From: Anaeromyxobacter paludicola
GTDB lineage: Bacteria; Myxococcota; Myxococcia; Myxococcales; Anaeromyxobacteraceae
DNA: 64,000 nucleotides
Assembly (NCBI RefSeq): GCF_023169965.1
Contig: NZ_AP025592.1
Location: 1,612,001 to 1,676,000, forward strand
Reading direction: 5' to 3'
Part shown: positions 1 to 64,000 of the stretch, one piece after another
Layout: every line of letters begins with the position of its first letter
How positions within the stretch are numbered: the first letter of the stretch is position 1
Made by a program: the position numbers and the translations under genes
The notes under the pieces: model-generated
Seen by the model: only the letters and a program-made list of their open reading frames with translations
The model's database searches: none
What the model was told of the DNA's origin: nothing

Positions 1-1272
1 GACTTCGTCCCGCTGGGCGAGAACCGGTTCAACGTCTACGATCCGTCGTGGCAGGGGGGCGCGAGCGCGGCCAGCTACGTCGCGGCCATGGCGGCGCACG
101 GCATGAACACGCTGCGGGTGTTCGTCTTCACCGGCTGCCCCCGCGCGCCGCCGCGCGACCCGCAGCCCGGCTGCCTCGAGCCCGCGCTCGGGTCCTTCGA
201 CGAGGCGGCCGCGCGCGACTACGACCGGATCTTCGAGGCGGCGGAGGCGAGCGGCGTGCAGGTGATCCTCTCCGTCTTCGCGGTCGGCTTCACGCCGGGC
301 GACGCCTGGAAGGGCTGGGAGGACAACCCCTACAGCGCCGCCCGCGGCGGCCCGGCCGCCACCCCGCGCGACTTCTTCGACGACCCCCGGGCGCGCGCGC
401 TGGCGGCCCGCCGGCTCCGCTACGTCGCGGCGCGCTGGGGCTACTCGACCTCGCTCCTCGCGGTGGACCTCCTCAACGAGCCGGAGTGGGACGGCGCCAT
501 CCCGGAGGACGCCTGGATCCCCTGGGCGCACGCCATGGGCGAGACCTGGCGGCGCCTCGATCCCTACGGACACCTCGTCACCGCGGGGCCGGTGGGGCTC
601 CACTGGAACGTGCAGCGGGACGAGCGCGCCTGGTGGGCCGACCCGGTGGACGACGTCGTGCAGTGGCACCGGTACGGCAAGGACGTCTACGAGGTGCACG
701 CGCTCGAGCGGGCGCTCTGCGACACCGTCGAGGACACCCGCCGCTACGAGCGGCCGGTGCTGGTGGGCGAGTTCGCCTACGGGGGCGAGCCCAAGCCGGC
801 CTACGACCACACCCACGTCGGCATCTGGAGCGCCGTCTTCTGCGGGGCGGGGGTGCTCGCCCACAGCGCGCCACCCTTCAACGAAGATTCGGACGAGCCG
901 ATGACGCCCGAGCGCGGCCGCCACTTCCGCGCCCTCGCCGACTTCCTCGCCGCGCTCGGCGAGCGCGCCCCGCTGCTCCCGGCGGCGGCCGAGGCCGAGG
1001 CGCCGCCCGGGCTGCGCGCCCACGCGGTGGCCCGCGGCGCGCGGCGGGCGCTCTGGCTCCTCGCGCCGGCGAAAGGGTACGGCGAGCCGGTGCGGGGCGC
1101 GCGCGTGCGGCTGCCCCTGCCCGAAGGCCGCTGGCGGGTGCGCTGGGTGGACGACCTCACCGGCGCCGAGCTCGGGCGGGAGGAGGTCCGCGCCGCCGGC
1201 GGCCCCGCCCTGCTCCGCCCCCCGCCGTTCCGGCGACACGCCGCCGCCGTCCTGGAGCGCGACCCCCTATAA
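1..1272 (+). CDS. GH5-like glycoside hydrolase (3' part, truncated by window start)
   Basis: The reading frame is open from base 1, so the true start lies upstream. About 423 codons are visible. The protein looks like a (beta/alpha)8 cellulase/mannanase-type glycosidase of clan GH-A. An LLNEPEW segment gives the acid/base Glu (codon 160 counted from base 1) and VGEFAYGG gives the nucleophile Glu (codon 257). The early GENRFNVYDPSW and MNTLRVFVFTG segments fit strands 1-2 of such barrels. A C-terminal stretch of about 90 residues after the barrel may be a small beta domain. Substrate (mannan, cellulose or other beta-glycan) cannot be told. The stop TAA lies inside a perfect TATAAT that precedes the next gene. 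Family call is from motifs and fold order only. Confidence 0.75.
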   Translation, partial: DFVPLGENRFNVYDPSWQGGASAASYVAAMAAHGMNTLRVFVFTGCPRAPPRDPQPGCLEPALGSFDEAAARDYDRIFEAAEASGVQVILSVFAVGFTPGDAWKGWEDNPYSAARGGPAATPRDFFDDPRARALAARRLRYVAARWGYSTSLLAVDLLNEPEWDGAIPEDAWIPWAHAMGETWRRLDPYGHLVTAGPVGLHWNVQRDERAWWADPVDDVVQWHRYGKDVYEVHALERALCDTVEDTRRYERPVLVGEFAYGGEPKPAYDHTHVGIWSAVFCGAGVLAHSAPPFNEDSDEPMTPERGRHFRALADFLAALGERAPLLPAAAEAEAPPGLRAHAVARGARRALWLLAPAKGYGEPVRGARVRLPLPEGRWRVRWVDDLTGAELGREEVRAAGGPALLRPPPFRRHAAAVLERDPL

Positions 1273-1273
1273 T
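1268..1273 (+). promoter_or_regulatory. Perfect -10 hexamer before the sigma-54 response regulator
   Basis: TATAAT ends 6 bases before the ATG at 1280, so a transcript starting about 7 bases downstream would begin at or next to the start codon and be leaderless. No recognisable -35 (TTGAC-like) lies 15-19 bases upstream. An exact TATAAT is uncommon by chance at this GC content. Confidence 0.4.
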
Positions 1274-1279
1274 CCGGCC

Positions 1280-2692
<1,413 letters not shown>

Positions 2693-2696
2693 GAGC

Positions 2697-2845
2697 CCCC
2701 TCCCCGGCCCTCCCCCGCTGACGCGGGAGAGGGGGAGTGGCGCTCCTTGACGACGGCTCCGCGAGAGGGAGGAGCTACGAGAAGCTCTCCCTCCCCACCG
2801 GGTGGGGAGGGCTGGGGAGGGGCCGGCCACGAGGACCGGGCTGCC
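2697..2845. repeat. Intergenic palindromic repeat element, copy 1
   Basis: This fills the junction between two convergent genes. It contains two G/C-rich inverted repeats: a CCCTCCCCCGC...GCGGGAGAGGG hairpin near the left end and a CCCTCCCCACC...GGTGGGGAGGG hairpin near 2785-2815. These are followed by GGCTGGGGAGGGG and a GCCACGAGGACCGGGC tail. The same order of parts is found at 19371-19515, also at a convergent junction. It could act as a bidirectional terminator or be a non-autonomous (REP/MITE-like) repeat. Confidence 0.65.
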
Positions 2846-2846
2846 C

Positions 2847-3521
2847 TCACCGCGCCCGGCCGGCGCTCACCGCCCCCGGGGCGGGCTCGCGCGGCGCGGT
2901 GCCGAACACGTAGTCCCAGAACGGCGTCGTCACCCCGTACCGCTCGCCGTTGTCGAGGAAGTGGTGCTGCAGGTGCCAGCGCTTCAGCTTGCGGCCGAGG
3001 GCGGTGCGGGCGCGGCCGTGGTGCGCCCAGTAGTGGGTGAGGTCGTACCAGAGGTACCCCGCCACGAGCCCCCCGAAGAGCGGCGCGAAGGCGTGCGCGC
3101 CCACGGCGGCGTGGAGCGGCCAGCCGATGAGCACCGCGAGCACGGCCGCGACCAGCGGCGGCATCACCAGCCGGTCGGGGTCGTGCGGGTAGTCGTGGTG
3201 CACGCCGTGGATGAGGAAGTGCACGTCGCGCCCGAGCGCGCCTCCCCCGAAGCCGGCGTGGAAGACGAAGCGGTGGAGCGCGTACTCGAGGAGCGTCCAC
3301 GCCGCGAGCCCGAGGAGCGCCAGCGAGGCGGCCGCGCCGCTGGAGACGAGCGGATCGCGCGCCGCGCGCCAGAGCAGCCAGAGCGTGAACGGCGCCCAGA
3401 CCACCGCCACCTGCCACGGCCGCACCCGCGACAGGTGGCGCTCGATGAAGTCCACCCGGAACATCCGGGGGCTGCCGGTGCGGGGTCGTTCGACGGGCTC
3501 GCGCGGCGCCAGCCAGAGCAT
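2847..3521 (-). CDS. Fatty acid/ceramide 2-hydroxylase-like membrane di-iron enzyme
   Basis: 224 residues of the fatty acid hydroxylase (sterol desaturase) superfamily. Histidine clusters for the di-iron site are HRFVFH (83-88), HGVHH (105-109), HYWAHH (163-168) and HLQHH (183-187). Hydrophobic stretches lie around 37-52, 62-80, 123-140 and 148-160. The order and spacing (LEYALHRFVFH, then HGVHHDYPHDPDRLVMPP, then WYDLTHYWAHH, then HHF...WDYVFGT) closely follow eukaryotic FA2H/Scs7, which hydroxylate the ceramide N-acyl chain at C2. The start ATG has AGGAA about 7 bases upstream, overlapping the stop of the desaturase gene 9 bp away, so the two form one operon. Substrate is inferred from homology and neighbour. 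Confidence 0.8.
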   Translation of the reverse strand: MLWLAPREPVERPRTGSPRMFRVDFIERHLSRVRPWQVAVVWAPFTLWLLWRAARDPLVSSGAAASLALLGLAAWTLLEYALHRFVFHAGFGGGALGRDVHFLIHGVHHDYPHDPDRLVMPPLVAAVLAVLIGWPLHAAVGAHAFAPLFGGLVAGYLWYDLTHYWAHHGRARTALGRKLKRWHLQHHFLDNGERYGVTTPFWDYVFGTAPREPAPGAVSAGRAR

Positions 3522-3530
3522 GTCCGGTTC

Positions 3531-4526
3531 CTAACCGGGCACCGGCGCCGCCGCCGCTTCGGAATCGGCCGCCGCGGGGGCGGGCGCGCGGGTGATGCGG
3601 CTCCCGAGCGACAGGCTCGGGTCGAAGATGAAGCGGAGCAGCAGGCGGGTCCAGGAGCGGTGCGCGTGGAGCGGCTCGTAGAGCTCCGGGGCGAGCCGCT
3701 TCAGCGCCGGGAGCCGGAACCAGGGCACCTTCATGAGGTCGTGGTGCTCGTTGTGATAGCCCACGTTGAAGGCGAGGAGGTTCATCGGCCCGTAGTAGGA
3801 GAAGGTCTCCTGGCCGCCCGGGAAGGTGAGGTAGTGCTCCTGGATCCAGCGCGCGCCCACCGGGTGCAGCCCCACCGCGAAGACGCTGCTCGCGAAGAGG
3901 TAGGCGAGCGCCCACGGCCCGAGCGCCAGGAGGACCGCCGCCGCGAAGGCCACCTGGACGGCGAGGTTGACCGCGTACCACCGGTCGAAGAAGGGCACGC
4001 GGCGCAGCCGCGGGATGCGCGACGTCTGGGCCACGAAGAAGAGGAGGAGCCAGAGCGCCTTGCGCCACGCGCAGCTCCCCACCAGCCGCACCTCGAGCGG
4101 GCTCGGGAGGTCGGCGTCGAGGTCCTCGGCGCCCTGGTAGGCGTGGTGGAGCAGGTGGTACTTGCGGAAGGAGATGGCGGCCGGGAAGAGGATGGGGAGG
4201 TTCGCGAGGATGGCGAGCCAGCGGTTCGGGCCCGGGCGCCGGAAGACGAGGTCGTGGGTGCAGTCGTGGATGAGCACCCAGAGCCCGTGGTCGGCCACCG
4301 CGCCGAGCGCCCAGGCCGCGCCGAGGAGGAGCCACCAGGGGGCGCCGCGCAGGGCGACGGCGAGCGCCAGCTGGGCGGCGACCAGGCCGAGCACGAACAG
4401 CGCCGAGACCGGCGCGTGGCCGCAGAGCGCGCGCGCCTCCGGGTGCGCCGCCAGCAGCCGGCGCGTCCGCTCGTGGTGCGGCTCGCGATACGTCACGCGG
4501 TGGAAGCAGCTCGATCCGTCGTCCAT
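3531..4526 (-). CDS. Sphingolipid (dihydroceramide) delta-4 desaturase-like protein
   Basis: 331 residues of the membrane fatty acid desaturase family. The three His boxes are HDCTH (87-91), HLLHH (124-128) and HNEHH (258-262). Features typical of the DES/DEGS dihydroceramide desaturases rather than acyl-lipid desaturases include the short N-terminal segment with YREPHHERTRRLLAAHPE, the HPVGARWIQEHY stretch (221-232) and the ending LPALKRLAPELYEPLHAH with a C-terminal FIFDPSLSLGSRITR. These enzymes put the 4,5-trans double bond into the long-chain base of ceramide. It is the first gene of a two-gene operon with the 2-hydroxylase-like gene. No ceramide-synthesis genes are in the window. Confidence 0.8.
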   Translation of the reverse strand: MDDGSSCFHRVTYREPHHERTRRLLAAHPEARALCGHAPVSALFVLGLVAAQLALAVALRGAPWWLLLGAAWALGAVADHGLWVLIHDCTHDLVFRRPGPNRWLAILANLPILFPAAISFRKYHLLHHAYQGAEDLDADLPSPLEVRLVGSCAWRKALWLLLFFVAQTSRIPRLRRVPFFDRWYAVNLAVQVAFAAAVLLALGPWALAYLFASSVFAVGLHPVGARWIQEHYLTFPGGQETFSYYGPMNLLAFNVGYHNEHHDLMKVPWFRLPALKRLAPELYEPLHAHRSWTRLLLRFIFDPSLSLGSRITRAPAPAAADSEAAAAPVPG

Positions 4527-4665
4527 CCCGGCTCCTCGGCAGGTCCTCGCGGCTCAATATGCGTGCCGGCGCCGCCCGGGGGGTGGCTCGCTCGGGGCGG
4601 GCGGGAACAAGGCCGGAGGGCGGAAGGATTGCGACCGGACGGGGTGGGGGTAAGCTCAAGGGCGC

Positions 4666-5370
4666 GTGAAACCACTCCTCGCCCGCGCCGCGGCGGCCGC
4701 CGCGACGCTCGTGCTCCTCGCCGCCGCCGATCCCGCCCCCACGCCCACGGCCACCCCGGCGGTCCCGCCCCCTCCCCCGTTCCTGAACGAGGAGAAGCTC
4801 CCGCTCACCGACTTCCGCGTGGTGGAGCGGGACTCCGGCCCGGTCATGTACTACCAGGTGACCGGACCGCCGGACGATCGCCACATCCACGCGGAGTACA
4901 AGCCGCCGCTCGAGACGGTGACGCTCGGGCTCCAGCTCCCCGACCGGCTCCACCAGAAGGCGACGAAGCTGCGCTGGCGCTGGCGGGCCCTCGCCGTCCC
5001 CGAGAAGGGGAACGAGTGCGACGCCGGGCGCGGCGACTCGGCCGCCTGCGTCTACGTGGTCTGGAAGTCGGGCCTCAAGTACTACGTCATCAAGTACGTC
5101 TGGGCCGGGACCGGCCGGCGCGGCCGCTCCTGCCAGCAGAAGCGGAACCTCTTCGCCGCCCAGGACGCGGTGGTGCGCGAGTCCGGACGCCCCCTCGGCG
5201 AGTGGATCACCGAGGAGGTGGACCTCAAGGCCGCCTTCCGGTCCCACTTCCTCGGCGGCGACCCCAAGGGAGACGTCCCCGACCTCGTCGGCATCGGCCT
5301 CCTCACCGACGGCGACCAGACCCACAGCCCGAGCGTCGCCGACTACGCCGGCTTCTCCATCCTCTACTGA
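4666..5370 (+). CDS. Exported DUF3047 family protein
   Basis: 234 residues, GTG start. An N-terminal signal sequence (KPLLARAAAAAATLVLLAAADP) is followed by a Pro/Thr-rich linker. The rest matches DUF3047-type proteins: a W-R-W-R-A-L strand, a GDSAACVYVVW segment, an IKYVWAG segment and a closing GDQTHSPSVADYAGFSILY. Function of the family is unknown; the beta-rich character suggests a secreted or periplasmic binding-type fold. It stands alone, 18 bp before glnE on the same strand. Confidence 0.75.
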   Translation: MKPLLARAAAAAATLVLLAAADPAPTPTATPAVPPPPPFLNEEKLPLTDFRVVERDSGPVMYYQVTGPPDDRHIHAEYKPPLETVTLGLQLPDRLHQKATKLRWRWRALAVPEKGNECDAGRGDSAACVYVVWKSGLKYYVIKYVWAGTGRRGRSCQQKRNLFAAQDAVVRESGRPLGEWITEEVDLKAAFRSHFLGGDPKGDVPDLVGIGLLTDGDQTHSPSVADYAGFSILY

Positions 5371-5388
5371 GAGCCCGCGAAGGCTCCG

Positions 5389-8300
5389 ATGACGCCCGGC
5401 CCCCTCTCCCACCTCGATCCCGCCCTGCCCCCGCTCGAGCCCTCCCCCGCCTCGGCGGAGCGGCTCGATCGCCTCGCGCGCCGCTTCCCCGACGCCGCCC
5501 CGGCGTTCGCCGAGCTGGCGCGCCGCGCGCCCGATCCCGACCTGGCGCTCGCGGGGGTGGAGCGGTACGCCGACGCGGCGGCCGCGCTCCCCGCCGAGCC
5601 CGACCTGCGCGAGGCCCTGGTGCTGCTCTGCGGCAGCTCCCGCCTCGCCGCCCGCCTGCTCGCGCTCCACCCCGGGCTCCTGCGCCGGACCGCCCGCTCG
5701 CCCTGGCTCACCCGGCCGCGCGCGGAGGCCTCCCTGCGCCGGCTCCTGGCGCGGGCCGCCCGCGGGCTCGCGCCGGGCGACGGGGCCGGCTTCGACCGGC
5801 TGCTCCGCCGCGTGCGGGCCCGCGAGGTCCTGCGCATCTCGCTGCGCGACCTGCGCCGGGCGCCGATGCGCGAGGTGACCGCCGAGCTCTCCGGCCTCGC
5901 CCTCGCCTGCACCGACGCCGCGATCCGCTTCCACGACCGCCGCCTCCGGACGCGGCACGGGCCGCCCGCGGGGCTCGAGGCCCGCGAGCCGGGCGCCGGC
6001 TTCTGCGCGCTCGCCATGGGCAAGCTCGGCGCCAACGAGCTCAACTTCTCCTCCGACGTGGACCTCATCTACGTCTACGGCCAGGACGGCGAGACCGCCG
6101 ACGGCACCACCCACTTCGCCTACTTCGCCAAGCTGGCCGAGGCGGTGACCGAGTCGATGGCGCGCCCCACCGAGGAGGGCTTCGTCTTCCGGGTGGACCT
6201 CAACCTGCGGCCCGACGGGCGCAGCGGCCCCATCGTCAACGGGGTCCGCGCGGCCGAGCTCTACTACCAGTCGTTCGGCCGGAGCTGGGAGCGGAACGCG
6301 CTCCTCAAGGCGCGCCCCGGCGCGGGCGACCTCGCGGTCGGCGACGAGCTCCTCGGGCTGCTCGAGGGGTTCGTCTGGCGGCGCTCGCTCGACCTCGGCG
6401 TGCTCGGCGAGATCCAGGCCATGAAGGCGCGCATCGACGCCCGCGCCGGCGCCGAGGGCAGGGACGACCTGAAGCTCGGCAAGGGCGGCATCCGCGAGGC
6501 CGAGTTCTTCGTCTCGGCGCTGCAGCTCGTCCACGGCGGCCGCCCCGGCGGCGAGCGGCTGCGCGAGCGGGCGGTGCTGCCGGCCGCCGACCGGCTGCTC
6601 TACGCCGGCGTGCTCCAGGCCCGGGACCGGGACGCGCTCGCCGACGCCTACCTCTTCCTGCGCCGGGCCGAGCACCGGGTGCAGATGATCGAGGGGGCGC
6701 AGGTGCACCGGCTGCCGGAGGGCGAGGAGCGGCGGCTCGTGGCCCGCGCCATGGGCTTCCCGTCGGTGGCCGCCTTCGAGGAGGCGCTCGGCCTGCACCG
6801 CGACCGGGTGGCGGCGCTCTTCGCCGGGCTGCTCGGGGTGGAGAGCCGCCCGCCGCTGGACCCGGAGCTGGCCCTCCTCGCCGACCCGCAGGTCGAGCCG
6901 GAGCGGCGCTCCGCCATCGCGGCGAAGCGCGGCCTCGCCGACCCCGACCGCGCGCTCGCCGCCATCGACGCCCTGGCGCGGCGGCGCACCCCCTTCTCGC
7001 CGCTCGGGGACCCTGCCCAGGCGGTGGACCTGCTGGCCGAGGCGCTCGCCACGCCCGATCCCGACCAGGCGCTCTCGCACCTCTCCGAGTTCGCCGCGGC
7101 GCTCCGCTCGCCGGAGGCCTACTTCCGGCTCCTCGCCGAGCACCGGCGCGTGGCCCGGCTGCTGCTGTCGCTCTTCGGCACCTCCGACTTCCTCTCCAAG
7201 CGCTTCCTGCGCCACCCCGAGCTCCTCGACGGCCTCCTGCGCGAGGACCAGGTCTCGCTCGTGAAGAGCCGCGCCGAGCTCGCCGCCGAGGCGGACGAGC
7301 GGCTCGCGCTCCACGGCCCCGACCTCCAGATCGACGAGCGGGTCGAGCGCCGGCTGGGCGAGCTGCGCCGCCTCAAGAACGAGGAGGTGCTCCGGGTCGC
7401 CATCCACGACATCGCCGGGACGCTCCGGCTCGCCGACGTCGCCGCCCAGCTCACCGCGGTGGCCGAGGTCTGCCTCGAGCGGGCGCTCTCGCTCGCCGAG
7501 GAGGAGGCCCGCGAGAAGGGGCGCGCCGCGCCCGGCCGGCTGTGCGTGGTGGCCATGGGCAAGCTCGGCGGCGCGGAGCTCGGCTACCACTCCGACCTCG
7601 ACCTCATCTTCCTCTACCCCGAGGGGGAGGAGGAGCAGCACGCCGGCTACGCCCGGCTGGCGCAGCGGCTCATGTCCTTCCTGCAGGTGCCGCTGCGGGA
7701 GGGCGTCCTCTACAAGATCGACACGCGGCTGCGCCCCTCGGGCAACCAGGGCGCCCTCGTGACCAGCGCGAGCGGCTTCGCCCGCTACCACACCGGCAAG
7801 GGCGGCGGAGAGGAGCCGGTGCGGAGCCAGCTCTGGGAGCGGCAGGCCCTCATCCGCGCCCGCCCGGTGGCGGGCGACGTGGCCGCCTTCGAGCGGGTGC
7901 GCCAGACCGTGCTCGACGAGGTGGTCTACGGCGAGCCGGGCGACGTGGGCGCGCTCGCCGCCGAGATCCGGCGCATGCGCGAGCGGATCGAGGCCGAGAT
8001 CGGCCAGGAGCGGGAGCGGGGGAAGAACCCCAAGGCGGGTCGCGGCGGCCTCATCGACGTGGAGTTCGCGGTGCAGTACCTGCAGCTCGCCCACGGGCAC
8101 GCCTTCCCGGAGCTGCGGGTCCCCTCCACGCCGCTCGCGCTCGAGCGGCTGCGCGCCGCGGGCCTCCTCCGGGAGGGGCCGCACGAAGCGTTGTCGCGGG
8201 GTTACGAGTTCCTGCGCCGGCTCGAGCTCCGCCTCCGGATCGTGCACGACTACACCATCGACCACCTCCCGCGGGGCGGCCGGGCCCTGGCGCAGCTGGC

Positions 8301-8406
8301 CCGCCGGCTCGGCTACGCGGGGGACGACCCGGGAGAGCGGCTCCTCGCCGACTACGGGCGGGTGACCGAGCGGGTCCGCGCTGCGTTCGACGAGGTCACG
8401 CGGTAG
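5389..8406 (+). CDS. glnE: Bifunctional glutamine synthetase adenylyltransferase/deadenylase
   Basis: 1005 residues, normal for GlnE. The protein has two nucleotidyltransferase domains: MGKLGANELNFSSDVDLIYVYG from about residue 210 (deadenylylation half) and MGKLGGAELGYHSDLDLIFLYP from about residue 723 (adenylylation half), each with the catalytic D-x-D. Each half is followed by its helical GlnD-like domain (KLGKGGIREAEFFV and NPKAGRGGLIDVEFAVQYLQ). It sets glutamine synthetase activity by reversible AMP attachment in response to PII. No glnA, glnB or glnD lies nearby. Confidence 0.95.
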   Translation: MTPGPLSHLDPALPPLEPSPASAERLDRLARRFPDAAPAFAELARRAPDPDLALAGVERYADAAAALPAEPDLREALVLLCGSSRLAARLLALHPGLLRRTARSPWLTRPRAEASLRRLLARAARGLAPGDGAGFDRLLRRVRAREVLRISLRDLRRAPMREVTAELSGLALACTDAAIRFHDRRLRTRHGPPAGLEAREPGAGFCALAMGKLGANELNFSSDVDLIYVYGQDGETADGTTHFAYFAKLAEAVTESMARPTEEGFVFRVDLNLRPDGRSGPIVNGVRAAELYYQSFGRSWERNALLKARPGAGDLAVGDELLGLLEGFVWRRSLDLGVLGEIQAMKARIDARAGAEGRDDLKLGKGGIREAEFFVSALQLVHGGRPGGERLRERAVLPAADRLLYAGVLQARDRDALADAYLFLRRAEHRVQMIEGAQVHRLPEGEERRLVARAMGFPSVAAFEEALGLHRDRVAALFAGLLGVESRPPLDPELALLADPQVEPERRSAIAAKRGLADPDRALAAIDALARRRTPFSPLGDPAQAVDLLAEALATPDPDQALSHLSEFAAALRSPEAYFRLLAEHRRVARLLLSLFGTSDFLSKRFLRHPELLDGLLREDQVSLVKSRAELAAEADERLALHGPDLQIDERVERRLGELRRLKNEEVLRVAIHDIAGTLRLADVAAQLTAVAEVCLERALSLAEEEAREKGRAAPGRLCVVAMGKLGGAELGYHSDLDLIFLYPEGEEEQHAGYARLAQRLMSFLQVPLREGVLYKIDTRLRPSGNQGALVTSASGFARYHTGKGGGEEPVRSQLWERQALIRARPVAGDVAAFERVRQTVLDEVVYGEPGDVGALAAEIRRMRERIEAEIGQERERGKNPKAGRGGLIDVEFAVQYLQLAHGHAFPELRVPSTPLALERLRAAGLLREGPHEALSRGYEFLRRLELRLRIVHDYTIDHLPRGGRALAQLARRLGYAGDDPGERLLADYGRVTERVRAAFDEVTR

Positions 8407-8471
8407 ATCCCCCCCGAACCGCGGGACGTTCCCCGCCCTCACCGGGGGTGCTAAGTTCCGCGCCCACTTCG

Positions 8472-10484
8472 ATGAGCGACCTACACGCCCCCGCGTCCCC
8501 GCCCCCGCAGCCCCCCCGCTCGCGCCTGCGCCGGATCCTGTTCGGCGCGCCCCGCAACATCCAGGACCCGAGCACCTACCACAGCATCTCGCTCATCGCC
8601 TTCCTGGCCTGGGTGGGGCTCGGCGCCGACGGCCTCTCCTCCTCGGCCTACGGTCCGGACGAGGCCTTCCGCGCGCTCGGCAGCCACCACTACCTCGGCG
8701 TCGCGCTCGCGCTCGCGACGGCGGTGACGGTCTTCGTCATCTCCGTCGCCTACTCGCAGATCATCAAGCGCTTCCCCTTCGGCGGCGGCGGGTACGTGGT
8801 CGCGAGCCACCTGCTCGGGCCGCGCTTCGGCGTGGTCTCGGGGTCGGCGCTCCTCGTGGACTACGTCCTCACCATCTCGGTGTCGATCGCGAGCGGCGCG
8901 AACCAGGTCTTCAGCGTCCTGCCGCCCCACTGGGCGCCCTACAAGCTCGTCATCGAGGCCGCGGTCATCGGCCTGCTCGTGATCATGAACCTGCGCGGCG
9001 TGCGCGAGTCGGTCACCATCCTGACGCCGATCTTCGGGCTGTTCCTGCTCACCCACGTCATCCTCATCGTCGGCGGCATCGCCACCCACGCGACGGAGAT
9101 CCCGCGGGTCGCCGGCGAGGTCCACGAGGGCTTCCGGAGCGGGCTCGCCACGCTCGGGGTCGCGGGCCTCTTCGGCCTGTTCGTGCGGGCCTACTCCATG
9201 GGCGGCGGCACCTACACCGGCATCGAGGCGGTCTCGAACGGCCTGCAGATCATGCGCGAGCCCAAGGTGGAGACCGCCCGGCGGACGATGGTCTACATGT
9301 CGATCTCCCTGGCCGCCACGGCCGGCGGGATCCTCCTCCTCTACATGCTGTTCCACATCGCGCCGGAGGGGGACAAGACGATGAACGCCATCCTCCTCGA
9401 GCGCTGGGCCGGCGGCTTCCGGCTGGGCGCCCTGCCGGTCGGGACCTGGTTCACCTGGCTCACGCTGTCGGCCGAGGCGGCCCTCCTCTTCGTGGCCGCG
9501 CAGGCCGGCTTCATCGACGGCCCCCGCGTGATGGCCAACATGGCCACCGACTCCTGGCTGCCGCACCGCTTCGCCCAGATCTCCGACCGGCTCACCATGC
9601 AGGACGGCGTGCTGCTCATGGGCGGCGCCTCGCTGGCCGCGCTCCTCTACACGCGCGGCGACATCACCGCCCTCGTCACGATGTACTCCATCAACGTCTT
9701 CGTGACCTTCTCGCTCTCGCAGGCCGCCATGGTGCGCTACTGGACCGGCCGCCGCGGCGAGAGCGGGCGCAAGCGGGGCCTCGTCATCCACTCGGTGGCG
9801 CTGGCGCTCTGCCTCGGCATCCTCGCCGGCACGGTCTACGAGAAGGCCGAGCAGGGGGGCTGGCTCACCATCGTCGCCACCAGCGTGGTGGTGGTGCTCT
9901 GCTTCGTCATCCGGCGGCACTACCTCGAGGTGAAGAAGAACCTCACCCGCCTCAACGAGATCATGAACGCGCTCCCGGCGCACCCGACCGGCGAGCACGC
10001 CCGCCTCGACCCGAAGCTCCCCACCGCGGTGATGATGGTGGGCGGCTACTCCGGGCTCGGCATCCACGCGCTCCTCACCGTCCAGCGGCTGTTCCCCGGG
10101 CACTTCAAGAACTACGTCTTCGTGTCGGTGGGCGTCATCGACTCGGCGACCATGAAGGGGGTGGAGGAGGTGGATCAGGTGAAGGAGAAGACCGAGGGCA
10201 GCCTGCGGCGGTACGTGGACCTGGCGCGGCGGCTCGGGCTGGCCGCCGACTACCGCATGGCGGTCGGGACCGAGGCGGTCACCGAGGCCGAGCAGCTCGC
10301 CATCCAGATCGCGCGCGACTTCCCGCGCACCGTCTTCTTCGCCGGCAAGCTGGTGTTCGAGCAGGAGCGGTGGTTCCAGCGGCTGCTCCACAACGAGACC
10401 GCCTACCAGCTGCAGCGGCGGCTCCAGTTCGCCGGCCTCAACGCCATGGTCCTGCCGGTGCGGGTGATGTCCCAGGCCGCATGA
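8472..10484 (+). CDS. APC superfamily permease (amino acid or potassium transporter)
   Basis: 670 residues. The first 45 are a cytoplasmic Pro-rich tail, then about 12 hydrophobic segments run to near residue 475, and a soluble domain of about 190 residues ends the protein. The first membrane segment holds GLGADGLSSSAYGPDEAF, the APC-superfamily TM1 signature in a form close to KimA/YdaO-type potassium-proton symporters. SQIIKRFPFGGGGYVVAS follows. The soluble tail begins with PTAVMMVGGYSGLGIHALLTV and may be a regulatory domain. The ATG at 8472 is the first Met before the conserved region. The stop overlaps the next ATG (ATGA), implying translational coupling with the patatin gene. Substrate undetermined. 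Confidence 0.85.
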   Translation: MSDLHAPASPPPQPPRSRLRRILFGAPRNIQDPSTYHSISLIAFLAWVGLGADGLSSSAYGPDEAFRALGSHHYLGVALALATAVTVFVISVAYSQIIKRFPFGGGGYVVASHLLGPRFGVVSGSALLVDYVLTISVSIASGANQVFSVLPPHWAPYKLVIEAAVIGLLVIMNLRGVRESVTILTPIFGLFLLTHVILIVGGIATHATEIPRVAGEVHEGFRSGLATLGVAGLFGLFVRAYSMGGGTYTGIEAVSNGLQIMREPKVETARRTMVYMSISLAATAGGILLLYMLFHIAPEGDKTMNAILLERWAGGFRLGALPVGTWFTWLTLSAEAALLFVAAQAGFIDGPRVMANMATDSWLPHRFAQISDRLTMQDGVLLMGGASLAALLYTRGDITALVTMYSINVFVTFSLSQAAMVRYWTGRRGESGRKRGLVIHSVALALCLGILAGTVYEKAEQGGWLTIVATSVVVVLCFVIRRHYLEVKKNLTRLNEIMNALPAHPTGEHARLDPKLPTAVMMVGGYSGLGIHALLTVQRLFPGHFKNYVFVSVGVIDSATMKGVEEVDQVKEKTEGSLRRYVDLARRLGLAADYRMAVGTEAVTEAEQLAIQIARDFPRTVFFAGKLVFEQERWFQRLLHNETAYQLQRRLQFAGLNAMVLPVRVMSQAA

Positions 10485-11944
10485 TCCCCGGCGCGGACCT
10501 CGACGCGCTCCGCGCCAAGCTCCGCCCCTTCGAGGAGGCGGAGCTGGCGCTGCTCCGGAGCGTGGTCTCCCGCCCCGCCTGGCTCGCCGAGCCGGAGGAG
10601 GCGGCCATCCGCTACGCGCTCAACCTGGCGCGGATCACCCTGCTGCGGACGCCGGACGGCGACCTCGACCTCGAGGAGCTGCTCGACCCCTTCCGCCAGG
10701 AGCTCCAGTCGATCGTCGAGCCGCTGCTCCTGCGCGCGGGCGGCGTGGACCGCGCCGGCGCCGCCCGGCTGGCGCCGCACCTCGGGGCGCGCGCGCTCGC
10801 CTGGCGGCAGCGGCTGCTGCAGGCCTTCCCCGACCGGCTCCCGCCCGAGCTCCTCGACCGCGAGGTCTGCGAGCGGGCGCTGGTGCTCGTCTGCGGGGGA
10901 GGCGGCGGCGTCTCCTGGGCCTACCTGGGCGCGTTCGCGCTCCTCGAGCAGTACGGGCTCGTGCCGCGGCTCCTCGCCGGGGCGAGCATGGGCGCGACGC
11001 TGCTCCTGTTCCGCGCCCGGCGGATCCACTACGCCGAGGAGGACCTGCGCGAGGTGGTCTCGAAGCTCACCTTCCGCAGCGTCTTCCGCTTCCTCGAGAC
11101 CGAGTCGCGCTACGCGCTGCCGGGCGCGGCGCGCCTCTACCTGCGCGAGGCCATCGGCGAGTTCCTGCGCGCGCCCGGCGGGCGGCCGCTCCGGCTCGCC
11201 GACCTCCCCATCCCGCTCCTGGTCACCGTGACCGGCATCCGCGCCGGGGCCCTCCCCCACGACCCCGGCTTCTACGAGCACCTGCTCGACCTCACCGGCC
11301 GGATGCCGCGGCCGCACGTGGTGAAGCGCGCCGTCACCGACCTGCGCACCGCGCTCACCGAGCTCGTGCGGCAGCGCGACCGCTTCGCCCGCGTCTACCT
11401 GGGCGGCGACGACGAGACCGCGGCCTTCGACGCGGTGGACGCGGTCGGCTTCTCCTCCTCCCTGCCGGGCGTCATCCACTACGACGTCCTGCGGGACGAC
11501 GAGCGGATGCACCGGCTGCTCGAGGACCTCTTCCGGCGCCACGAGCTCTTCCGGCTCATGGACGGCGGCATCTCCGACAACCTGCCCGCCCGCGCCGCCT
11601 TCGACGTGGTCCACCGCGGCGCCCTCGGCACCCGCAACGCCTTCGTCCTCGCGCTCGACGCCTTCGGGCCCAAGCTCACCCACCCGCTCTGGTTCACCCT
11701 GCAGCAGCTCGTGGCGCAGAACGTGGCCCGGAACCGGCCGTTCATCGGCCACGCCAAGAGCTTCCAGAAGGTGCTGTCGCCGGTCGAGGTCATCCCGGCG
11801 CCGGCGCACCTCGAGCGCGCCATCCAGTGGGGCAAGGAGGAGCTCCTGCCGGAGATGCCGCTCATCGCGCGCATGTGCCGGCCCTTCCGCCGGCCGGCGG
11901 CCGGGCGGGGGCTCGCCGGTGGCCCCGCGCCGTCCGGCGCGTGA
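10481..11944 (+). CDS. Patatin-like phospholipase
   Basis: 487 residues. The start ATG overlaps the permease stop by four bases. The oxyanion-hole Gly run GGGGGVSWAYLGA is followed by the nucleophile elbow GASMG (Ser169) and the dyad Asp in DGGISDN (Asp361), the complete Ser-Asp set of patatin lipases. The roughly 130 residues before the catalytic core are helical and resemble the leader of larger bacterial patatins. No signal peptide is seen, so it probably acts on the inner face of the membrane. Coupling to the upstream permease suggests a shared transcript, not necessarily a shared pathway. Confidence 0.87.
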   Translation: MIPGADLDALRAKLRPFEEAELALLRSVVSRPAWLAEPEEAAIRYALNLARITLLRTPDGDLDLEELLDPFRQELQSIVEPLLLRAGGVDRAGAARLAPHLGARALAWRQRLLQAFPDRLPPELLDREVCERALVLVCGGGGGVSWAYLGAFALLEQYGLVPRLLAGASMGATLLLFRARRIHYAEEDLREVVSKLTFRSVFRFLETESRYALPGAARLYLREAIGEFLRAPGGRPLRLADLPIPLLVTVTGIRAGALPHDPGFYEHLLDLTGRMPRPHVVKRAVTDLRTALTELVRQRDRFARVYLGGDDETAAFDAVDAVGFSSSLPGVIHYDVLRDDERMHRLLEDLFRRHELFRLMDGGISDNLPARAAFDVVHRGALGTRNAFVLALDAFGPKLTHPLWFTLQQLVAQNVARNRPFIGHAKSFQKVLSPVEVIPAPAHLERAIQWGKEELLPEMPLIARMCRPFRRPAAGRGLAGGPAPSGA

Positions 11945-11986
11945 GCCGGGGCTCCGCCGCCGCCGCCCCGCGTCCCGAACGCGACG

Positions 11987-12015
11987 TTGATCCCCCGACC
12001 GTGTTGGGGCAGAGT
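11987..12015 (+). promoter_or_regulatory. Possible promoter of ilvE
   Basis: TTGATC, a 17-base spacer, then CAGAGT. The spacer is itself palindromic (CCCC...GGGG), which could serve as an operator or hairpin. The match to the -10 consensus is weak (3 of 6). Confidence 0.3.
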
Positions 12016-12050
12016 CAAACGTTCACCCCTTGACCCGGAGGCGGCGCAAG

Positions 12051-12971
12051 ATGATGAAGGCGGACAAGATCTGGATGGACGGCAAGCTCGTGGCCTGGGA
12101 CCAGGCGCAGGTGCACGTGCTCACCCACGCGCTCCACTACGGTCTCGGGGTGTTCGAGGGCATCCGGGCCTACAAGACCGCCGACGGCCGCTCCGCCGTA
12201 TTCCGCCTGCGCGAGCACGTCCAGCGGCTCGCCGACTCGGCGCACATCCTCATGATGCCCCTGCCCTTCTCGGTGGAGGCGCTCTCCGAGGCCTGCGTCG
12301 AGGTGCTCAAGGCCAACCGGATGCCGGAGGCCTACCTGCGGCCGCTCGCCTTCTCCGGCTACGGCACGCTCGGCGTCGGCGCGCAGAACCCGACCCAGGT
12401 CGTGATCGCCGCCTGGCCGTGGGGCGCCTACCTCTCCGACGAGGGGCTCGCCAAGGGGATCCGCGCCAAAGTCTCCTCCTTCACGCGCATGCACGTGAAC
12501 GTGAACATGGTCCGCGCCAAGGTGAGCGGGCAGTACGTGAACTCGATCCTCGCCAACCGCGAGGCGGTGCTCGCCGGCTACGACGAGGCCATCCTGCTCG
12601 ACACCGACGGCTACGTGGCCGAGGGCTCGGGCGAGAACATCTACATCGTGAAGGACGGGACCATCTTCACCCCGCCGCTCTCCTCCCCGGTGCTCGCCGG
12701 CATCACCCGCGACTCGGTGCTCCGCATCGCCCGCGACCAGGGCGTGCCGGTGGTCGAGCAGAAGTTCACGCGCGACACCATGTACATCGCCGACGAGCTG
12801 TTCATGACCGGGACGGCGGCGGAGGTCACCCCCGTGCGGGAGGTGGACAACCGGCGCATCGGCAAGGGCGAGCCCGGTCCGGTCACCCGCGCCCTGCAGT
12901 CCGGCTTCTTCCGGGCGGTGAAGGGCGAGGACCCCAAGTACCGGGACTGGCTGAGCTTCTACCAGGCGTAG
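12051..12971 (+). CDS. ilvE: Branched-chain amino acid aminotransferase
   Basis: 306 residues, normal for class IV aminotransferases. The ATG at 12051 was preferred over the upstream one at 12030 because GGAG sits about 10 bases before it and [14 protein letters not shown] matches the family start. The PLP Lys is Lys157 ([10 protein letters not shown]). [12 protein letters not shown] near the N-terminus and [14 protein letters not shown] plus [14 protein letters not shown] near the C-terminus are the BCAT signature elements. It transfers the amino group between glutamate and leucine, isoleucine or valine. Single gene with its own upstream region. Confidence 0.95.
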
Positions 12972-13148
12972 GAATCCCGGAAACATTCCGCCGCGCGAAG
13001 TGTTCCCTTACGCGTCGGTGTGGGCGCCCGGCACCGGAAGAGGTGGCCGGGCGTCCGCCCGTCGGATACAACAGCGGAATCCTGAGACTTTCCGCCTTTT
13101 CCGCCGCTCGCCCTCCCCCGGGGCCGAGCCGAGAGGAGCGCACGCATC

Positions 13149-13913
13149 ATGCGGAGCCGGTACATCGACATCGACGATCGCAGCCAGGACCTCGCCGACC
13201 TCCTGCGCGAGGAGCCCGGCCTCCGCGCCGAGCTCGAGCGGATGTACGAGCTGTCGTGGCTCTACCACGAGAACGCGCTCGAGGGCGCCGTCTACACCGC
13301 CCAGGAGCTCTCGCAGGCGCTGCAGCACCAGCCGGTGAGCGACTCGATCTCGATCGCCGCCCACCGCGAGATCCGGAACCACAAGGCGGCCATCGACCTC
13401 GTCCGGGCCGAGGCGGCGGCGAAGAAGCCCAAGGTGAACCTCACCCTGGCGAAGCGGATCTACGAGACGCTCGGCCAGGGCTTCGAGAGCCGGCAGGTGG
13501 CCGAGTTCCGCAAGGAGATGCCGCTCCACCGGGCCTACTTCCACGAGATCGCCCAGCCGGCGAAGATCCAGCCGATGCTCGCGAAGCTGTTCGAGCTCGT
13601 CGAGACCACCGACTTCCGCGGCGCCCACCCGATCCAGCAGGCCTCCCGGATCCACCACGGGTTCATGCAGGCCTACCCCTTCACCGAGGGCTCCGGGAAG
13701 GTGGCGCGCCTGCTCGGGAACCTGTACCTGCTCCACGCCGGCCTGCAGCCCTGCGTCATCCACGCCATCGACCGCCAGCGCTACTACGACTCGCTCAAGC
13801 AGCCCGAGCCGGTGCTCCGCGATCTCGTGCTCGAGGCGATCGAGAACGGGATCGCGAACGCGGAGAAGCTCGTCCGGCAGGCCCGCGAGGAGCGGCGCCG
13901 GCAGGCCCGCTAG
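13149..13913 (+). CDS. Fic-fold protein with degenerate active site
   Basis: 254 residues, helical. An ALEGAVYT segment (43-50) resembles the N-terminal part of Fic proteins that carries the inhibitory motif. The Fic core is recognisable at IHHGFMQAYPFTEGSGKVAR, but against the consensus HPFxxGNGRxxR the catalytic His is Tyr (Tyr176), Asn is Ser and the first Arg is Lys. The following helix (LLGNLYLLHAGLQP) is normal. An AMP-transfer role is therefore doubtful; the protein may be a pseudoenzyme or use another chemistry. It sits alone between ilvE and nfo, with normal host codon use. Confidence 0.7.
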   Translation: MRSRYIDIDDRSQDLADLLREEPGLRAELERMYELSWLYHENALEGAVYTAQELSQALQHQPVSDSISIAAHREIRNHKAAIDLVRAEAAAKKPKVNLTLAKRIYETLGQGFESRQVAEFRKEMPLHRAYFHEIAQPAKIQPMLAKLFELVETTDFRGAHPIQQASRIHHGFMQAYPFTEGSGKVARLLGNLYLLHAGLQPCVIHAIDRQRYYDSLKQPEPVLRDLVLEAIENGIANAEKLVRQAREERRRQAR

Positions 13914-13984
13914 CGAGCCCGCTCCGGGGCGGGGGCGCCCGCCCGGCGTGCTGCCGCCCGTGGCGCCGCCCCGCCGCGTGGAGT

Positions 13985-14824
13985 ATGACAGCGCCCCGAA
14001 TGATCCTGGGCGCCCATGAAGGCATCGCCGGAGGGGTCTCCACCGCGTTCGCGCGGGCCGAGGCCGACGGCGCCGACTGCCTGCAGATCTTCACGCGCAA
14101 CGCCCGCGGCTGGGCGGCGAAGCCGCTCGACCCCGAGGAGGTGGCCCGGTTCCGGGCCGAGGCGGCGCGCACCGGCAAGCCGACGGCGGCGCACTGCACC
14201 TACCTCGTGAACCTCTGCTCCGGCGACGCCGAGATCCGGCGCAAGAGCTGGGACGGGCTCGCCGACGAGCTCGGGCGGTGCGAGGCGCTCGGCGTCCCGT
14301 CGCTCGTGTTCCACCCGGGGAGCTGCGAGGACGAGCCGCTGGGGCTGCGGCTCGTCGCCGAGGGGATGACCGAGGCGCTGGAGCGCTCCCCCGGCAGGTC
14401 CCGGCTGCTCCTCGAGACCACCGCCGGCCAGGGCGCCTCGCTCGGGTGGCGCTTCGAGCACCTCGCCGCCATCCGCGAGGCGGTGCCCGCGAAGCTCCGC
14501 CGGCGCGTCGGCGTCTGCGTGGACACCTGCCACCTGCACGCCGCCGGCTACGACCTCCTCACCGAGGAGGGCTACGAGGCGACCTTCGCCGAGCTCGACC
14601 GGACCCTCGGGCTCGGGCTCGTGCAGGCGTTCCACCTCAACGACAGCAAGAAGGGGCGCGGCTGCCGGGTGGACCGTCACGAGCACATCGGGGACGGCGC
14701 GCTCGGCACGGAGCCCTTCCGAAGGCTCGTGAACGACCCCCGCTTCGCCGACGTCCCCGCCTTCCTCGAGACCGAGCTCCGCTTCAAGGAGAACCTCGAG
14801 GTGCTGCGCTCGCTGCTGCGATGA
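13985..14824 (+). CDS. nfo: Deoxyribonuclease IV (AP endonuclease)
   Basis: 279 residues from the ATG at 13985 (a second ATG at 14000 is equally near the conserved ILGAHEGIAGG). Metal-ligand segments of the EndoIV TIM barrel are present in order: AHCTYLVNL, FHPGS, LLETTAGQG, CVDTCHLHAAGYD, FHLNDSKKGRG, DRHEHIGDGALG and LETE. It cuts DNA 5' of abasic sites in base-excision repair with a three-zinc centre. The last bases overlap the ATG of the DHH phosphoesterase (ATGA). Confidence 0.93.
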   Translation: MTAPRMILGAHEGIAGGVSTAFARAEADGADCLQIFTRNARGWAAKPLDPEEVARFRAEAARTGKPTAAHCTYLVNLCSGDAEIRRKSWDGLADELGRCEALGVPSLVFHPGSCEDEPLGLRLVAEGMTEALERSPGRSRLLLETTAGQGASLGWRFEHLAAIREAVPAKLRRRVGVCVDTCHLHAAGYDLLTEEGYEATFAELDRTLGLGLVQAFHLNDSKKGRGCRVDRHEHIGDGALGTEPFRRLVNDPRFADVPAFLETELRFKENLEVLRSLLR

Positions 14825-15930
14825 CCCCCGCGTCCCGCAGCCGCTCGCGGCCGCGCCCCCGGCCACGCCCCGCCCGGCCCGCCCGCGGCTCCGCCGAGGC
14901 GCGCCGGGCCGAGGGGCAGCGCGCCAAGCTCGACCGGCTCGTCGCCTTCGCGAAGGGGCGCCGGCGCGCGCTGGTGCTCACCCACGACAACCCCGACCCG
15001 GACGCGCTCGCCGCCGCCGTGGCGCTCGCCTACATCCTCGAGAAGCTCGCCGGGGTCCGCGCCCAGGTGGCCTACGGCGGCATCGTGGGCCGCGCCGAGA
15101 ACCGCGCCTTCCTGAGGGTGCTGAGGCTGCCGGTCACGCCCATCTCGCGGGTGGTCTTCGCCGAGCACGACCTCATCTGCATGGTGGACACCCAGCCGGA
15201 GCAGGGGAACCACTCGCTCCCGGCGCGCCACTTCCCCGACGTGGTCATCGACCACCACCCGGAGCGCCCGGAGACCCGCAACGTCCGCTTCGCCGACGTG
15301 GGCGGGCGGCTCGGCGCCACCTCCACCGTCCTCACCGAGTACATCCGCGCGAGCGGGCTGCCCCTCCCGCCGTCCATCGCGACGGCGCTCTACTACGGGA
15401 TCAAGGCCGACACCCGCGACCTCGGCCGGGAGACCACGCCGCCGGACGTCGCGAGCTACCTCTGGCTCTTCCCGCAGGTGGACAAGGAGGCCCTCGCGGC
15501 CATCGAGCACCCGCGGCTGCCCATCGAGTACTTCCGCCTGTACCACACGGCCATCGAGCGGGCGCAGGTCTACGACGCCGCGGTGGTCTGCGACGTGGGG
15601 AGCATCTACTCGCCCGACATGGTGGCCGAGGTGGCGGAGCGGTTCCTGTTCCTCGGCGAGGTGAAGTGGTCGCTCGCCTGGGCCGACTACGAGGGGCAGC
15701 TCTTCTTCTCCCTCCGCACCAGCGACCGGCGCATGAACGCGGGCCGGCTCATCCGGGAGGTCATCGAGGCCCGCGGCGGCTCGGCCGGAGGCCACGGCTC
15801 GATGGCGGGCGCCCGGGTGCCGCTCCGGGGGCTCTCCCCGGCCGGCCGCAAGAAGCTCGAGCAGGAGATCGTGTCGGCGTTCCTCAAGGCCTTCGGCGTG
15901 AAGAGCCGCCGGCCGCAGCGCATCGTGTGA
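14821..15930 (+). CDS. DHH/DHHA1 family phosphoesterase (NrnA-like)
   Basis: 369 residues. After a basic, low-complexity start the DHH domain shows THDNPDPDALAAA, CMVDTQPEQGNHS and VIDHHPE, the Mn-binding motifs. The DHHA1 substrate domain ends with GGHGSMAGARVPL. This is the arrangement of NrnA-type nano-RNases, which degrade very short RNA and in many bacteria dephosphorylate pAp. Translation is coupled to nfo. Whether it acts on nanoRNA, pAp or a cyclic dinucleotide cannot be told from sequence. Confidence 0.88.
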   Translation: MTPASRSRSRPRPRPRPARPARGSAEARRAEGQRAKLDRLVAFAKGRRRALVLTHDNPDPDALAAAVALAYILEKLAGVRAQVAYGGIVGRAENRAFLRVLRLPVTPISRVVFAEHDLICMVDTQPEQGNHSLPARHFPDVVIDHHPERPETRNVRFADVGGRLGATSTVLTEYIRASGLPLPPSIATALYYGIKADTRDLGRETTPPDVASYLWLFPQVDKEALAAIEHPRLPIEYFRLYHTAIERAQVYDAAVVCDVGSIYSPDMVAEVAERFLFLGEVKWSLAWADYEGQLFFSLRTSDRRMNAGRLIREVIEARGGSAGGHGSMAGARVPLRGLSPAGRKKLEQEIVSAFLKAFGVKSRRPQRIV

Positions 15931-15934
15931 GCCG

Positions 15935-17074
15935 GTGATCTACCTCGACCACAACGCCATCACCCCGGTCCGGCCGGAGGCCCGCGCCGCGGTGGCGCGC
16001 GCCCTCGAGGTCTTCGGCAACCCCGCCTCCACGCACGCCGCCGGCCGCGCCGCCCGCGCCGTGCTCGACGACGCCCGCGCCCAGGTGGCGGCCGCCCTGT
16101 CGGCGAGCCCGGGCGACGTGGTCTTCACCTCCGGCGCCACCGAGTCGGCGGCCGTCGCCATCCGCGGCGTCCTCGGCGCCGCGCCCCGCGAGCGGCGCGA
16201 GCTCGTGGTCACCGCCGTCGAGCACCCCTGCGTCCTCTCCCTCGCCGAGGCGCTCGCCGACCAGGGCACGCCCGTGCGCGTGGTCCCGGTGGACCGGCGC
16301 GGGCTCCCCGACGAGGAGGCCTGGCGCGCGGCGCTGTCCGGCCGCACCGCCCTCGCCTGCGCCATGCTCGCCAACAACGAGACCGGGGTGATGCTCCCCG
16401 TCCCCCGGCTCGCGGCGGCGGCGCGCGAGGTGGGCGCGCCCTTCTTCTGCGACGCCGTCCAGGCGGTCGGGAAGGTGGAGGTGGACGTCCGCACCCTCGG
16501 CGCCGACCTCGTCGCCCTCACGGCCCAGAAGTTCGGCGGCCCCCGCGGCGCCGGTGCGCTCGTCGTCCGGCCGGGGCTCCCGCTCGCGCCCCTCTTCGGC
16601 GGCCACCAGGAGCGCGAGCGGCGCGCCGGGACCGAGAACCTCCCCGGCATCGCCGGGCTCGGCGCGGCGCTCGAGGCGGCCTGCGCCGCCCGCGAGGTCG
16701 AGCAGGCCAGGGTGGGCGCGCTGCGCGACCGGCTCGAGGCCGCGCTCCTCGCCGCCTGGCCGGGAGCTCGCGTGAACGGCGCCGGCGCGCCGCGCCTGCC
16801 CGGCACCCTCTCCATCACCCTCCCCGGCTGCGACGCCGAGGCGCTCCTCATCGCCCTCGACCTCGAGGGGATCTGCGCCAGCGCCGGCAGCGCCTGCACC
16901 TCCGGGTCGAGCAAGCCGTCGCACGTGCTCTCGGCCACGGGGCTCTCGCCGGCGGAGGCCCGCGCCACCCTCCGGCTCAGCCTCGGCTGGACCAGCCAGC
17001 CCGAGGACGTGGCGCGCGCCGCGGAGGCCATCCCGCGGCTCGCGGCCCGGGTGCGAGCCGCCATCCCCCTCTGA
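15935..17074 (+). CDS. Cysteine desulfurase (NifS/IscS class)
   Basis: 379 residues, GTG start 4 bp after the previous stop, so the same operon is likely. IYLDHNAITPVRPEA opens the fold. TSGATES and a later DAVQAVGKVEVD segment bind PLP. Lys199 (TAQKFGGPRG) is the Schiff-base Lys and Cys321 (SAGSACTSGSSKPSHVL) the persulfide Cys. It moves sulfur from cysteine to scaffold proteins for Fe-S clusters or tRNA thiolation. No iscU, iscR or sufE is adjacent, so which branch it serves is open. Confidence 0.93.
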   Translation: MIYLDHNAITPVRPEARAAVARALEVFGNPASTHAAGRAARAVLDDARAQVAAALSASPGDVVFTSGATESAAVAIRGVLGAAPRERRELVVTAVEHPCVLSLAEALADQGTPVRVVPVDRRGLPDEEAWRAALSGRTALACAMLANNETGVMLPVPRLAAAAREVGAPFFCDAVQAVGKVEVDVRTLGADLVALTAQKFGGPRGAGALVVRPGLPLAPLFGGHQERERRAGTENLPGIAGLGAALEAACAAREVEQARVGALRDRLEAALLAAWPGARVNGAGAPRLPGTLSITLPGCDAEALLIALDLEGICASAGSACTSGSSKPSHVLSATGLSPAEARATLRLSLGWTSQPEDVARAAEAIPRLAARVRAAIPL

Positions 17075-17164
17075 CCCGGCGCGAGGGGCGGGGCAGCCCC
17101 TCCACCCCCGGCCCGCCGCCAAAGCTCGCCGCCGGCGCGGCGCGGGGCTATCCTGCGCCCTCGC

Positions 17165-17566
17165 ATGGCGCACCACCCCGCGATCCTCATCATCGACGAC
17201 TCCCTCTCGGCCCTCGCGCACATGTACTCGGCGCTGCGCAACGCCGGCTACCGGCGGATCGAGTCGGCCATGGACTGGTCGGAGGTGCGCGGGGCCCTGC
17301 CGCGCGGGCCTTACGACCTCATCGTCATCGACGTGAACCTGCCCGGCATGCTGTCCGGCGACATCCTCGCCGCCCAGCTCCGCAAGGACCAGCGCACGGC
17401 CGCCGCGAAGATCTTCTTCCACTCCGGGCTGCGAGAGCGGGACCTCGAGGCCCTCGCCCGCCGCGCCCACGCCGACGGCTGGATGGTGAAGAGCGACGGC
17501 GTCGCGCTGGCCGCCCGAGTGAAGGAGCTCGTGCCGCTCCCGCCGGAGGAGCCGGATCGCACCTGA
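17165..17566 (+). CDS. Stand-alone response-regulator receiver
   Basis: 133 residues, a single receiver domain without an output domain. Acidic pair at 11-12 (IIDDS), phospho-acceptor Asp56 (IVIDVNLPG) and a Lys near the end (MVKSDG). The region that normally holds the conserved Ser/Thr reads FFHSG. Single-domain receivers act as phosphate shuttles or bind partner proteins. The upstream TATCCT at about 17149 could be the -10 of a short-leader promoter. No kinase is adjacent. Confidence 0.88.
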   Translation: MAHHPAILIIDDSLSALAHMYSALRNAGYRRIESAMDWSEVRGALPRGPYDLIVIDVNLPGMLSGDILAAQLRKDQRTAAAKIFFHSGLRERDLEALARRAHADGWMVKSDGVALAARVKELVPLPPEEPDRT

Positions 17567-17611
17567 CGGCCGGCCTCCCGCCGGGCCCGACCCGCGCCCC
17601 CCCGACGCGCC

Positions 17612-17641
17612 TTGACAGATCCGCTGGGCGAGCGTTACGCT
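17612..17641 (+). promoter_or_regulatory. Candidate promoter of the 6S RNA transcript
   Basis: A consensus TTGACA at 17612-17617 is followed after 18 bases by TACGCT. The predicted start, near 17648, is about 50 bases before the folded 6S body, which would imply 5' processing as known for 6S precursors elsewhere. The -35 is exact; the -10 is weak. Confidence 0.45.
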
Positions 17642-17699
17642 CTCACCATAAAAGCTGCGTCAAATGGCGCGGTTGCAGCTCTTTCATGGCTCTTGATCT

Positions 17700-17897
17700 G
17701 CCCCCTGCCGGGCTCGTGATTCGGCTCCGAGTCGTTTGGGCCGACTTTGTAAAAAAGAGGAGCGTCCGGCCGGCTCCATGTGCAGGCTCCCAGCAGCGAG
17801 GGAGAAGCCTACGGTGTCCGGTCATACCCGGGTGCCCCACCTGTAGAAATACAGGTCCAAGCAACCGAGCCACACGGCCATGGCGGGGGGCTTTTTT
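17700..17897 (+). ncRNA. ssrS: 6S RNA
   Basis: About 190-198 nt and not protein-coding. The closing stem pairs 17701-17709 (CCCCCTGCC) with 17882-17890 (GGCGGGGGG), followed by a T7 tract. The distal part carries GGAGAAGCCT, matching the GAGAAGCCU of proteobacterial 6S RNA. The 3' side of the central bubble holds a perfect small hairpin (ACCTGTA, GAAA tetraloop, TACAGGT; 17839-17856), as in known 6S structures. The next gene, 15 bp downstream, is 5-formyl-THF cyclo-ligase, the classical ssrS-ygfA neighbour. 6S RNA binds sigma-70 holoenzyme and mimics an open promoter in stationary phase. Confidence 0.85.
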
Positions 17898-17911
17898 TCG
17901 CACCCGAGACC

Positions 17912-18535
17912 ATGACGCCCCATCCCCCTTCCCCCGACCTGGCGCTCGCGAAGGCGCAGCTCCGCCAGCAGCTCACGACCGCGCGCGCCCGGCTCGAGCC
18001 GGGCGTCCGCGCCACCGCCTGCGAGGCCATCACCCGGACCGTCTGCGCCCTCCCCGCTTGGGGTGAGGCGGGCGTGGTCGCGCTCTACGCCGCGTCCGGG
18101 GGCGAGGTGGAGACCGCGGCGCTCGCCGCCGCGGCCGTCCGGGCCGGCAAGACGCTCGCGTGGCCCGTCATCGTCGCCGGCGACCGCCGCCTCTCGTTCG
18201 CGGCCGCCGCGCCCGAGGCGCTGGTGGCCGGACCCTTCGGCATCCGCCGTCCGCCCCCCGGCGCGCCGGCGGTCGCGCGCGGGGAGATCGGCCTGTTCCT
18301 CGTGCCGGGCGTCGGCTTCGACCTCGCCTGCGAGCGGCTCGGCCGCGGCGCCGGCTTCTACGACGCCACGCTCGCCGCCGTGGAGGGCAAGGCCGAGCGG
18401 GTCGGGCTCGCCTTCGATCTGCAGGTCGTGGACGCCCTGCCGCGCGAGTCGCACGACGTCGCGCTCGACGCGGTGGTGACCGAGACCCGCCTCCTGCGGC
18501 CCCCGGCACCCGCCGAGGCCACCGTTGCGCGTTGA
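17912..18535 (+). CDS. 5-formyltetrahydrofolate cyclo-ligase
   Basis: 207 residues from the ATG at 17912; upstream in-frame codons lie inside 6S RNA. KAQLRQQLTTAR opens with the basic helix of the family. VALYAASGGEVET is the first nucleotide-contact region. The signature LFLVPGVGFDLACERLGRGAGFYDATLA binds ATP and formyl-folate. It converts 5-formyl-THF to 5,10-methenyl-THF with ATP. Position directly behind 6S RNA suggests co-transcription or read-through through the weak T-tract. Confidence 0.92.
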   Translation: MTPHPPSPDLALAKAQLRQQLTTARARLEPGVRATACEAITRTVCALPAWGEAGVVALYAASGGEVETAALAAAAVRAGKTLAWPVIVAGDRRLSFAAAAPEALVAGPFGIRRPPPGAPAVARGEIGLFLVPGVGFDLACERLGRGAGFYDATLAAVEGKAERVGLAFDLQVVDALPRESHDVALDAVVTETRLLRPPAPAEATVAR

Positions 18536-18571
18536 CTTGCGGGCCCCGCCTGTGGCTCCTATGCCCCCGCC

Positions 18572-19363
18572 TTGAAAGTCCTCTTCCTCGGAGACGTGTT
18601 CGCGAAGCCCGGCCGCCAGGCCGTGAAGCACTTCGTGCCGAAGCTCATCGGGCGCCACGGGATCGACCTCGTGATCGCCAACGCCGAGAACAGCTCGGGC
18701 GGGAACGGCGTGACGCCGGACACCGCCGACGAGCTGCTCGCGGCGGAGGTGAACCTGCTCACCGGCGGCAACCACAGCTGGTCGAAGCGCGAGATCCTCC
18801 CCTACATGGAGCGGCCCGGGTGCCGGCTGCTGCGTCCGGCCAACTACCCCAAGGGCACGCCGGGCCAGGGCAGCGCCGTGGTGGAGACGCCCGACGGGCG
18901 CAAGCTCGGGGTGGTGAACCTCGAGGGTCGGGTCTTCATGCGCAACCTCGACGATCCCTTCGTGGTGGTGAAGGAGGAGATCGCGAAGCTCCGGGCCGCC
19001 GGCGCGAAGGCCATCCTCGTGGACATGCACTGCGAGGCGACGAGCGAGAAGAACGCCATGGGCCACTTCCTCGACGGCGAGGTGGCGGCGGTGCTCGGGA
19101 CGCACACGCACATCCAGACCGCCGACGCCCGCGTGCTGCCCGGCGGCACGGCCTACATCACCGACGTGGGCATGTGCGGCCCCTGGGACTCGGTCATCGG
19201 CGTGAAGAAGGAGCTCGTGGTCCAGCGCTTCCTGACGCAGCGCCCGGTGAGCTTCGAGCCCGGGAAGCGCGACGTCTGGCTGCAGGGGGCCATCGTGGAC
19301 CTCGACGAGGTCACCGGGAAGGCGCGGAGCATCGAGCGGGTGCAGGAGAAGCTGCCGGAGTAG
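18572..19363 (+). CDS. YmdB-like metallophosphoesterase
   Basis: 263 residues with a TTG start. Calcineurin-like di-metal motifs appear in order: GDVFAKPGR, NAENSSGGNG, GGNHSW, DMHCEATSEKNAMG and GTHTHIQTAD, the pattern of the TIGR00282/YmdB family, whose Bacillus member hydrolyses 2',3'-cyclic nucleotides. TTGACT at 18532 and a TCCTAT about 19 bases later suggest a promoter giving a near-leaderless message. The gene ends at the second copy of the palindromic repeat element. Confidence 0.9.
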   Translation: MKVLFLGDVFAKPGRQAVKHFVPKLIGRHGIDLVIANAENSSGGNGVTPDTADELLAAEVNLLTGGNHSWSKREILPYMERPGCRLLRPANYPKGTPGQGSAVVETPDGRKLGVVNLEGRVFMRNLDDPFVVVKEEIAKLRAAGAKAILVDMHCEATSEKNAMGHFLDGEVAAVLGTHTHIQTADARVLPGGTAYITDVGMCGPWDSVIGVKKELVVQRFLTQRPVSFEPGKRDVWLQGAIVDLDEVTGKARSIERVQEKLPE

Positions 19364-19370
19364 GCGGCGC

Positions 19371-19515
19371 GCCTCCTCCCCCGCCCTCCCCCGCTACGCG
19401 GGAGAGGGTGAGCCGCACGTCGTGCCTCCGGCTCGCTGGCCCCCACGCCGTGCCCGATGCGCCCCCTCCCCGCTCGGGCGGGGAGGGCTGGGGAGGGGCG
19501 GCCAGGAGGACCTGG
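19371..19515. repeat. Intergenic palindromic repeat element, copy 2
   Basis: Same architecture as 2697-2845. A CCCTCCCCCGC...GCGGGAGAGGG hairpin lies at about 19383-19408. A CCCTCCCCGC...GCGGGGAGGG hairpin (about 19463-19488), GGCTGGGGAGGGG and a GCCAGGAGGACCTGGCGCTCAC tail follow. Again it lies between two convergent genes (ymdB-like and tyrS). The middle segment differs between copies while both hairpins and the tail are kept. Confidence 0.65.
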
Positions 19516-19518
19516 CGC

Positions 19519-20784
19519 TCACCCCTCCGCGACGAGGAGCGCGTGGTTGCGCTTCCCCTTCTGCACCATGGCGTAGCGCCCGTGCAGGAGGTCGGCGGCG
19601 GAGAGGGTCCGCTCCGGCGCCGGCACCGTCTCGCCGTTCAGGAGGAAGCCCTTCCCCTGGATGCCGCGCCGCGCGTCGCCCTTGGAGCTCGCGAGGCCGC
19701 TCTTCACGAGGGCGTCGAGGATGGAGAGCCCCTCGACCTCGGCCCGGGGGAGCGTCACCACCGGCAGCTCGCGCGAGAGCACCTCCAGCACCTCGGCGCT
19801 GGCGGCGCGCAGCTCGGTGCCGCCGAAGAGCAGCCGGCTCGCCGCCACCACGTTGCGCGCCGCCTCGGCGCCGTGGATGCGCGCCGTCATCTCCTCCGCG
19901 AGCCGCCGCTGGGCGGGCCGCTTCCCGGGGTCGCGCGCCTGCTCCTCCAGGAGCGCCGCGATCTCCTCGACCGGGAAGAAGGTGAAGAACTTGAGGCAGC
20001 GCTCCACGTCGCGATCGTCGGTGTTGAGCCAGAACTGGAAGAACTTGTACGGGGAGGTCTTCTCGGGATCGAGCCAGACGTTCCCCTGCTCGCTCTTGCC
20101 GAACTTGGCGCCCGTCGCGGTCGTGAGGAGCGGGAAGGTGAGGCCGTGGGCGCTCCTCCCCTCCTTGCGCGAGATGAGCTCGGTGCCGGCGGTGATGTTG
20201 CCCCACTGGTCGCTGCCGCCCATCTGCAGCTCGCAGCCGTCGAGCCGGAAGAGCCGCCAGAAGTCGTAGGCCTGCACCAGCATGTAGCTGAACTCGGTGA
20301 AGGACATCCCCGCTTCCATGCGGTTCTTCACCGAGTCCTTGGCCAGCATGTAGTTGATGGTGAAGTGCTTGCCGGCGTCGCGCAGGAACTCCATGAGCCC
20401 GAGCGGCCGCAGCCAGTCGGCGTTGTTGCGCACCAGCGCGCCGTTCGCGCCCTCGAAGGAGACGAAGCGCTCGAGCTGGGCGCGGATCCGCGAGACGTTG
20501 TGGTCGATCTGCTCGACCGAGAGCACCGGCCGCTCGGCCCGCTTCCCGGAGGGGTCGCCGACCATGCCGGTGCCGCCGCCCACCACGATGATGGGCCGGC
20601 CGCCGCAGCGCTGCAGCCAGGCGAGCCCCATCACCGGCACGAGGTTGCCGACGTGGAGCGAGTCCGCGGTGGGGTCGAAGCCGACGTAGCCGCTGATGGG
20701 CCCCTCGGCGAGGCGGGCCTCCAGGCCCGGGGTCTGATCGTGGACGAGGCCGCGCGGCGTGAGCTCTTGCAGAAGCGTGGACAT
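19519..20784 (-). CDS. tyrS: Tyrosyl-tRNA synthetase
   Basis: 421 residues, class I synthetase. [15 protein letters not shown] carries the HIGH-like motif (HVGN) and [12 protein letters not shown] the KMSKS-like loop. The QAYDFWRLF and [18 protein letters not shown] segments form the tyrosine pocket. The C-terminal 70 residues form an S4-like RNA-binding domain ([25 protein letters not shown]). It lies 13 bp after rlmE on the minus strand, so one operon is likely. Confidence 0.95.
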
Positions 20785-20797
20785 AGGGGCTGGCAGA

Positions 20798-21409
20798 TTA
20801 CCGGATCTTGGCCGCGCGGAAGCCCTTCCCGACCACGTAGCACTCGAAGCTGTGCTCGCGCGTCGCCTCCGGCCGCACCACCTTCACCTCGTCGAAGCGC
20901 TCCTGCAGCTCCTTCTTGAAGAGCGGGAAGTCGCCGCCCATGAAGACCTTGCAGACGAAGGCGCCGCCGCGCTTGAGCAGCGCGTCGGAGGTGCCGAGCG
21001 CCATCCGGCAGAGCTCGAGCGAGCGGGCCTCGTCGGTGATCTTCACGCCGATGGTCTTGGGGGCCATGTCGCTCGTGACGAGATCGTAGGGGCCGGGGTG
21101 GAGGGCCCGGATGCGGTCCACCGCGTCCGGGTCGAGCAGGTTCACCACCGCGGTCCGGATCCAGGCCTTGCCGAGGTTGCGGATGGGCTCGAGGTCCACC
21201 CCGACGGCGACTCCCCGCTCGCCCACCGCCTCGCCGAGGATCTGCAGGAAGCCTCCCGGCGCGGCGCCCAGGTCGAGGACCGCCTGCCCCTTCGCCAGCA
21301 GCCGGTGCCGGCGGAGGATCTCGTCGATCTTGAAGGCCGAGCGGGCGCGGAGCCCCTCCTGCTTCGCCTTCCGGTAGTAGAAGTCCTTGGGATCGTAGGG
21401 TTTGGACAT
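20798..21409 (-). CDS. rlmE: 23S rRNA 2'-O-ribose methyltransferase (FtsJ/RrmJ)
   Basis: 203 residues from the ATG at 21409; an upstream in-frame ATG at 21451 would add 14 unconserved residues. The SAM-binding DLGAAPGGF motif and the catalytic K-D-K-E set are visible: Lys in [10 protein letters not shown], Asp in [10 protein letters not shown], Lys in FVCKVFMGG and Glu in [11 protein letters not shown]. It methylates U2552 of 23S rRNA during large-subunit assembly. Paired with tyrS, so both gene products serve translation. Confidence 0.93.
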
Positions 21410-21555
21410 GCGCGCGCACTCTACCAGCCTTCGCGGACCGGACGAATCCACTTAGAGCGGAATTGACCGGTTCCGCCCCCTACATCGGCTCCGCTGGTCG
21501 ATTTCCCTTTGTTTCCAGTGGACTGCACAGGTCCAGATAGCACCCGCCGTCTTGA

Positions 21556-21822
<267 letters not shown>

Positions 21823-21866
21823 CTTCCGCCCACCTCCGCCCGACGTCTCCGTCCGGCACCACGTAG

Positions 21867-22184
<318 letters not shown>

Positions 22185-22250
22185 TCCACGGGCCGGGGCG
22201 CCGCCCCGGCCAGCCTCCGTCGGCCGGGCTCTCGCCCGGCGGCGGACCCG

Positions 22251-22286
22251 AAGGCCCCGTGTGCCCTCAGGCGCGCGGGGCCTTTC
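22251..22286 (+). terminator. Rho-independent terminator after the ferredoxin pair
   Basis: AAGGCCCCG pairs with CGGGGCCTT across a loop of about 16 bases that can pair further, followed by TTTCT. It separates the ferredoxins from the ThDP enzyme gene. Confidence 0.65.
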
Positions 22287-22303
22287 TGCGTTAGAGCGGT
22301 CGC

Positions 22304-23953
22304 ATGGCGACCCTCACCGGCGGGCAGCTCGTCGCCCGCATGCTCCGGCGCGAGGGGGTGACGACGGCCTTCACCCTCCCCGGCCTCCACGTAGCCCCCA
22401 TCTACGCCGGCTGCGTGGACGAGGGCATCCGGCTGGTGGACACCCGGCACGAGCAGGCGGCGGGCCACGCGGCCGACGCCTGGGCGCGGCTCACGCGCGG
22501 CGTCGGCGTGGCCATCGTGACCGCCGGGCCGGGCGTCACCGACGCAGTCACCGGCGTCGCCAACGCCTGGGCCGCGTGCTCGCCGCTCCTGCTCCTCGGC
22601 GGCGCCGCGCCCAGCTTCAACCAGGGGCGCGGCTCGCTGCAGGAGATGCCGCAGACGCAGCTCTTCGCCGGCATCTCGAAGTGGAGCGACCGCGTCCCCG
22701 CGCCGGAGCTCGTCCCGAGCTTCCTCGCGCGGGCCTTCCGCGTCGCGCTCGCGGGCCGGCCCGGGCCGGTGTTCCTCGAGCTCCCGTGGGACGTGCTCTC
22801 GAACGGCGCCGACGAGGCGCTCGCCGACGAGCTGACGGGGTACCGCACCCGCGCCCGCAGCCCCGGCGACCCCGCGCAGGTGGAGGCCGCGCTCGCCCTC
22901 CTCTCGCGGGCCGAGCGCCCGGTGATCGTGGCCGGCTCGTCCATCTACCAGGACGACGCCGCGGCGCCGCTCGCCGCGCTGGCGGAGCGGACCGGGATCC
23001 CCGTCTACCTCAACGGCATGGCCCGCGGCTGCCTGCCGCCCTCGCACCCGGCGCTCCTCCAGCTCTCGCGGAAGGACGCGCTCGCGCAGGCCGACCTGGT
23101 GCTCGTGGTCGGGACCCCGCTCGACTTCCGGCTCGGCTACGGGACGCCGCCGACGTTCGCGCCGGGCGCAAAGGTGGTGCAGGTGGACCTCGACGCCGCC
23201 GAGATCGGCCGCAACCGCCCGATCGAGGTCGGCATCGTCGGCGACAGCCGCAGCGTGCTCGCGGCGCTCGCGGCCGGCGCGCCGCCGCGGGAGGGCGGCG
23301 CCTGGCTCGCCGCGCTGCGCGAGAAGGAGGCGGAGCGCGCGCTGCGGCAGCGCGCCTTCGAGGAGAGCGCGCAGCGCCCCATCCACCACTTCCGCCTGGC
23401 GCGGGAGCTCGACGCCGCCGCCCGCCGGGCCGGGGACGTCACCTTCGTGGGCGACGGCGGCAACGTGGTGGCGGTGGCGGCGAAGGTGCTGCGGGTCGAG
23501 CGCCCCGGGCGCTGGCTCGACCCCGGGCCCCTCGGGTGCCTCGGCGTCGGGGCGCCCTTCGCGCTGGCGGCGAAGCTGCTCGCGCCCGACCGGCCGGTCT
23601 GCGTCGTCCAGGGCGACGGCGCGTTCGGCCTGAACGGGATGGACTTCGAGACCGCCCTCCGCTTCCGGCTGCCGATGGTGGTGGTGGTCGGGAACGACGC
23701 CGCCTGGGGGCAGATCCTCATCCCGCAGCGCAACCTCTATGGGGACGATCATTCGCCGGCGACACGGCTCGCGCCGACGCGCTACGATCGGATCGTGGAG
23801 GCGATGGGCGGGGCCGGCGAGCACGTGGACGACCCCGCAGAGCTCCCCGCCGCGCTCGACCGCGCCTTCGCCTCCGGCACCGTCTACTGCGTGGACGTGG
23901 CCATCGACCCCGAGGCGGCCGCCCGGAGCGGCGCCGCCGGTTACGCCGTCTAG
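22304..23953 (+). CDS. Thiamine diphosphate-dependent enzyme (acetolactate synthase-like)
   Basis: 549 residues with the three-domain layout of the POX/AHAS family. The cofactor-activating Glu is Glu50 (DTRHEQAAGHAADAWAR). TAGPGVTDAVTGVANAW follows. The C-terminal ThDP motif runs from GDGAFGLN to VVVGNDAAWG. It could be a catabolic acetolactate synthase, benzoylformate decarboxylase-like or 2-hydroxyacyl-CoA lyase-type enzyme. No small AHAS subunit (ilvH) is adjacent, arguing against valine biosynthesis. The isochorismatase-like hydrolase starts 24 bp later. Confidence 0.85.
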   Translation: MATLTGGQLVARMLRREGVTTAFTLPGLHVAPIYAGCVDEGIRLVDTRHEQAAGHAADAWARLTRGVGVAIVTAGPGVTDAVTGVANAWAACSPLLLLGGAAPSFNQGRGSLQEMPQTQLFAGISKWSDRVPAPELVPSFLARAFRVALAGRPGPVFLELPWDVLSNGADEALADELTGYRTRARSPGDPAQVEAALALLSRAERPVIVAGSSIYQDDAAAPLAALAERTGIPVYLNGMARGCLPPSHPALLQLSRKDALAQADLVLVVGTPLDFRLGYGTPPTFAPGAKVVQVDLDAAEIGRNRPIEVGIVGDSRSVLAALAAGAPPREGGAWLAALREKEAERALRQRAFEESAQRPIHHFRLARELDAAARRAGDVTFVGDGGNVVAVAAKVLRVERPGRWLDPGPLGCLGVGAPFALAAKLLAPDRPVCVVQGDGAFGLNGMDFETALRFRLPMVVVVGNDAAWGQILIPQRNLYGDDHSPATRLAPTRYDRIVEAMGGAGEHVDDPAELPAALDRAFASGTVYCVDVAIDPEAAARSGAAGYAV

Positions 23954-23977
23954 AACGAACCCGCCGAAGGAGCGCCC

Positions 23978-24532
23978 ATGTCCGCCATCCGCCTCGACCC
24001 CGCCCAGGCCTGCGTCCTCGTCGTGGACGTCCAGGAGCGGCTCTGCACCGCCATGCCGCAGGAGCCGCTCGCGCAGCTCGTGAAGTACGCGCGCGCCCTC
24101 GCCGGCGCGGCGAAGGAGCTCGGGCTCCCGCTGCTCGCGACCGAGCAGTATCCGAAGGGGCTCGGCGCCACGCTCGGCGCGCTCCGCGAGGTGCTGCCGG
24201 CGCAGCCGCTCGTGAAGAGCACCTTCTCCTGCGCGGCCGACCCGGGCTTCGCCGCCGCGCTCGAGGCCACCGGGCGCAGGCAGGTGATCCTCGCCGGGAT
24301 GGAGACGCACGTCTGCGTGTTCCAGACCGCCCGCGACCTCGTCGAGCGCGGCTACCAGGTGCAGGTGTGCGCCGACGCGGTCACGAGCCGCTTCGAGGTG
24401 CACCGCGCCACCGGGCTCGAGCTCTGCCGCGCCGCCGGCGCGGTGGTCACCACCGCCGAGACCGCCATCTTCGACCTCCTGCACGCCTGCGGGACGCCGG
24501 AGTTCAAGAAGGTGTCCCCGCTCGTCCGTTAG
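23978..24532 (+). CDS. Isochorismatase-fold hydrolase
   Basis: 184 residues, cysteine-hydrolase fold. The catalytic triad is visible: Asp17 (LVVDVQERL), Lys in LVKSTFSC and Cys113 (METHVCVFQTARDL). The cis-peptide motif MET precedes the Cys. Members act on nicotinamide, isochorismate or other amides and vinyl ethers; substrate here is unknown. GAAGGAG lies just before the ATG. Probably the same operon as the ThDP enzyme. Confidence 0.88.
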   Translation: MSAIRLDPAQACVLVVDVQERLCTAMPQEPLAQLVKYARALAGAAKELGLPLLATEQYPKGLGATLGALREVLPAQPLVKSTFSCAADPGFAAALEATGRRQVILAGMETHVCVFQTARDLVERGYQVQVCADAVTSRFEVHRATGLELCRAAGAVVTTAETAIFDLLHACGTPEFKKVSPLVR

Positions 24533-24613
24533 GCAGAGCCTGCCGGGGGTCGGGAGCCGGTTGGATGGGGTGCGCGCGTTGCGACGTGGACCGCGCGTGC
24601 CCATCTCGCCCGC

Positions 24614-25444
24614 ATGCTGCGCGGCCCGAGACACGAGGCGATTCCGGACCCGGCGCGGGACGAGCGCTGGGACCGGCTCGAGAACGCCGCCGTGAGCGCC
24701 GCCACCCGCGAGCTGCGCCGGGCGGCCGGCGCGCTCGAGCGGCGGAGCGCGGAGCGGGCCACCGCGCTGGAGCTCGAGCTGCGCCGGCGGGACGAGTTCC
24801 TGGCGGTGGCGTCGCACGAGCTGCGGACGCCGCTCTCCGCGCTCGGCCTCTCGCTCGAGACCCTGCTCCAGGCCGGCGAGCGGCTCGCCCCCGCGGAGCT
24901 CACGCGCCGCCTCGAGCGGGCCATCCGGCAGTGCCAGCGGCTGCAGCGGACCGTGGAGGAGCTCCTCGGCCACCCCGGTCAGCCCGAGGAGGCCGGGCTG
25001 CAGCCCTGCGACCTGTGCGAGCTGGCCCGCGAGGCCGTGGAGCAGTGCGCCGCGCTGCTCGAGCGGGCCGGGTGCGCCGTGGAGGTCCGCGCCGCCCGGC
25101 CGGTGGTCGCGACGCTCGACCCGTGGCGCATCGGCCGCGCCCTCACCAACCTGCTCGTGAACGCCGCGCGCCACGCGCCCGGGGCGCCGGTGGAGGTGGC
25201 GGTGGACCGGCGCGGGTCGAGGGCGGTGGTCGCCGTGAGCGACCGGGGGCCCGGCGTGCCCGCCGGCGAGCGGGAGCGAATCTTCGAGCGCTTCGTGCAG
25301 CTCTCACCCGAGCGCGGCGGCTTCGGGCTCGGCCTCTGGATCGTGCGGCAGATCGCCGACCTGCACCGCGGCCGGGTGGTCGTGGAGCCCCGACCCGGCG
25401 GCGGCGCCCGCTTCGTCCTGGCGCTGCCGGCGGCGGTCCCGTGA
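24614..25444 (+). CDS. Soluble sensor histidine kinase without visible sensor domain
   Basis: 276 residues. Only about 60 charged, coiled-coil-like residues precede the H-box HELRTPLSALGL (His68). The ATPase domain has N-box NLLVNAARHAP, G1 DRGPGVPAGE and G2 GFGLGLWIV. There is no membrane segment, PAS or GAF domain, so the signal must come through a partner protein or a very short N-terminus. No response regulator is adjacent; it is the last chromosomal-type gene before the tRNA-Pro island. Confidence 0.85.
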   Translation: MLRGPRHEAIPDPARDERWDRLENAAVSAATRELRRAAGALERRSAERATALELELRRRDEFLAVASHELRTPLSALGLSLETLLQAGERLAPAELTRRLERAIRQCQRLQRTVEELLGHPGQPEEAGLQPCDLCELAREAVEQCAALLERAGCAVEVRAARPVVATLDPWRIGRALTNLLVNAARHAPGAPVEVAVDRRGSRAVVAVSDRGPGVPAGERERIFERFVQLSPERGGFGLGLWIVRQIADLHRGRVVVEPRPGGGARFVLALPAAVP

Positions 25445-25450
25445 ATCGGG

Positions 25451-25480
25451 TTGACCCGCCGGGTTTCGGGATGTTAGGTA
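25451..25480 (+). promoter_or_regulatory. tRNA-Pro promoter
   Basis: TTGACC, a 17-base spacer and TTAGGT, followed by a GC-rich discriminator (GCGGG) just before the likely start at about 25487. This layout is usual for stable-RNA genes under stringent control. The -10 match is poor. Confidence 0.45.
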
Positions 25481-25497
25481 GCGGGTCCCTGTCGTCA

Positions 25498-25575
<78 letters not shown>

Positions 25576-25580
25576 TCTAA

Positions 25581-25623
25581 GGGCCCGTCACCCCAAAGTT
25601 TTTTGGTGACGGGCCCTGTTTCG
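25581..25623 (+). terminator. Strong Rho-independent terminator after tRNA-Pro
   Basis: A perfect 12-bp stem, GGGCCCGTCACC with GGTGACGGGCCC, has a 12-base loop and is followed by TGTTTCGTT. It ends the tRNA transcript and insulates the island genes. Confidence 0.85.
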
Positions 25624-25677
25624 TTCTGACGATAAGATGCGTTCCCCGCCCCACCGGCTTCTTCTACGGAGAGCAGG

Positions 25678-26559
25678 ATGGCGAAGAAGAGCAACTCCAG
25701 GCCCGCAGAACCAGAGCGCCCACCGGAACTGACAGTCACCCGAGGGGAAGCCGCAGCCAAGCTCGGTGACCGCATCACGAAGGGGCGGGCCCTCTCCCAG
25801 AACTTCTCCCTACAGTCGGAGCCGGACGCTGAGGGCTGGCACGAGTACAACAAACTCCTACTGACCCAGCTCTTCACGAACGCGAGCGTTTCGGAAGAAT
25901 ACTTGTACGCCGGGCGTAGCCCCGTCCTCTTCCTCTCGCGAGGTGAAAGTCCGCGGGAGCGACAGAATCGACTTGGTCAGCTGGTAGCCGACAGAACCAA
26001 CTGGATTCTATCTCTGAGCGGCCGACTTGAGCTCTACAAAGAACCGCCCCGTTCCCCCTCTTCCAGCACAGGCAGCGCATCGACTGGGCGTGAAGTCAGG
26101 CAGATACCTCGAACGGCCTTCGTCGTCCACGGGCATGACCTTGGCGCCCGGGAGGCGACCGCTCGCCTTCTCGAGCAACTCGAGGTCAAGCCGATCGTCC
26201 TGCACGAGCAGGCCAACCAGGGGAGAACGATTCTAGAGAAGTTCGAGACGCACGCCGATGCAGGGTTCGCGGTTGTGCTGCTCACGCCGGATGATGTGGG
26301 GGCTCCTGAAGATGCGCCCGGGGACGAACTCCGACCGCGAGCTCGACAGAACGTGATCCTCGAACTCGGGTTCTTCTGGGGGAAGCTCGGCCGAGAGCGC
26401 GTGTGCGTCCTGTACAAGCCTGAAGTCGAGGTACCTTCCGACTTAGGTGGTCTCGTCTACGTTCCGTTCGATGATGGTGGGGCTTGGCGGTACAAGCTCG
26501 CCGAGGAAATCGACGCTGCCGGGATTGCCATCGATTTCAACCGTCTTCGAAGGTCCTGA
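25678..26559 (+). CDS. TIR-like domain nucleotide-binding protein (PF10137 type)
   Basis: 293 residues. The C-terminal half (about 145-290) matches the TIR-like domain found in bacterial defence effectors. FVVHGHDLGAREATARLL (His151 region), an ILEKFE helix and AVVLLTPDDVGAP are followed by RQNVILELGFFWGKLGR, whose Glu229 is the expected NADase catalytic residue. The N-terminal 140 residues are an unrecognised, charged domain ending in a Ser-rich linker. TIR domains of this type in CBASS and Pycsar effectors deplete NAD. Codon use and GC content are clearly lower than in the flanking chromosome. A GGAGAGCAGG ribosome site precedes the ATG. No cyclase lies nearby. Confidence 0.82.
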   Translation: MAKKSNSRPAEPERPPELTVTRGEAAAKLGDRITKGRALSQNFSLQSEPDAEGWHEYNKLLLTQLFTNASVSEEYLYAGRSPVLFLSRGESPRERQNRLGQLVADRTNWILSLSGRLELYKEPPRSPSSSTGSASTGREVRQIPRTAFVVHGHDLGAREATARLLEQLEVKPIVLHEQANQGRTILEKFETHADAGFAVVLLTPDDVGAPEDAPGDELRPRARQNVILELGFFWGKLGRERVCVLYKPEVEVPSDLGGLVYVPFDDGGAWRYKLAEEIDAAGIAIDFNRLRRS

Positions 26560-26922
26560 CCCGAAGCAATTACAACGACCTTCTGGGCAGGGGCACATTG
26601 ACTAAGTTGCCCTCGTTCGCAACCCGCCCAACCTTTTGGCAGCCCGAACCCTCCGATGGGCGCGAGCGACGTCCGCCGCGACGCCGGGAGCTTCTACACG
26701 GTGGTCGAGCGCGTGAAGCTTGCGGCTCGATCCTGCGGCGTACCTGCCCTGAGCCGCGACCCCTGCGAGCGGGTCCCCTCGCGGCACGAACTCCGCGCAA
26801 CGGCTGAGCCGCTGATCGCCCCCGCGCCCTCACGACACGGAAGACGGGCCGCGGGGAGGACTCAAGACTACACGAAGTCCCGCGCTGCGATGATTTCTGG
26901 TACACAAGCGCCAGGGCGAAAG
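26560..26922. other. Gene-free 363-bp spacer inside the island
   Basis: No frame on either strand looks coding. The middle (about 26650-26830) is richer in G and C than the genes on both sides, and an AT-richer stretch (26870-26920) just before the next ATG may hold its promoter. It separates the TIR gene from the three-gene operon, so the two need not be one system. Confidence 0.5.
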
Positions 26923-27312
26923 ATGGCTTACAGCATCGACATGCGTGGAGCAGCGCGTCGACACCTCGACGCCGCCGACAAGTTGGCGCTCGCCCAGCGA
27001 GAGGACGTGGCTGGATATCTATACGGCATCGCGGCTGAATGCGCAGTGAAGGCTATGGCGCAGACGTTGCCCTGTGCCCGCGACAAAGAGATCCTGATGG
27101 CGCATTTCCCGGACCTTCGGACACTCCTTCGCGAAGCGCTAACGGGAAGAACGGCAGTGCCACTCCTGCGGATTCTCGAGAACGACGCGTACCTGAACGA
27201 GTGGGAGATCCGCGTGCGGTACGCGCCGTCGAGAGAGGTTCGGAATAAGCCTCTGAATGGCTGGGCGGAGCAAGCACGCCGGACCGTTAACATGATGGGG
27301 GAGTTCGCATGA
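26923..27312 (+). CDS. Small HEPN-like helical protein, first gene of a three-gene operon
   Basis: 129 residues from the ATG at 26923, preceded by GCGAAAG. Longer in-frame starts would read through unconserved Arg-rich sequence. The core ARRHLDAADKLA...VAGYLYGIAAECAVKAMA resembles the first two helices of HEPN-domain proteins, and NEWEIRVRYAPSREV resembles the conserved last-helix region. The nuclease motif R-x4-6-H is not seen, so it is probably a non-catalytic HEPN relative acting as a partner or sensor. The stop overlaps the ATG of the ATPase gene (ATGA). The assignment is by pattern, not by search. Confidence 0.55.
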   Translation: MAYSIDMRGAARRHLDAADKLALAQREDVAGYLYGIAAECAVKAMAQTLPCARDKEILMAHFPDLRTLLREALTGRTAVPLLRILENDAYLNEWEIRVRYAPSREVRNKPLNGWAEQARRTVNMMGEFA

Positions 27313-28679
27313 GCGCGCCTCTGGTTCGCTTCGATGATGCGCTCCCGTTGCTCGCGCGAGAGATTGCTGCGACGCTCGGCGCAGAGCAACTCGCTGCTGG
27401 GATCGTGCTGCGGGACGCAACTGGACGCCTTGCGTTCTTCTCCCGAAACGACATCTCACCCGTTTCCGCCGAAAACCTTTCCGCACGCCTCCGGGCCGTG
27501 CTCGGGCCCTACGCGCGACCGGAGCGCGTCCTCGTTGATCCGCGCGCCACCGGAGCCGAGGCGATCCTAGCGGACTCCCGGACTACTCGTGTCATCGCCG
27601 GCGAGCACTCGATCCGGCTGATCGATCGCCGTATCGTAGGCGCCGATTGGGTGCGGTCACCCGCGCCCGCCGCAGAGGGACCACCCCGGTTCGTTTTCGC
27701 AAGTTTGAAGGGGGGCGTGGGGCGCTCGACCGCGCTTGCCGTGGCCGCCGCCGAGGTGGCCAGAGAGGGGCACAGTGTCCTTGTCATAGATCTCGACCTC
27801 GAGGCCCCTGGGCTTGGCTCCCTCTTACTTAGTGCCGAGACACTCCCCGAGTTCGGAACGCTCGACTACCTTGTCGAGAGAAAAGTGGGAGTGCCCGACG
27901 ATGGGTTCGTCGCGGATCTCGTCGGCCCCTCGAGGGTCCCAGCGGGGGGGCGGATCGACGTCGCGCCGGCCTTCGGCCGGAGATCGCTTGAGCATCCCGG
28001 CGACGTTCTGGCGAAGATCGGTCGAGCGTACCTGGAGACAATTGGGCCTGAAGGTGCGGTCGCTACCGTCTTCGACCAGATCCGCGAACTTGTGGATCGC
28101 CTAGTGGATAGGGCTCGCTACGACGCTATTCTAATAGACGCGCGCGCGGGGCTGCACGAGACCACTGCGGCCTCGGTATTGGGGCTGGGCGCCGAGGTCT
28201 TCCTCTTCGCGCTCGACGAGCCTCAAAGCTTCGACGGCTACTCCACCCTCCTCGCGAGTTTCGCTCAGCTCGCCCCGCCGGGCGCCCCGCTCCCTGAATG
28301 GGCAGACCGTTTGACCCCTGTCCAAGCTAAGGCTCCCGCAGACCCCGCTCGGCGCAAGGAGTTCAACCAGCGTTGGCAGGACCTCGTCATGCGGGTAGGT
28401 CCGTCGCGACCGGCCGCCGAACTCGGCGGAGAGATCCAAATTCCGGAGGGGTTCACTGAAGTGCCATGGGACGACGAATCCACGCCCGACGAGGAGGTCG
28501 TGCCTGTGGACCGGCCGCTTATGCAGCCGATCGCGGTCCTCAGCGATGCGCGATATGTTGCTTTTGACCCGTTGCGCCGGCGCGAACAGGTAGACGAGAA
28601 GCTCTACTCGGCAACGTTCGGCGACCTGCTCCGTCGCGTCGGTGCCGCAGTGGAATCCAGGGGCGAAGAGGCACCTTGA
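27309..28679 (+). CDS. KGGVGR-motif variant ParA/MinD-type ATPase
   Basis: 456 residues. About 130 N-terminal residues form an unrecognised alpha/beta domain. The deviant Walker A then reads FASLKGGVGRSTALA (134-144): the signature Lys134 is kept but the P-loop Lys is Arg139, the hallmark of the KGGVGR ATPase group. VLVIDLDLEAPGLGSLLLS and DAILIDARAGLHETTAA give the A' and B motifs of SIMIBI ATPases. Group members are usually found in accessory regions with a second ATPase. It overlaps both neighbours by four bases (ATGA and TTGA), so the three proteins are made together. Low-GC codon use as in the rest of the island. Confidence 0.82.
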   Translation: MSAPLVRFDDALPLLAREIAATLGAEQLAAGIVLRDATGRLAFFSRNDISPVSAENLSARLRAVLGPYARPERVLVDPRATGAEAILADSRTTRVIAGEHSIRLIDRRIVGADWVRSPAPAAEGPPRFVFASLKGGVGRSTALAVAAAEVAREGHSVLVIDLDLEAPGLGSLLLSAETLPEFGTLDYLVERKVGVPDDGFVADLVGPSRVPAGGRIDVAPAFGRRSLEHPGDVLAKIGRAYLETIGPEGAVATVFDQIRELVDRLVDRARYDAILIDARAGLHETTAASVLGLGAEVFLFALDEPQSFDGYSTLLASFAQLAPPGAPLPEWADRLTPVQAKAPADPARRKEFNQRWQDLVMRVGPSRPAAELGGEIQIPEGFTEVPWDDESTPDEEVVPVDRPLMQPIAVLSDARYVAFDPLRRREQVDEKLYSATFGDLLRRVGAAVESRGEEAP

Positions 28680-30121
28680 GCGTAGACTTCGACATGGGCG
28701 CCATTCGCGAAGCCATCGCGCACCTGCCGGCGGACGTCTCTTCCGACGCGCACGGTGTTCAGGCTCCTACGTTGGAGGAACTCTTTGCGCCACCGAGTCA
28801 CTCCGCGGCGCTCGACCCGGCAGCATCGGTCGTGCAGGGAGCGCGCGGCGCGGGAAAGAGCTTCTGGGCTGGCGTGCTCGCTAAGCGGCCTTTGCGAACC
28901 GCAGCCGCAACTGCCTACCCGCGCCTGGGCCTCGATCGCACCGAGGTCGAGTTCGGATTCACCGGGCTCCCGGGTCCGGAGGGGCTCGACCGCGAAAAGC
29001 TGGACTCCATCCTTCCGGAGCGCACGGACGCAAGTTCAGCCCGCATTTTCTGGTGGGCGACCGTCCTTCGTGCCCTGGAGCGCGCCTGCGGGCGTGAGAA
29101 ATCGCTGAGGGAGTTGTTGCCGATTGCCGAGGACGTGGAGGCGCGTGAACGCCTCATCGAACATAGTTCTCGGGAGCTCAAGAACCAAGTACTGCTTGTC
29201 GTCTACGACGCGCTCGATACAGTGGCATCCTCGTGGCCGCGCCGCCGCATGCTGACGCAAGCGCTACTTGAAGTGGTCTGGGCCATGCGGGCGTGGAAGA
29301 CTATTCGTCCCAAGGTATTCGTCCGCCCCGACCAGCTTGAGGACGACGCTCTTCTGTTCGTGGAGCTTCCGAAGATTCGCACAGGCGCCGTCCGGCTCAC
29401 TTGGAGCGGAGCCGATCTATACGGCCTTCTATTCTCCCGCCTCGCACTTGGCGAGGCGCGCAAGTCTTTCTTCGCATTGCTGCGTGCACTCGGGCTGCCG
29501 ACTGCGACGCGAGAGGAGATTCTTGCGCGCCGATGGCAACTTGCGACAAGCGAGGATAGCCAGCGCGAACTGATGAAGGCCTTGGCTGGCCGATACATGG
29601 CGTCGGGTCCGCACGGCTACAAGAAGGGCGACACCTACGATTGGCCACTGAAGCACCTCGCAGACGCCCTCAACGAGGTGACCCCCCGCAGCTTCCTTGG
29701 GCTCGCAATCGGGGCGTCCACGTTCGGGGACCCACCCCCCAATCGCGTGTTCACCCCCGATGGGATTCGGCATGGCTTGCGGCGGGCATCGAAGACACGG
29801 GTCGATCAACTCCATCAGGAATTTCCGTGGATCAAAGGCGTCCTTGCCCCTCTCGCAGGACTCCTGTTGCCACAGGAGGAGGCTGTCGTCTTTAAAGCGT
29901 GGAAGCGGGCTGGCACGGTCCAACGTGCGATTAAGGATGCAGCAGCGAAGGGATATTTGCCGCCGTTCGCGCGAGGAGACGACGAGGACGAGCCGGCGTT
30001 ATTTGCGGCCATGCAGCGAATTGGCGTCATGTCCCGCCGTGACGACGGTCGGCTGGATATGCCGGACTTGTTCCGGGTCGCAGCGAAGCTGCTGAAGAAG
30101 GGCGGCACCGCTCCCATCTGA
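28676..30121 (+). CDS. P-loop ATPase partner of the KGGVGR protein
   Basis: 481 residues with a TTG start that overlaps the preceding stop (TTGA). Walker A is QGARGAGKSFWAGVLA with Lys61; Walker B is LLVVYDALDTVA with Asp178. The second half is helical and ends with a winged-helix-like segment (ALFAAMQRIGVMSRRDDGRLDMPDLFRVAAKLL). I do not recognise a named family; the layout resembles STAND/AAA-type defence ATPases. No nuclease or membrane domain is visible. Function probably depends on the KGGVGR ATPase and the HEPN-like protein. Confidence 0.72.
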   Translation: MSVDFDMGAIREAIAHLPADVSSDAHGVQAPTLEELFAPPSHSAALDPAASVVQGARGAGKSFWAGVLAKRPLRTAAATAYPRLGLDRTEVEFGFTGLPGPEGLDREKLDSILPERTDASSARIFWWATVLRALERACGREKSLRELLPIAEDVEARERLIEHSSRELKNQVLLVVYDALDTVASSWPRRRMLTQALLEVVWAMRAWKTIRPKVFVRPDQLEDDALLFVELPKIRTGAVRLTWSGADLYGLLFSRLALGEARKSFFALLRALGLPTATREEILARRWQLATSEDSQRELMKALAGRYMASGPHGYKKGDTYDWPLKHLADALNEVTPRSFLGLAIGASTFGDPPPNRVFTPDGIRHGLRRASKTRVDQLHQEFPWIKGVLAPLAGLLLPQEEAVVFKAWKRAGTVQRAIKDAAAKGYLPPFARGDDEDEPALFAAMQRIGVMSRRDDGRLDMPDLFRVAAKLLKKGGTAPI

Positions 30122-30491
30122 GCGGCTGCCCGCCTCAATTCCACACCGAGAAATGGACGCGGGAGCAGGCTAGTAGCCGCGAGGGCGCTTGCAGGACGAG
30201 AGGAGCCGCTGCTCCGAATTAATTCGGCGAGGTCCAGGTTCTGCTCAGCGATCCGGATGATGTGCGCCGAAATCCGGGCATACGCCATCCGTCTCGCAGA
30301 GCCCGTCGATGGTCGCAGTCGATGCACCAAGCCGGGCGGCCTCTTCCACCGAAAGAGATGCGAGCCCCGTTCTCCTGATCGCGATCTCCTGCATTTACGG
30401 TCGCATTAGTTGTCTCAGCTCGGGAATTCCTCCTCGTTGCGAATACCTGCAAGGACGTGACGGCTGCTTCCCTTTGAGCGGTACAACTCGC
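30122..30491. other. Gene-free right end of the island
   Basis: About 370 bp with no convincing gene. A short minus-strand frame between about 30230 and 30400 encodes ISLSVEEAARLGAST-like text that could be the debris of a helix-turn-helix protein, but it is interrupted after about 48 codons. No integrase is seen. The base composition is still lower in GC than the chromosome. Confidence 0.45.
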
Positions 30492-30519
30492 GGCGCAATA
30501 TGGTCGCTGGTTCACATCC
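30492..30519 (+). repeat. Candidate attachment site (right), degenerate tRNA-Pro 3' fragment
   Basis: GGCGCAATA followed by TGGTCGCTGGTTCACATCC resembles tRNA-Pro from the 3' side of the anticodon stem through the T arm. Eighteen of 19 bases match in the T-arm core. It marks the boundary at which GC content and codon use return to chromosomal values. Confidence 0.6.
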
Positions 30520-30739
30520 GTCCGTAGTCATCCCGTTGACGCGCTCCCTACTTTACGGTTCGTCGACCGCCGTCGCCGAGTCCTGGGTTGCGCTCCGTGT
30601 GTCGAAACCGCGAGGCCCGCACGGGGTGCCCCGCCCCCTTCCGTCGCTCCCCCCGATGCCTCGTTGAGATCCCTTCCCGAGGAGCGTCCGATGACTCCAC
30701 ACGGTCGAGCCGCCTCGGCCGCGGACCGGGGGGGCGCTC

Positions 30740-32176
30740 ATGTTCGGACGATGCGGGAAGCTGGTGCTCTCGTCGCTGCTCGCCGCGGCGCCGCTCCTGG
30801 GGGACGCGCAGTTCACCACGCTCGGGAGCCAGGACGGCATCTCGGTGGAGGCGCACGCCCTCAACGACCTGGGCCAGGTCGCCGGGACGGGGAGGCGCGC
30901 CGTCCTGTGGCGGGCCGGGACCCTGCTGGACCTCGGCACGCTCGGCGGGAGCTGGAGCTCGGCCAGCGCGCTCAACGACTCGGGGCAGGTGGTCGGCGTG
31001 AGCGAGACCGCCACCGGCGCGTCGCACGCCTTCCTCTGGGAGTCGGGCGCGATGCAGGACCTCGGGACGCCAGGCGGCGCGTCCAGCTCGGCGGTCGCGG
31101 TCAACGACGCGCGCCAGGTCGCGGGCAACGGCACCACCGCCGGCGGCGCGTCGCACGCCTTCCTCTGGAGCGCCGGCACCCTCACCGACCTCGGCACGCT
31201 GGGCGGCGCCTCGAGCGCGGCGACGGCCCTCGGCGCGGCCGGGCAGGTGGTCGGCGAGAGCGCCACCGCGACCGGCGACACGCACGCCTTCCTCTGGCAG
31301 GCGGGGACCATGCTCGACCTCGGCACCCTCGGCGGTGCCACCAGCCGCGCCACCGCGGTCAACGCGGCCGGCCAGGTGGTCGGCGACAGCACCACCGCCA
31401 CCGGCGACACGCACGCCTTCCTCTGGCAAGCGGGCACGATGCTCGACCTCGGCACCCTCGGCGGCACCACCAGCCGCGCCACCGCCGTCAACGCGGCCGG
31501 CCAGGTGGTCGGCGAGAGCGCCATCGGGCCGCCCGAGGTCGCCCGCGAGGGCGCCGTCTCGGGCGAGACGCACGCGTTCCTCTGGCAGGCCGGCACCATG
31601 CAGGACCTGAACGCGTTCCCGCTCCTGGCCTTCCCGTACCTCGCCCCGTACTCGGGCGCGACCGCGGTGAACGCCCTCGGCGAGGCCACCGGGCTGAGCC
31701 GCTTCGCCCCGCACACCTACCACTCGATCCGCTGGGGCCTCGCCGGCCCGATGCAGGACGTCGGCACCTGCTCCGGCACGCCCCAGGGCAGCAGCCAGGG
31801 CGTCGCCATCAACGACTTCGGCCAGATCACCGGCTCCTGCCCGCCGATGCTGGGCTCCTTCTTCGCCGACGTCTCCAGCGCCGCGAAGGCGCAGCGGCTC
31901 ACGATCTTCTTCGAGCGGATGGTCGCGATGGGCGCCCTCACCGGCCTCGGCCCTGATAGCGTCGCCGGAGCCCGCATCGCCGCGCTGGGAGGGATGATCG
32001 GGTCCGTCGAGGGCCTCGTGGCGCAGGGCCAGCTCCTCGACGCCTGCCAGCCGCTGCACGACGCCGCGCTGCGGATGGACGGCCGGCCCCGGCCGCCGGA
32101 CTTCGCGACCGGCCCGGCGCTCCCCCGGCTCCGGGCGCTGATCGGCAACCTCCAGGGCGCGCTCGGCTGCGATTGA
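30740..32176 (+). CDS. Exported HAF-repeat protein
   Basis: 478 residues. A signal sequence (KLVLSSLLAAAPLLGDA) precedes tandem copies of a 43-residue unit of the type SHAFLW-x4-G-x2-DLGTLGG-x9-A-x3-GQVVG-x-S. HAF-repeat proteins form extracellular beta-propeller-like folds of unknown function. Units are copied very evenly at DNA level (129-bp period from 31023). The last 130 residues lack repeats and end in a helical part. The gene begins about 220 bp after the island's right end. Confidence 0.82.
   Translation: MFGRCGKLVLSSLLAAAPLLGDAQFTTLGSQDGISVEAHALNDLGQVAGTGRRAVLWRAGTLLDLGTLGGSWSSASALNDSGQVVGVSETATGASHAFLWESGAMQDLGTPGGASSSAVAVNDARQVAGNGTTAGGASHAFLWSAGTLTDLGTLGGASSAATALGAAGQVVGESATATGDTHAFLWQAGTMLDLGTLGGATSRATAVNAAGQVVGDSTTATGDTHAFLWQAGTMLDLGTLGGTTSRATAVNAAGQVVGESAIGPPEVAREGAVSGETHAFLWQAGTMQDLNAFPLLAFPYLAPYSGATAVNALGEATGLSRFAPHTYHSIRWGLAGPMQDVGTCSGTPQGSSQGVAINDFGQITGSCPPMLGSFFADVSSAAKAQRLTIFFERMVAMGALTGLGPDSVAGARIAALGGMIGSVEGLVAQGQLLDACQPLHDAALRMDGRPRPPDFATGPALPRLRALIGNLQGALGCD
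31023..31600 (+). repeat. Tandem 129-bp coding repeat
   Basis: The CGCACGCC anchor recurs at 31023, 31152, 31281 and 31410, exactly 129 bp apart, and again at 31569 after a 30-bp insertion. The units starting at 31281 and 31410 are almost identical, pointing to recent duplication or gene conversion. Confidence 0.85.
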
Positions 32177-32275
32177 GCCGGGGCGATCACCTCCGACGGC
32201 CGCCAGGGCCGCCCGCGCCGGGGGGCGGCGCCTGGAGCGCCCGGCCCGGCGCTCGGACTTTCTACCCGGTTCTTA

Positions 32276-32304
32276 TTGACCGCCCCATTACGTCCGGGTA
32301 AAAC
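32276..32304 (+). promoter_or_regulatory. Promoter of the DUF2239 gene, predicted leaderless
   Basis: TTGACC, an exact 17-base spacer and TAAAAC. The -10 ends 6 bases before the ATG at 32311, so transcription should begin at or beside the start codon. No Shine-Dalgarno sequence is possible in that space. Confidence 0.6.
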
Positions 32305-32310
32305 ACCGCC

Positions 32311-32895
32311 ATGCCAAACGAGACGACGTACGTGGCCTTCGCCGGCCCCCGCCGGGTCGCGGCCGGCTCCCTGGCGGAGCTCCTGCCGGCGCTGAAGCAG
32401 CGCTTCGACCTGGACCGCTCGGAGCTGGTGCTGGTGTTCGAGGTCGAGACCGGGCGCCAAGTGGACTTCGACCTGCGCGGCACGCTCGAGGAGGTGCTCG
32501 AGCGCGCCGGGGGATCGCCCCGGCGCGGCCCGGGCCGGCCGAAGCTCGGCGTGACCAGCCGGGAGGTGTCCCTCCTGCCCCGCCACTGGGAGTGGCTCGA
32601 GCGGCAGCCCAGCGGCGCCTCGGGGGCGCTGCGGCGGCTCGTCGAGCACGCCATCCAGCACGAGCCGGGCAAGGAGCGCGCCCGGCGGCTCCGCGAGGCG
32701 CTGAGCGGCTTCCTCTCGAGCGTCGGCGGCGACCGCCCCAACTACGAGGAGGCGTGCCGCGCCCTCTTCGCCGGCGACACCGCCCGGTTCGAGGCCCTGC
32801 TCCAGCGCTGGCCGAAGGACCTCCGCGAGCACGCCGTGCAGCAGGCCCGCGCGGCGGCCGCGGCCGAGGAGCGCTCCGGCCCGGCGGCGACCTGA
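32311..32895 (+). CDS. DUF2239 family protein
   Basis: 194 residues. Features match DUF2239 proteins: TTYVAFAGPRRVAAG, ELVLVFEVETGRQVDFDLRG, then GRPKLGVTSREVSLLPRHWEWL and SGALRRLVEHA. The middle GRPKLGV resembles an AT-hook followed by a helical segment, so nucleic-acid binding is possible but unproven. Single gene with its own promoter. Confidence 0.8.
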   Translation: MPNETTYVAFAGPRRVAAGSLAELLPALKQRFDLDRSELVLVFEVETGRQVDFDLRGTLEEVLERAGGSPRRGPGRPKLGVTSREVSLLPRHWEWLERQPSGASGALRRLVEHAIQHEPGKERARRLREALSGFLSSVGGDRPNYEEACRALFAGDTARFEALLQRWPKDLREHAVQQARAAAAAEERSGPAAT

Positions 32896-33024
32896 TCGTC
32901 GCGGGACGGGCTCCGGGCGGGCGAGGACGTTCCCCGTTCGCCGCGATCGCGAGTCCTTTCGCGCCTTCCCGCCCCCGCCGCGCCCTCCGTGTAACGTCCG
33001 GCCGCCTCGGGGGTCTTCTCCCGC

Positions 33025-33306
33025 ATGACCAGGCCGACGAGCTCTCGGGTGATCCTGCTGGCCGGCGCCGGGGCGAGCCGCCGGCGCGTGCGGGAGCTCT
33101 TGCGGTGGACGCGCGCCCTCGTGCCGGCGGTGGTGCTCGTGGCGAGCCCGGGCGACGCGAGCGCCCGGAGCACCGGCGAGGACGGGATCGAGCTCAACGC
33201 GGAGAGCATCGCCTCGGGCCCGCTCGCGCTCGCCCACGCCCTGGTGCGCGCGGCGGGCGCGACGTCCGCTCCCGACCGCCCCGATCCCGACCGCTCCGAG
33301 CCGTAG
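33025..33306 (+). CDS. Small protein of unknown function
   Basis: 93 residues. Codon use is chromosomal, with nearly all third positions G or C. It begins VILLAGAGASRRRVRELLRW, like a short alpha/beta unit, with a second strand PAVVLVASPGD and an Asp/Pro-rich tail. Nothing further is recognisable. Isolated between DUF2239 and the EamA transporter. Confidence 0.5.
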   Translation: MTRPTSSRVILLAGAGASRRRVRELLRWTRALVPAVVLVASPGDASARSTGEDGIELNAESIASGPLALAHALVRAAGATSAPDRPDPDRSEP

Positions 33307-33412
33307 CGCCGGGGCGCCGCCCCTCGCCGCGCCCCTTCCCCGCCCCGCCCGCCCCCAGTACACTCCCGCGCCCCGCCCGGCCCTCCGGCCGCCGCGCGCG
33401 CCTGGGAGATCC

Positions 33413-34327
33413 GTGACCGCCACCCGCCGCCCCATCGACGGCTTCGCCGCCGCCCTCATGCTGCTGCTCTGCGCGATCTGGGGCGCGCAGCAGGTCGCCA
33501 TCAAGCTCGCCGCCGCGGACGTCGCCCCGATCATGCAGGCGGCGATCCGCTCCGGCGTGAGCGCGGCGCTGGTGGCGCTGTTCAGCCGCGCGCGCGGCGA
33601 GCGGCTCTCCTGGCGCGACGCCACGCTCGCGCCGGGCCTCGTCGCGGGCGCGCTCTTCGGCGTCGAGTTCCTGTTCGTCGCGGAGGGGCTGCGCCACACC
33701 ACCGCCTCGCGCATGGCGGTCTTCCTCTACACGGCCCCGGTCTTCACCGCGCTCGGGCTCCACCTCCGCCTCCCGTCGGAGCGGCTCCAGGGGCGGCAGT
33801 GGGTCGGCATCGCCGTCGCGTTCGGCGGGATCGCCCTCGCCTTCGCGGGGAAGGTGCGAGGCGGCCTCGCGCCGGAGCTGCTCCTCGGCGATGCCTTCGG
33901 CGTGCTCGGCGGCGCGGCCTGGGGCGCCACCACGGTGGTGATCCGCTCCTCCGCGCTCTCCGAGGCCCGCCCCTCGCAGACGCTGCTCTACCAGCTCGGC
34001 GGCGGCTGCGTGCTGCTCCTCCTGCTCGCGGTGCTCACCGGCCAGGCGGGCCACGTCGCGCTCACGCCCACCTCCGCCGCGAGCCTCGCCTTCCAGGGCG
34101 TGGTGGTCTCCTTCGCGAGCTACCTCGCCTGGTTCTGGCTCCTGCGCCGCTACCTCGCCTCGCGCCTCTCGGTCTTCTCGTTCCTCACGCCCATCTTCGG
34201 CGTCACCTTCGGCGTGCTGGTGCTCGGCGAGCCGCTCACGCCCGCGTTCCTGGGCGGGGCGGCGCTGGTGCTCCTCGGCATCCTGCTCGTCAGCGGGCTC
34301 CCGCGCCGCGCCGACGCTCGCGGCTGA
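33413..34327 (+). CDS. EamA (DMT superfamily) transporter
   Basis: 304 residues, GTG start. Ten hydrophobic segments arise from two EamA repeats of five. Repeat 1 contains LLCAIWGAQQVAIKLA and a TTASRMAVFLYTAPVFTALG stretch. Repeat 2 contains FGVLGGAAWGATTVVIRSSAL and ending FSFLTPIFGVTFGVLVLGEPLTPAF, the family signature. It probably exports small metabolites. It converges on the Imm8 gene. Confidence 0.9.
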   Translation: MTATRRPIDGFAAALMLLLCAIWGAQQVAIKLAAADVAPIMQAAIRSGVSAALVALFSRARGERLSWRDATLAPGLVAGALFGVEFLFVAEGLRHTTASRMAVFLYTAPVFTALGLHLRLPSERLQGRQWVGIAVAFGGIALAFAGKVRGGLAPELLLGDAFGVLGGAAWGATTVVIRSSALSEARPSQTLLYQLGGGCVLLLLLAVLTGQAGHVALTPTSAASLAFQGVVVSFASYLAWFWLLRRYLASRLSVFSFLTPIFGVTFGVLVLGEPLTPAFLGGAALVLLGILLVSGLPRRADARG

Positions 34328-34365
34328 GCCAGCGCAGGTCCACCTGGCGCGGCGTGGCGCCGGGG

Positions 34366-34734
34366 CTACCTCAGCCCCACCACGTTCTCGTCCCGCCCCT
34401 CCCACTCGGCGATCCGCCCCACCTGCCGCGCCAGCTCGGGCCAGGTCGCGGCGGAGCAGGCCTCCACCTGCCGGGCCAGGAACGCCTTCAGGCGCGGGTA
34501 GTCCCACTCGAACACGATCAGCAGGCCGTGGCCGAGGACCGTGCCGGCGCGACCGTGCCGCGCCTCGAGCCACCGCGGCGTGACCACGAGCAGCTCGAAC
34601 CGCTCCCGGCCGCGCGCCCCGAGCACCCCGACCTCGAGCACCACCGGCACGGCGAAGTCGTCCGGCACCTCGGGAACGAACCGGGCCAGGTCCTCGATCT
34701 CGTCGCTCCGCAGGCTCTTCAGGCGAGCGCGCAT
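34366..34734 (-). CDS. Immunity protein 8 (Imm8) family protein
   Basis: 122 residues from the Met at 34734; seven more codons are open upstream. RARLKSLRSDEIEDLARFVPE, then ELLVVTPRWLEARHG, HGLLIVFEWDYPRLKAFL and ARQVGRIAEWEG match the Imm8 immunity family of polymorphic toxin systems. No toxin gene with a C-terminal nuclease or protease domain is next to it, so it is an orphan, either a spare immunity gene or one with a housekeeping role. Confidence 0.75.
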   Translation of the reverse strand: MRARLKSLRSDEIEDLARFVPEVPDDFAVPVVLEVGVLGARGRERFELLVVTPRWLEARHGRAGTVLGHGLLIVFEWDYPRLKAFLARQVEACSAATWPELARQVGRIAEWEGRDENVVGLR

Positions 34735-34970
34735 CGCCTCACCGAATAGGCGCACGCCCGCGTCCGCGCAACGAGGGACTGCGCGCCGGGGGGAAGGCTC
34801 GCTCGCCCTGGTGGCGCCAGCCCGCCCGGCCAGCCCCCCCGCCGCGCGGCCGAACGGGTCCCGTCCACGCCGCGGCGCTTGCGGATGGGCATCTTGCGAG
34901 CCAGCGCGGGCGAGGCGAGCGCCTCCCCGCGCGTGCCGGTGACGCTCCAGGTACCGTGAAAGGCGAACCC

Positions 34971-35264
34971 ATGACGCTCAAGCAGCTGACCCTCGCGCTC
35001 CCCCTGCTCGGCACGCTCGCCCTCGGCCTCCCGGCCCGGGCGGCGGCCCCGTCCAACACCGACCTCCCCCGCAGCATCGGCGAGCTCATGAAGATGAAGC
35101 CGATGGAGGTGATGCACCTCATGGACCCCGACAAGAAGGGGATGGTCACGAAGGAGCAGTACCTGAAGTTCTTCGAGGACCTCTGGAACCGGATGGATCA
35201 GGGGCAGAAGGGCATGGTCATGAAGGACGCGTGGATGAGCGGCTACTCGGCCCGCAACAAGTAG
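34971..35264 (+). CDS. Exported EF-hand-like protein
   Basis: 97 residues from the ATG at 34971 (GAAAGG 8 bases upstream); a GTG at 34956 is possible. The signal peptide ends at LPARAAA. Two related units follow: LMDPDKKGMVTKEQYLKFFEDLW and RMDQGQKGMVMKDAW. The first fits an EF-hand calcium loop (D-P-D-K-K-G...E), the second is degenerate. Likely periplasmic. No partner is evident. Confidence 0.7.
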   Translation: MTLKQLTLALPLLGTLALGLPARAAAPSNTDLPRSIGELMKMKPMEVMHLMDPDKKGMVTKEQYLKFFEDLWNRMDQGQKGMVMKDAWMSGYSARNK

Positions 35265-35316
35265 CCGTTCGCTGCCTCGCGCCGAAGGACCGGTCGCGCC
35301 GCGGTCTCTCGCCGAC

Positions 35317-35826
35317 TCACGCGGTCTGGCGCGCCGAGAGCGCCAGCGCCTCGGCCGCCGTCCGGCAGGCCCGCGGCCCGTCGTAGTACTTCGCCACCTT
35401 CACCGCGGGGTAGGCGCGGCACCGATCCAGGAGCGCCTCCGCGACCGCGTCCGGCAGCGCGCCCGAGAGCGCGTAGAGCCCGCCCTCGTCCTCCTCCATG
35501 GCGTCGTGCGGCTCGAGGATGGAGAGGAGCTCGGTGACGAGCTCGCGCGTCGGCGTGGGGACGAGCAGGGAGGCGATCGCCCCGTGCTCCACCCGTAGCC
35601 GGCGCGCCATGGGCGGGGGCCCGCCGAGCCGCTCGCGCAGCGCCGGGAGCAGCACCTTCTCCTCGAGCGCGATGTGGCGGAGGAGCCCGGCCCGGAACGG
35701 CGCGAACGCCGCGAGGTCCACCGGCCCCGCGCCCGCGACCGAGCGGTCGAGCAGCCGCTCGAGCCGCCGGTGGTCCGCTACGAGGAAACGCGCGATCCGC
35801 TCCGCCACGGCGACGCCCTCCGTCAA
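35317..35826 (-). CDS. Hemerythrin-like HHE domain protein
   Basis: 169 residues, a four-helix bundle. Candidate iron ligands are His in DHRRLERLL, HIALEEKVLLP, EHGAIASLL and PHDAMEEDEGGLY. A DUF2249-like or linker tail ends it. Such proteins bind oxygen or NO, or store iron. It lies 43 bp from the multicopper oxidase gene on the same strand and may share its transcript. Confidence 0.82.
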   Translation of the reverse strand: MTEGVAVAERIARFLVADHRRLERLLDRSVAGAGPVDLAAFAPFRAGLLRHIALEEKVLLPALRERLGGPPPMARRLRVEHGAIASLLVPTPTRELVTELLSILEPHDAMEEDEGGLYALSGALPDAVAEALLDRCRAYPAVKVAKYYDGPRACRTAAEALALSARQTA

Positions 35827-35869
35827 GGGTAGGTTAACGGAGGGGTCGCCGCGGCGCAGCCCGCCGCCG

Positions 35870-37819
35870 CTAGGGAGCGACGACCTCGAACGGCCGCATC
35901 ATCGAGTGCTCCTCGTGCGCCAGGATGTGGCAGTGCCACATGTAGACGCCCTTGCGATCGAAGCGGGCGCGGATGCGCACGTAGCCGCCCGGCGGGACGC
36001 GGACCGTGTCCTTGAGCCCGGCCTCGGTCGGCGCCACGGCGTAGGCGGCGTCGAACCCCGGATCAGCGGGGTGCTTCCCCTCGGGATCGGTGTCCTTCTG
36101 GAAGCCGTTCGGCGCCATCACGCCCATGTCGCCGCCCGCCGCCGGCCGGTAGGCCAGCGGGTCGAAGGCGCCCTTCTCGACGACCTCGTAGGCCACGAGG
36201 TGCAGGTGGATCGGGTGCATGTCCACCGTGGTGTTCACGATGTACCAGTCCTCCACCGTGCCGAGCCGCGGCAGCTCGGTGATGGGGTCCATGAAGCGCA
36301 GCCCGTTCAGCCGCAGCTCGTGGCGGGGGATCGCCGAGGGCGCCTGCGTCGGATCGTAGAGGTCGTAGACGTCGGAGAGCTCCTGCAGGTCCACGATGCG
36401 CGTGCCGTCGGGCTCGGGCAGCGGCGCGTGCGCGCGCGGCGCCGCGGGCACGGCGCTCGTGTCGGCGCCGGCGAGCGGCTTCGTCACCCGGAACTGCATC
36501 ACCTTGCCCACGGTGTTGGCGTTGAAGTTCGCGGGATCGCCCATCGGGTACGGCGCCGCGGCGTCGTTGCGCAGGACGATGGTCTTCCCGGCGAAGCCGG
36601 AGAAGTCGATGATCACGTCCGCCCGCTCGCCGTTCGCGAGCAGGAGCCCGCGATCGTCCGGACCGTCGCCGAGCGGCACCGCCGCCGGCAGGAGCCCGGA
36701 CTCGGCGCCGATCTGGACCAGCTGCAGCCCCGGCTGCGGCCCCTGTCCCGCCACCTCCAGCCAGAGGTTGAAGAAGCGCGAGTCGGCGCCGTTCAGCAGG
36801 CGGAAGCGGTACTTCCGCGGCTCCACCTCGAGGTACGGCCAGACGACCCCGTTCACCACCACCGTGTTCCCGTAGGTCTCCGGACCCGACGAGTACATCG
36901 GGTTCCCCTTGGGATCGAGGAGCGGCCCGTGCGTGTAGGTGCTGTAGAGCGGATAGCTCGCGTAGGAGAGCGAGCCGTCGTCGTTGAACGACTTGTCCTG
37001 CAGCACGAGCGGCACCTCGTAGGCGCCGGAGGGGAGCCCGAGGGCCGCCTCGGCGTCGTCGCGGAGCAGGTAGTAGGAGGCGAGCCCGGCGTAGACGTTG
37101 AGCCGCGTGACCCCCATCGCGTGGTCGTGGAACCAGAGGGTCGCCGCCTCCTGGCTGTTGTCGTAGGTGTACTGCACGCGATCGCCGGCCGGCCCGCCCA
37201 TGCCGTTCGCCGCCGCCTTGGGGTCGTTCGAGAACCAGAAGAGCGGGTTGCCGTCGAACTCGGCGGCGACGTGCCCGCCGTGGAGGTGTGGAACGAGGCG
37301 GATCTCCGGCACGTCCCAGCCGGCGCCGTCGATGGTGTGGTCCACCGGGAAGAGGTGGTGCGCGAGCGGCGCGCCCGCCGCGTCCACGAGGCCGTTCACG
37401 TAGGTCACCACCACCGGCCGCCCCGAGCGCGCCTCGATGGTCGGCCCGAGGTAGCTCGTGTCGTAGCCCCAGGAGGTGGTCTTCACCGGCTTGCCGGTGA
37501 CCGGATCGAGGAAGGCGCTGCCGTCGAAGCGCCGCAGCCCGAAGTCGTGCACTCCCTGCACGGCGGTCACCACGTAGCGGTCGGAGCCCGGGGTGGTGGT
37601 CGTGTCGGGCTGGCGAACGGGGATGATCGGGAGCGGCACCAGGAACTGGCCGATGGCCTCCGGGTCGAGCGGGCGCTGGTCGAGCCGGGGGGTGCCGCCG
37701 TCGCCGGCGACCGTCCCGCCCTGGGTGGTGGTGGCCGGGGCCGAGCTGCCGCCGCAGCCCCAGAGCCCGACGGCGGCGGCCGCCAGGAGGAGAGGGAGCG
37801 CGCGAGTCGAAAGGGTCAT
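35870..37819 (-). CDS. CotA/bilirubin-oxidase-type multicopper oxidase lipoprotein
   Basis: 649 residues from the ATG at 37819, with GAGGAGGG upstream. The signal ends in lipobox LWGC, so it is membrane-anchored outside the inner membrane. Copper ligands: PHLHGGHV, TLWFHDHAMG, then HPIHLHLVAYEV and MWHCHILAHEEHSMM with the axial Met of the T1 site. The long GHVAAEFDGNPLFWFSND stretch is like CotA laccases. Possible roles are Cu(I), Mn(II) or phenol oxidation. No copper-resistance genes are next to it. Confidence 0.9.
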   Translation of the reverse strand: MTLSTRALPLLLAAAAVGLWGCGGSSAPATTTQGGTVAGDGGTPRLDQRPLDPEAIGQFLVPLPIIPVRQPDTTTTPGSDRYVVTAVQGVHDFGLRRFDGSAFLDPVTGKPVKTTSWGYDTSYLGPTIEARSGRPVVVTYVNGLVDAAGAPLAHHLFPVDHTIDGAGWDVPEIRLVPHLHGGHVAAEFDGNPLFWFSNDPKAAANGMGGPAGDRVQYTYDNSQEAATLWFHDHAMGVTRLNVYAGLASYYLLRDDAEAALGLPSGAYEVPLVLQDKSFNDDGSLSYASYPLYSTYTHGPLLDPKGNPMYSSGPETYGNTVVVNGVVWPYLEVEPRKYRFRLLNGADSRFFNLWLEVAGQGPQPGLQLVQIGAESGLLPAAVPLGDGPDDRGLLLANGERADVIIDFSGFAGKTIVLRNDAAAPYPMGDPANFNANTVGKVMQFRVTKPLAGADTSAVPAAPRAHAPLPEPDGTRIVDLQELSDVYDLYDPTQAPSAIPRHELRLNGLRFMDPITELPRLGTVEDWYIVNTTVDMHPIHLHLVAYEVVEKGAFDPLAYRPAAGGDMGVMAPNGFQKDTDPEGKHPADPGFDAAYAVAPTEAGLKDTVRVPPGGYVRIRARFDRKGVYMWHCHILAHEEHSMMRPFEVVAP

Positions 37820-38050
37820 GTGGGTGATTCCCTCCTCGTCGAAGCAGGGTTGCATCGAACGGGGTAGTCCTTTCACCCACCATGAACGGTAAGCGAACGC
37901 TTCGGCCAGGATTCGTCGGGGCTCCAATGACCATGGTACACGCGCGGATCCCGCCGTTCGAAAGCCCGTCGCCGCGCCGGCCCATCGACGACTTGAGACC
38001 GCCCGCCGCGGCCGGTACAAACGGGCCCCTCCCCCGCCGTGAGGTCGCGC

Positions 38051-39028
38051 ATGTTCCAGGGCCTGCTCCTCGAGAAGGATCCCCAGTTCCACGCCGCGGT
38101 GCGCGAGCTCCCCGACGACCTCCTGGGCGAGGGCGACGTCACCGTCGCCGTCGAGTACTCCACGCTCAACTACAAGGACGCCCTCGCCATCCGCGACCGC
38201 GCCCCCATCGTGCGGAGCTGGCCCCTCGTGGCGGGCATCGACGGCGCCGGGACCGTGCTCGAGAGCGCGAGCCCGGCGTGGAGGCCCGGCGACCGGGTGC
38301 TCGTGAACGGCTTCGGGGTCGGCGAGAGCCACCCCGGCTGCCTCGCCACCCGGGCGCGGCTCCGCGGCGAGTGGCTGGTGCGGATCCCCGACGCCTTCAC
38401 CTCGCGCCAGGTGATGGCCATCGGCACCGCCGGCTACACCGCCATGCTCTGCGTGCTGGCCCTGGAGCGGCACGGGCTGCGGCCCGGAGACGGCGAGGTG
38501 CTCGTCACCGGCGCCACCGGCGGGGTGGGATCGGTCGCGGTGGCGGTGCTCTCGCGGCTCGGGTACGCCGTGACCGGCTCGACCGGGAAGGCGGACGAGG
38601 CCGCCTACCTCGAGCGGCTCGGCGCGAAGCACGTCCTCGATCGTGCCGAGCTGTCGAAGCCGGGCAAGCCGCTGCAGAAGGAGCGCTGGGCGGCGGTGGT
38701 GGACTCGGTCGGCAGCCACACGCTCGTGAACGCCCTCGCCCAGACGCGGCGCGGCGGCGCGGTGGCCGCCTGCGGGCTGGCGCAGGGGGCCGACCTGCCC
38801 GGCACCGTCCACCCGTTCATCCTGCGGGCCGTGGCGCTGCTGGGGGTCGAGAGCGTCACGGCGCCGCTCTCGCTCCGGCAGGAGGCGTGGGGCCGGCTCG
38901 CGCGCGACCTCGACCCCTCGCTCCTCGAGACCATGGTGCAGGAGCTGCCGCTCTCCGGGGCGGTGGACGTCGCCGAGCGGCTCCTCGCCGGGAGGATCCG
39001 CGGCCGGCTGGTGGTGAAGACCGCCTGA
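38051..39028 (+). CDS. Acrylyl-CoA reductase-type MDR oxidoreductase (YhdH/AcuI)
   Basis: 325 residues from the ATG at 38051 (a GTG at 38039 is possible). Zinc-free medium-chain reductase. VEYSTLNYKDALAI and VAGIDGAGTVLES lead the catalytic domain, and the Rossmann loop is VTGATGGVGSVAVAVL. The overall match is to YhdH/AcuI, which reduces acryloyl-CoA to propionyl-CoA with NADPH. Divergent from the multicopper oxidase with a 230-bp gap. Confidence 0.9.
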   Translation: MFQGLLLEKDPQFHAAVRELPDDLLGEGDVTVAVEYSTLNYKDALAIRDRAPIVRSWPLVAGIDGAGTVLESASPAWRPGDRVLVNGFGVGESHPGCLATRARLRGEWLVRIPDAFTSRQVMAIGTAGYTAMLCVLALERHGLRPGDGEVLVTGATGGVGSVAVAVLSRLGYAVTGSTGKADEAAYLERLGAKHVLDRAELSKPGKPLQKERWAAVVDSVGSHTLVNALAQTRRGGAVAACGLAQGADLPGTVHPFILRAVALLGVESVTAPLSLRQEAWGRLARDLDPSLLETMVQELPLSGAVDVAERLLAGRIRGRLVVKTA

Positions 39029-39049
39029 CGGCGCGCCGGAGGCCCGGGC

Positions 39050-39313
39050 TCAGTTCGCCCGGGCGAGCTGCTCGATCTGCTCGCGGTGCGGCTCCCCGAG
39101 CACCGCGCGCGCGAAGGCCACGCCGGCGCGCTTCGCCTCCTCGCCGTCGGTGAAGGCGGCGGCCCGCATCACCGCGCGCCCGTTCGAGAGCCGCACGCAG
39201 AGCGTGTACCGGCCGGCGGCGTACTGGCGGACCTCGAGCAGCGGTGGGTCGCCCGGAGCGCCGAACGCCGCCGTCCACGTCTGATCCACCCTCACCCACT
39301 CGGCCACGTTCAC
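39050..39313 (-). CDS. Small conserved-looking protein, function unknown
   Basis: 87 residues, GTG start behind a GAGGTGAAC ribosome site. The sequence has several beta-strand-like segments (PLLEVRQYAAGRYTLCVRLSNGRAVMRAA) and a helical C-terminus. Codon use is typical for the genome. No domain recognised. It is 6 bp downstream of the minus-strand receiver gene, so probably co-transcribed. Confidence 0.6.
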   Translation of the reverse strand: MNVAEWVRVDQTWTAAFGAPGDPPLLEVRQYAAGRYTLCVRLSNGRAVMRAAAFTDGEEAKRAGVAFARAVLGEPHREQIEQLARAN

Positions 39314-39319
39314 CTCGGG

Positions 39320-39745
39320 TCAACGTCCCGCGAGGTGCGATGATACCTTTCCGGGGCGATTGCGCAATTTCGGCGGCGGCAGCGCGCCGACGCGCACCAG
39401 GGTGGCGCGGAGCTGCTCGGCGCCGAACGGCTTCGCGAGGACCTCGTCCACCCGCGGCAGCGGCGCCCGCCGCGTCAGCCCGGTCATGATGACGATGGGG
39501 ATGCGGGTGAGGCGCGAGACCCGCCGCAGCCTGGCCACGAAGTCCCGGCCTCCCATGCGCGGCATGAGGACGTCGAGCAGGATCGCGGCCGGGCGAGGTC
39601 CCTTCGAGAGGAGCCCCAGGGCCTCCGCCCCGTCGGAGGCGAGCACCGGCTCGAGGCCGTACCCCTCCAGGTGATCCGCGACCGCGGCCCGGAGGATCGG
39701 ATCATCGTCCACCACCAGCACACGCTTGATGATCCGGGCGGCCAT
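39320..39745 (-). CDS. Stand-alone response-regulator receiver
   Basis: 141 residues from the ATG at 39745. Acidic pair in LVVDDDP, phospho-acceptor Asp58 (ILLDVLMPRMGG), Thr in IVIMTG and Lys in LAKPFG. No output domain; a short basic tail (PKLRNRPGK) follows. Divergent from another receiver gene across 169 bp. Confidence 0.9.
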   Translation of the reverse strand: MAARIIKRVLVVDDDPILRAAVADHLEGYGLEPVLASDGAEALGLLSKGPRPAAILLDVLMPRMGGRDFVARLRRVSRLTRIPIVIMTGLTRRAPLPRVDEVLAKPFGAEQLRATLVRVGALPPPKLRNRPGKVSSHLAGR

Positions 39746-39914
39746 TCTCGGAGACAGGTTAGGCCGGCCTCCCGCGGCCGAGGACCCCCCCTCGGCAGGT
39801 GCGGTCCGCCTGCCCTGCCCGCCTGCCCCTTCCAGGACCGCTCCCACGAGGGCCTCATCGGGAACGTCTTGGTTTTTCCGGGGGTCGTCGCAATGTTCTC
39901 GGTCGAGGAACGTC

Positions 39915-40349
39915 ATGCACGCGGAAGCACCCATGTCGGACGTCACCAACCCCATCCCGCCCTCCGCGGTCGAGCCTCCCCAGGTCCGGGCCGACCCGCG
40001 CATCACCATCCTCCTCGTCGAGGACAACGACGACATCCGCGGGGCGCTGGCCGAGTGGCTGGAGCTCGAGGGCTACCACGTCGTCACGGCGTCCGACGGC
40101 GAGGAGGGGCTCGAGCGGCTGGAGGAGGGCATCGAGCCGCGCGCCATCGTCCTCGACCTGATGATGCCGCGGATGGACGGCTGGACCTTCCTGCAGCGGC
40201 TGCGGTCCGACCCCCGCCACGCCGATCTGGGCGTGATCGTGACGAGCGCCATGGCCTCGCCGGAGCCGCCCGAGGCCAACACCACGCTCGCGAAGCCGTT
40301 CGAGCTCGGCGACCTGCGCCACGCCCTCACCCGGATCGTCTCGAACTGA
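39915..40349 (+). CDS. Stand-alone response-regulator receiver
   Basis: 144 residues from the ATG at 39915, which has GAGGA 5 bases upstream; the ATG at 39933 is an alternative. Acidic pair in LLVEDND, phospho-acceptor Asp81 (IVLDLMMPRMDG), Ser in VTSAM and Lys in LAKPFE. No output domain. It resembles the divergent receiver only at motif level. It converges on the ABC ATPase gene. Confidence 0.9.
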   Translation: MHAEAPMSDVTNPIPPSAVEPPQVRADPRITILLVEDNDDIRGALAEWLELEGYHVVTASDGEEGLERLEEGIEPRAIVLDLMMPRMDGWTFLQRLRSDPRHADLGVIVTSAMASPEPPEANTTLAKPFELGDLRHALTRIVSN

Positions 40350-40353
40350 CCGG

Positions 40354-41649
40354 CTACAGCCCGAGGGTGCCGCTCTCCTCCTCGTAGGAGAAGAGGTCGC
40401 CGAAGCGCGCCCAGTCCACGAAGACGTCGAACAGGGCGTCGTAGTTCTCGCTCGGCATGTGCAGCGCCAGGAGCTCGAGCACGAACTCGCGCTCGAGCCG
40501 GTGCGACGGCTTGCGCTCGAGCGCCTCGTGCACCTGCCGGAAGAGCGCCAGGGCGAGGATCCGCTCCCGCCAGATGGCCTTGCGCGCCTCGGGGCTCGCG
40601 GTGACGAAGCGCCGGCCCCCCGCGGCGAGGGAGACCATCCGCTTCGGCGTGTCCACGAAGTCGAGCAGCTCGGCCGCGTTGACGACGGCGATGGTCCGCC
40701 CGTACTCGCGCCCGGTGTCGTTCGCGATGCGGAACACCTCCTCGCGGCCGCCGCGGGCGTCGAGGTACTCGAGCAGGCCCACCACCTCGCCCGGGTGGAC
40801 GCTCGGGATGTGCTCGAAGGCGGGGCCGGCGGCGGTCTCCGGCAGGTCGGGCATCTCGGCGCCGGTGATGGCGTCGTGCAGCCGGTCCACGAGCCGCAGG
40901 AGCTCCGGCGAGCGGTAGTCGCGCGGGCGCGGCAGCCGGTTCTCGACGATCTGCCGCACCCGCCCCGGGTTGGCGCCGAGCAGCACGATCCGGTCGGCCA
41001 TGTAGACCACCTCCTTGATGTCGTGGCTGACCATCAGGATGGCCGACGGGTGGCGCCCCTTGGCGGCGAAGATGTCGAGCACCTCGGCCCGGAGGCTCTC
41101 GGCGGTGAGCGCGTCCACCTGGCTGAACGGCTCGTCCATGAAGAGCAGCTCGGGCTCGAGCGAGAAGGCGCGGGCCATGCCGACGCGCTGCTTCATGCCG
41201 CCGGAGAGCTCCCGCGGGTAGGCCTCCTCGAAGCCGGCGAGCCCCACGGTCCGGATCGCCTTCTCGGCGCGGGCCACGAGCTCGTCGCGCGGCAGCCCCT
41301 TCGCCTCGAGCACCGCCTCGACGTTCTCGCTCACCGTCATCCAGGGGTAGAGGGCGAAGCTCTGGAAGACGAAGCCGACCCCGGGGTTGAGGCCCGCGAG
41401 CGGCCGGCCGTGGTCGAGCACCAGGCCGCGGGTGGGCCGGGTGAGGCCGGCCAGGATCCGCAGGATGGTGGACTTGCCGCAGCCCGACGGGCCGAGCAGC
41501 GCCACCACCTCGCCGGCCCCGACCGAGAGGCTCACGTCGTCGAGCACGCGGAGCGGCGGCCCCTGCGGCTGCGGGAACTCCTGGGTCACGTGCTCCAGCG
41601 CGCAGAGCGCGGCGGGGTCGGCGGCCTGGGCGGCGGTCTCGGGGGCCAT
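40354..41649 (-). CDS. Nitrate/taurine-type ABC transporter ATPase with C-terminal regulatory domain
   Basis: 431 residues. The ABC domain occupies about 1-260: Walker A GPSGCGKST, Q-loop FVFQSFALYPW, signature LSGGMKQRVG, Walker B LLFMDEP and switch His in MVSHD. The last 170 residues match the AAA-associated C-terminal domain found with such ATPases (IPSVHPGEVVGLLEYLDARGG, then helical). It lies 13 bp after the permease gene. No periplasmic binding protein is nearby. Confidence 0.9.
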   Translation of the reverse strand: MAPETAAQAADPAALCALEHVTQEFPQPQGPPLRVLDDVSLSVGAGEVVALLGPSGCGKSTILRILAGLTRPTRGLVLDHGRPLAGLNPGVGFVFQSFALYPWMTVSENVEAVLEAKGLPRDELVARAEKAIRTVGLAGFEEAYPRELSGGMKQRVGMARAFSLEPELLFMDEPFSQVDALTAESLRAEVLDIFAAKGRHPSAILMVSHDIKEVVYMADRIVLLGANPGRVRQIVENRLPRPRDYRSPELLRLVDRLHDAITGAEMPDLPETAAGPAFEHIPSVHPGEVVGLLEYLDARGGREEVFRIANDTGREYGRTIAVVNAAELLDFVDTPKRMVSLAAGGRRFVTASPEARKAIWRERILALALFRQVHEALERKPSHRLEREFVLELLALHMPSENYDALFDVFVDWARFGDLFSYEEESGTLGL

Positions 41650-41662
41650 GCGGTCCTCGCTC

Positions 41663-43399
41663 TCAGCGCGTCAGCGCGAAGCGATCCTCGGAGAGCCGGT
41701 GCAGCCGGCGCCAGACGAGGCGGTTGAAGGCGACCACCACGAGCGACATCACGAGGAGGCTCGCGGCGAGGGCCGGGAAGCGCGCCTCGGCGGCGGCGAG
41801 GCTGACGCGGGCGCCGAGCCCCTCGGTGGCGAGGCTGCGGCCGCCGTGGGTCACGTACTCGGAGACGATGCTGGCGTTCCAGGCGCCCCCGGCGGCGGTG
41901 ATCCAGCCGGTGACGAGGTACGGGAAGACGCCGGGGAGGTAGAGCTTGCGGAAGCGCTGCCAGCGCGAGAACCGGTAGAGGCGGGCCGCCTCGCGCAGGT
42001 CGGCCGGGATGGCGCTCGCCCCGGCCACCACGTTGAAGAGGATGTACCACTGCGTGCCGAGCAGCATGAGCACCACGCTGCCGAGGCCGAGCCCCACCCC
42101 GGCGGCGGTGAGGAGCGCGACCGCCGCGGGGAAGAGCATCGGGGCCGGGAAGGACGCCACCACCTGCACCACCGGCTGCAGCACGCGCGAGAGCCGGGGC
42201 GAGAGCCCGATGGCGAGCCCGGCCGGCACGGTCCAGAGCGTGCCCAGCGCCGTCGCCGCGAGCACGCGCAGGAGCGTGAGGAGCGCCGCGAGCGCGATCC
42301 CGCCCCACTCGGCGGCGGGGAGGCGGCGCAGGAGGAGCACCATCTCGAAGGCCCCGGCGAGCAGCACCGCGAGCAGGACCGCGAAGAGGCCGGCCGAGAG
42401 CGCGGCGGCGCCCCGCGTCCTCGGCCCGGCGGCGCCGCGCGGGGCGGCCGGCGGGGGGCGCCGGCGGGGCCGGGCGAGGGCCCGCAGCGGCGCGCGCAGC
42501 AGGTGGAGCAGGCGCGAGCGCTGGAGCAGCTCGAGGAACCACGAGCGCATCTCCTCCGCCTGGCCCGAGTCCTCGGCCCGGAACTTCTGCGACCAGACCA
42601 CCACCGGGCGCCAGAGGAGCTGGTCGAGGAGCACGATCATCGCCGCCATCGCGCCGATGGCCCAGAGCATCGCCGTCCGGTCGCCAGCCGCCGCGGCGGC
42701 GCTCATGTACGAGCCGAGCCCGGGGAGCCGGAAGTCGCGGTCGCCGAGCTGGAAGGCCTCGCTCACCATGAGGAAGAACCAGCCGCCCGCCATGCTCATC
42801 ATGCTGTTCCAGACGAGCCCGATGGTGGCGTAGGGCAGCTCCACCCGCCGGAGCCGCTGCCACCAGGAGAAGCGGTAGAGCGTGGCCGCCTCCGAGAGGT
42901 CGCGCGGGATGCTCCGGAGCGAGTAGTAGAAGCTGAACGTCATGTTCCAGGCCTGCCCCGTGAAGATCATCAGCACCGCCGCCAGCTCCAGGCCGACGTT
43001 GCGGTGCGGGAACAGGGCCACCAGCGCGAGCACGAGGCCGGGCATGAACCCCAGCACGGGGATGCTCTGCAGGATGTCGAGCAGCGGGATGAGCACCCGC
43101 TCGGCCATGCGGTCCCGGGCCGCCCAGTAGCCGTAGGCGAGCGTGAAGCCGAGCGAGACGGCGTAGGCGGCGAGCCCGCGCGAGAGCGACAGGAGCGTGT
43201 AGCGGGGCAGCGCGGCCGGGGACAGGTCGATGCGCGCCGCCGGCTCGAGCACGCCCGTCCACTCCTGGGCCAGGTGGACGAGCCCGTACACCGCGCCGCC
43301 CAGCGCGAGCAGGAGCAGGAGGTCCACCGCCCCGAGCCGCCGGGAGCGGTCGAGGAAGGCGATGGCCTGCCCCCAGAAGGTCGAGAAGCGTCGGGTCAC
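41663..43399 (-). CDS. Fused double-domain ABC permease
   Basis: 578 residues, GTG start. There are two binding-protein-dependent transport domains in one chain, each with about six membrane segments and an EAA loop: SEAATLYRFSWWQRLRRVELP in the first and REAARLYRFSRWQRFRKLYLPG in the second. A charged cytoplasmic linker with RRRPP joins them. One chain can thus supply both membrane halves of the transporter. Nitrate, sulfonate and taurine importers are the nearest general type. Confidence 0.88.
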   Translation of the reverse strand: MTRRFSTFWGQAIAFLDRSRRLGAVDLLLLLALGGAVYGLVHLAQEWTGVLEPAARIDLSPAALPRYTLLSLSRGLAAYAVSLGFTLAYGYWAARDRMAERVLIPLLDILQSIPVLGFMPGLVLALVALFPHRNVGLELAAVLMIFTGQAWNMTFSFYYSLRSIPRDLSEAATLYRFSWWQRLRRVELPYATIGLVWNSMMSMAGGWFFLMVSEAFQLGDRDFRLPGLGSYMSAAAAAGDRTAMLWAIGAMAAMIVLLDQLLWRPVVVWSQKFRAEDSGQAEEMRSWFLELLQRSRLLHLLRAPLRALARPRRRPPPAAPRGAAGPRTRGAAALSAGLFAVLLAVLLAGAFEMVLLLRRLPAAEWGGIALAALLTLLRVLAATALGTLWTVPAGLAIGLSPRLSRVLQPVVQVVASFPAPMLFPAAVALLTAAGVGLGLGSVVLMLLGTQWYILFNVVAGASAIPADLREAARLYRFSRWQRFRKLYLPGVFPYLVTGWITAAGGAWNASIVSEYVTHGGRSLATEGLGARVSLAAAEARFPALAASLLVMSLVVVAFNRLVWRRLHRLSEDRFALTR

Positions 43400-43492
43400 G
43401 TGGCTCCGTGGTGCGCGGAGGGCGAGCGCTCGCCCGGCTCCATCCTGTGTTGCCGCGGCGGCGAGTCAAGCGGAACTTGCCTGCCGGAGGGA

Positions 43493-45370
43493 ATGCGCGC
43501 GCGCCAGCCCATCGAGGACCACGCCCTCATCGGCGACTGCCGCTCGGCGGCGCTCCTCACCCGCGACGGGGAGGTGGACTGGCTCTGCTGGCCCCGCTTC
43601 GACAGCGCCCCGGTGCTCGGCTCCCTGCTCGACCCCTCCGCGGGCGGCTGGCGGCTCGCGCCGGTGGGGAGGACCCACACCTCCTGGCGCTACCTCCCGG
43701 GGACCAACGTGGTCGAGACGACGCACCGGGTGCCGGGCGCGGGCTCGCTGCGGGTGAGCGACTGCCTCACGGTGGCGAGCGAGGGCGAGAAGCGGCGCGA
43801 GCTCCTGCCCGAGCACGAGCTGCTCCGGATCGCGACCTGCGAGGCGGGCGAGGTGGAGGTGGAGACCTCCATCGACCTGCGGCCCGACCTCGGGCGGGCG
43901 CCGGGCCGGTGGCGCGACGCCGGCGCGCTCGGGCTCCGGTTCGAGTCGGGCAGCGGGCTCTTCGCGCTCCGCTCCGACCGCCCGCTCGCGCCCGGCGCGG
44001 GCGGCGCCCGGGGGCGCTTCCGGCTCCGGGCCGGCGAGACGGCGCGCTTCTCGCTCGTGTACGCCGGCGACGGGCCCGCCGTGCTCTCGCCCCTCGGCGC
44101 CGCGGCCGACGCGGCCCTCCTGCGCACGGAGCGGTTCTGGCGGGGCTGGTCGGCGCGCGCCCGCTACGCCGGGCCGTTCCGCGAGGCGGTGGTGCGCAGC
44201 GCGCTCGCGCTCAAGCTCCTCGCCTACGCCCCCTCCGGCGCGATCATCGCCGCGCCCACCACCTCGCTGCCGGAGCGTCCGGGCGGGGACCTCAACTGGG
44301 ACTACCGCTACTGCTGGCTCCGGGACGCCTCCTTCACGGCGCGAGCCCTCTACGGCCTCGGGTACCAAGACGAGGCGGAGTCGTTCGTCTCCTGGCTCAT
44401 CCACACCACCCGGCTCACCCGCCCGAGGCTGCGCATCCTCTACGACGTCTTCGGGCGCGACCCGCCGCCGGAGCGGGACCGCCCGGAGCTCGGCGGCTAC
44501 GGCGGGGCGCGGCCGGTGCGGATCGGCAACGCGGCCCGCGATCAGCTCCAGCTCGACGTCTACGGGGAGGTGGTGGACGCGGCCTGCCAGTTCGTGAGCG
44601 CCGGCGGCGGGCTCGACCCCGACACCGCCCGCATGCTCATCGGGTTCGGCCGCTACGTCTGCGAGGCCTGGCGGCGGCCCGACGAGGGGATCTGGGAGCC
44701 GCGCGGCGGGCGCACCCAGAACACCTACTCGAAGGTGCTCTGCTGGGCGGCCCTCGACCGGCTCCTGCACATGGATCTGCGCGGGCACCTGCCCCGCGCG
44801 CCCCGGGACCAGTTCTGCGCCACGCGCGAGGCCATCCGCGCCCACGTCGAGGCCCGCGGCTGGAGCCCCGCGCTCTCGAGCTACACGGCGCGGCTCGGGG
44901 GCGGCGGGCTCGACGCGGCGCTGCTCCTGCTACCCTGGTACGGATACTGCCCCGCCGGCGCGCCGCGCATGCGCGCCACCTGGCGACGGATCTCGCGCGA
45001 GCTCTCGGCCGGGGGCGCCCTCCTCTACCGCTACCCGGAGTCCATCGACGCCGGCGAGGGCGCCTTCGGCATCTGCAGCTTCTGGGGCGCGGAGTACCTG
45101 GCCCTCGGCGGCGGCACGCTCGAGGAGGCCGAGCTCCGGCTGGAGCGGCTCCTCGGCCACGCCAGCGAGCTCGGGCTCTTCGCCGAGGAGGTGGACCCGG
45201 GCACGTTCGCCGGGCTCGGCAACTTCCCGCAGGCGTTCACGCACGTCGGGCTGGTGAACGCCGCCCTCTCGCTCGAGAACCGCCGCGAGCGCCGGCCCCA
45301 GCTCAGGCACCAGCGCGCCGTGCCGCACGCCCGGGCCCGGCCCGGCGGCGCGCCGGAGGCGCGGCTGTGA
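43493..45370 (+). CDS. GH15 glucoamylase/trehalase-like hydrolase
   Basis: 625 residues with GGAGGG ahead of the ATG. The N-terminal beta-sandwich runs from IEDHALIGDCRSAALL. The (alpha/alpha)6 barrel contains GGDLNWDYRYCWLRDASFT, the acid Glu region GIWEPRGG...YSKVLCWAALDR and the base region FAEEVDPGTFAGLGNFPQAFTHVGLVNAA. No signal peptide, so it acts inside the cell on maltooligosaccharides, trehalose or glycogen-derived glucans. It overlaps the next gene (GTGA). Confidence 0.92.
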   Translation: MRARQPIEDHALIGDCRSAALLTRDGEVDWLCWPRFDSAPVLGSLLDPSAGGWRLAPVGRTHTSWRYLPGTNVVETTHRVPGAGSLRVSDCLTVASEGEKRRELLPEHELLRIATCEAGEVEVETSIDLRPDLGRAPGRWRDAGALGLRFESGSGLFALRSDRPLAPGAGGARGRFRLRAGETARFSLVYAGDGPAVLSPLGAAADAALLRTERFWRGWSARARYAGPFREAVVRSALALKLLAYAPSGAIIAAPTTSLPERPGGDLNWDYRYCWLRDASFTARALYGLGYQDEAESFVSWLIHTTRLTRPRLRILYDVFGRDPPPERDRPELGGYGGARPVRIGNAARDQLQLDVYGEVVDAACQFVSAGGGLDPDTARMLIGFGRYVCEAWRRPDEGIWEPRGGRTQNTYSKVLCWAALDRLLHMDLRGHLPRAPRDQFCATREAIRAHVEARGWSPALSSYTARLGGGGLDAALLLLPWYGYCPAGAPRMRATWRRISRELSAGGALLYRYPESIDAGEGAFGICSFWGAEYLALGGGTLEEAELRLERLLGHASELGLFAEEVDPGTFAGLGNFPQAFTHVGLVNAALSLENRRERRPQLRHQRAVPHARARPGGAPEARL

Positions 45371-45843
45371 GCGCCGGCGGCTGGGCGGTCTGGGGCTTCG
45401 TGGCCACGGCCCTCTTCACCGGGCTCATGGCCGGCAGCCAGGGGCTCGGGCTCACGCGCATGAACGTGCCCTTCATGCTCGGCACCCTCTTCACGCCCGA
45501 GCGGTCGCGGGCCAAGGTGATCGGGGCGGCCGTCCACCTCGCGAACGGGTGGGCGCTGGCGCTCTTCTACGCGGCGGCGCTCCGGCTCTGGGGCGGCGCG
45601 ACCTGGTGGCGCGGCGCGCTCCTCGGGCTCGGCCACGCCGCCTTCGTGCTGACCGTGGTGATGCCGCTCCTCCCCGGGGTGCACCCGCGCATGGCGAGCG
45701 AGCAGCACGGGCCGGAGGCGGGGCGCCTGCTCGAGCCGCCGGGCTTCCTCGCGCTGCACTACGGCTGGCAGACGCCGCTCTGGGTGGTCCTCGGGCACCT
45801 GGCCTACGGCCTCGTGCTCGGGCACTTCCTCCCCGGGCCGTGA
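45367..45843 (+). CDS. Four-helix membrane protein of unknown function
   Basis: 158 residues from a GTG that overlaps the GH15 stop. Hydrophobic segments lie near 5-25, 55-72, 80-98 and 130-150. AVWGFVATALFTGLMAGSQGLGLTRMNVPFMLGTLFTP and the later GHAAFVLTVVMPLLPGVHPRM recur in uncharacterised bacterial membrane proteins. Translational coupling to glucoamylase is the only functional hint. Confidence 0.75.
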   Translation: MSAGGWAVWGFVATALFTGLMAGSQGLGLTRMNVPFMLGTLFTPERSRAKVIGAAVHLANGWALALFYAAALRLWGGATWWRGALLGLGHAAFVLTVVMPLLPGVHPRMASEQHGPEAGRLLEPPGFLALHYGWQTPLWVVLGHLAYGLVLGHFLPGP

Positions 45844-45911
45844 ACGGGTGCGACCCGGGGCTCCGGCCCGTTGCCCCGGCGGAACCTATCTTGGTCGTGA
45901 GGAGGGCGGGG

Positions 45912-46994
45912 GTGGCGCGGGAGAGCGGGCACCGGACGCGCCGGCGAGGCTGGCTGATCGCCCTGGGGGTGCTCGTGCTCCTCCTCGTCGCGGGGCGCGT
46001 CGCGCTCAACCCGCTCGCGGCGGCGCGGGTGCGCCACCAGCTCTCGCAGCTCCGGGGGATGACGGTCACCTTCTCGGACCTGTCGCTCTCGGTCTTCCGG
46101 CTCCACGCCGACATCCGCGATCTCAAGATCGTGAAGCGCTCCGCAGGCGGCGCGGCGAAGCCCATCCTCTACGTCCGCGACCTCTCGGCCGGGCTCTACT
46201 GGCGGCAGCTCTTCCACGGCCACGTGGTCGGCTGGGCCACCTTCGAGCGGCCCAAGGTGAACCTCATCGCCGCGAAGTCGAAGTCGCAGCAGCAGACCGA
46301 GTTCCCGGACATCGCCGCCCAGCTCCAGAAGCTGAGCGCGTTCCGGCTCGACCGGCTCGAGGTGAAGGACGGTGAGCTCACCTTCACCGACGCCACCGAG
46401 GCGGAGCGGGCCGAGCTCTGGCTCCACGGGGTCGCGCTCACGGTGGAGAACGTGGCGACCCGCCCCGCGCTGCAGCGCGGCTCCCCCACGGTGCTCGCCA
46501 TGTCCGGCACCCTCCAGCGGACCGGCCAGCTCTCGGTCTACGCCAGCGCCGACCCGCTCGCGAAGGGGCTCACCTTCGCCGGGCAGGCGCGGCTGACCGG
46601 CCTCGATCTCCGCGAGCTCGCCTCCTTCCTCGCTGCCAAGAGCGGGCTCGAGCCGGCCAAGGGGACCCTGGACCTCTCGGTCCGGTTCGCGGCCGAGAGC
46701 GGCAAGATCACGGGTGGGCTCCGGCCGGTCCTCAAGGACCCGTCGGTGAAAGCGAAGCCCGACGCCGGGCTCTTCAAGCGGCTCGAGGCGGCGGTGGCCG
46801 ACGTCGCGCTCGACCTCTTTTCCGACCGGGTGCCGGGCCGGCACGCCGTCGCCACCACCATCCCGATCCGCGGGGACGTGAGCGACCCCAAGGCACAGGT
46901 CTGGCCGACCATCTTCGGCGTGCTCCGGAACGCCTTCGTCACCGGCGTCATGAACTCGGTGGCGGGGCTCCCGCCCCGCGCGGACAAGGGGTGA
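45912..46994 (+). CDS. DUF748/AsmA-like membrane-anchored protein
   Basis: 360 residues. The GTG at 45912 was chosen because GGAGG ends 6 bases before it. One N-terminal membrane helix (WLIALGVLVLLLVAGRVAL) is followed by a periplasmic beta-rich region with the DUF748 pattern (VTFSDLSLSVFRLHADIRDLKI; then RLDRLEVKDGELTFTDAT). AsmA-like proteins bridge the envelope or shape the outer membrane. The PG-binding lipoprotein follows after 3 bp. Confidence 0.78.
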   Translation: MARESGHRTRRRGWLIALGVLVLLLVAGRVALNPLAAARVRHQLSQLRGMTVTFSDLSLSVFRLHADIRDLKIVKRSAGGAAKPILYVRDLSAGLYWRQLFHGHVVGWATFERPKVNLIAAKSKSQQQTEFPDIAAQLQKLSAFRLDRLEVKDGELTFTDATEAERAELWLHGVALTVENVATRPALQRGSPTVLAMSGTLQRTGQLSVYASADPLAKGLTFAGQARLTGLDLRELASFLAAKSGLEPAKGTLDLSVRFAAESGKITGGLRPVLKDPSVKAKPDAGLFKRLEAAVADVALDLFSDRVPGRHAVATTIPIRGDVSDPKAQVWPTIFGVLRNAFVTGVMNSVAGLPPRADKG

Positions 46995-46997
46995 AGC

Positions 46998-47447
46998 ATG
47001 ACGCGCCGCTCCCTCGCGCTGGCCGTCGCCCTCGCCTGCGCCCACTCCCGGCACGTGGGGCAGTCCCAGGAAGGGAGCTCGGCCGAGAGCGCGCCGGCCG
47101 ACAGCGCCCGGGCCCACGCCCGTCGCGCGCCCAAGCTCCCGCCGCGCCAGGGCCGCCCGCCCATCGCCGCCTCGCCCGACGCCATGCTCGCGCCGGGCGG
47201 TGCCACGAAGATCCAGGACGCGCTCGCGTCGCGCGGCCTCTTCCACGGCCAGAAGAGCGGGAAGATCGACACGGAGACCAGCGGGGCGCTGAAGCGCTTC
47301 CAGGCGCGGGAGGGGCTCGCCGCGACCGGCGCGCCGGATCACGAGACGCTGCAGCGGCTCGGCCTCGACCCGAAGCAGGTCTTCCAGACCAACCCCGGCG
47401 GGGACGAGGTCCGGAAGGGCGAGCTGGAGAGAAAAGGCGAAAAATAG
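46998..47447 (+). CDS. Peptidoglycan-binding domain (PGB1) exported protein
   Basis: 149 residues. A short signal (RRSLALAVALACAHS) has a lipobox-like LACA. An Ala/Pro-rich linker precedes one PG-binding_1 domain: TKIQDALASRGLFHGQKSGKIDTETSGALKRFQAREGLAATGAPDHETLQRLGL. It is likely an envelope protein acting with the DUF748 protein encoded just upstream. Confidence 0.82.
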   Translation: MTRRSLALAVALACAHSRHVGQSQEGSSAESAPADSARAHARRAPKLPPRQGRPPIAASPDAMLAPGGATKIQDALASRGLFHGQKSGKIDTETSGALKRFQAREGLAATGAPDHETLQRLGLDPKQVFQTNPGGDEVRKGELERKGEK

Positions 47448-47579
47448 AGTGGATTGGCCCGTGAACGTGGGGTCTCCCGTTGGGTCTCCAGTGGCCGGGC
47501 GGGTTGCCACGCGCGACGGGAATGCACAGGTTCGCTCCTCGGGGGAACCGCCGGTCGGCTCCCAGACAAGGACTCGGAC

Positions 47580-47837
47580 GTGCAAGCCGTCGAGACATCG
47601 CCCTTCCGGGCGAAAGAGCGCGTGCATCCGGTGCGCTGCCCGCTCTGCGGCGAGGACTTCAACCTCCTGGCCGCCCCCTGGTGCGGCTGCAGTCACGGCC
47701 ACCCCTCGAAGATCTGCCCGCACTGCGGGGACTGCCTCTGCAGCCTCCCCGACTACGGCCGGCCCGCGCTCTGGATGGATCCACCCGCCGCGCTCCGCTC
47801 CTCGGGGTTCGAGAAGCTGTTCGTGTACTACCTGTAG
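47580..47837 (+). CDS. Small zinc-ribbon protein
   Basis: 85 residues from the GTG at 47580 (AAGGA 8 bases upstream); the frame is open further upstream but not conserved-looking. Cys pairs CPLCGEDF and WCGCSHGHPSKICPHCGDCLC form two zinc-binding knuckles, followed by LPDYGRPALWMDPPAALRSSGFEKLFVYYL. Function unknown. The STAS-like gene follows 17 bp later. Confidence 0.65.
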   Translation: MQAVETSPFRAKERVHPVRCPLCGEDFNLLAAPWCGCSHGHPSKICPHCGDCLCSLPDYGRPALWMDPPAALRSSGFEKLFVYYL

Positions 47838-47854
47838 CTCGAGGTCCCTCCGTC

Positions 47855-48193
47855 ATGGCTTGCGACATCGTCCGGGAGCGCGAAGGCGACCGGGTGACTC
47901 TCCGTGTCTCCGGTGAATTCGATCGCGGCAGCGCCTGGTCGCTCCGCGAGCTCCTGCAGGAGGAGAAGGCGCCGATCTTCGCGCTCGATTTCAGCCTCGT
48001 CCGCGAGTTCTCGGACATCGCGGTGGCCGTGCTGGCGCGCGCCCTCACCGAGCTCACGCGGCCCTGCGTCCTTCGCGGCCTGCGGCAGCACCAGCTGCGC
48101 ATCTTCCGCTACTGCGGCGTGAAGGTGGACGAGGAGACCTCCATCACCGGCGAGGCCGCCCGCTCGACCGAGGCCGCGCACCACCACCGCTGA
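47855..48193 (+). CDS. STAS-like domain protein
   Basis: 112 residues. The sequence alternates beta and alpha as in anti-sigma-factor antagonists: DRVTLRVSGEFDRGSAWSLRELL, FALDFSLVREFSDIAVAVLARALTEL, then HQLRIFRYCGVKVDEE. The usual phospho-Ser position is held by SDIA. It may belong to a partner-switching pathway, but no kinase or sigma factor is adjacent. It converges on the M48 protease gene. Confidence 0.65.
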   Translation: MACDIVREREGDRVTLRVSGEFDRGSAWSLRELLQEEKAPIFALDFSLVREFSDIAVAVLARALTELTRPCVLRGLRQHQLRIFRYCGVKVDEETSITGEAARSTEAAHHHR

Positions 48194-48197
48194 ACGC

Positions 48198-49085
48198 TCA
48201 GCCCCCCGGCTTCCCGGCCTGGGGCGCGCCCGCGGGCGGCTGTCCGGCGCCCGCCGCGGCGGGTCCCGAGCGCTGCTGCAGCCGCGCCTTGATGCGCGCC
48301 TGCTGCTCGGGATCGCGCTCGCTGCCGCCGAGGTGGTGCTCCGCGATGTAGGCGTTCACCCGCGCGATCCGGTCGGGCGTGGCCGGGTGATCGGAGAGGA
48401 AGGCGAGCGCCTTCGGCTGGTTCCCCTCCATCGACTTGAGCTTCTCGAAGAAGTGCACGATCCCGTGCGGATCGAACCCGGCCGCGCTGGCGTAGCGCGC
48501 GCCGTACTCGTCGGCCTCCGACTCGTCGCCCCGGCTGTTCGCGAGCATGAGCCCCTTCCCGCCGGCCCCGGCCACGAGCTGGCTCGCGAGCGACGGGTTC
48601 TTGCCGAGGGCGAGCGCCGCCACCGCCTGGAGGCCGTAGGCGTCCACCATCTGCCGCGCCGAGTGGCGGGCCACCACGTGCCCGGCCTCGTGCGAGAGCA
48701 CGCCGGCCACCTGCGACGCGTCGTCGGCCGCGAGCAGGAGGCCGGAGTAGACGTACAGGTAGCCCCCCGGCGTCGCGAAGGCGTTCACGGTCCTGGGGTC
48801 GTCGATCACCTGCACCGTCCAGTCCACGCCGGGCCGGTCCTTCTTCGCGAACGGCAGGATCCGGTCGGTGATCGACTTCACGTAGGAGACGACCTCGGGG
48901 TCCTGCAGGTAGCGGACCTTCTCCTGCGTCTCGAGCTGCTGCTTCACGTGCAGCCCGAGCTGCTTCTCCTGCTCGTCCGAGACGAGCGCCTTCGCCGCGG
49001 AGGTCTCGAGACCTGCCCGCTGCTGCGCGGAGCACGCCACGAGAGCCGCCGCGGCGAAGGCCAGCCGGCGCGACGCCCCCCTCAT
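48198..49085 (-). CDS. M48 family metalloprotease lipoprotein
   Basis: 295 residues from the ATG at 49085. The lipobox is LVACS (Cys18). Zinc motif HEAGH at 132-136 with the downstream Glu in DESEADEYGARYA. NAFATPGGYLYVYSGLL precedes it, as in the Oma1/BepA-type quality-control proteases. The C-terminal tail is Pro/Gly-rich. Predicted to work on outer-membrane or periplasmic proteins. Confidence 0.9.
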   Translation of the reverse strand: MRGASRRLAFAAAALVACSAQQRAGLETSAAKALVSDEQEKQLGLHVKQQLETQEKVRYLQDPEVVSYVKSITDRILPFAKKDRPGVDWTVQVIDDPRTVNAFATPGGYLYVYSGLLLAADDASQVAGVLSHEAGHVVARHSARQMVDAYGLQAVAALALGKNPSLASQLVAGAGGKGLMLANSRGDESEADEYGARYASAAGFDPHGIVHFFEKLKSMEGNQPKALAFLSDHPATPDRIARVNAYIAEHHLGGSERDPEQQARIKARLQQRSGPAAAGAGQPPAGAPQAGKPGG

Positions 49086-49093
49086 CGCGCCGG

Positions 49094-49246
49094 TCAGACC
49101 GTGGCCGCGCCGCGGCGGAGCACCGCGAAGATGAGGCTGATGACCGCGAGCACGAGCAGCAGGTGGATCCACCAACCCATCGTGGCGCCGCTCACCATGC
49201 CGAGCGCCCACAACACGAACAGGATGATCGTGACGGTCCAGAGCAT
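49094..49246 (-). CDS. Tiny DUF5670/lmo0937-type membrane protein
   Basis: 50 residues, too short for usual length cut-offs. Strong ribosome site AAAGGAG before the ATG at 49246. Two hydrophobic segments: TVTIILFVLWALGMVSG and WIHLLLVLAVISLIFAVL, the layout of the lmo0937/DUF5670 family, often stress-linked. It ends 8 bp before the M48 protease start, so both are probably on one transcript. Confidence 0.8.
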   Translation of the reverse strand: MLWTVTIILFVLWALGMVSGATMGWWIHLLLVLAVISLIFAVLRRGAATV

Positions 49247-49399
49247 GCAGGACTCCTTTCACGAGAAACGCTAGCCATCCGAGCGAAGCGGGGCGACCTG
49301 GAGCCCCCGGCCGGCGGCCCGGAGAGCGGGCGGGCGTTCGGGCCCGGCGTTTGCGGCGCCACGCCCGAGGAAGGAACTTGCCGCGGAGGAGGTCGAGGC

Positions 49400-50281
49400 A
49401 TGCCCAGGGCCATCTGGAGCGGCGCGGTCAGCTTCGGGCTGGTGAACATCCCGGTGAAGCTCTACAGCGCCGTGTCGCACAAGGAGGTGCGCTTCCACAT
49501 GCTGCACGACGCCGACGGCTCCCGGATCGAGCTGCACCGGGTCTGCGCGGCGGAGGGGAAGGAGGTCCCTTACGAGCACGTGGTGAAGGGCTACGAGGTG
49601 GCGCCGCACCGCTACGTGACCGTGACCCGCGAGGAGCTGGAGGCGGCCGACCCCCGCGGCAGCCGGACCATCGACATCGAGGAGTTCGTCGGCCTCGGGG
49701 AGATCGACCCCATCTACTACGACGCCACCTACCACCTGGGTCCGGACAAGGGCGCGGCGCGCCCTTACGCGCTCCTCCTCGAGGCGATGAGGAGGAGCGG
49801 CAAGGTGGCCCTGGGGCGGTTCGTCATGCGCACCAAGGAGTCGCTGTGCGTGCTCCGCCCGATGGGGCAGGGGCTGGCGCTCTCCACCATGAACTACGCC
49901 GACGAGGTGGTGCCCCAGGAGGACCTCGGCCTGCCCGAGCACGACGCCCCCGCGCCGAGAGAGCTCGCCATGGCCGAGCAGCTCGTCGGCTCGCTCGCCG
50001 CGAGCTTCGACCCGGCGAAGTACAAGGACCGCTACCGCGAGAAGGTGCTCGCGCTGGTCGAGAAGAAGGCCGCCGGCGAGGAGATCGTGGCCGCGCCCTC
50101 GGAGCAGCCGGCCAAGGTGGTCAACCTCGCCGACGCGCTCGCCGCGAGCCTCGCCGCCGCGCGGACCCGGAAGGCCGGGCCCTCGCCGGAGGAGGCGCCC
50201 CCGGCCGGCGAGCGGCGCCACCGGACGGCGGAGGCGGCGCACGTCGCGAAGCGCAAGCCGCGGAAGCGGGGCAACGGGTGA
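49400..50281 (+). CDS. ku: Ku DNA end-binding protein
   Basis: 293 residues. RAIWSGAVSFGLVNIPVKLYSA is the classic bacterial Ku start. VPYEHVVKGYEV, DPIYYDATYHLGPDKGAARPYALL and the core strand LCVLRPMGQGLALSTMNYADEV follow. A Lys/Arg-rich tail (VAKRKPRKRGNG) fits the C-terminal region that recruits LigD. GAGGAGG lies 9 bp upstream. The stop overlaps the next gene (GTGA). Confidence 0.95.
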   Translation: MPRAIWSGAVSFGLVNIPVKLYSAVSHKEVRFHMLHDADGSRIELHRVCAAEGKEVPYEHVVKGYEVAPHRYVTVTREELEAADPRGSRTIDIEEFVGLGEIDPIYYDATYHLGPDKGAARPYALLLEAMRRSGKVALGRFVMRTKESLCVLRPMGQGLALSTMNYADEVVPQEDLGLPEHDAPAPRELAMAEQLVGSLAASFDPAKYKDRYREKVLALVEKKAAGEEIVAAPSEQPAKVVNLADALAASLAAARTRKAGPSPEEAPPAGERRHRTAEAAHVAKRKPRKRGNG

Positions 50282-51243
50282 CCGCGCGCGAGGGCGTGGA
50301 GGTCGAGCTCGACGGGCGGCGGCTGCGGCTGTCGAACCTCGACAAGGTCTTCTACCCGGCCTCCGGCTTCACCAAGGGCCAGATCATCGACTACTACACC
50401 CGCGTCGCGCCGGCCCTGCTGCCCCACCTCCGTGCGCGCCCCCTCACCCTGAAGCGCTACCCGGAGGGCGTGGACGGCCCGTTCTTCTACGAGAAGCGCT
50501 GCCCGCCGCACCGGCCGCGCTGGGTGCACACCGAGCCGGTCTGGAGCGAGGGGAACCAGGAGGACATCCACTTCTGCGTGGCCGACGACGTCGCCACGCT
50601 GGTCTGGGCCGCCAACATCGCCGACCTCGAGCTGCACACCTCGCTCTCGCTGGCGCGCTCCATCGAGCGCCCCACCATGATGGTCTTCGACCTCGACCCC
50701 GGCGCGCCGGCCGACGTGGTGCAGTGCTGCGAGGTGGGGCTCCTCTTGCGCGAGCTCTTCCGGGAGCTCGGGCTCGAGGCCTGGCCCAAGACGAGCGGCT
50801 CGAAGGGGCTCCAGGTCTACGTCCCGCTCAACCGGCCCGGCGCGACCTACGAGCGCACCAAGTCGTTCGCGCGCGCGGTGGCGGAGCTGCTCGAGCAGCG
50901 GCGCCCGGACCTCGTGGTCTCGTCGATGAAGAAGGCGCTCCGCGCCGGCAAGGTGCTCGTGGACTGGAGCCAGAACGACCGCTCCAAGACCACCGTCTGC
51001 GTCTACTCGCTGCGGGCCCGGGAGCGGCCCACGGTGAGCACGCCGGTCACCTGGGCGGAGGTCGAGGGCGCCTCCCGGGAGCGCCGGGGCGGCCTCCTGG
51101 TGTTCGAGGCCGGCGAGGTGCTCCGGCGGATCGAGGAGCGCGGCGACCTCTTCGCGCCGGTGCTCGAGCTGCAGCAGGACCTGCCCCCGCTCGGCGAGGA
51201 GGCGCCGGCCCCGCCGCGGCGCGCGCGGCGGCGGCTGCACTAG
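50278..51243 (+). CDS. LigD polymerase domain, stand-alone
   Basis: 321 residues from a GTG overlapping the ku stop. It matches the archaeo-eukaryotic primase-type LigD polymerase: RLSNLDKVFYPASGFTKGQIIDYY, FFYEKRCPPHRPRWV, catalytic DLDPGAPADV, then TSGSKGLQVYVPL and VLVDWSQNDRSKTTVCVYSLR. It fills and extends broken ends during NHEJ. It is separate from the phosphoesterase-ligase part, encoded 1.2 kb away on the other strand. Confidence 0.92.
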   Translation: MTAREGVEVELDGRRLRLSNLDKVFYPASGFTKGQIIDYYTRVAPALLPHLRARPLTLKRYPEGVDGPFFYEKRCPPHRPRWVHTEPVWSEGNQEDIHFCVADDVATLVWAANIADLELHTSLSLARSIERPTMMVFDLDPGAPADVVQCCEVGLLLRELFRELGLEAWPKTSGSKGLQVYVPLNRPGATYERTKSFARAVAELLEQRRPDLVVSSMKKALRAGKVLVDWSQNDRSKTTVCVYSLRARERPTVSTPVTWAEVEGASRERRGGLLVFEAGEVLRRIEERGDLFAPVLELQQDLPPLGEEAPAPPRRARRRLH

Positions 51244-51503
51244 CCGCGACACCGTCCGCACTGCCGGCGGAACGACGCCGCGGCGCCGCCCGGTCTCCCC
51301 GGCGGCGCCGCGGCCCCCCCTCCCCAGCGACCGGCCCCGCGAGCACGTCGCGCCGGCCCGGCCCACAGAGGAAGCTGGAGTGCGTCCGCCCGTGCCGCAA
51401 GCGCCGCCGCCGATCCCTCTTCGAGAAGGGGACGGGCGAGCCGGCCCTCGCCACGTGCGCCGCGACGGCCGTGGCTAGCTTGTAGCGGCGGAGGGGGAAG
51501 GCC

Positions 51504-51944
51504 ATGGCAGAGATTCCCAGCACCGCGCGGGCGAGGCCCGTGCCGCCCGGCGCCGCGGGGATGCCGCGGCAGCTCTCCACCCGCGACCTCGTCACCGAGC
51601 TCGCCCGCAAGGCCTCGCAGCTCGCGCGCAAGGAGGTCGAGCTCGCGAAGAGCGAGCTGCGCGCCGATCTCAAGACCGAGATCTCCATGGCGAGCGGCCT
51701 CGGCATCGCCGGCGTCTGCGCCCTGCTCACGGTGGCGATGCTCCTCGTCGCCCTGGTGCTCGGGCTGGCCGAGGCCGGCGTCTGGAGCGGCTGGCTCGGC
51801 GCCCTGATCGTGGCGGCGGTGGTGCTCGCCATCGGCACGGTGGCCGGGCTCGTCGGGTGGGCCAGGCGGGTGCGGACGCCGCTCGCGGCCACCCGGCGCA
51901 CGCTCCAGGACGACCTGCGGTTCGCGAAGGAGAGGATCACATGA
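51504..51944 (+). CDS. Holin superfamily III-like (PF07332) membrane protein
   Basis: 146 residues. An amphipathic N-terminal helix (LVTELARKASQLARKEVELAKSELR) precedes two membrane segments (IAGVCALLTVAMLLVALVLGL and GALIVAAVVLAIGTVAGLVGW). Despite the family name, such proteins are common chromosomal membrane proteins. Stop and next ATG overlap (ATGA). No phage genes are near. Confidence 0.8.
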   Translation: MAEIPSTARARPVPPGAAGMPRQLSTRDLVTELARKASQLARKEVELAKSELRADLKTEISMASGLGIAGVCALLTVAMLLVALVLGLAEAGVWSGWLGALIVAAVVLAIGTVAGLVGWARRVRTPLAATRRTLQDDLRFAKERIT

Positions 51945-52387
51945 GCGAGAGCCCACGGCGCCACGCCCGCGAGCTCGAGGGGGAGATCGAGTCGCTCCGC
52001 GGGGAGCTCGGGGACCTCGTCTCCGAGCTCGACCGGCGCCGCCACGAGCTGCTCGACCTCCGGCTGCAGCTGCGGCGCCACCCGGTGGCGTTCGGGGTGG
52101 CCGGGGTGAGCGTGGTGCTGGTGCTCGGCGGCGCGGTGGCGGTGATGGTCAACGCCCGCGAGCGCCGGCGGCGCCCCACCGAGCGCGCCCGGCGGCTCGG
52201 CAAGGCGCTCTCGCGGATGATCGACGCGCCGCACAAGGTGGCCCGAGAGCCGTCGGTCGGGGAGAAGATCCTGGCCGCCGCCGGGACCGCCGCCGCCTCG
52301 ATCCTGGTGAAGCGGCTCATGGACCGGGCCACGGCGCCGGTGGCCCGGGCGGCGCGCGAGGCCCGGGAGCCGCGCGCGATCCACTGA
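51941..52387 (+). CDS. DUF3618-like membrane protein
   Basis: 148 residues. A Glu/Arg-rich coiled coil (about 5-45) is followed by one membrane segment (VAFGVAGVSVVLVLGGAVAVMV) and a basic helical tail. It is coupled to the PF07332 gene; the two are regularly found together and may form a membrane complex of unknown role. Confidence 0.7.
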   Translation: MSESPRRHARELEGEIESLRGELGDLVSELDRRRHELLDLRLQLRRHPVAFGVAGVSVVLVLGGAVAVMVNARERRRRPTERARRLGKALSRMIDAPHKVAREPSVGEKILAAAGTAAASILVKRLMDRATAPVARAAREAREPRAIH

Positions 52388-52420
52388 GTGTAAGCGCCTG
52401 GGTGGCGCGGCGGGCGCGGG

Positions 52421-53941
52421 TCACCCCTCGCGGACGCACTCCTCCGGCCGCTTGTCGTCGCGCAGCCCCTGGAACGAGGGGTGGCGCAGCCGGCCGTCGG
52501 CGGTCCACTCGGTGAACGACACCTCGGCCACGAGCCGCGGCCGCACCCAGCGGGCCCCGCGGAGCCGCGGCGCGTCCGCCGCCGGCGGGGTCTCCACGGC
52601 GTCGGGCTCGAGCCGCGCCCGGAGCTCGCGGCGGACGGCGTCGGTGTACCCGGTCCCCACCTTCCCCGCGTAGACGAAGCCCCTGCCCTGCCGGACCGCG
52701 ACCAGGAGCGCCCCGATGGCCGGCTCGCCGGTGGTGATGGGCGTGTAGCCGATCACCGCGACCTCCTGGGAACCGGAGACCTTGAGCTTGAGCCAGTCGC
52801 GCGAGCGCCCGCCGCGGTACGGCGACCCGGCCCGCTTCGCGACGATCCCCTCGGCGCGCGCCTTGCGGGCGCGGGCCAGGGCCTCGGCCACGCTCCCCTC
52901 GACCGCCTCGGCGAGCAGGATGCCCGGGGGCGGGGCCGCGAGCAGGCTCGCGAGCAGCTCCTGGCGCTCCTCGAGCGGTCGGCCGCGGAGGTCCTCCCCC
53001 TCGTGCCACAGCAGGTCGAAGACGGCGTACCGGAGCTCGCCCGCGGCGCCCTGCAGGAGCTGGAAGCGCGAGACGCCCTTCGGGTCGAAGGCCACCACCT
53101 CCCCGTCGAGCACCGCCTCCCCGACCACGAGCCCCGCGAGCGCGCGCGCCACGCCCGGGAACCGCGCCGAGAGGTCGAGCCCGTTCCGGCTCTGGAGCGA
53201 CACCTGCCCCCCGGAGACGCCGGCCAGGGCGCGGAAGCCGTCGTACTTCACCTCCAGGCTCCAGGCGCCCTGCGCCTCCTCGGGCCGGGCCAGGGTGGCG
53301 AGCATGGGGGGCCAGACGCGCAGGAGCAGGTCCATCGGGGCCGGGTGGCGGGCCTTGAGCGTGCGCGCCGCCACCGGCCCCCGGGTCACCCTCCGGCCGC
53401 TCGTCACCGACTCGGGCCGCGCGGCCACCACGTCGAAGCCGGCGTCGGCCGCCTCGTCCTTGGCCTTGAAGAGGAGCCACTGCTCCTTCCCGCCCGCGGG
53501 CCGGGTCCGGACGAGGTGCCAGCGCCCGCGCAGCTTCTCGCCGTGCAGCTCGAGCGCGAGGTGCCCCTTCTGCCGCTGCCTCGAGGCCTGCCCGGGCGGC
53601 ACGGTCTCGTACCAGCCCCGGTCCCAGATGAGCGAGTCGCCCGCCCCGTACTCGCCGTCGGGGATGCGCCCCTCGAAGCCGCCGTAGGCGAGCGGGTGGT
53701 CCTCCGTCTGCACCGCGAGCCGCTTCTCCGAGGGGTCGTAGCTCGGCCCCTTCGGCACCGCCCAGCTCGCGAGGGCGCCGTCCATCTCGAGCCGCAGGTC
53801 GTAGTGCAGCCGCCGGGCGTGGTGCTTGTGCACCATGAAGCCGGGCGGGCCCTCGCCGCGCGGGCTGGGCGCGTCGGGAGCCGGTTCGGGGGTGACCCCG
53901 AAGTCGCGCTTCTGGCGGTAGGTGTCGAGGCGGCGCGCCAT
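52421..53941 (-). CDS. LigD 3'-phosphoesterase plus ATP-dependent ligase
   Basis: 506 residues. Residues about 30-150 form the phosphoesterase domain (FMVHKHHARRLHYDLRLEMDG, then WAVPKGPS and EYGAGDSLIWD). The ligase domain has motif I EVKYDGFRAL with the adenylated Lys, DGEVVAFDP (motif III region), GIVAKRAGSPY (motif IV) and WLKLK (motif V), plus the OB fold. The polymerase domain is absent; it is the separate gene at 50278. Ku, polymerase and ligase make a complete NHEJ set in two divergent-strand units. Confidence 0.93.
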   Translation of the reverse strand: MARRLDTYRQKRDFGVTPEPAPDAPSPRGEGPPGFMVHKHHARRLHYDLRLEMDGALASWAVPKGPSYDPSEKRLAVQTEDHPLAYGGFEGRIPDGEYGAGDSLIWDRGWYETVPPGQASRQRQKGHLALELHGEKLRGRWHLVRTRPAGGKEQWLLFKAKDEAADAGFDVVAARPESVTSGRRVTRGPVAARTLKARHPAPMDLLLRVWPPMLATLARPEEAQGAWSLEVKYDGFRALAGVSGGQVSLQSRNGLDLSARFPGVARALAGLVVGEAVLDGEVVAFDPKGVSRFQLLQGAAGELRYAVFDLLWHEGEDLRGRPLEERQELLASLLAAPPPGILLAEAVEGSVAEALARARKARAEGIVAKRAGSPYRGGRSRDWLKLKVSGSQEVAVIGYTPITTGEPAIGALLVAVRQGRGFVYAGKVGTGYTDAVRRELRARLEPDAVETPPAADAPRLRGARWVRPRLVAEVSFTEWTADGRLRHPSFQGLRDDKRPEECVREG

Positions 53942-53989
53942 CCTGGAGAAAGGATGCGCAGCGCCGCCGGCGGGCGCGGGCTCGGGCGG

Positions 53990-54910
53990 CTAGGGCGTCC
54001 CGGGGAGGGCCAGGGCCGGCAGCCGGATCTGCAGGGGCTCCAGCTCCTTCTCGCCGGAGACGCGGATGACGCGGTGCGCGGCCGGGGTCTCGAGCAGCTT
54101 GCGGACCAGGGCCTGGTTCATCGCGTGGCCGCTCTTGCGGGCCGAGAGCGCGCCGATGAGCGGCATGCCGGCCAGCGTGAGGTCGCCGAGGGCGTCGAGC
54201 ACCTTGTGCCGGGCGAACTCGTCGGGGAAGCGGAGCCCGCCGGGGTTGAGGATCGAGAACTCGTCCACGACGATGGCGTTCTCGAGGCTGCCGCCGCGCG
54301 CGAGCCCGCGGGCGCGCATCGCCTCCACGTCCTTGAGGAGGCAGAAGGTGCGGGCCGGCGCGACCTCCCGGGCGAAGCTGCGGTCGGAGAAGGTGAAGCC
54401 GAAGACCTGCTCGGTGATGAGCGGGTGGCTGAAGTCGGCGACGAAGCGGAGCGAGAGCTCGCGCGCCGGCTCGAGCCGGACCGAGCGATCGCCGTCCTTC
54501 ACCTCGACCGCCTGGGAGACCACGAGGAAGCGCTTCCCCACCGGCTGGAGCGCGATCCCGGCCTCCTGCACCAGGTAGACGAACGGTGCGGCGGACCCGT
54601 CGAGGATGGGGACCTCGGGGCCGTCCACCTCGACGCGGCAGTTGTCCACGCCGAGCCCGGTGAGCGCCGCGAGGACGTGCTCGACGGTCGCGACGCGCGC
54701 GTCACCGGCGCCGAGCGTGGTGCTGAGGGTGGTGTCCACCACCGCGTCGGCGCGAGCGGGGATCTCCACGCCGAGATCGGCGCGGACGAAGCGGATGCCG
54801 GTGTCGGGCGGCGCGGGCGCGAGCACGAGCCTGGCCGGCGCGCCGGAGTGGAGGCCCACGCCGGTACAGCTCACCCGCCTCGAGATCGTGCGCTGTTTCC
54901 AGTAGCTCAT
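53990..54910 (-). CDS. lpxC: UDP-3-O-acyl-N-acetylglucosamine deacetylase
   Basis: 306 residues from the ATG at 54910 (a GTG at 54928 is possible). QRTISRRVSCTGVGLHSG is the LpxC start. Zinc ligands: His in TVEHVLAALTGLGVDN, His and Asp in FARHKVLDALGDL; the later KSGHAMNQAL His is the general acid. Commits lipid A synthesis. A sigma-54-type promoter lies about 95 bp upstream. Confidence 0.95.
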   Translation of the reverse strand: MSYWKQRTISRRVSCTGVGLHSGAPARLVLAPAPPDTGIRFVRADLGVEIPARADAVVDTTLSTTLGAGDARVATVEHVLAALTGLGVDNCRVEVDGPEVPILDGSAAPFVYLVQEAGIALQPVGKRFLVVSQAVEVKDGDRSVRLEPARELSLRFVADFSHPLITEQVFGFTFSDRSFAREVAPARTFCLLKDVEAMRARGLARGGSLENAIVVDEFSILNPGGLRFPDEFARHKVLDALGDLTLAGMPLIGALSARKSGHAMNQALVRKLLETPAAHRVIRVSGEKELEPLQIRLPALALPGTP

Positions 54911-54928
54911 CGAAGAGTTCCCGCTCAC

Positions 54929-55275
54929 CTAACCCCGCTCGCCCGCTCGTGTTGCTCTCCGGCGGTCGTTCCTTGGGACGACGGCCACCGCGCGTCGGTT
55001 CCCAGCAATCGTCATGCCACTTCGAAAGCGAACTCCCGCCGGCCTGCTCGCATGCTCGACGCGGCTGCAAGTTGCCGCAATCAGGCGCCATTCGCAACAC
55101 CTTCCCAGAGGTGGCCCCCTTGAGCGACGCTTCCCGGCACGGGTCGAGTCACACCCGGCTCGAAACCGCGACTTCCGTGTCAGGCGCGGAGGCATGAAAC
55201 GCAAAAATGACGCAACGGGTTACACCAGAATGAACCGAGCGGGACGGCGTGCGGCTCTGATAGGGCTCTGATCCG
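54929..55275. other. Divergent intergenic region between lpxC and rhomboid gene
   Basis: About 347 bp with no convincing gene. Open frames on both strands are rich in Arg/Ser and show no codon bias. The GC content is a little lower than in coding DNA. It holds the sigma-54-like element at 55004-55020 and must also contain the promoter of the rhomboid gene. Confidence 0.6.
55004..55020 (-). promoter_or_regulatory. Sigma-54-type promoter upstream of lpxC
   Basis: On the minus strand, GTGGCATGACGATTGCT. The GG and GC dinucleotides are exactly 10 bases apart, and TGGCA-x-G-N4-TTGCT differs from the -24/-12 consensus at one position. It points toward lpxC, whose ATG is about 95 bases further on. 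Confidence 0.55.
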
Positions 55276-55965
55276 GTGATCCCGCTCAAGGACGACATCG
55301 CGCTCGGGCGGACGCCCCCGCTCACCACCGCCCTCATCGCCGTCAACGTGCTCGCGTTCGGGTGGCAGGCGCTGGTGGCCGGGCTGTCGCTCTCGACGCA
55401 GACGGGCGGCGCGATCCCCTACGAGATCCTCACGTTCGTGGACGTGCCGCCGCAGGACCTGGTCCCGCCGCCGTTCACCATCCTCACGAGCATGTTCCTG
55501 CACGGGGGGCTCGGGCACATCGCCGGGAACATGCTCTTCCTCTGGGTGTTCGGCCGCGCGGTGGAGCTCGCGCTCGGGCCGGGCCGCTTCCTCGCCTTCT
55601 ACCTCGCGAGCGGCGTGGCGGCGGCGCTCTCGCAGACGGTCGTCTCGGCCTTCGCGGGTGACGTGCTCACGCCCATGGTCGGGGCGAGCGGCGCCATCGC
55701 CGGCGTGCTCGCGGCCTACCTCGTGCTGTTCCCGCGGGCGCGCGTGCTCACGCTCGTGCCGATCTTCTTCTTCATCCGGCTCATGTACCTGCCGGCCTTC
55801 TTCTTCATCGGGGCCTGGTTCGTGCTGCAGCTGCTCTCGGCCGCCTGGGGCGGGGGCGGCAGCGGCATCGCCTTCATGGCCCACGTCGGCGGCTTCCTGT
55901 CGGGGCTCGCGCTGGTGCGGCTGCTCCGGCGGCGGCCCCGCTGGCATGCGCCGAGCGCCTGGTAG
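55276..55965 (+). CDS. Rhomboid intramembrane serine protease
   Basis: 229 residues, GTG start. Six hydrophobic segments. LTSMFLHGGLGHIAGNMLFLWVFG carries the conserved HxxxN, GASGAIAGVLAAY the catalytic Ser and AHVGGFLSG the catalytic His. Cleaves membrane proteins within the bilayer. It converges on ruvB. Confidence 0.92.
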   Translation: MIPLKDDIALGRTPPLTTALIAVNVLAFGWQALVAGLSLSTQTGGAIPYEILTFVDVPPQDLVPPPFTILTSMFLHGGLGHIAGNMLFLWVFGRAVELALGPGRFLAFYLASGVAAALSQTVVSAFAGDVLTPMVGASGAIAGVLAAYLVLFPRARVLTLVPIFFFIRLMYLPAFFFIGAWFVLQLLSAAWGGGGSGIAFMAHVGGFLSGLALVRLLRRRPRWHAPSAW

Positions 55966-55971
55966 CAGAGC

Positions 55972-57000
55972 CTAGAGCAGGTCGCCCTGCCGGCCGCCCG
56001 GGCGCTTGCGGCCCAGGTGCTCGTACGCGGGCGGCAGCGCGATGCGACCGCGCGGCGTGCGCGCGAGGTAGCCCTCGCGCACCAGGAACGGCTCGTAGAC
56101 GTCCTCGATGGTGTCGCGCTCCTCGCCGACCGAGGCGGCCACCGCCTCGATGCCGACCGGCCCGCCGCCGAAGGTGTCCACCACCGCCTCGAGGATGCGC
56201 CGGTCCATCGCGTCGAGCCCGCCGCGGTCCACCGCGAGCCGCGACAGGGTCAGGTCCACGATCTCGCGGGTGAGCTTCCCCTCCCCCTCCACCTGCGCGA
56301 AGTCGCGCGCCCGCTGCAGGAGCCGGATGGCGATGCGCGGCGTGCCGCGGGCGCGGCGGGCGAGCTCCTCGGCGCCGCCCTCGTCCACCGGCAGGTCGAG
56401 CTTGCGCGCGGCCCGCTCCGCGATCTCGCGCAGCTCCGGCGGCGCGTAGTACTCGAGCCGCTCCTGGATGGGGAACCGGTCGCGCAGCGGGCTCGCGAGC
56501 AGCCCGGTGCGGGTGGTCGCGCCGACCAGCGTGAAGCGCTCGAGCTTCATCTCCATGGTCTGGGCGCCGAGCCCGGCCCCGAGCACCACGTCGAAGCGGA
56601 AGTCCTCCATCGCCGGGTAGAGCGCCTCCTCGACGGAGGGCGAGAGCCGGTGGATCTCGTCGATGAAGAGGATGTCGCGCGGCTGGAGCGCGGTGAGGAG
56701 GCCGGCGAGGTCGCCCTTCTTCACCAGGGCCGGGCCGCTCGTCACGTGCAGCGCCACGCCGAGCTCGCGGGAGAGGATGTGGGCGAGCGAGGTCTTGCCG
56801 AGCCCCGGCGGGCCGGAGAGGAGCACGTGGTCGAGCGCCTCGCCGCGCTGCCGGGCCGCCCGGGCGTAGACGCGGAAGTTCGAGACCAGCTTCTCCTGGC
56901 CGACGTACTCCTCGAAGGTGGCGGGCCGGAGCGACTGCTCCAGCCGCTCCTCGGCGGGGCTCGACTCGGGGGAGAGCTCGCGGGCGGGGCGGACGGGCAT
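55972..57000 (-). CDS. ruvB: Holliday junction helicase RuvB
   Basis: 342 residues. Walker A GPPGLGKTS, Walker B ILFIDEIHRL, sensor GATTRTGLL and the C-terminal winged helix with LARTPRGRI. Motor of branch migration with RuvA. It begins 11 bp after ruvA ends, closing the ruvC-ruvA-ruvB operon. Confidence 0.97.
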   Translation of the reverse strand: MPVRPARELSPESSPAEERLEQSLRPATFEEYVGQEKLVSNFRVYARAARQRGEALDHVLLSGPPGLGKTSLAHILSRELGVALHVTSGPALVKKGDLAGLLTALQPRDILFIDEIHRLSPSVEEALYPAMEDFRFDVVLGAGLGAQTMEMKLERFTLVGATTRTGLLASPLRDRFPIQERLEYYAPPELREIAERAARKLDLPVDEGGAEELARRARGTPRIAIRLLQRARDFAQVEGEGKLTREIVDLTLSRLAVDRGGLDAMDRRILEAVVDTFGGGPVGIEAVAASVGEERDTIEDVYEPFLVREGYLARTPRGRIALPPAYEHLGRKRPGGRQGDLL

Positions 57001-57011
57001 GGGCGGCTACC

Positions 57012-57611
57012 TTACCCCCGGAGGAGCTTGAGCGCCTCGCGCAGGAGCTCGTCGAGGGGGCGCCCCTCGGCCCGATCCCGCAGGGCGTCGGCCGCCTGCT
57101 CGGCCTGCTGCGGCCGGTAGCCGAGGCCGAGCAGCGCCTGCGAAAGCTGCTCGATGGCGCCGCCGCCGGCCGCCTTCTCCGGCCTGCCCGGCGCCTCGGC
57201 GCGGGCGAGCGGCTGCAGCTTGTCCTTGAGCTCGACCACCAGCCGCTCCGCGGTCTTCTTGCCGACCCCGGGAACCTTGGTGAGCTTCGCCACCTCGCCG
57301 CGCGAGACCGCCAGGGCGAGGTCGCGGGGCGCGATGCCGGAGAGGATCTTGAGGGCGGCGCGCGGCCCCACCCCCTTCACCTCCACCAGCGCGTGGAACA
57401 CCCGCTCCTCGTCCTCCCCGGCGAAGCCGATGAGGTGGATGGCGTCCTGGGAGACGTGGGTGAAGGTGCGGACCGTGGCCCGCTCGCCGCGCGGCGCGAG
57501 CGCCTGCAAGGCGAGGTCGGAGAGGAAGACGCGGTACCCGACGCCGTTCACGTCCACCACCGCGAAGCCGTCGCCCTTCTCGAGCACCGTGCCGGTGAGC
57601 TGGGCGATCAC
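57012..57611 (-). CDS. ruvA: Holliday junction DNA-binding protein RuvA
   Basis: 199 residues, GTG start within the last codons of ruvC. OB fold [27 protein letters not shown], the two HhH motifs [16 protein letters not shown] and [23 protein letters not shown], and the C-terminal RuvB-binding three-helix domain. Confidence 0.97.
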
Positions 57612-58180
57612 GCGGCGCTCCCGGGGCGGCGCACCGACGGGCGCAGGCGCGAGAGGGCGCGCGCCTCCGGGGCCGCGCCCGGCCGCCCGGCGCCGTCGGC
57701 GGCGAGCCGCACCAGCCCGGCGCGGCGGGCGAGGTGGCAGACCGCGATGGCGAGCGCGTCGGCCTCGTCGGAGAGGTCGGCCTCGACCCCGAGGATGGTC
57801 TGGGCCATGCGGACCATCTGCGCCTTCTCGGCCCGGCCGTTGCCGGCGAAGGCCCGCTTCACCTCGGAGGGCGCGTACTCGAAGACCGGCAGGCCGGCGC
57901 GCGCCGCCGCCGCGAGCGCCACGCCGCGCGCCTGCCCGAGCACCAGCGCCGACCGGGCGGAGAGCCCGAAGAAGGCCGACTCCACCGCGACCTCCACGGG
58001 CGCGGCGCGGGCGATGACGCCCTCCAGGCCGGAGAGGATCTCGCCCAGCCGCTCGCAGAGGGCGCGGCCGCCGCCCGGCGCCAGCACCCCCGACTCCACC
58101 ACCCTGAGCCGCGAGCCCTCCCGCGCCACCACGCCGTAGCCGCAGCGGCGCGAGCCGGGATCGATTCCGAGCGCGATCAC
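57608..58180 (-). CDS. ruvC: Holliday junction resolvase RuvC
   Basis: 190 residues from the GTG at 58180 (IALGIDPG follows). Acidic catalytic residues: Asp in [12 protein letters not shown], Glu in VAVESAFFG, and the Asp pair in [15 protein letters not shown]. Overlaps ruvA by four bases. Cuts Holliday junctions at the end of recombination. Confidence 0.96.
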
Positions 58181-58322
58181 GGCGCGAGTGTGGCACGGGA
58201 CTGAACCGGCGTCCAGATATGGTCGCCGGGCTCGCGGCGGTCCGGCCTCGCGCACCCAAACTCGCGGCAGCGCTCGGATGATCGTATTGCTGGCCCCTGG
58301 CAAGTAGTCGGGGAGCCGCCTC

Positions 58323-60194
58323 GTGCGACTGCGAGATCTCGATTTCAAGGCGAAGCTGGGCGTCGCGGTCGCCGCCGTCTTCGTCCCGTTCGTCGTCGTC
58401 CTGGCGCTCGTCACGCTCCGCTACATCGAGCGGGAGTTCAAGGCGAGCATCTCCCAGCAGCAGTTCGCGCTGGTGAAGTCCGTGGCCGCCTCCATCGACG
58501 ACAAGCTCGGCATCACGCAGGATGAGATCGCGGCGAGCGCCGCCCAGCTGAAGGTGGAGGTGGACGACCTCCTCGACGCGGACAAGGTCCAGCGCTTCCT
58601 CGACTCCGAGCGCGCGGTCCTCGCGGTCTTCGACAACGGGCTCTTCGTCATGTCCCGGGAGGGGAAGCTCATCGCCGAGAGCCCCTTCCGCCCCGGGCGT
58701 CGCGGGCGGGACATCTCCTTCCGCGAGTTCTACCAGCGCACCATGCAGGTCCGAAGGCCCTACGTCTCGGCGCCCTACCTCTCGACGCACAACCCCAGCC
58801 AGCCCGCGGTGATGATCACCGCGCCGATCCTCGACGAGCGCGGGCGGGTGCTCGCGATCGTGGGCGGCAGCCTCGAGCTGCGCGGGCACAACATCCTCGC
58901 GAGCCTGCCGACGTCGCGCGTCGGCGGCGGCGGCTACTTCTACCTCTCCGACCTGAACCGGACGCTGATCCTGCACCCCGAGGAAGGTCGCGTCATGCAG
59001 CCGGCCGGCACGCCGGGCGTGAATCCCCTCTACGACGCGGCCATGGCCGGCTTCGAGGGGAGCGGCGAGACCGTGACCTCGCGGGGAGTCCGGGTCATCT
59101 CCTCGTTCAAGCGACTGGAGCGGAAGGACTGGGTGCTCTCGGCCAACTTCCCCACCGCCGAGGCCTATGCGCCGCTCGTCCAGGTGAAGCGCTATTTCCT
59201 CTTCGCCACGCTGATCGGGACCGCGATCGTCCTCGTGGCCGCCAGGATCCTCGCGGGGCGGTTGCTGCGGCCGCTCGCGGCCGTGACGAGTCACGTCGTG
59301 TCGCTGCCCGAGAAGAAGGGGCAGGAGCGGTTCATGCGGCTCGCGCGGACCGACGAGGTCGGGACGCTCGCCCACGCGTTCGACGGCATGGTCGCGACCC
59401 TCGACCGCCAGGAGGCGGAGCGCCGGGAGCTGCAGTCGCGCCTCATCCAGAGCGACCGGCTCTCGGCCCTGGGCCTGATGGCGGCCGGAGTCGCCCACGA
59501 GATCAACAACCCGCTCTCCTACATCGACGCGAACCTCTCCTGGGCGCTCGATCGACTCGGCGAGCCGGCGACGGTCCCCGGCGGCGAGCTGCGGGACGCG
59601 CTCGAGCAGGCGCTGGAGGGCGCCCGCCGCGTGCGCAACATCTCACAGGACCTGAAGCGGTTCGCGCGCCACGATCCGGCCCAACGCGCTCCGGTGGACC
59701 TCGCGACGGTGATCGCGTCGGCCATCCGCATGTCCAGGAAGGAGATCCGCTCCCGGGCCGAGCTGGTGACCCGCTTCGGCGAGGTCCCTCCGGTCCAGGG
59801 CAGCGAGGGGGCGCTGACGCAGGTGTTCCTGAACCTCCTCGTGAACGCGGCGCAGGCCATCCCCGAGGGGCACCCGGAAGAGAACCGGGTGGCGGTCTCC
59901 CTGTCGCTCGCCGCCGACGGCCACGTCCAGGTGGAGGTGGAGGACACCGGCTCCGGCATCCCGCCGGAGGCGCGCGCTCGCGTCTTCGAGCCCTTCTTCA
60001 CGACCAAGCCGTTCGGCGTCGGGACCGGCCTGGGGCTCTCGGTCTGCCACGGCATCGTGACCTCGCTCGGCGGGGAGATCTCGTTCGAGGACGCGAAGGG
60101 CCGCGGGACGATCTTCCGGGTGCGGCTGCCGGTCTGGTCGGAGGGAGAGCGGGAGGGGGCGGCCGACGCAGGGCTCTCCACGGGTGCCTGCTAG
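58323..60194 (+). CDS. dCache-HAMP sensor histidine kinase
   Basis: 623 residues, GTG start. TM1 about 17-33, a periplasmic double-Cache sensor to about 295 ([22 protein letters not shown]...[22 protein letters not shown]), TM2 about 297-315 and a HAMP linker. The kinase core has H-box [13 protein letters not shown] (His392), N-box [12 protein letters not shown]1 [11 protein letters not shown] and G2 [13 protein letters not shown]. NtrB-like core type, which often pairs with sigma-54 activators. No regulator is adjacent. Confidence 0.92.
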
Positions 60195-60257
60195 GAGCCT
60201 GCCACTGGCTGTGTTCCTGCCGGATGGCGGCTGCCTCGAGGGCGAAGGCGTTTCGCG

Positions 60258-61505
60258 CTACGGAATGGCCGGCGGAAACACCGTCGGATGCTGGGGCAGC
60301 ACGGTGCGGCGCAAGCGAGGCAGCGCGAGGTGGAACACCGCGCTCGCGGCCGCGAGCATGAGCCCGCCCACGAGCAGCGTGCGCGGCGCCCCGAACCGGC
60401 CCGCCGCGAGGCCGCCCAGGAGCGAGCCGAAGGGCGTGAGCCCCACGAAGATGGTCGAGAAGAGCCCCATCACCCGCCCCCGCATCTCGGCCGGCGCCAG
60501 CCCCTGGAGCAGGGTGAGCGACCCCGTGCTCTGGCTGATGAACCCGAACCCCGCCACCACCAGCGCCGCCAGGGAGAGCGCCGGCGTCCGCGACTGCGAG
60601 AAGGCCACGAGCCCGAGCCCGAGCAGCGTGGCGCCGAACCCCACCCGCCGCCCCAGCCCCCGCAGCCCGGTGCGGAGCATGAGGAGCACCGCCGCCACCA
60701 GCGCGCCCACGCCGGTCGCCGCCTGGAGCGAGCCGAGCATCCTCGGGCCCCCGTGGAGCACGTCGCCCGCGAAGAGCGGCAGGAGCGTGAGGAACGGCAT
60801 CGCGAAGAAGCTCTGGAAGGCGAGGAGCGCCAGCAGCGCCCGCACGAGCGGGGTCTTGCCCGCGTAGGCCAGCCCCTCGAGCAGGTGCGCGCCGCGGTGC
60901 GCCGCCGGCCGCGGCTCCTCCTTCGGCAGCTCCATCACCAGGAGCGCCCAGATGGTGCCGAGGAAGGAGAGCGCGTTGAGGGCGAAGCACCAGCCCTCGC
61001 CGATGGCCGCCACCACGTAGCCGGCGATGGCCGGCCCCACCACCCGCGCCGCGTTGACGATGCTCGAGTTGAGCGCCACGGCGTTCGACATCGACTCGCC
61101 GGCGATCTCGCCGAGCAGCGCCTGCCGGGCCGGGATCTCGAACGCGTAGCTCATGCCGAGCATGAGCGCGAGCGGCATGAGGTGCCAGGGGCGCACCACG
61201 CCGGTGAGGGTGAGCACCGCCATGATCGCCGCCTGCAGGGTGGCGTTGATCTGCGTCGCGAGCACCACCTTGCGGCGCGGGTGCCGGTCCGCCACCGAGC
61301 CCGCGTAGACGCCGAAGACGAAGACCGGGAGCTGGGCCAGGAAGCCGATCACCCCGAGCAGCTCCGAGGAGTGGGTGAGCCGGTAGACCAGCCACCCCTG
61401 CCCCACGCTCTGCATCCAGGTGCCGGTGAGCGACACGCACTGCCCCGCGAAGAAGAGCCGCAGGTTGCGGTGGGAGAGCGATCGGAGGGAGTGGGGCCAC
61501 CGCAT
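60258..61505 (-). CDS. MFS transporter (EntS-like)
   Basis: 415 residues with 12 hydrophobic segments. RNLRLFFAGQCVSLTGTWMQSVGQGWLVY opens the MFS_3-type group. GSVADRHPRRKVVL is the loop 2-3 motif. Members export siderophores or drugs. Substrate unknown; divergent from the MATE gene with only 31 bp between starts. Confidence 0.88.
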   Translation of the reverse strand: MRWPHSLRSLSHRNLRLFFAGQCVSLTGTWMQSVGQGWLVYRLTHSSELLGVIGFLAQLPVFVFGVYAGSVADRHPRRKVVLATQINATLQAAIMAVLTLTGVVRPWHLMPLALMLGMSYAFEIPARQALLGEIAGESMSNAVALNSSIVNAARVVGPAIAGYVVAAIGEGWCFALNALSFLGTIWALLVMELPKEEPRPAAHRGAHLLEGLAYAGKTPLVRALLALLAFQSFFAMPFLTLLPLFAGDVLHGGPRMLGSLQAATGVGALVAAVLLMLRTGLRGLGRRVGFGATLLGLGLVAFSQSRTPALSLAALVVAGFGFISQSTGSLTLLQGLAPAEMRGRVMGLFSTIFVGLTPFGSLLGGLAAGRFGAPRTLLVGGLMLAAASAVFHLALPRLRRTVLPQHPTVFPPAIP

Positions 61506-61536
61506 GGACGCCCTTTAGTCTATCCTGCCGCCCCCT

Positions 61537-62898
61537 GTGAACCGGTCCGAACTCACGAAGGAGCTCCGCGCCCTCTGGCGCCTGTCCGTCCCGCTCGCCA
61601 TCGCCAGCGCGGGCCAGTCCCTCATGGCGGTGGTCGGCTCCGCCGTGGCCGGCCGCGCCGGCGCGGCGCCCCTCGGCGGGGTGGGGCTCGGGAACACCGT
61701 CTTCATGGTCGGGTCGGTGTTCGGGATGGGGCTCATCATGGGGCTCGACGCCCTGGTGGCGCAGGCCATCGGCGCCGGGGATCGGGCCCGGGCGCGGCGC
61801 CTCGCCTGGAAGGGCACCGCCTTCGCCGGGGCCGCCGGCCTCGCCATCGCGGCGGTGCTCGCCGTGGCGCCGCTCGGCTTCGGGGCGGCCGGGGTGGACG
61901 CGGCCGTGGCGCCCGAGGCGGCGCGCTACCTCGCGTGGCGGGCGCTCTCGATGCCGTCCCTGCTCGCCTTCTTCGCGGTCCGCGCCTGGCTCCAGGCGCT
62001 CGGGCGCACCCGGCCGCTCGTGAGCGCCACCCTCGTCGCGAACCTCGCCAACCTCGCGCTGGCGGTGCCGCTCGCGCTCGGGGGCGCCGCGCTCCCGGCC
62101 TGGTGCGGCCCCTTGCGCGCCCTCCCCGCCTTCGGCGCCGCCGGCGCCGGCGCCGCGGCCACGGTCGCGACCGCGCTGCAGGCGGCGCTCGTGCTGGTGG
62201 CGCTCCGGAACGAGGGGAAGAGCGAGCCCGGCGGCGCGCCGCGCCGGGGCGAGCTGCGCGGCGCCCTGCGGGTCGGCCTGCCCATCGCCTTCCACTTCAC
62301 GGTGGAGATGGGGCTCTTCACGCTGGTCGGCTTCCTCGCCGCGAGGCTCGGCGAGCTGCCCATGGCGGCGCACCAGGTGGCGCTGACGCTCGTGACGGTG
62401 AGCTTCACGCTCGTCGTCGGCGTCGGGACCGCCGGGTCGGTGCGGGTCGGGCACGCCATCGGCGCCGGCGACGCGCCCGCGGTGCGGCGGGCCGGGCTCG
62501 TGACCTTCGGCTCGGGCGCCGGCGTGATGGCCTGCTCCGCGCTCTGCCTGCTCCTCTTCCCCGGCCCGCTGGCGCGGCTCGTGTCGAGCGACCCGGCCGT
62601 CGTCGCCGCGGCCGGCCCGCTCCTCGGCGTGGCGGCGGTGTTCCAGGTCTTCGACGGGATCCAGGCGGTGGGCGCCGGGCTGCTCCGCGGCGCCGGCGAC
62701 ACCCGCTTCACCTTCCTCGCCAACGTCGCGGGGCACTACCTCGTGGGGCTGCCGGTGACGGTGGGGCTCGGGGTGCTCGCCGGGAGGGGCGTGGTCGGGC
62801 TCTGGTGGGGGCTCTGCGCCGGCCTGGTCACCGTCGCCGTCGTCACCGTGGCCCGCTTCCGCGCCCTCTCCGCCCGGCCCATCGCGCCGTTAGCTTGA
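61537..62898 (+). CDS. MATE family efflux transporter
   Basis: 453 residues, GTG start, 12 hydrophobic segments in two halves. Typical MATE stretches: LSVPLAIASAGQSLMAVVGSAVAG, GMGLIMGLDALVAQAIGAGD and in the second half LMPMAAHQVALTLVTVSF-like text (ELPMAAHQVALTLV) and GTAGSVRVGHAIGAGD. A cation-coupled drug or metabolite exporter. Archease follows after 4 bp. Confidence 0.92.
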   Translation: MNRSELTKELRALWRLSVPLAIASAGQSLMAVVGSAVAGRAGAAPLGGVGLGNTVFMVGSVFGMGLIMGLDALVAQAIGAGDRARARRLAWKGTAFAGAAGLAIAAVLAVAPLGFGAAGVDAAVAPEAARYLAWRALSMPSLLAFFAVRAWLQALGRTRPLVSATLVANLANLALAVPLALGGAALPAWCGPLRALPAFGAAGAGAAATVATALQAALVLVALRNEGKSEPGGAPRRGELRGALRVGLPIAFHFTVEMGLFTLVGFLAARLGELPMAAHQVALTLVTVSFTLVVGVGTAGSVRVGHAIGAGDAPAVRRAGLVTFGSGAGVMACSALCLLLFPGPLARLVSSDPAVVAAAGPLLGVAAVFQVFDGIQAVGAGLLRGAGDTRFTFLANVAGHYLVGLPVTVGLGVLAGRGVVGLWWGLCAGLVTVAVVTVARFRALSARPIAPLA

Positions 62899-62902
62899 GG
62901 AC

Positions 62903-63334
62903 ATGCGGCTCGAGCTCCCCCAGCCCTTCCGCGACCTCGAGCACACCGCCGACGTCGGCGTGGCGGTCGAGGGAGCGACCGCGGAGGAGGCGCTGGCGCG
63001 GCTCGTCCTCGCGCAGGCCGCGCTGCTCCTGGGCGGCGCGGGGGTGACCGCCGAGTGGGAGGAGCGGCTCGCCGTCGAGGCGGGCGGGCGCGTGGCGGTG
63101 GCGGTGAACCTGCTGCGCGAGCTGCTCTACCGCTTCGCGACCGAGCGGCTCGTCGCGCAGGCCTGCGAGGTGCTGCGAATGGACGAGGGCGCCGCGGAGG
63201 TGCAGGTGGCCTTCGGCCGTTACGATCCCGCGCGACACGCCGAGGGGGTCGACCTCAAGGCGGTCACCTGGCACGAGGCCCGCTTCGAGCCCGGCGGGGA
63301 CGGCTGGCGCGCGCAGGTCGTGTTCGACATCTGA
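62903..63334 (+). CDS. Archease
   Basis: 143 residues. FRDLEHTADVGVAVEG is the archease signature, and AVNLLRELLYRFATE plus AVTWHEARFEPGGDGWRAQVVFDI complete the fold with the metal-binding C-terminus. It activates the RNA ligase RtcB, encoded 77 bp downstream. Confidence 0.93.
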   Translation: MRLELPQPFRDLEHTADVGVAVEGATAEEALARLVLAQAALLLGGAGVTAEWEERLAVEAGGRVAVAVNLLRELLYRFATERLVAQACEVLRMDEGAAEVQVAFGRYDPARHAEGVDLKAVTWHEARFEPGGDGWRAQVVFDI

Positions 63335-63411
63335 CAGGCTGGGCGCGGGTGATTTCGGGCCACCCTGTGAGGCGTGCGACGCGCACCGGGAGTCACGCCA
63401 CGGGAGGCACC

Positions 63412-64000
63412 ATGAAGCTCCGCCGGATCGACGAGGACCTCTGGGAGCTCCCGGCCGAGGGGGGCATGAAGGTGCCGGGCCGGATCTACGCCGCCGGCCC
63501 GCCCGCGCCCGACGACCCGTCGCTGCAGCAGGTGGCCAACGTGGCCCACCTGCCCGGGATCCTCCGCTTCTCCCTCGCCATGCCCGACTACCACTGGGGC
63601 TACGGCTTCCCCATCGGCGGCGTGGCGGCGGTCGATCCGGAAATCGGGGCCATCTCCCCCGGCGGCGTGGGCTACGACATCAACTGCGGCGTGCGGGTGG
63701 TCACGACGGCGCTGCACGAGGAGGAGCTCCGGCCGCGGCTCCGGCAGGTGGTGGCCCAGCTCTTCCGCGACGTCCCGACCGGCGTGGGCGCCTCGCGCGC
63801 CATCCCGGCGCTCGCGGACGACGAGCTGGACGGCGTCCTCGCAGGCGGCGCACGGTGGGCGGCGGCGCGCGGCTTCGCCGCGGCGCCGGACGATCCCTCG
63901 CGCTGCGAGGAGGGCGGCCGGCTCCCGCAGGCCGATCCGGCGGCGGTGAGCGACCGGGCCCGCGCTCGCGGCCGGGACCAGCTCGGCACGCTCGGCTCCG
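63412..64000 (+). CDS. rtcB: RtcB RNA ligase (5' part, cut by window end)
   Basis: About 196 codons are visible from the ATG at 63412 (GGGAGGC upstream). PDYHWGYGFPIGGVAAVD and SPGGVGYDINCGVRVV contain the Mn ligands Asp89 and Cys92. RtcB joins 2',3'-cyclic phosphate (or 3'-phosphate) and 5'-OH RNA ends using GTP. The remaining active-site residues lie beyond the window. Confidence 0.95.
   Translation, partial: MKLRRIDEDLWELPAEGGMKVPGRIYAAGPPAPDDPSLQQVANVAHLPGILRFSLAMPDYHWGYGFPIGGVAAVDPEIGAISPGGVGYDINCGVRVVTTALHEEELRPRLRQVVAQLFRDVPTGVGASRAIPALADDELDGVLAGGARWAAARGFAAAPDDPSRCEEGGRLPQADPAAVSDRARARGRDQLGTLGS

Follow-up and report, generated by a model that had tools for sequence, protein, structure and literature searches.

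Desaturation of dihydroceramide to ceramide is usually regarded as a eukaryotic step. The title of a 2009 study by Ring, Schwar and Bode ties myxobacterial 2-hydroxy fatty acids to sphingolipid formation. The window considered here, a 64,000-nucleotide stretch of the chromosome of the soil-type myxobacterium Anaeromyxobacter paludicola, holds a desaturase gene beside a hydroxylase gene, and an earlier note read the pair as resembling the eukaryotic ceramide-modifying enzymes of the DEGS and FA2H types. The locus raises the question of whether a bacterium completes a ceramide with enzymes of this kind. Judging from sequence comparisons, we give a probability of about 0.65 to the reading that the two genes form an operon whose products finish a bacterial ceramide by modifying both of its halves.

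According to the literature, the hydroxylase of the pair has precedents in myxobacteria: FA2H homologues there have been linked to sphingolipids since 2009 (Ring, Schwar and Bode 2009), and several species possess functional FA2H-like hydroxylases (PMC10002949, a review). The present locus shares with those reports an FA2H-like enzyme in a myxobacterium; it differs in the DES-type desaturase encoded in the same operon, of which the review passages make no mention. Sphingolipids are counted among the eukaryote-like lipids of myxobacteria in part of a further article (PMC9131029). A literature search of titles and abstract openings, in which few subscription journals were represented, returned no recognised description of a bacterial sphingolipid desaturase or of a desaturase–hydroxylase operon.

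A two-gene operon

As the earlier note had it, two adjacent open reading frames lie on the reverse strand. The desaturase gene, the first of the operon, spans 3531–4526(−) and encodes 331 amino acids; the hydroxylase gene, the second, spans 2847–3521(−) and encodes 224. The junction between them at 3519–3533(−), which reads TTAGGAACCGGACATG, comprises the desaturase stop codon TAG, an AGGA overlapping that stop, a 9-base gap and the hydroxylase ATG, bearing out both the spacing and the overlap of the second ribosome site with the first stop that had been described. A ribosome-site-like motif, GAGGAG, stands ahead of the desaturase ATG in the 5′ region of the operon (4527–4665(−)), which is common to the operon and to a divergent gene at 4666(+). 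This divergent gene and a convergent gene for an NtrC-like regulator, named from its own sequence, flank the pair. The third-position GC content is 0.98 in the desaturase and in the hydroxylase gene, with neighbouring genes alike, and neither of the two has a second copy in the genome, which is a single contig of 4.59 Mb. We conclude that the desaturase and hydroxylase genes form a two-gene operon that is probably translationally coupled.

The desaturase belongs to the DES family

The DES/DEGS hallmarks claimed for the first protein were recovered by profile searches, in which the Lipid_DES family PF08557, a domain confined to DES proteins, scores 30.0 bits (cut-off 23) and PF00487 scores 103.9 bits. 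Like the eukaryotic DES/DEGS enzymes, the window desaturase combines a Lipid_DES domain over the cut-off, located at the N-terminus (residues 8–39), with three histidine boxes, HDCTH (87–91), HLLHH (124–128) and HNEHH (258–262), the third in a YHNEHHD context. PF08557 is present in 20 of 20 Myxococcota DES sequences in an aligned set, and in all 38 of a wider DES set, the window protein being counted in both; the histidines are invariant across these 20- and 38-sequence alignments. As a control within the Myxococcota, PF08557 matched none of four other PF00487 desaturases versus four of four further DES-like ones. An AlphaFold2 model of the desaturase has a pLDDT of 87 and a pTM of 0.87, and a fold search with it returned AlkB, two chains of a Chlamydomonas motor complex and general desaturases, with no DES-specific match.

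For comparison with eukaryotes we used what we take to be the sequence of human DEGS1, which is the sole eukaryotic sequence in the DES comparison. In phmmer searches this presumed DEGS1 matches the window desaturase at 215 bits and the other desaturases at 22–27 bits, only three of the four matching at all. In a tree of 63 chosen rows, all 59 DES-like rows, the human one included, are split from the four other desaturases by a branch with support 100/98; the outgroups are very distant, on very long branches, and the deepest branching order among the DES sequences is not resolved. (Alignment A1 consists of the window protein and 19 of the 29 other fetched DES loci, alignment A2 of the window protein and 20 of the 29 other fetched FA2H loci; locus L113 was left out of the DES alignment and tree on account of an in-frame stop.) By its sequence relationships, the window protein is a member of the DES (sphingolipid delta-4-desaturase) sequence family. 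An ordinary acyl-lipid desaturase was considered as an identity for it and rejected on the DEGS1 scores, the tree and the PF08557 control.

Within the DES group of the 63-row tree, the window desaturase falls in a 14-row branch, support 91/98, of Myxococcota and Bdellovibrionota sequences and not with the presumed human DEGS1, which groups with a second myxobacterial paralogue (represented by G094 and G090; 99/94) and then with G013 and G108 (100/99). The window protein thus sits in a bacterial branch apart from the human sequence, and it does not appear to be an orthologue of eukaryote-type DEGS; its membership of the wider DES family is unaffected.

This second paralogue is found in Myxococcaceae at L210:693-1634 (G094) and L211:748-1689 (G090), and also in G060, G065, G092, G095, G097, G098 and G101. 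The copies compared, those of G094 and G090, score 329 bits with the presumed DEGS1, against 215 for the window desaturase, and its history may possibly include a transfer between eukaryotes and myxobacteria.

Family membership leaves room for a different reaction. Animal and fungal DES-family enzymes include bifunctional ones, and the window enzyme might hydroxylate C4 of the long-chain base, giving a phytoceramide type, instead of or besides introducing the 4,5 double bond. That reading draws on the same family evidence (PF08557, PF00487) as the desaturation that we favour and, because the window desaturase lies apart from the branch with the presumed human DEGS1, the choice between desaturation and C4-hydroxylation is not transferable from that enzyme. 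Nevertheless, the sequence offers no positive evidence for C4-hydroxylation, no residue examined separates the two outcomes, and we regard it as rather unlikely.

The hydroxylase carries an FA2H/Scs7-type domain

The second protein had been credited with the hallmarks of FA2H/Scs7, and these too are present. PF04116 scores 63 bits; the chains of yeast Scs7 (4zr1/4zr0) match at E 2e-29, and no other PDB chain falls below an E of 1 in the phmmer search. A profile search of the PDB gives Scs7 at E 8.7e-48 and, besides, one unrelated chain at 0.91. Ten histidines of the hydroxylase each have their counterpart in the alignment with Scs7, namely H244/249/268/271/272/326/330/345/348/349, which we take to be metal ligands, and the RLVMPP motif follows the HGxHH box. 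By these features, the protein is a carrier of an FA2H/Scs7-type domain. Scs7 scores 108.7 bits against it versus 41–62 bits against eight other Myxococcota PF04116 proteins, and in the FA2H tree of 36 rows these eight lie on long branches. On the same scores and tree, a sterol-desaturase-like PF04116 protein was rejected as a candidate. The trees that the earlier note had proposed as a check therefore place the desaturase apart from ordinary acyl-lipid desaturases and the hydroxylase apart from sterol-desaturase-like PF04116 proteins. Folded alone, the hydroxylase gave a poor model (pLDDT 55).

The differences from FA2H/Scs7 are also clear. The window protein begins at the hydroxylase domain and has no cytochrome b5 domain in its 224 amino acids, compared with 392 residues for the 4zr0 chain; since the fused N-terminal cytochrome b5 is absent, it would not count as a eukaryotic FA2H proper. 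A PF00173 search of the whole genome returned no match, that is, no cytochrome b5 domain protein, and therefore the electron supply must differ from that of the eukaryotic enzymes. DES and FA2H families are both widespread in bacteria. The proposed resemblance to eukaryotic ceramide enzymes holds at the level of the families but, given their wide bacterial distribution and the separation of the desaturase from the presumed DEGS1, not beyond it.

Probable ceramide pathway genes elsewhere on the chromosome

The earlier note was right that no sphingoid-synthesis genes lie in the window; they sit at about 3.98 Mb on the same chromosome, some 2.3 Mb from the desaturase–hydroxylase operon. This SPT-like locus contains genes for an SDR reductase, a GNAT-like acyltransferase, an SPT-like protein and an HpnN-like exporter, so that the genome check suggested alongside that remark turned up a single operon encoding SPT-like, N-acyltransferase-like and reductase-like proteins. 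A search of the genome for the AOS family found one SPT-like protein. Its best PDB match is an SPT (E 4e-107, 362 bits), presumably that of Sphingobacterium, with the best KBL/AONS chain at 314 bits, and it scores 466 bits with NF047600, below the NCBIfam cut-off of 640. The SPT gene adjoins the acyltransferase gene in 20 of the 20 loci that were fetched with the acyltransferase.

Several other features of these loci were observed. The SPT-like protein (L023:9393-10934) has 513 amino acids; its AOS domain ends near residue 392 and is followed by about 120 further residues, and the long reading frames of other Myxococcota SPTs suggest a similar C-terminal extension. The HpnN/MMPL-like exporter gene directly upstream (L023:11032-14148) is a candidate for a sphingolipid transporter. 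Two CerS-like acyltransferase genes lie near each other on one contig in G102, G103, G104, G105, G107, G108, G110, G111, G140, G141, G143, G144 and G145.

The predicted gene set is similar to that of the Caulobacter pathway (Spt, bCerS and CerR), the SPT-like, acyltransferase-like and reductase-like genes here sharing an operon. Parts of the Caulobacter literature describe that ceramide pathway together with an acyl hydroxylase, CC_0202 (PMC11324152), and a periplasmic CerR (PMC11087976). In Caulobacter the amide-linked chain is hydroxylated by a separately encoded enzyme, as would be the case here, but CC_0202 is reported (PMC11324152) to be of the DesA desaturase/hydroxylase type, whereas the hydroxylase here is FA2H-type. 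The Caulobacter gene set also includes acpR and aasR, and its CerS is CC_1154, the putative counterpart of which we name only acyltransferase-like.

Gene neighbourhoods in relatives

The comparison sample consisted of 195 Myxococcota genomes, three of which have DES and FA2H genes side by side: the window genome, a member of the same genus (G042), with the same 9-base gap at the junction, and a member of another family (G155), in which the proteins are 58% and 55% identical (DES and FA2H), the gap is 2 bases and the gene order is the same. An FA2H homologue adjoins an operon for SPT, acyltransferase and reductase in six of the 195 (G043–G046, G048 and G189); in G189 the hydroxylase gene immediately precedes SPT in the direction in which both are read. 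The proposed ceramide link is strengthened by these six relatives in which hydroxylase genes adjoin the SPT operon. In the genomes of genus g4 that have DES (G044, G045 and G046), it is on a separate contig from the FA2H–SPT locus. In the nine genomes of genus g2, of the same family as the window genome, the DES and FA2H matches are weak at best (lowest E 3e-7 and 9e-5, respectively) and SPT nowhere reaches 410 bits; one of them, G033, has a weak acyltransferase match.

It might be argued that the desaturase and hydroxylase genes are neighbours by chance, or are merely co-regulated as O2-dependent membrane enzymes with unrelated substrates. The scarcity of the adjacency (3/195) would fit, as would genus g4, where the hydroxylase gene adjoins SPT and the desaturase gene, where found, is on another contig. 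However, the 9-bp gap with its overlapping ribosome site, and the recurrence of the same order in a different family with a 2-bp gap and 58%/55% identity, make this reading very improbable.

Among the genome contigs scanned, at least 590 DES relatives were detected, of which 80 were kept, from Bacteroidota, Bdellovibrionota, Acidobacteriota, Gemmatimonadota and other phyla; the window genome and those close to it may be left out of this collection. Within flanks of up to 10 kb, the 80 kept loci have no FA2H, SPT or CerS/acyltransferase homologue; a reductase-like match occurs in two of them, and their other conserved neighbours are mostly common to Mucilaginibacter-like genomes. The adjacency in only three of 195 genomes and the bare flanks of the 80 kept loci together mean that the neighbourhood of DES rarely points to sphingolipids. 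Scans of viral contigs for DES and FA2H relatives, aimed at an algal-virus DES, returned none and one fragment, respectively.

Co-occurrence with sphingoid-base enzymes

A sphingoid-base enzyme was defined as a stand-alone SPT (NF047600 at ≥410 bits) or a PKS–AOS fusion, and an FA2H genome by a score of ≥92 bits; these cut-offs were chosen after the score gaps were known, and the fused-AOS group was added after exceptions had appeared. DES scores in the 195 genomes are at least 300 bits in 30, peak at about 190–261 bits in seven and include one fragment, beyond which there is a gap to about 50 bits. A sphingoid-base enzyme is present in 35 of 38 DES genomes versus 94 of 157 others, and in 84 of 93 FA2H genomes versus 45 of 102 others. 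Kinship was handled by genus counts alone, which give 17/19 versus 32/71 for DES (p 5.5e-4) and 38/43 versus 11/47 for FA2H (p 2.6e-10). Counting stand-alone SPT only, the figures are 29 of 38 DES genomes versus 60 of 157 others; it is present in 29 of the 30 strong DES genomes and absent from nine of all 38, most of these nine encoding a PKS to which an SPT-like domain is fused. Nine of the 93 FA2H genomes are devoid of any sphingoid-base enzyme, and three of them (G139, G142 and G152), drafts that are 85–87% complete, are also the three DES exceptions.

The fusion is a single protein with KS, AT, KR and DH domains and a C-terminal SPT-like AOS domain, for example L218:4710-11672 in G067; others are at L219, L220 (without the AT), L221, L222 and L224. 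It occurs in 41 of the 195 genomes, in two cut by contig ends, and would stand in for SPT in these; among its bearers only G156 also has a stand-alone SPT. In G067 the open reading frames suggest that it comes after acyl-ligase-like and ACP-like genes, with a CerS-like gene on the same contig, and the fusion of G023 and G027 has a reductase-like match next to it. The protein appears to be related, in fused form, to the PKS/AOS sphingolipid system that two genes encode in P. fluorescens (PMC12134224).

Beyond the Myxococcota sample, 50 DES-bearing genomes from the 80 kept loci were surveyed; L104–L108 among them are Myxococcota near relatives, and L122 is also from Myxococcota. NF047600 reaches at least 400 bits in 37 of the 50, and in one more the match is split over two contigs; 12 have no recognisable SPT. 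By our reading, the Bacteroidota background is 147 of 198 genomes with an SPT match at E<=1e-130, and therefore the test outside the phylum is uninformative. With 38/50 no higher than 147/198, co-occurrence outside the Myxococcota was dropped as support.

These exceptions bear on a further alternative, in which the operon acts on other acyl lipids, the first enzyme being an acyl-lipid desaturase and the second adding a 2-hydroxyl group to free fatty acids, phospholipids or amino-acid lipids. DES without recognisable SPT in 12 of the 50 genomes and FA2H without a sphingoid-base enzyme in nine of 93 speak for it, and the only established FA2H assay described in the passages of PMC10002949 uses free fatty acids. 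On the other side, PF08557 is found in all DES-like proteins scanned and in none of the four other desaturases, three of the nine FA2H exceptions coincide with the DES exceptions in incomplete drafts, and hydroxylase genes adjoin the SPT operon in relatives. We consider this alternative improbable.

Proposed pathway and implications

In the pathway that we propose for finishing the ceramide, SPT would join serine to an acyl donor, an N-acyltransferase would attach the second chain and a reductase would reduce the 3-keto group, with the order of steps left free. The DES-type membrane di-metal enzyme, with O2, would then insert the 4,5 double bond in the long-chain base of the (dihydro)ceramide, and the FA2H-type enzyme, also with O2, would hydroxylate C2 of the N-acyl chain; the electron donor would be something other than cytochrome b5. 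The product that we infer would be a 4,5-unsaturated, 2-hydroxylated ceramide; with a likely route to ceramide encoded elsewhere in its genome, the organism probably makes such modified ceramides. Neither of the outcomes that the earlier note named as refuting its reading was observed. What survives of the original interpretation is the assignment to the DES and FA2H families, the likely ceramide genes and the FA2H–SPT neighbours; the eukaryote-type reading and the product named were overstated, and the cytochrome b5 electron supply of eukaryotes is missing.

More tentatively, and on balance doubtfully, there may be an old and broad bacterial family of sphingolipid desaturases, with eukaryotic DEGS as a branch within it; numerous bacteria would then make sphingosine-type 2-hydroxylated ceramides by a dedicated desaturase–hydroxylase module, with the base coming from SPT or a PKS–SPT fusion and with no cytochrome b5.

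If the operon does finish a ceramide, ceramide-forming desaturation would have a bacterial counterpart, encoded beside the matching hydroxylase, and the two genes would offer a target suited to a clean knock-out and lipid assay. They would also help in asking in which direction DES genes passed between eukaryotes and bacteria, and would serve as a marker with which the structure of bacterial ceramides might be predicted from genomes.

Follow-up and report, generated by a model that had tools for sequence, protein, structure and literature searches.

A tRNA-bounded triad of HEPN-fold, KGGVGR ATPase and AAA+ ATPase genes in Anaeromyxobacter paludicola, matching the catalogued phage-defence candidate PDC-M28

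The known system closest to the locus discussed here is PDC-M28, a catalogue entry composed of three genes, A, B and C; PDC entries are termed uncharacterised in a published paper, and our search of the open-access literature found no paper on PDC-M28, on KGGVGR or on Sll1717. The same composition is found in the window, i.e. the whole stretch of 64,000 nucleotides that was analysed: the three proteins match, near full length and in order, the PDC-M28A, PDC-M28B and PDC-M28C models of PADLOC-DB 2.0.0 (1.5e-21, 7.6e-95 and 5.2e-113, respectively). By these profile matches the window triad is a member of PDC-M28, a phage-defence candidate already in the catalogue and uncharacterised. A preliminary description of this DNA had called the system undescribed, which is not supported as all three genes match PDC-M28, and B also matches the NCBIfam family AAA_KGGVGR.

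Other known systems resemble single parts of the triad. Like protein A, the AbiV abortive-infection proteins (PF18728) lack the R-x4-6-H motif and carry Ex3K in their second helix and a conserved Arg in the first; a conserved His that follows helix 2 may be a further common feature. However, the residue equivalent to R99 of A is not kept in the AbiV proteins compared, and the sequences are barely similar (PF18728 is reached at E<=0.01 by 3 of 76 A proteins, and A of the window has no match). The HEPN(MAE_18760)-ParA/Soj dyad, proposed as a toxin-antitoxin pair (Anantharaman et al. 2013), also combines a small HEPN gene in an operon with a ParA/Soj-type ATPase. But the dyad is described as a gene pair whose HEPN family is listed as keeping the conserved motif, whereas the triad has a HEPN protein without R-x4-6-H, a KGGVGR ATPase and a constant third gene encoding an AAA+ protein. 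BrxC and the STAND-ORC-Cdc6 ATPases share the fold class of C, which in contrast to BrxC is about 480 aa long and is part of a separate operon module. Finally, NF047398 (AAA_KGGVGR) is a domain-level family that covers B as well as TIR- and SAVED-fused proteins. PDC-M28 was thus far one among many catalogued candidates without a mechanism; it now has testable parts, namely a candidate HEPN effector with an alternative site, a putative switch ATPase in which the catalytic Lys has given way to an invariant Arg, and an AAA+ partner resembling BrxC/Cdc6 that is fused to this ATPase in some genomes.

The locus and its conservation as a unit

The features of the locus are the following.

25499..25575, + strand: tRNA-Pro (GGG), bounding the insert on the left (ARAGORN)
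25543..25561, + strand: attL-like left copy of a 19-nt direct repeat, within the T-arm of the tRNA (repeat search)
25678..26559, + strand: TIR-domain gene of the CAP12/PCTIR type, PADLOC PDC-S35 (PF10137 2.8e-36; PDC-S35 2.2e-71)
26923..27312, + strand: gene A, 129 aa, HEPN-fold protein, PDC-M28A, predicted effector (PDC-M28A 1.5e-21; model pLDDT 94.8)
27309..28679, + strand: gene B, 456 aa, SIMIBI-type KGGVGR-variant ATPase, PDC-M28B, predicted nucleotide switch (AAA_KGGVGR 2.3e-52; PDC-M28B 7.6e-95)
27708..27725, + strand: codons of K134-G-G-V-G-R139 in B (sequence)
28676..30121, + strand: gene C, 481 aa, TTG start, AAA+ ATPase of the STAND/ORC-Cdc6 clade, predicted sensor/transducer (PDC-M28C 5.2e-113; model pLDDT 92.3; Foldseek)
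28838..28861, + strand: Walker A of C, G55-A-R-G-A-G-K61-S62 (sequence)
29207..29209, + strand: Walker B Asp178 of C (sequence; invariant in 76 rows)
30501..30519, + strand: right copy of the repeat, attR-like, 18/19 identical, 4958 bp away

Re-reading the sequence returned the gene coordinates and the 4-nt overlaps (ATGA at the A/B junction, TTGA at B/C) of the preliminary description, and the start of gene A at 26923 agrees with the starts of its homologues. The low-GC island at a tRNA and beside a TIR gene was found as well: GC is locally 0.64-0.66 vs about 0.74, and the two copies of the repeat (ungapped score 17, whereas 60 shuffles reached at most 13) bracket the TIR gene and A-B-C in an insert of about 5 kb. 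An empty integration site was not seen in the relatives searched, where the flanking genes have no clear orthologues in the family.

The order A-B-C is kept in 86 of 89 related loci, i.e. those relatives that have enough sequence upstream, and these span about ten phyla. The divergence of the three proteins is correlated (r 0.89-0.95, p <= 5e-4, 75 loci). At all 75 A/B and all 74 measurable B/C junctions a start can be read no more than 20 nt from the stop before it, and the exact 4-nt overlap recurs at 43 and 42 of these, respectively; note that these counts are the best case, as the start nearest to the stop was chosen. Two genomes (L069 and L096) carry full B-C fusions, and shorter single-chain KGGVGR-C proteins occur in two more loci (L139 and L141), in the latter immediately downstream of a HEPN gene. 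Judged from gene order and shared divergence, A, B and C are a genuine unit inherited as one operon, and the co-conservation claimed earlier is borne out. C without A and B was found on Streptomyces plasmids and on one Treponema contig. Triad copies are also found on plasmids and adjoining integrases. No match was obtained in the annotated phage genomes searched, nor did two enterobacterial triads, used as DNA queries, match the E. coli genomes.

The HEPN-fold protein and its two ATPase partners

The predicted structure of A (pLDDT 94.8) has HEPN or HEPN-related proteins as its best 8 Foldseek matches in the PDB, with probabilities up to 1.00 and no E-value below 0.06, and the Pfam HEPN family PF05168 is detected in 14 of 76 A proteins. 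PDB sequence searches with the profiles of A and C gave chance matches only. Nine residues are invariant in 67 of 67 A homologues (R13, G35, E39, C40, K43, H61, W94, R99 and Y100); E39 and K43 among them form the Ex3[KR] motif. There is no His 5-7 residues past the conserved R99 in 64 of the 67, so the earlier view of A as a HEPN-like protein without R-x4-6-H is upheld by the model and the alignment. The accompanying claim that the triad has no obvious toxic domain is weakened for A: its polar set R13, E39, K43, H61 and R99 resembles the alternative HEPN active site that was proposed for AbiV. Alternative HEPN sites have a published precedent in AbiV and AF0298 (PMC3710099). The A-AbiV profile match is weak (probability 61%) and limited to the first two helices; H61 falls on the AbiV His when the two profiles are forced into a global alignment, which has low probability. 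A was not assigned to the AbiV family as it is below the PF18728 cut-off. Because the canonical R-x4-6-H motif is absent, catalysis by A is a prediction.

The two ATPases are different, as stated previously. B is of the SIMIBI KGGVGR type and C of the AAA+ type. The ATPase domain of B scores 178.1 bits against NCBIfam NF047398 (cut-off 90; 2.3e-52), is preceded by an N-terminal domain of about 125 aa, and has ArsA, MinD and ParA as relatives in the PDB. The deviant Walker A read from the window sequence is general: all 89 B homologues carry KGG[VMA]GR, 86 of them as KGGVGR, with K134, G135, G136, G138 and R139 invariant, i.e. the signature Lys is kept and the P-loop Lys is Arg in all of them. 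The model of C (pLDDT 92.3) has 2qen, ORC2, BrxC and Cdc6 as top Foldseek matches, and by this predicted structure C is a STAND/ORC-Cdc6-type AAA+ protein with intact Walker A and B. The Lys61 and Asp178 pointed out earlier are both invariant in 76 homologues, together with G55, R57, G58 and G60. ATPase_Sll1717 (NF047389), at 47.1 bits vs a cut-off of 75, is only a distant relative, and membership in this family was rejected.

Defence setting, proposed mechanism and alternatives

The defence setting suspected earlier recurs: triads are found repeatedly inside BREX-2 operons (four copies), DISARM (three) and DUF499/methyltransferase operons (three), the last being DUF499/DUF1156-methyltransferase/PLD-helicase operons. 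In the BREX-2 copies the triad is cargo that is located beside the BREX-2 components and does not replace them; no BREX core genes were found at the copy in the window. PADLOC families number 104 near vs 58 far from triads, but this is not a clean control since both gene sets lie in islands and the models are redundant. In view of this placement, the single-chain B-C proteins and the operon inheritance, we regard the triad as a mobile antiviral module with a likely role in defence. Residing in three kinds of defence operon that target DNA, the triad may serve as a back-up layer which fires once the first line has failed.

We infer the sensor and effector roles within the triad from domain class. 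In the model we favour, to which we give a probability of about 0.5 as a whole, C senses, B switches, and A is a HEPN effector that acts on RNA or translation. C would recognise an infection signal or invader DNA and act in complex with B, a putative dimerising SIMIBI switch, which keeps the signature Lys134 but has Arg139 at the P-loop Lys and is therefore likely to bind ATP tightly, with slow or no hydrolysis before a trigger arrives. B and C together would restrain A and then free or activate it, and A, via its AbiV-like alternative site, might cleave or sequester RNA, halt translation and so abort phage growth.

It is possible, even if we do not expect it, that the module acts on invader DNA instead. 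C would then bind DNA like ORC/Cdc6 or BrxC, B would be its ParA-like partner, and A a HEPN protein without catalytic activity that serves as an adaptor or binds nucleic acid; Anantharaman et al. regard HEPN domains that lack conserved polar residues as nucleic-acid binders. The closest solved folds of C (ORC, Cdc6 and BrxC) are indeed DNA binders or parts of DNA-targeting systems, the host operons themselves target DNA, and A lacks R-x4-6-H. However, nine invariant residues in A, including H61, R13, E39, K43 and R99, are more than a pure scaffold needs, and a screen of B and C for a nuclease domain found none.

Somewhat less probable still is a toxin-antitoxin or addiction module, by which mobile elements would be maintained in the cell and in which A would be a HEPN toxin held by B (and C). 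The triads on plasmids, beside integrases and on the tRNA-bounded insert fit this explanation, and so does the HEPN and ParA/Soj pair mentioned above, but repeated mid-operon placement in BREX-2, DISARM and DUF499 loci is typical of defence cargo, and the second, AAA+ ATPase is nearly always there. Addiction and defence roles of the triad can coexist.

The TIR protein (25678-26559) had also been offered as a possible effector. Its gene lies 363 nt upstream of A on the same strand of the same insert, and a different TIR gene adjoins one Enterobacter copy of the triad. But it matches a single-gene candidate of its own (PDC-S35), and none of about 100 other triad loci contains a relative of it, so that a role as effector of the triad is very improbable and the gene was set aside as a passenger of the insert. 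A plasmid or chromosome partition operon, with B as ParA and C or A as its partner, is strongly disfavoured, for although B belongs to the ParA/MinD/ArsA superfamily, all 89 B proteins have Arg where ParA has its P-loop Lys, A and C are unlike ParB, no ParB adjoins the triads examined, and copies are found on chromosomes and within defence operons.

Returning to the antiviral model, the wider distribution of the switch domain deserves a comment. TIR and SAVED are domains of antiviral effectors and sensors, and the KGGVGR domain is fused to TIR in one protein (L137) and to SAVED in two (L142 and L143), all in the same phylum. No CD-NTase was found beside the KGGVGR-SAVED proteins, whose neighbours include one RT-protease-like gene. 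We tentatively speculate, with less confidence than in the model itself, that the KGGVGR ATPases, as a class of SIMIBI proteins that lost the P-loop Lys, serve as a general switch in immunity and are coupled, through operons or fusions, to sensors and effectors that can be exchanged (HEPN and AAA+, TIR, SAVED); in PDC-M28 this switch might license an AbiV-type, non-canonical HEPN effector. A description of such an ATPase was not found in the open literature searched, and the fusions to TIR and SAVED hint that bacterial immune systems share a regulatory ATPase of this kind.

Gene order, insert and database identity

Three overlapping genes (ATGA at the A/B junction, TTGA at B/C) were read from the sequence, and a repeat search added two flanking elements:

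26923-27312, + strand: gene A, HEPN-fold protein
27309-28679, + strand: gene B, KGGVGR ATPase
28676-30121, + strand: gene C, predicted STAND/ORC-Cdc6-type ATPase
25543-25561: left copy of a 19-nt direct repeat, a piece of tRNA-Pro
30501-30519: right copy, 18/19 identical to the left

Re-reading the sequence bore out the positions and overlaps in the preliminary description, its motifs (K134-G-G-V-G-R139 in B, Lys61 and Asp178 in C) and its low-GC stretch beginning at a tRNA, here tRNA-Pro, over which GC drops from about 0.74 to 0.64-0.66. The repeat (ungapped score 17, against a best of 13 among 60 shuffles) encloses both the triad and an upstream TIR gene (25678-26559, +), which therefore resemble a small insertion at a tRNA site; between the copies no integrase is seen. 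Relatives in the family offered no clear orthologues of the flanking genes in which to see an empty site. The TIR protein matches PDC-S35 (2.2e-71, PADLOC-DB), a candidate family, and is a candidate defence gene of its own. Immediately to the right, a repeat-protein gene (30740-32176) holds 129-bp direct repeats at 30879-31608, five in regular register and a sixth.

A, B and C match the PADLOC-DB models PDC-M28A, B and C (1.5e-21, 7.6e-95 and 5.2e-113), so the triad is already catalogued, as a member of the uncharacterised candidate system PDC-M28. PDC entries were termed uncharacterised in a 2025 paper (PMC12482510), and our literature search found 'PDC-M28' or 'KGGVGR' in no open-access paper. 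The proposed three-gene system holds in that the genes are co-conserved elsewhere, but not as undescribed: they match a listed candidate.

Co-conservation and defence setting

Relatives of C were collected from one genome per species (204 found, 80 loci kept), seven IMG/VR viral contigs and 21 plasmid records; annotated phages held none, whereas IMG/VR contigs labelled viral (L098-L102) carry the whole triad. Judged by record titles, the hosts span about ten phyla (Pseudomonadota, Myxococcota, Acidobacteriota, Spirochaetota, Chloroflexota, Nitrospirota, Actinomycetota, Cyanobacteriota, Synergistota, Desulfobacterota and others). The expected adjacency in other genomes was found: where 1.9 kb or more of sequence precedes C (89 loci), A and B come before it in order in 86. 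Pairwise divergences are correlated (r = 0.907 for A-B, 0.947 for B-C, 0.890 for A-C; 75 loci, Mantel p <= 5e-4), every gene junction can be read within 20 nt (75 loci), and the overlap is exactly 4 nt in 43/75 A/B and 42/74 B/C junctions. Full-length B is fused to full-length C in two genomes (L069, L096). Sequence comparison shows A-B-C as a three-part unit and, from the fusions, a B-C association; the three-gene observation is real and well supported.

C-type genes with no recognisable A and B occur on Streptomyces plasmids and a Treponema contig (L155, L156, L157, L073). At two loci (L031:6549-7667, L058:9348-9899) a single ORF runs from the beginning of A into the last part of B, the junction missing as if by in-frame deletion; these are possibly degraded copies or assembly errors.

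BREX-2 operons carry the triad in different places: Thiodictyon, Sphaerotilus and Accumulibacter have it between pglX and a brxC-like gene, Streptomyces between pglW and pglX. Further copies lie in DISARM loci (L069, L096, L052) and DUF499-DUF3780-DUF1156-methyltransferase-PLD-helicase operons (L055, L075, L092). Residence in defence operons is shown by this comparison of gene neighbourhoods. Across 63 loci, near neighbours matched 104 PADLOC models (among them PglX, PglZ, GajB, type IIG RM, type I RM, DRT and PLD helicase) and far neighbours 58, at 1e-20 or better and with gene sets of similar number; the far genes are not a clean control, and the contrast is suggestive of a defence association. 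The triad is likely a defence system.

Protein features and possible mechanism

The model of C (pLDDT 92.3, pTM 0.91) is closest to 2qen, archaeal ORC2, BrxC and Cdc6 (E 7.9e-5 to 4.9e-4, probability 1.00), and its homologues match AAA_16 (25/76), NACHT (5/76) and ORC-CDC6-like (2/76) in Pfam. From these structures and matches C is assigned to the STAND/ORC-Cdc6-type AAA+ ATPases, and its Walker A and B are intact; to ATPase_Sll1717 it is related only distantly (47 bits, below the cut-off of 75, NCBIfam). A recent analysis places BrxC and DUF499 ATPases in this class (PMC12839542).

B belongs to the SIMIBI ATPases, with ArsA, MinD and ParA among its relatives, and its ATPase domain scores as AAA_KGGVGR (178 bits, cut-off 90, NCBIfam). 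Invariant in 89 rows are W114, K134, G135, G136, G138, R139, D161, D163, P167, G168, G183, D186, G223, K236, R279 and G281; the signature Lys and Asp residues are retained, and Arg takes the place of the P-loop Lys in every row. Since such a replacement usually lowers hydrolysis in P-loop NTPases, the obvious guess is a switch that binds its nucleotide tightly. K236 and R239 (99% conserved) could compensate.

For A (AlphaFold2, pLDDT 94.8, pTM 0.89) the best eight PDB matches are all HEPN or HEPN-related (E 0.06-0.74, probability up to 1.00). R13, G35, E39, C40, K43, H61, W94, R99 and Y100 are invariant in 67 homologues, 64 of which have no His at R-x4-6-H spacing after R99. The second HEPN motif is Ex3[KR], and AbiV and AF0298, without the motif His, keep another His N-terminal to the motif as part of a possible alternative active site (Anantharaman et al., PMC3710099). 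A resembles this description in having E39-x3-K43, H61 and R99. In sequence, AbiV is related only marginally (3/76 A-family members match; local profile match over helices 1-2, probability 61%). In a forced global profile alignment H61 falls on the AbiV His; the AbiV proteins examined do not conserve a counterpart of R99. We therefore regard the pattern of A as AbiV-like and place the protein outside AbiV.

We infer that C senses, B switches and A acts on RNA or translation. Alternatively, the action might be directed at DNA with A as an adaptor, or the triad might work by addiction, as was proposed in 2013 for the HEPN-ParA dyad. The testable parts of most interest are the alternative-site HEPN, the Lys-to-Arg switch and the KGGVGR fusions to TIR and SAVED.

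KGGVGR ATPases in Myxococcota

Twenty KGGVGR copies above cut-off occur in 17 of 195 Myxococcota genomes. Among the 17 regions fetched, the window's own included, 11 hold A-B-C, two encode shorter single-chain KGGVGR-C proteins (one, L141, with a HEPN gene directly upstream), and in one (L136) KGGVGR is joined to a region without assignment. The remainder are fusions:

L137:5715-8015, - strand: KGGVGR ATPase-TIR (TIR_2 1.7e-12, ThsB model 6.6e-38)
L142:8243-10309, + strand: KGGVGR ATPase-SAVED (SAVED about 1e-18)
L143:6840-8621, - strand: KGGVGR ATPase-SAVED (SAVED about 1e-18)

By domain content, these fusions put KGGVGR in the company of further domains of antiviral effectors and sensors. 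No CD-NTase matched among the scanned neighbours of the two SAVED fusions. A second TIR gene overlaps the L137 fusion just upstream, and the L142 gene has one RT-protease-like neighbour.
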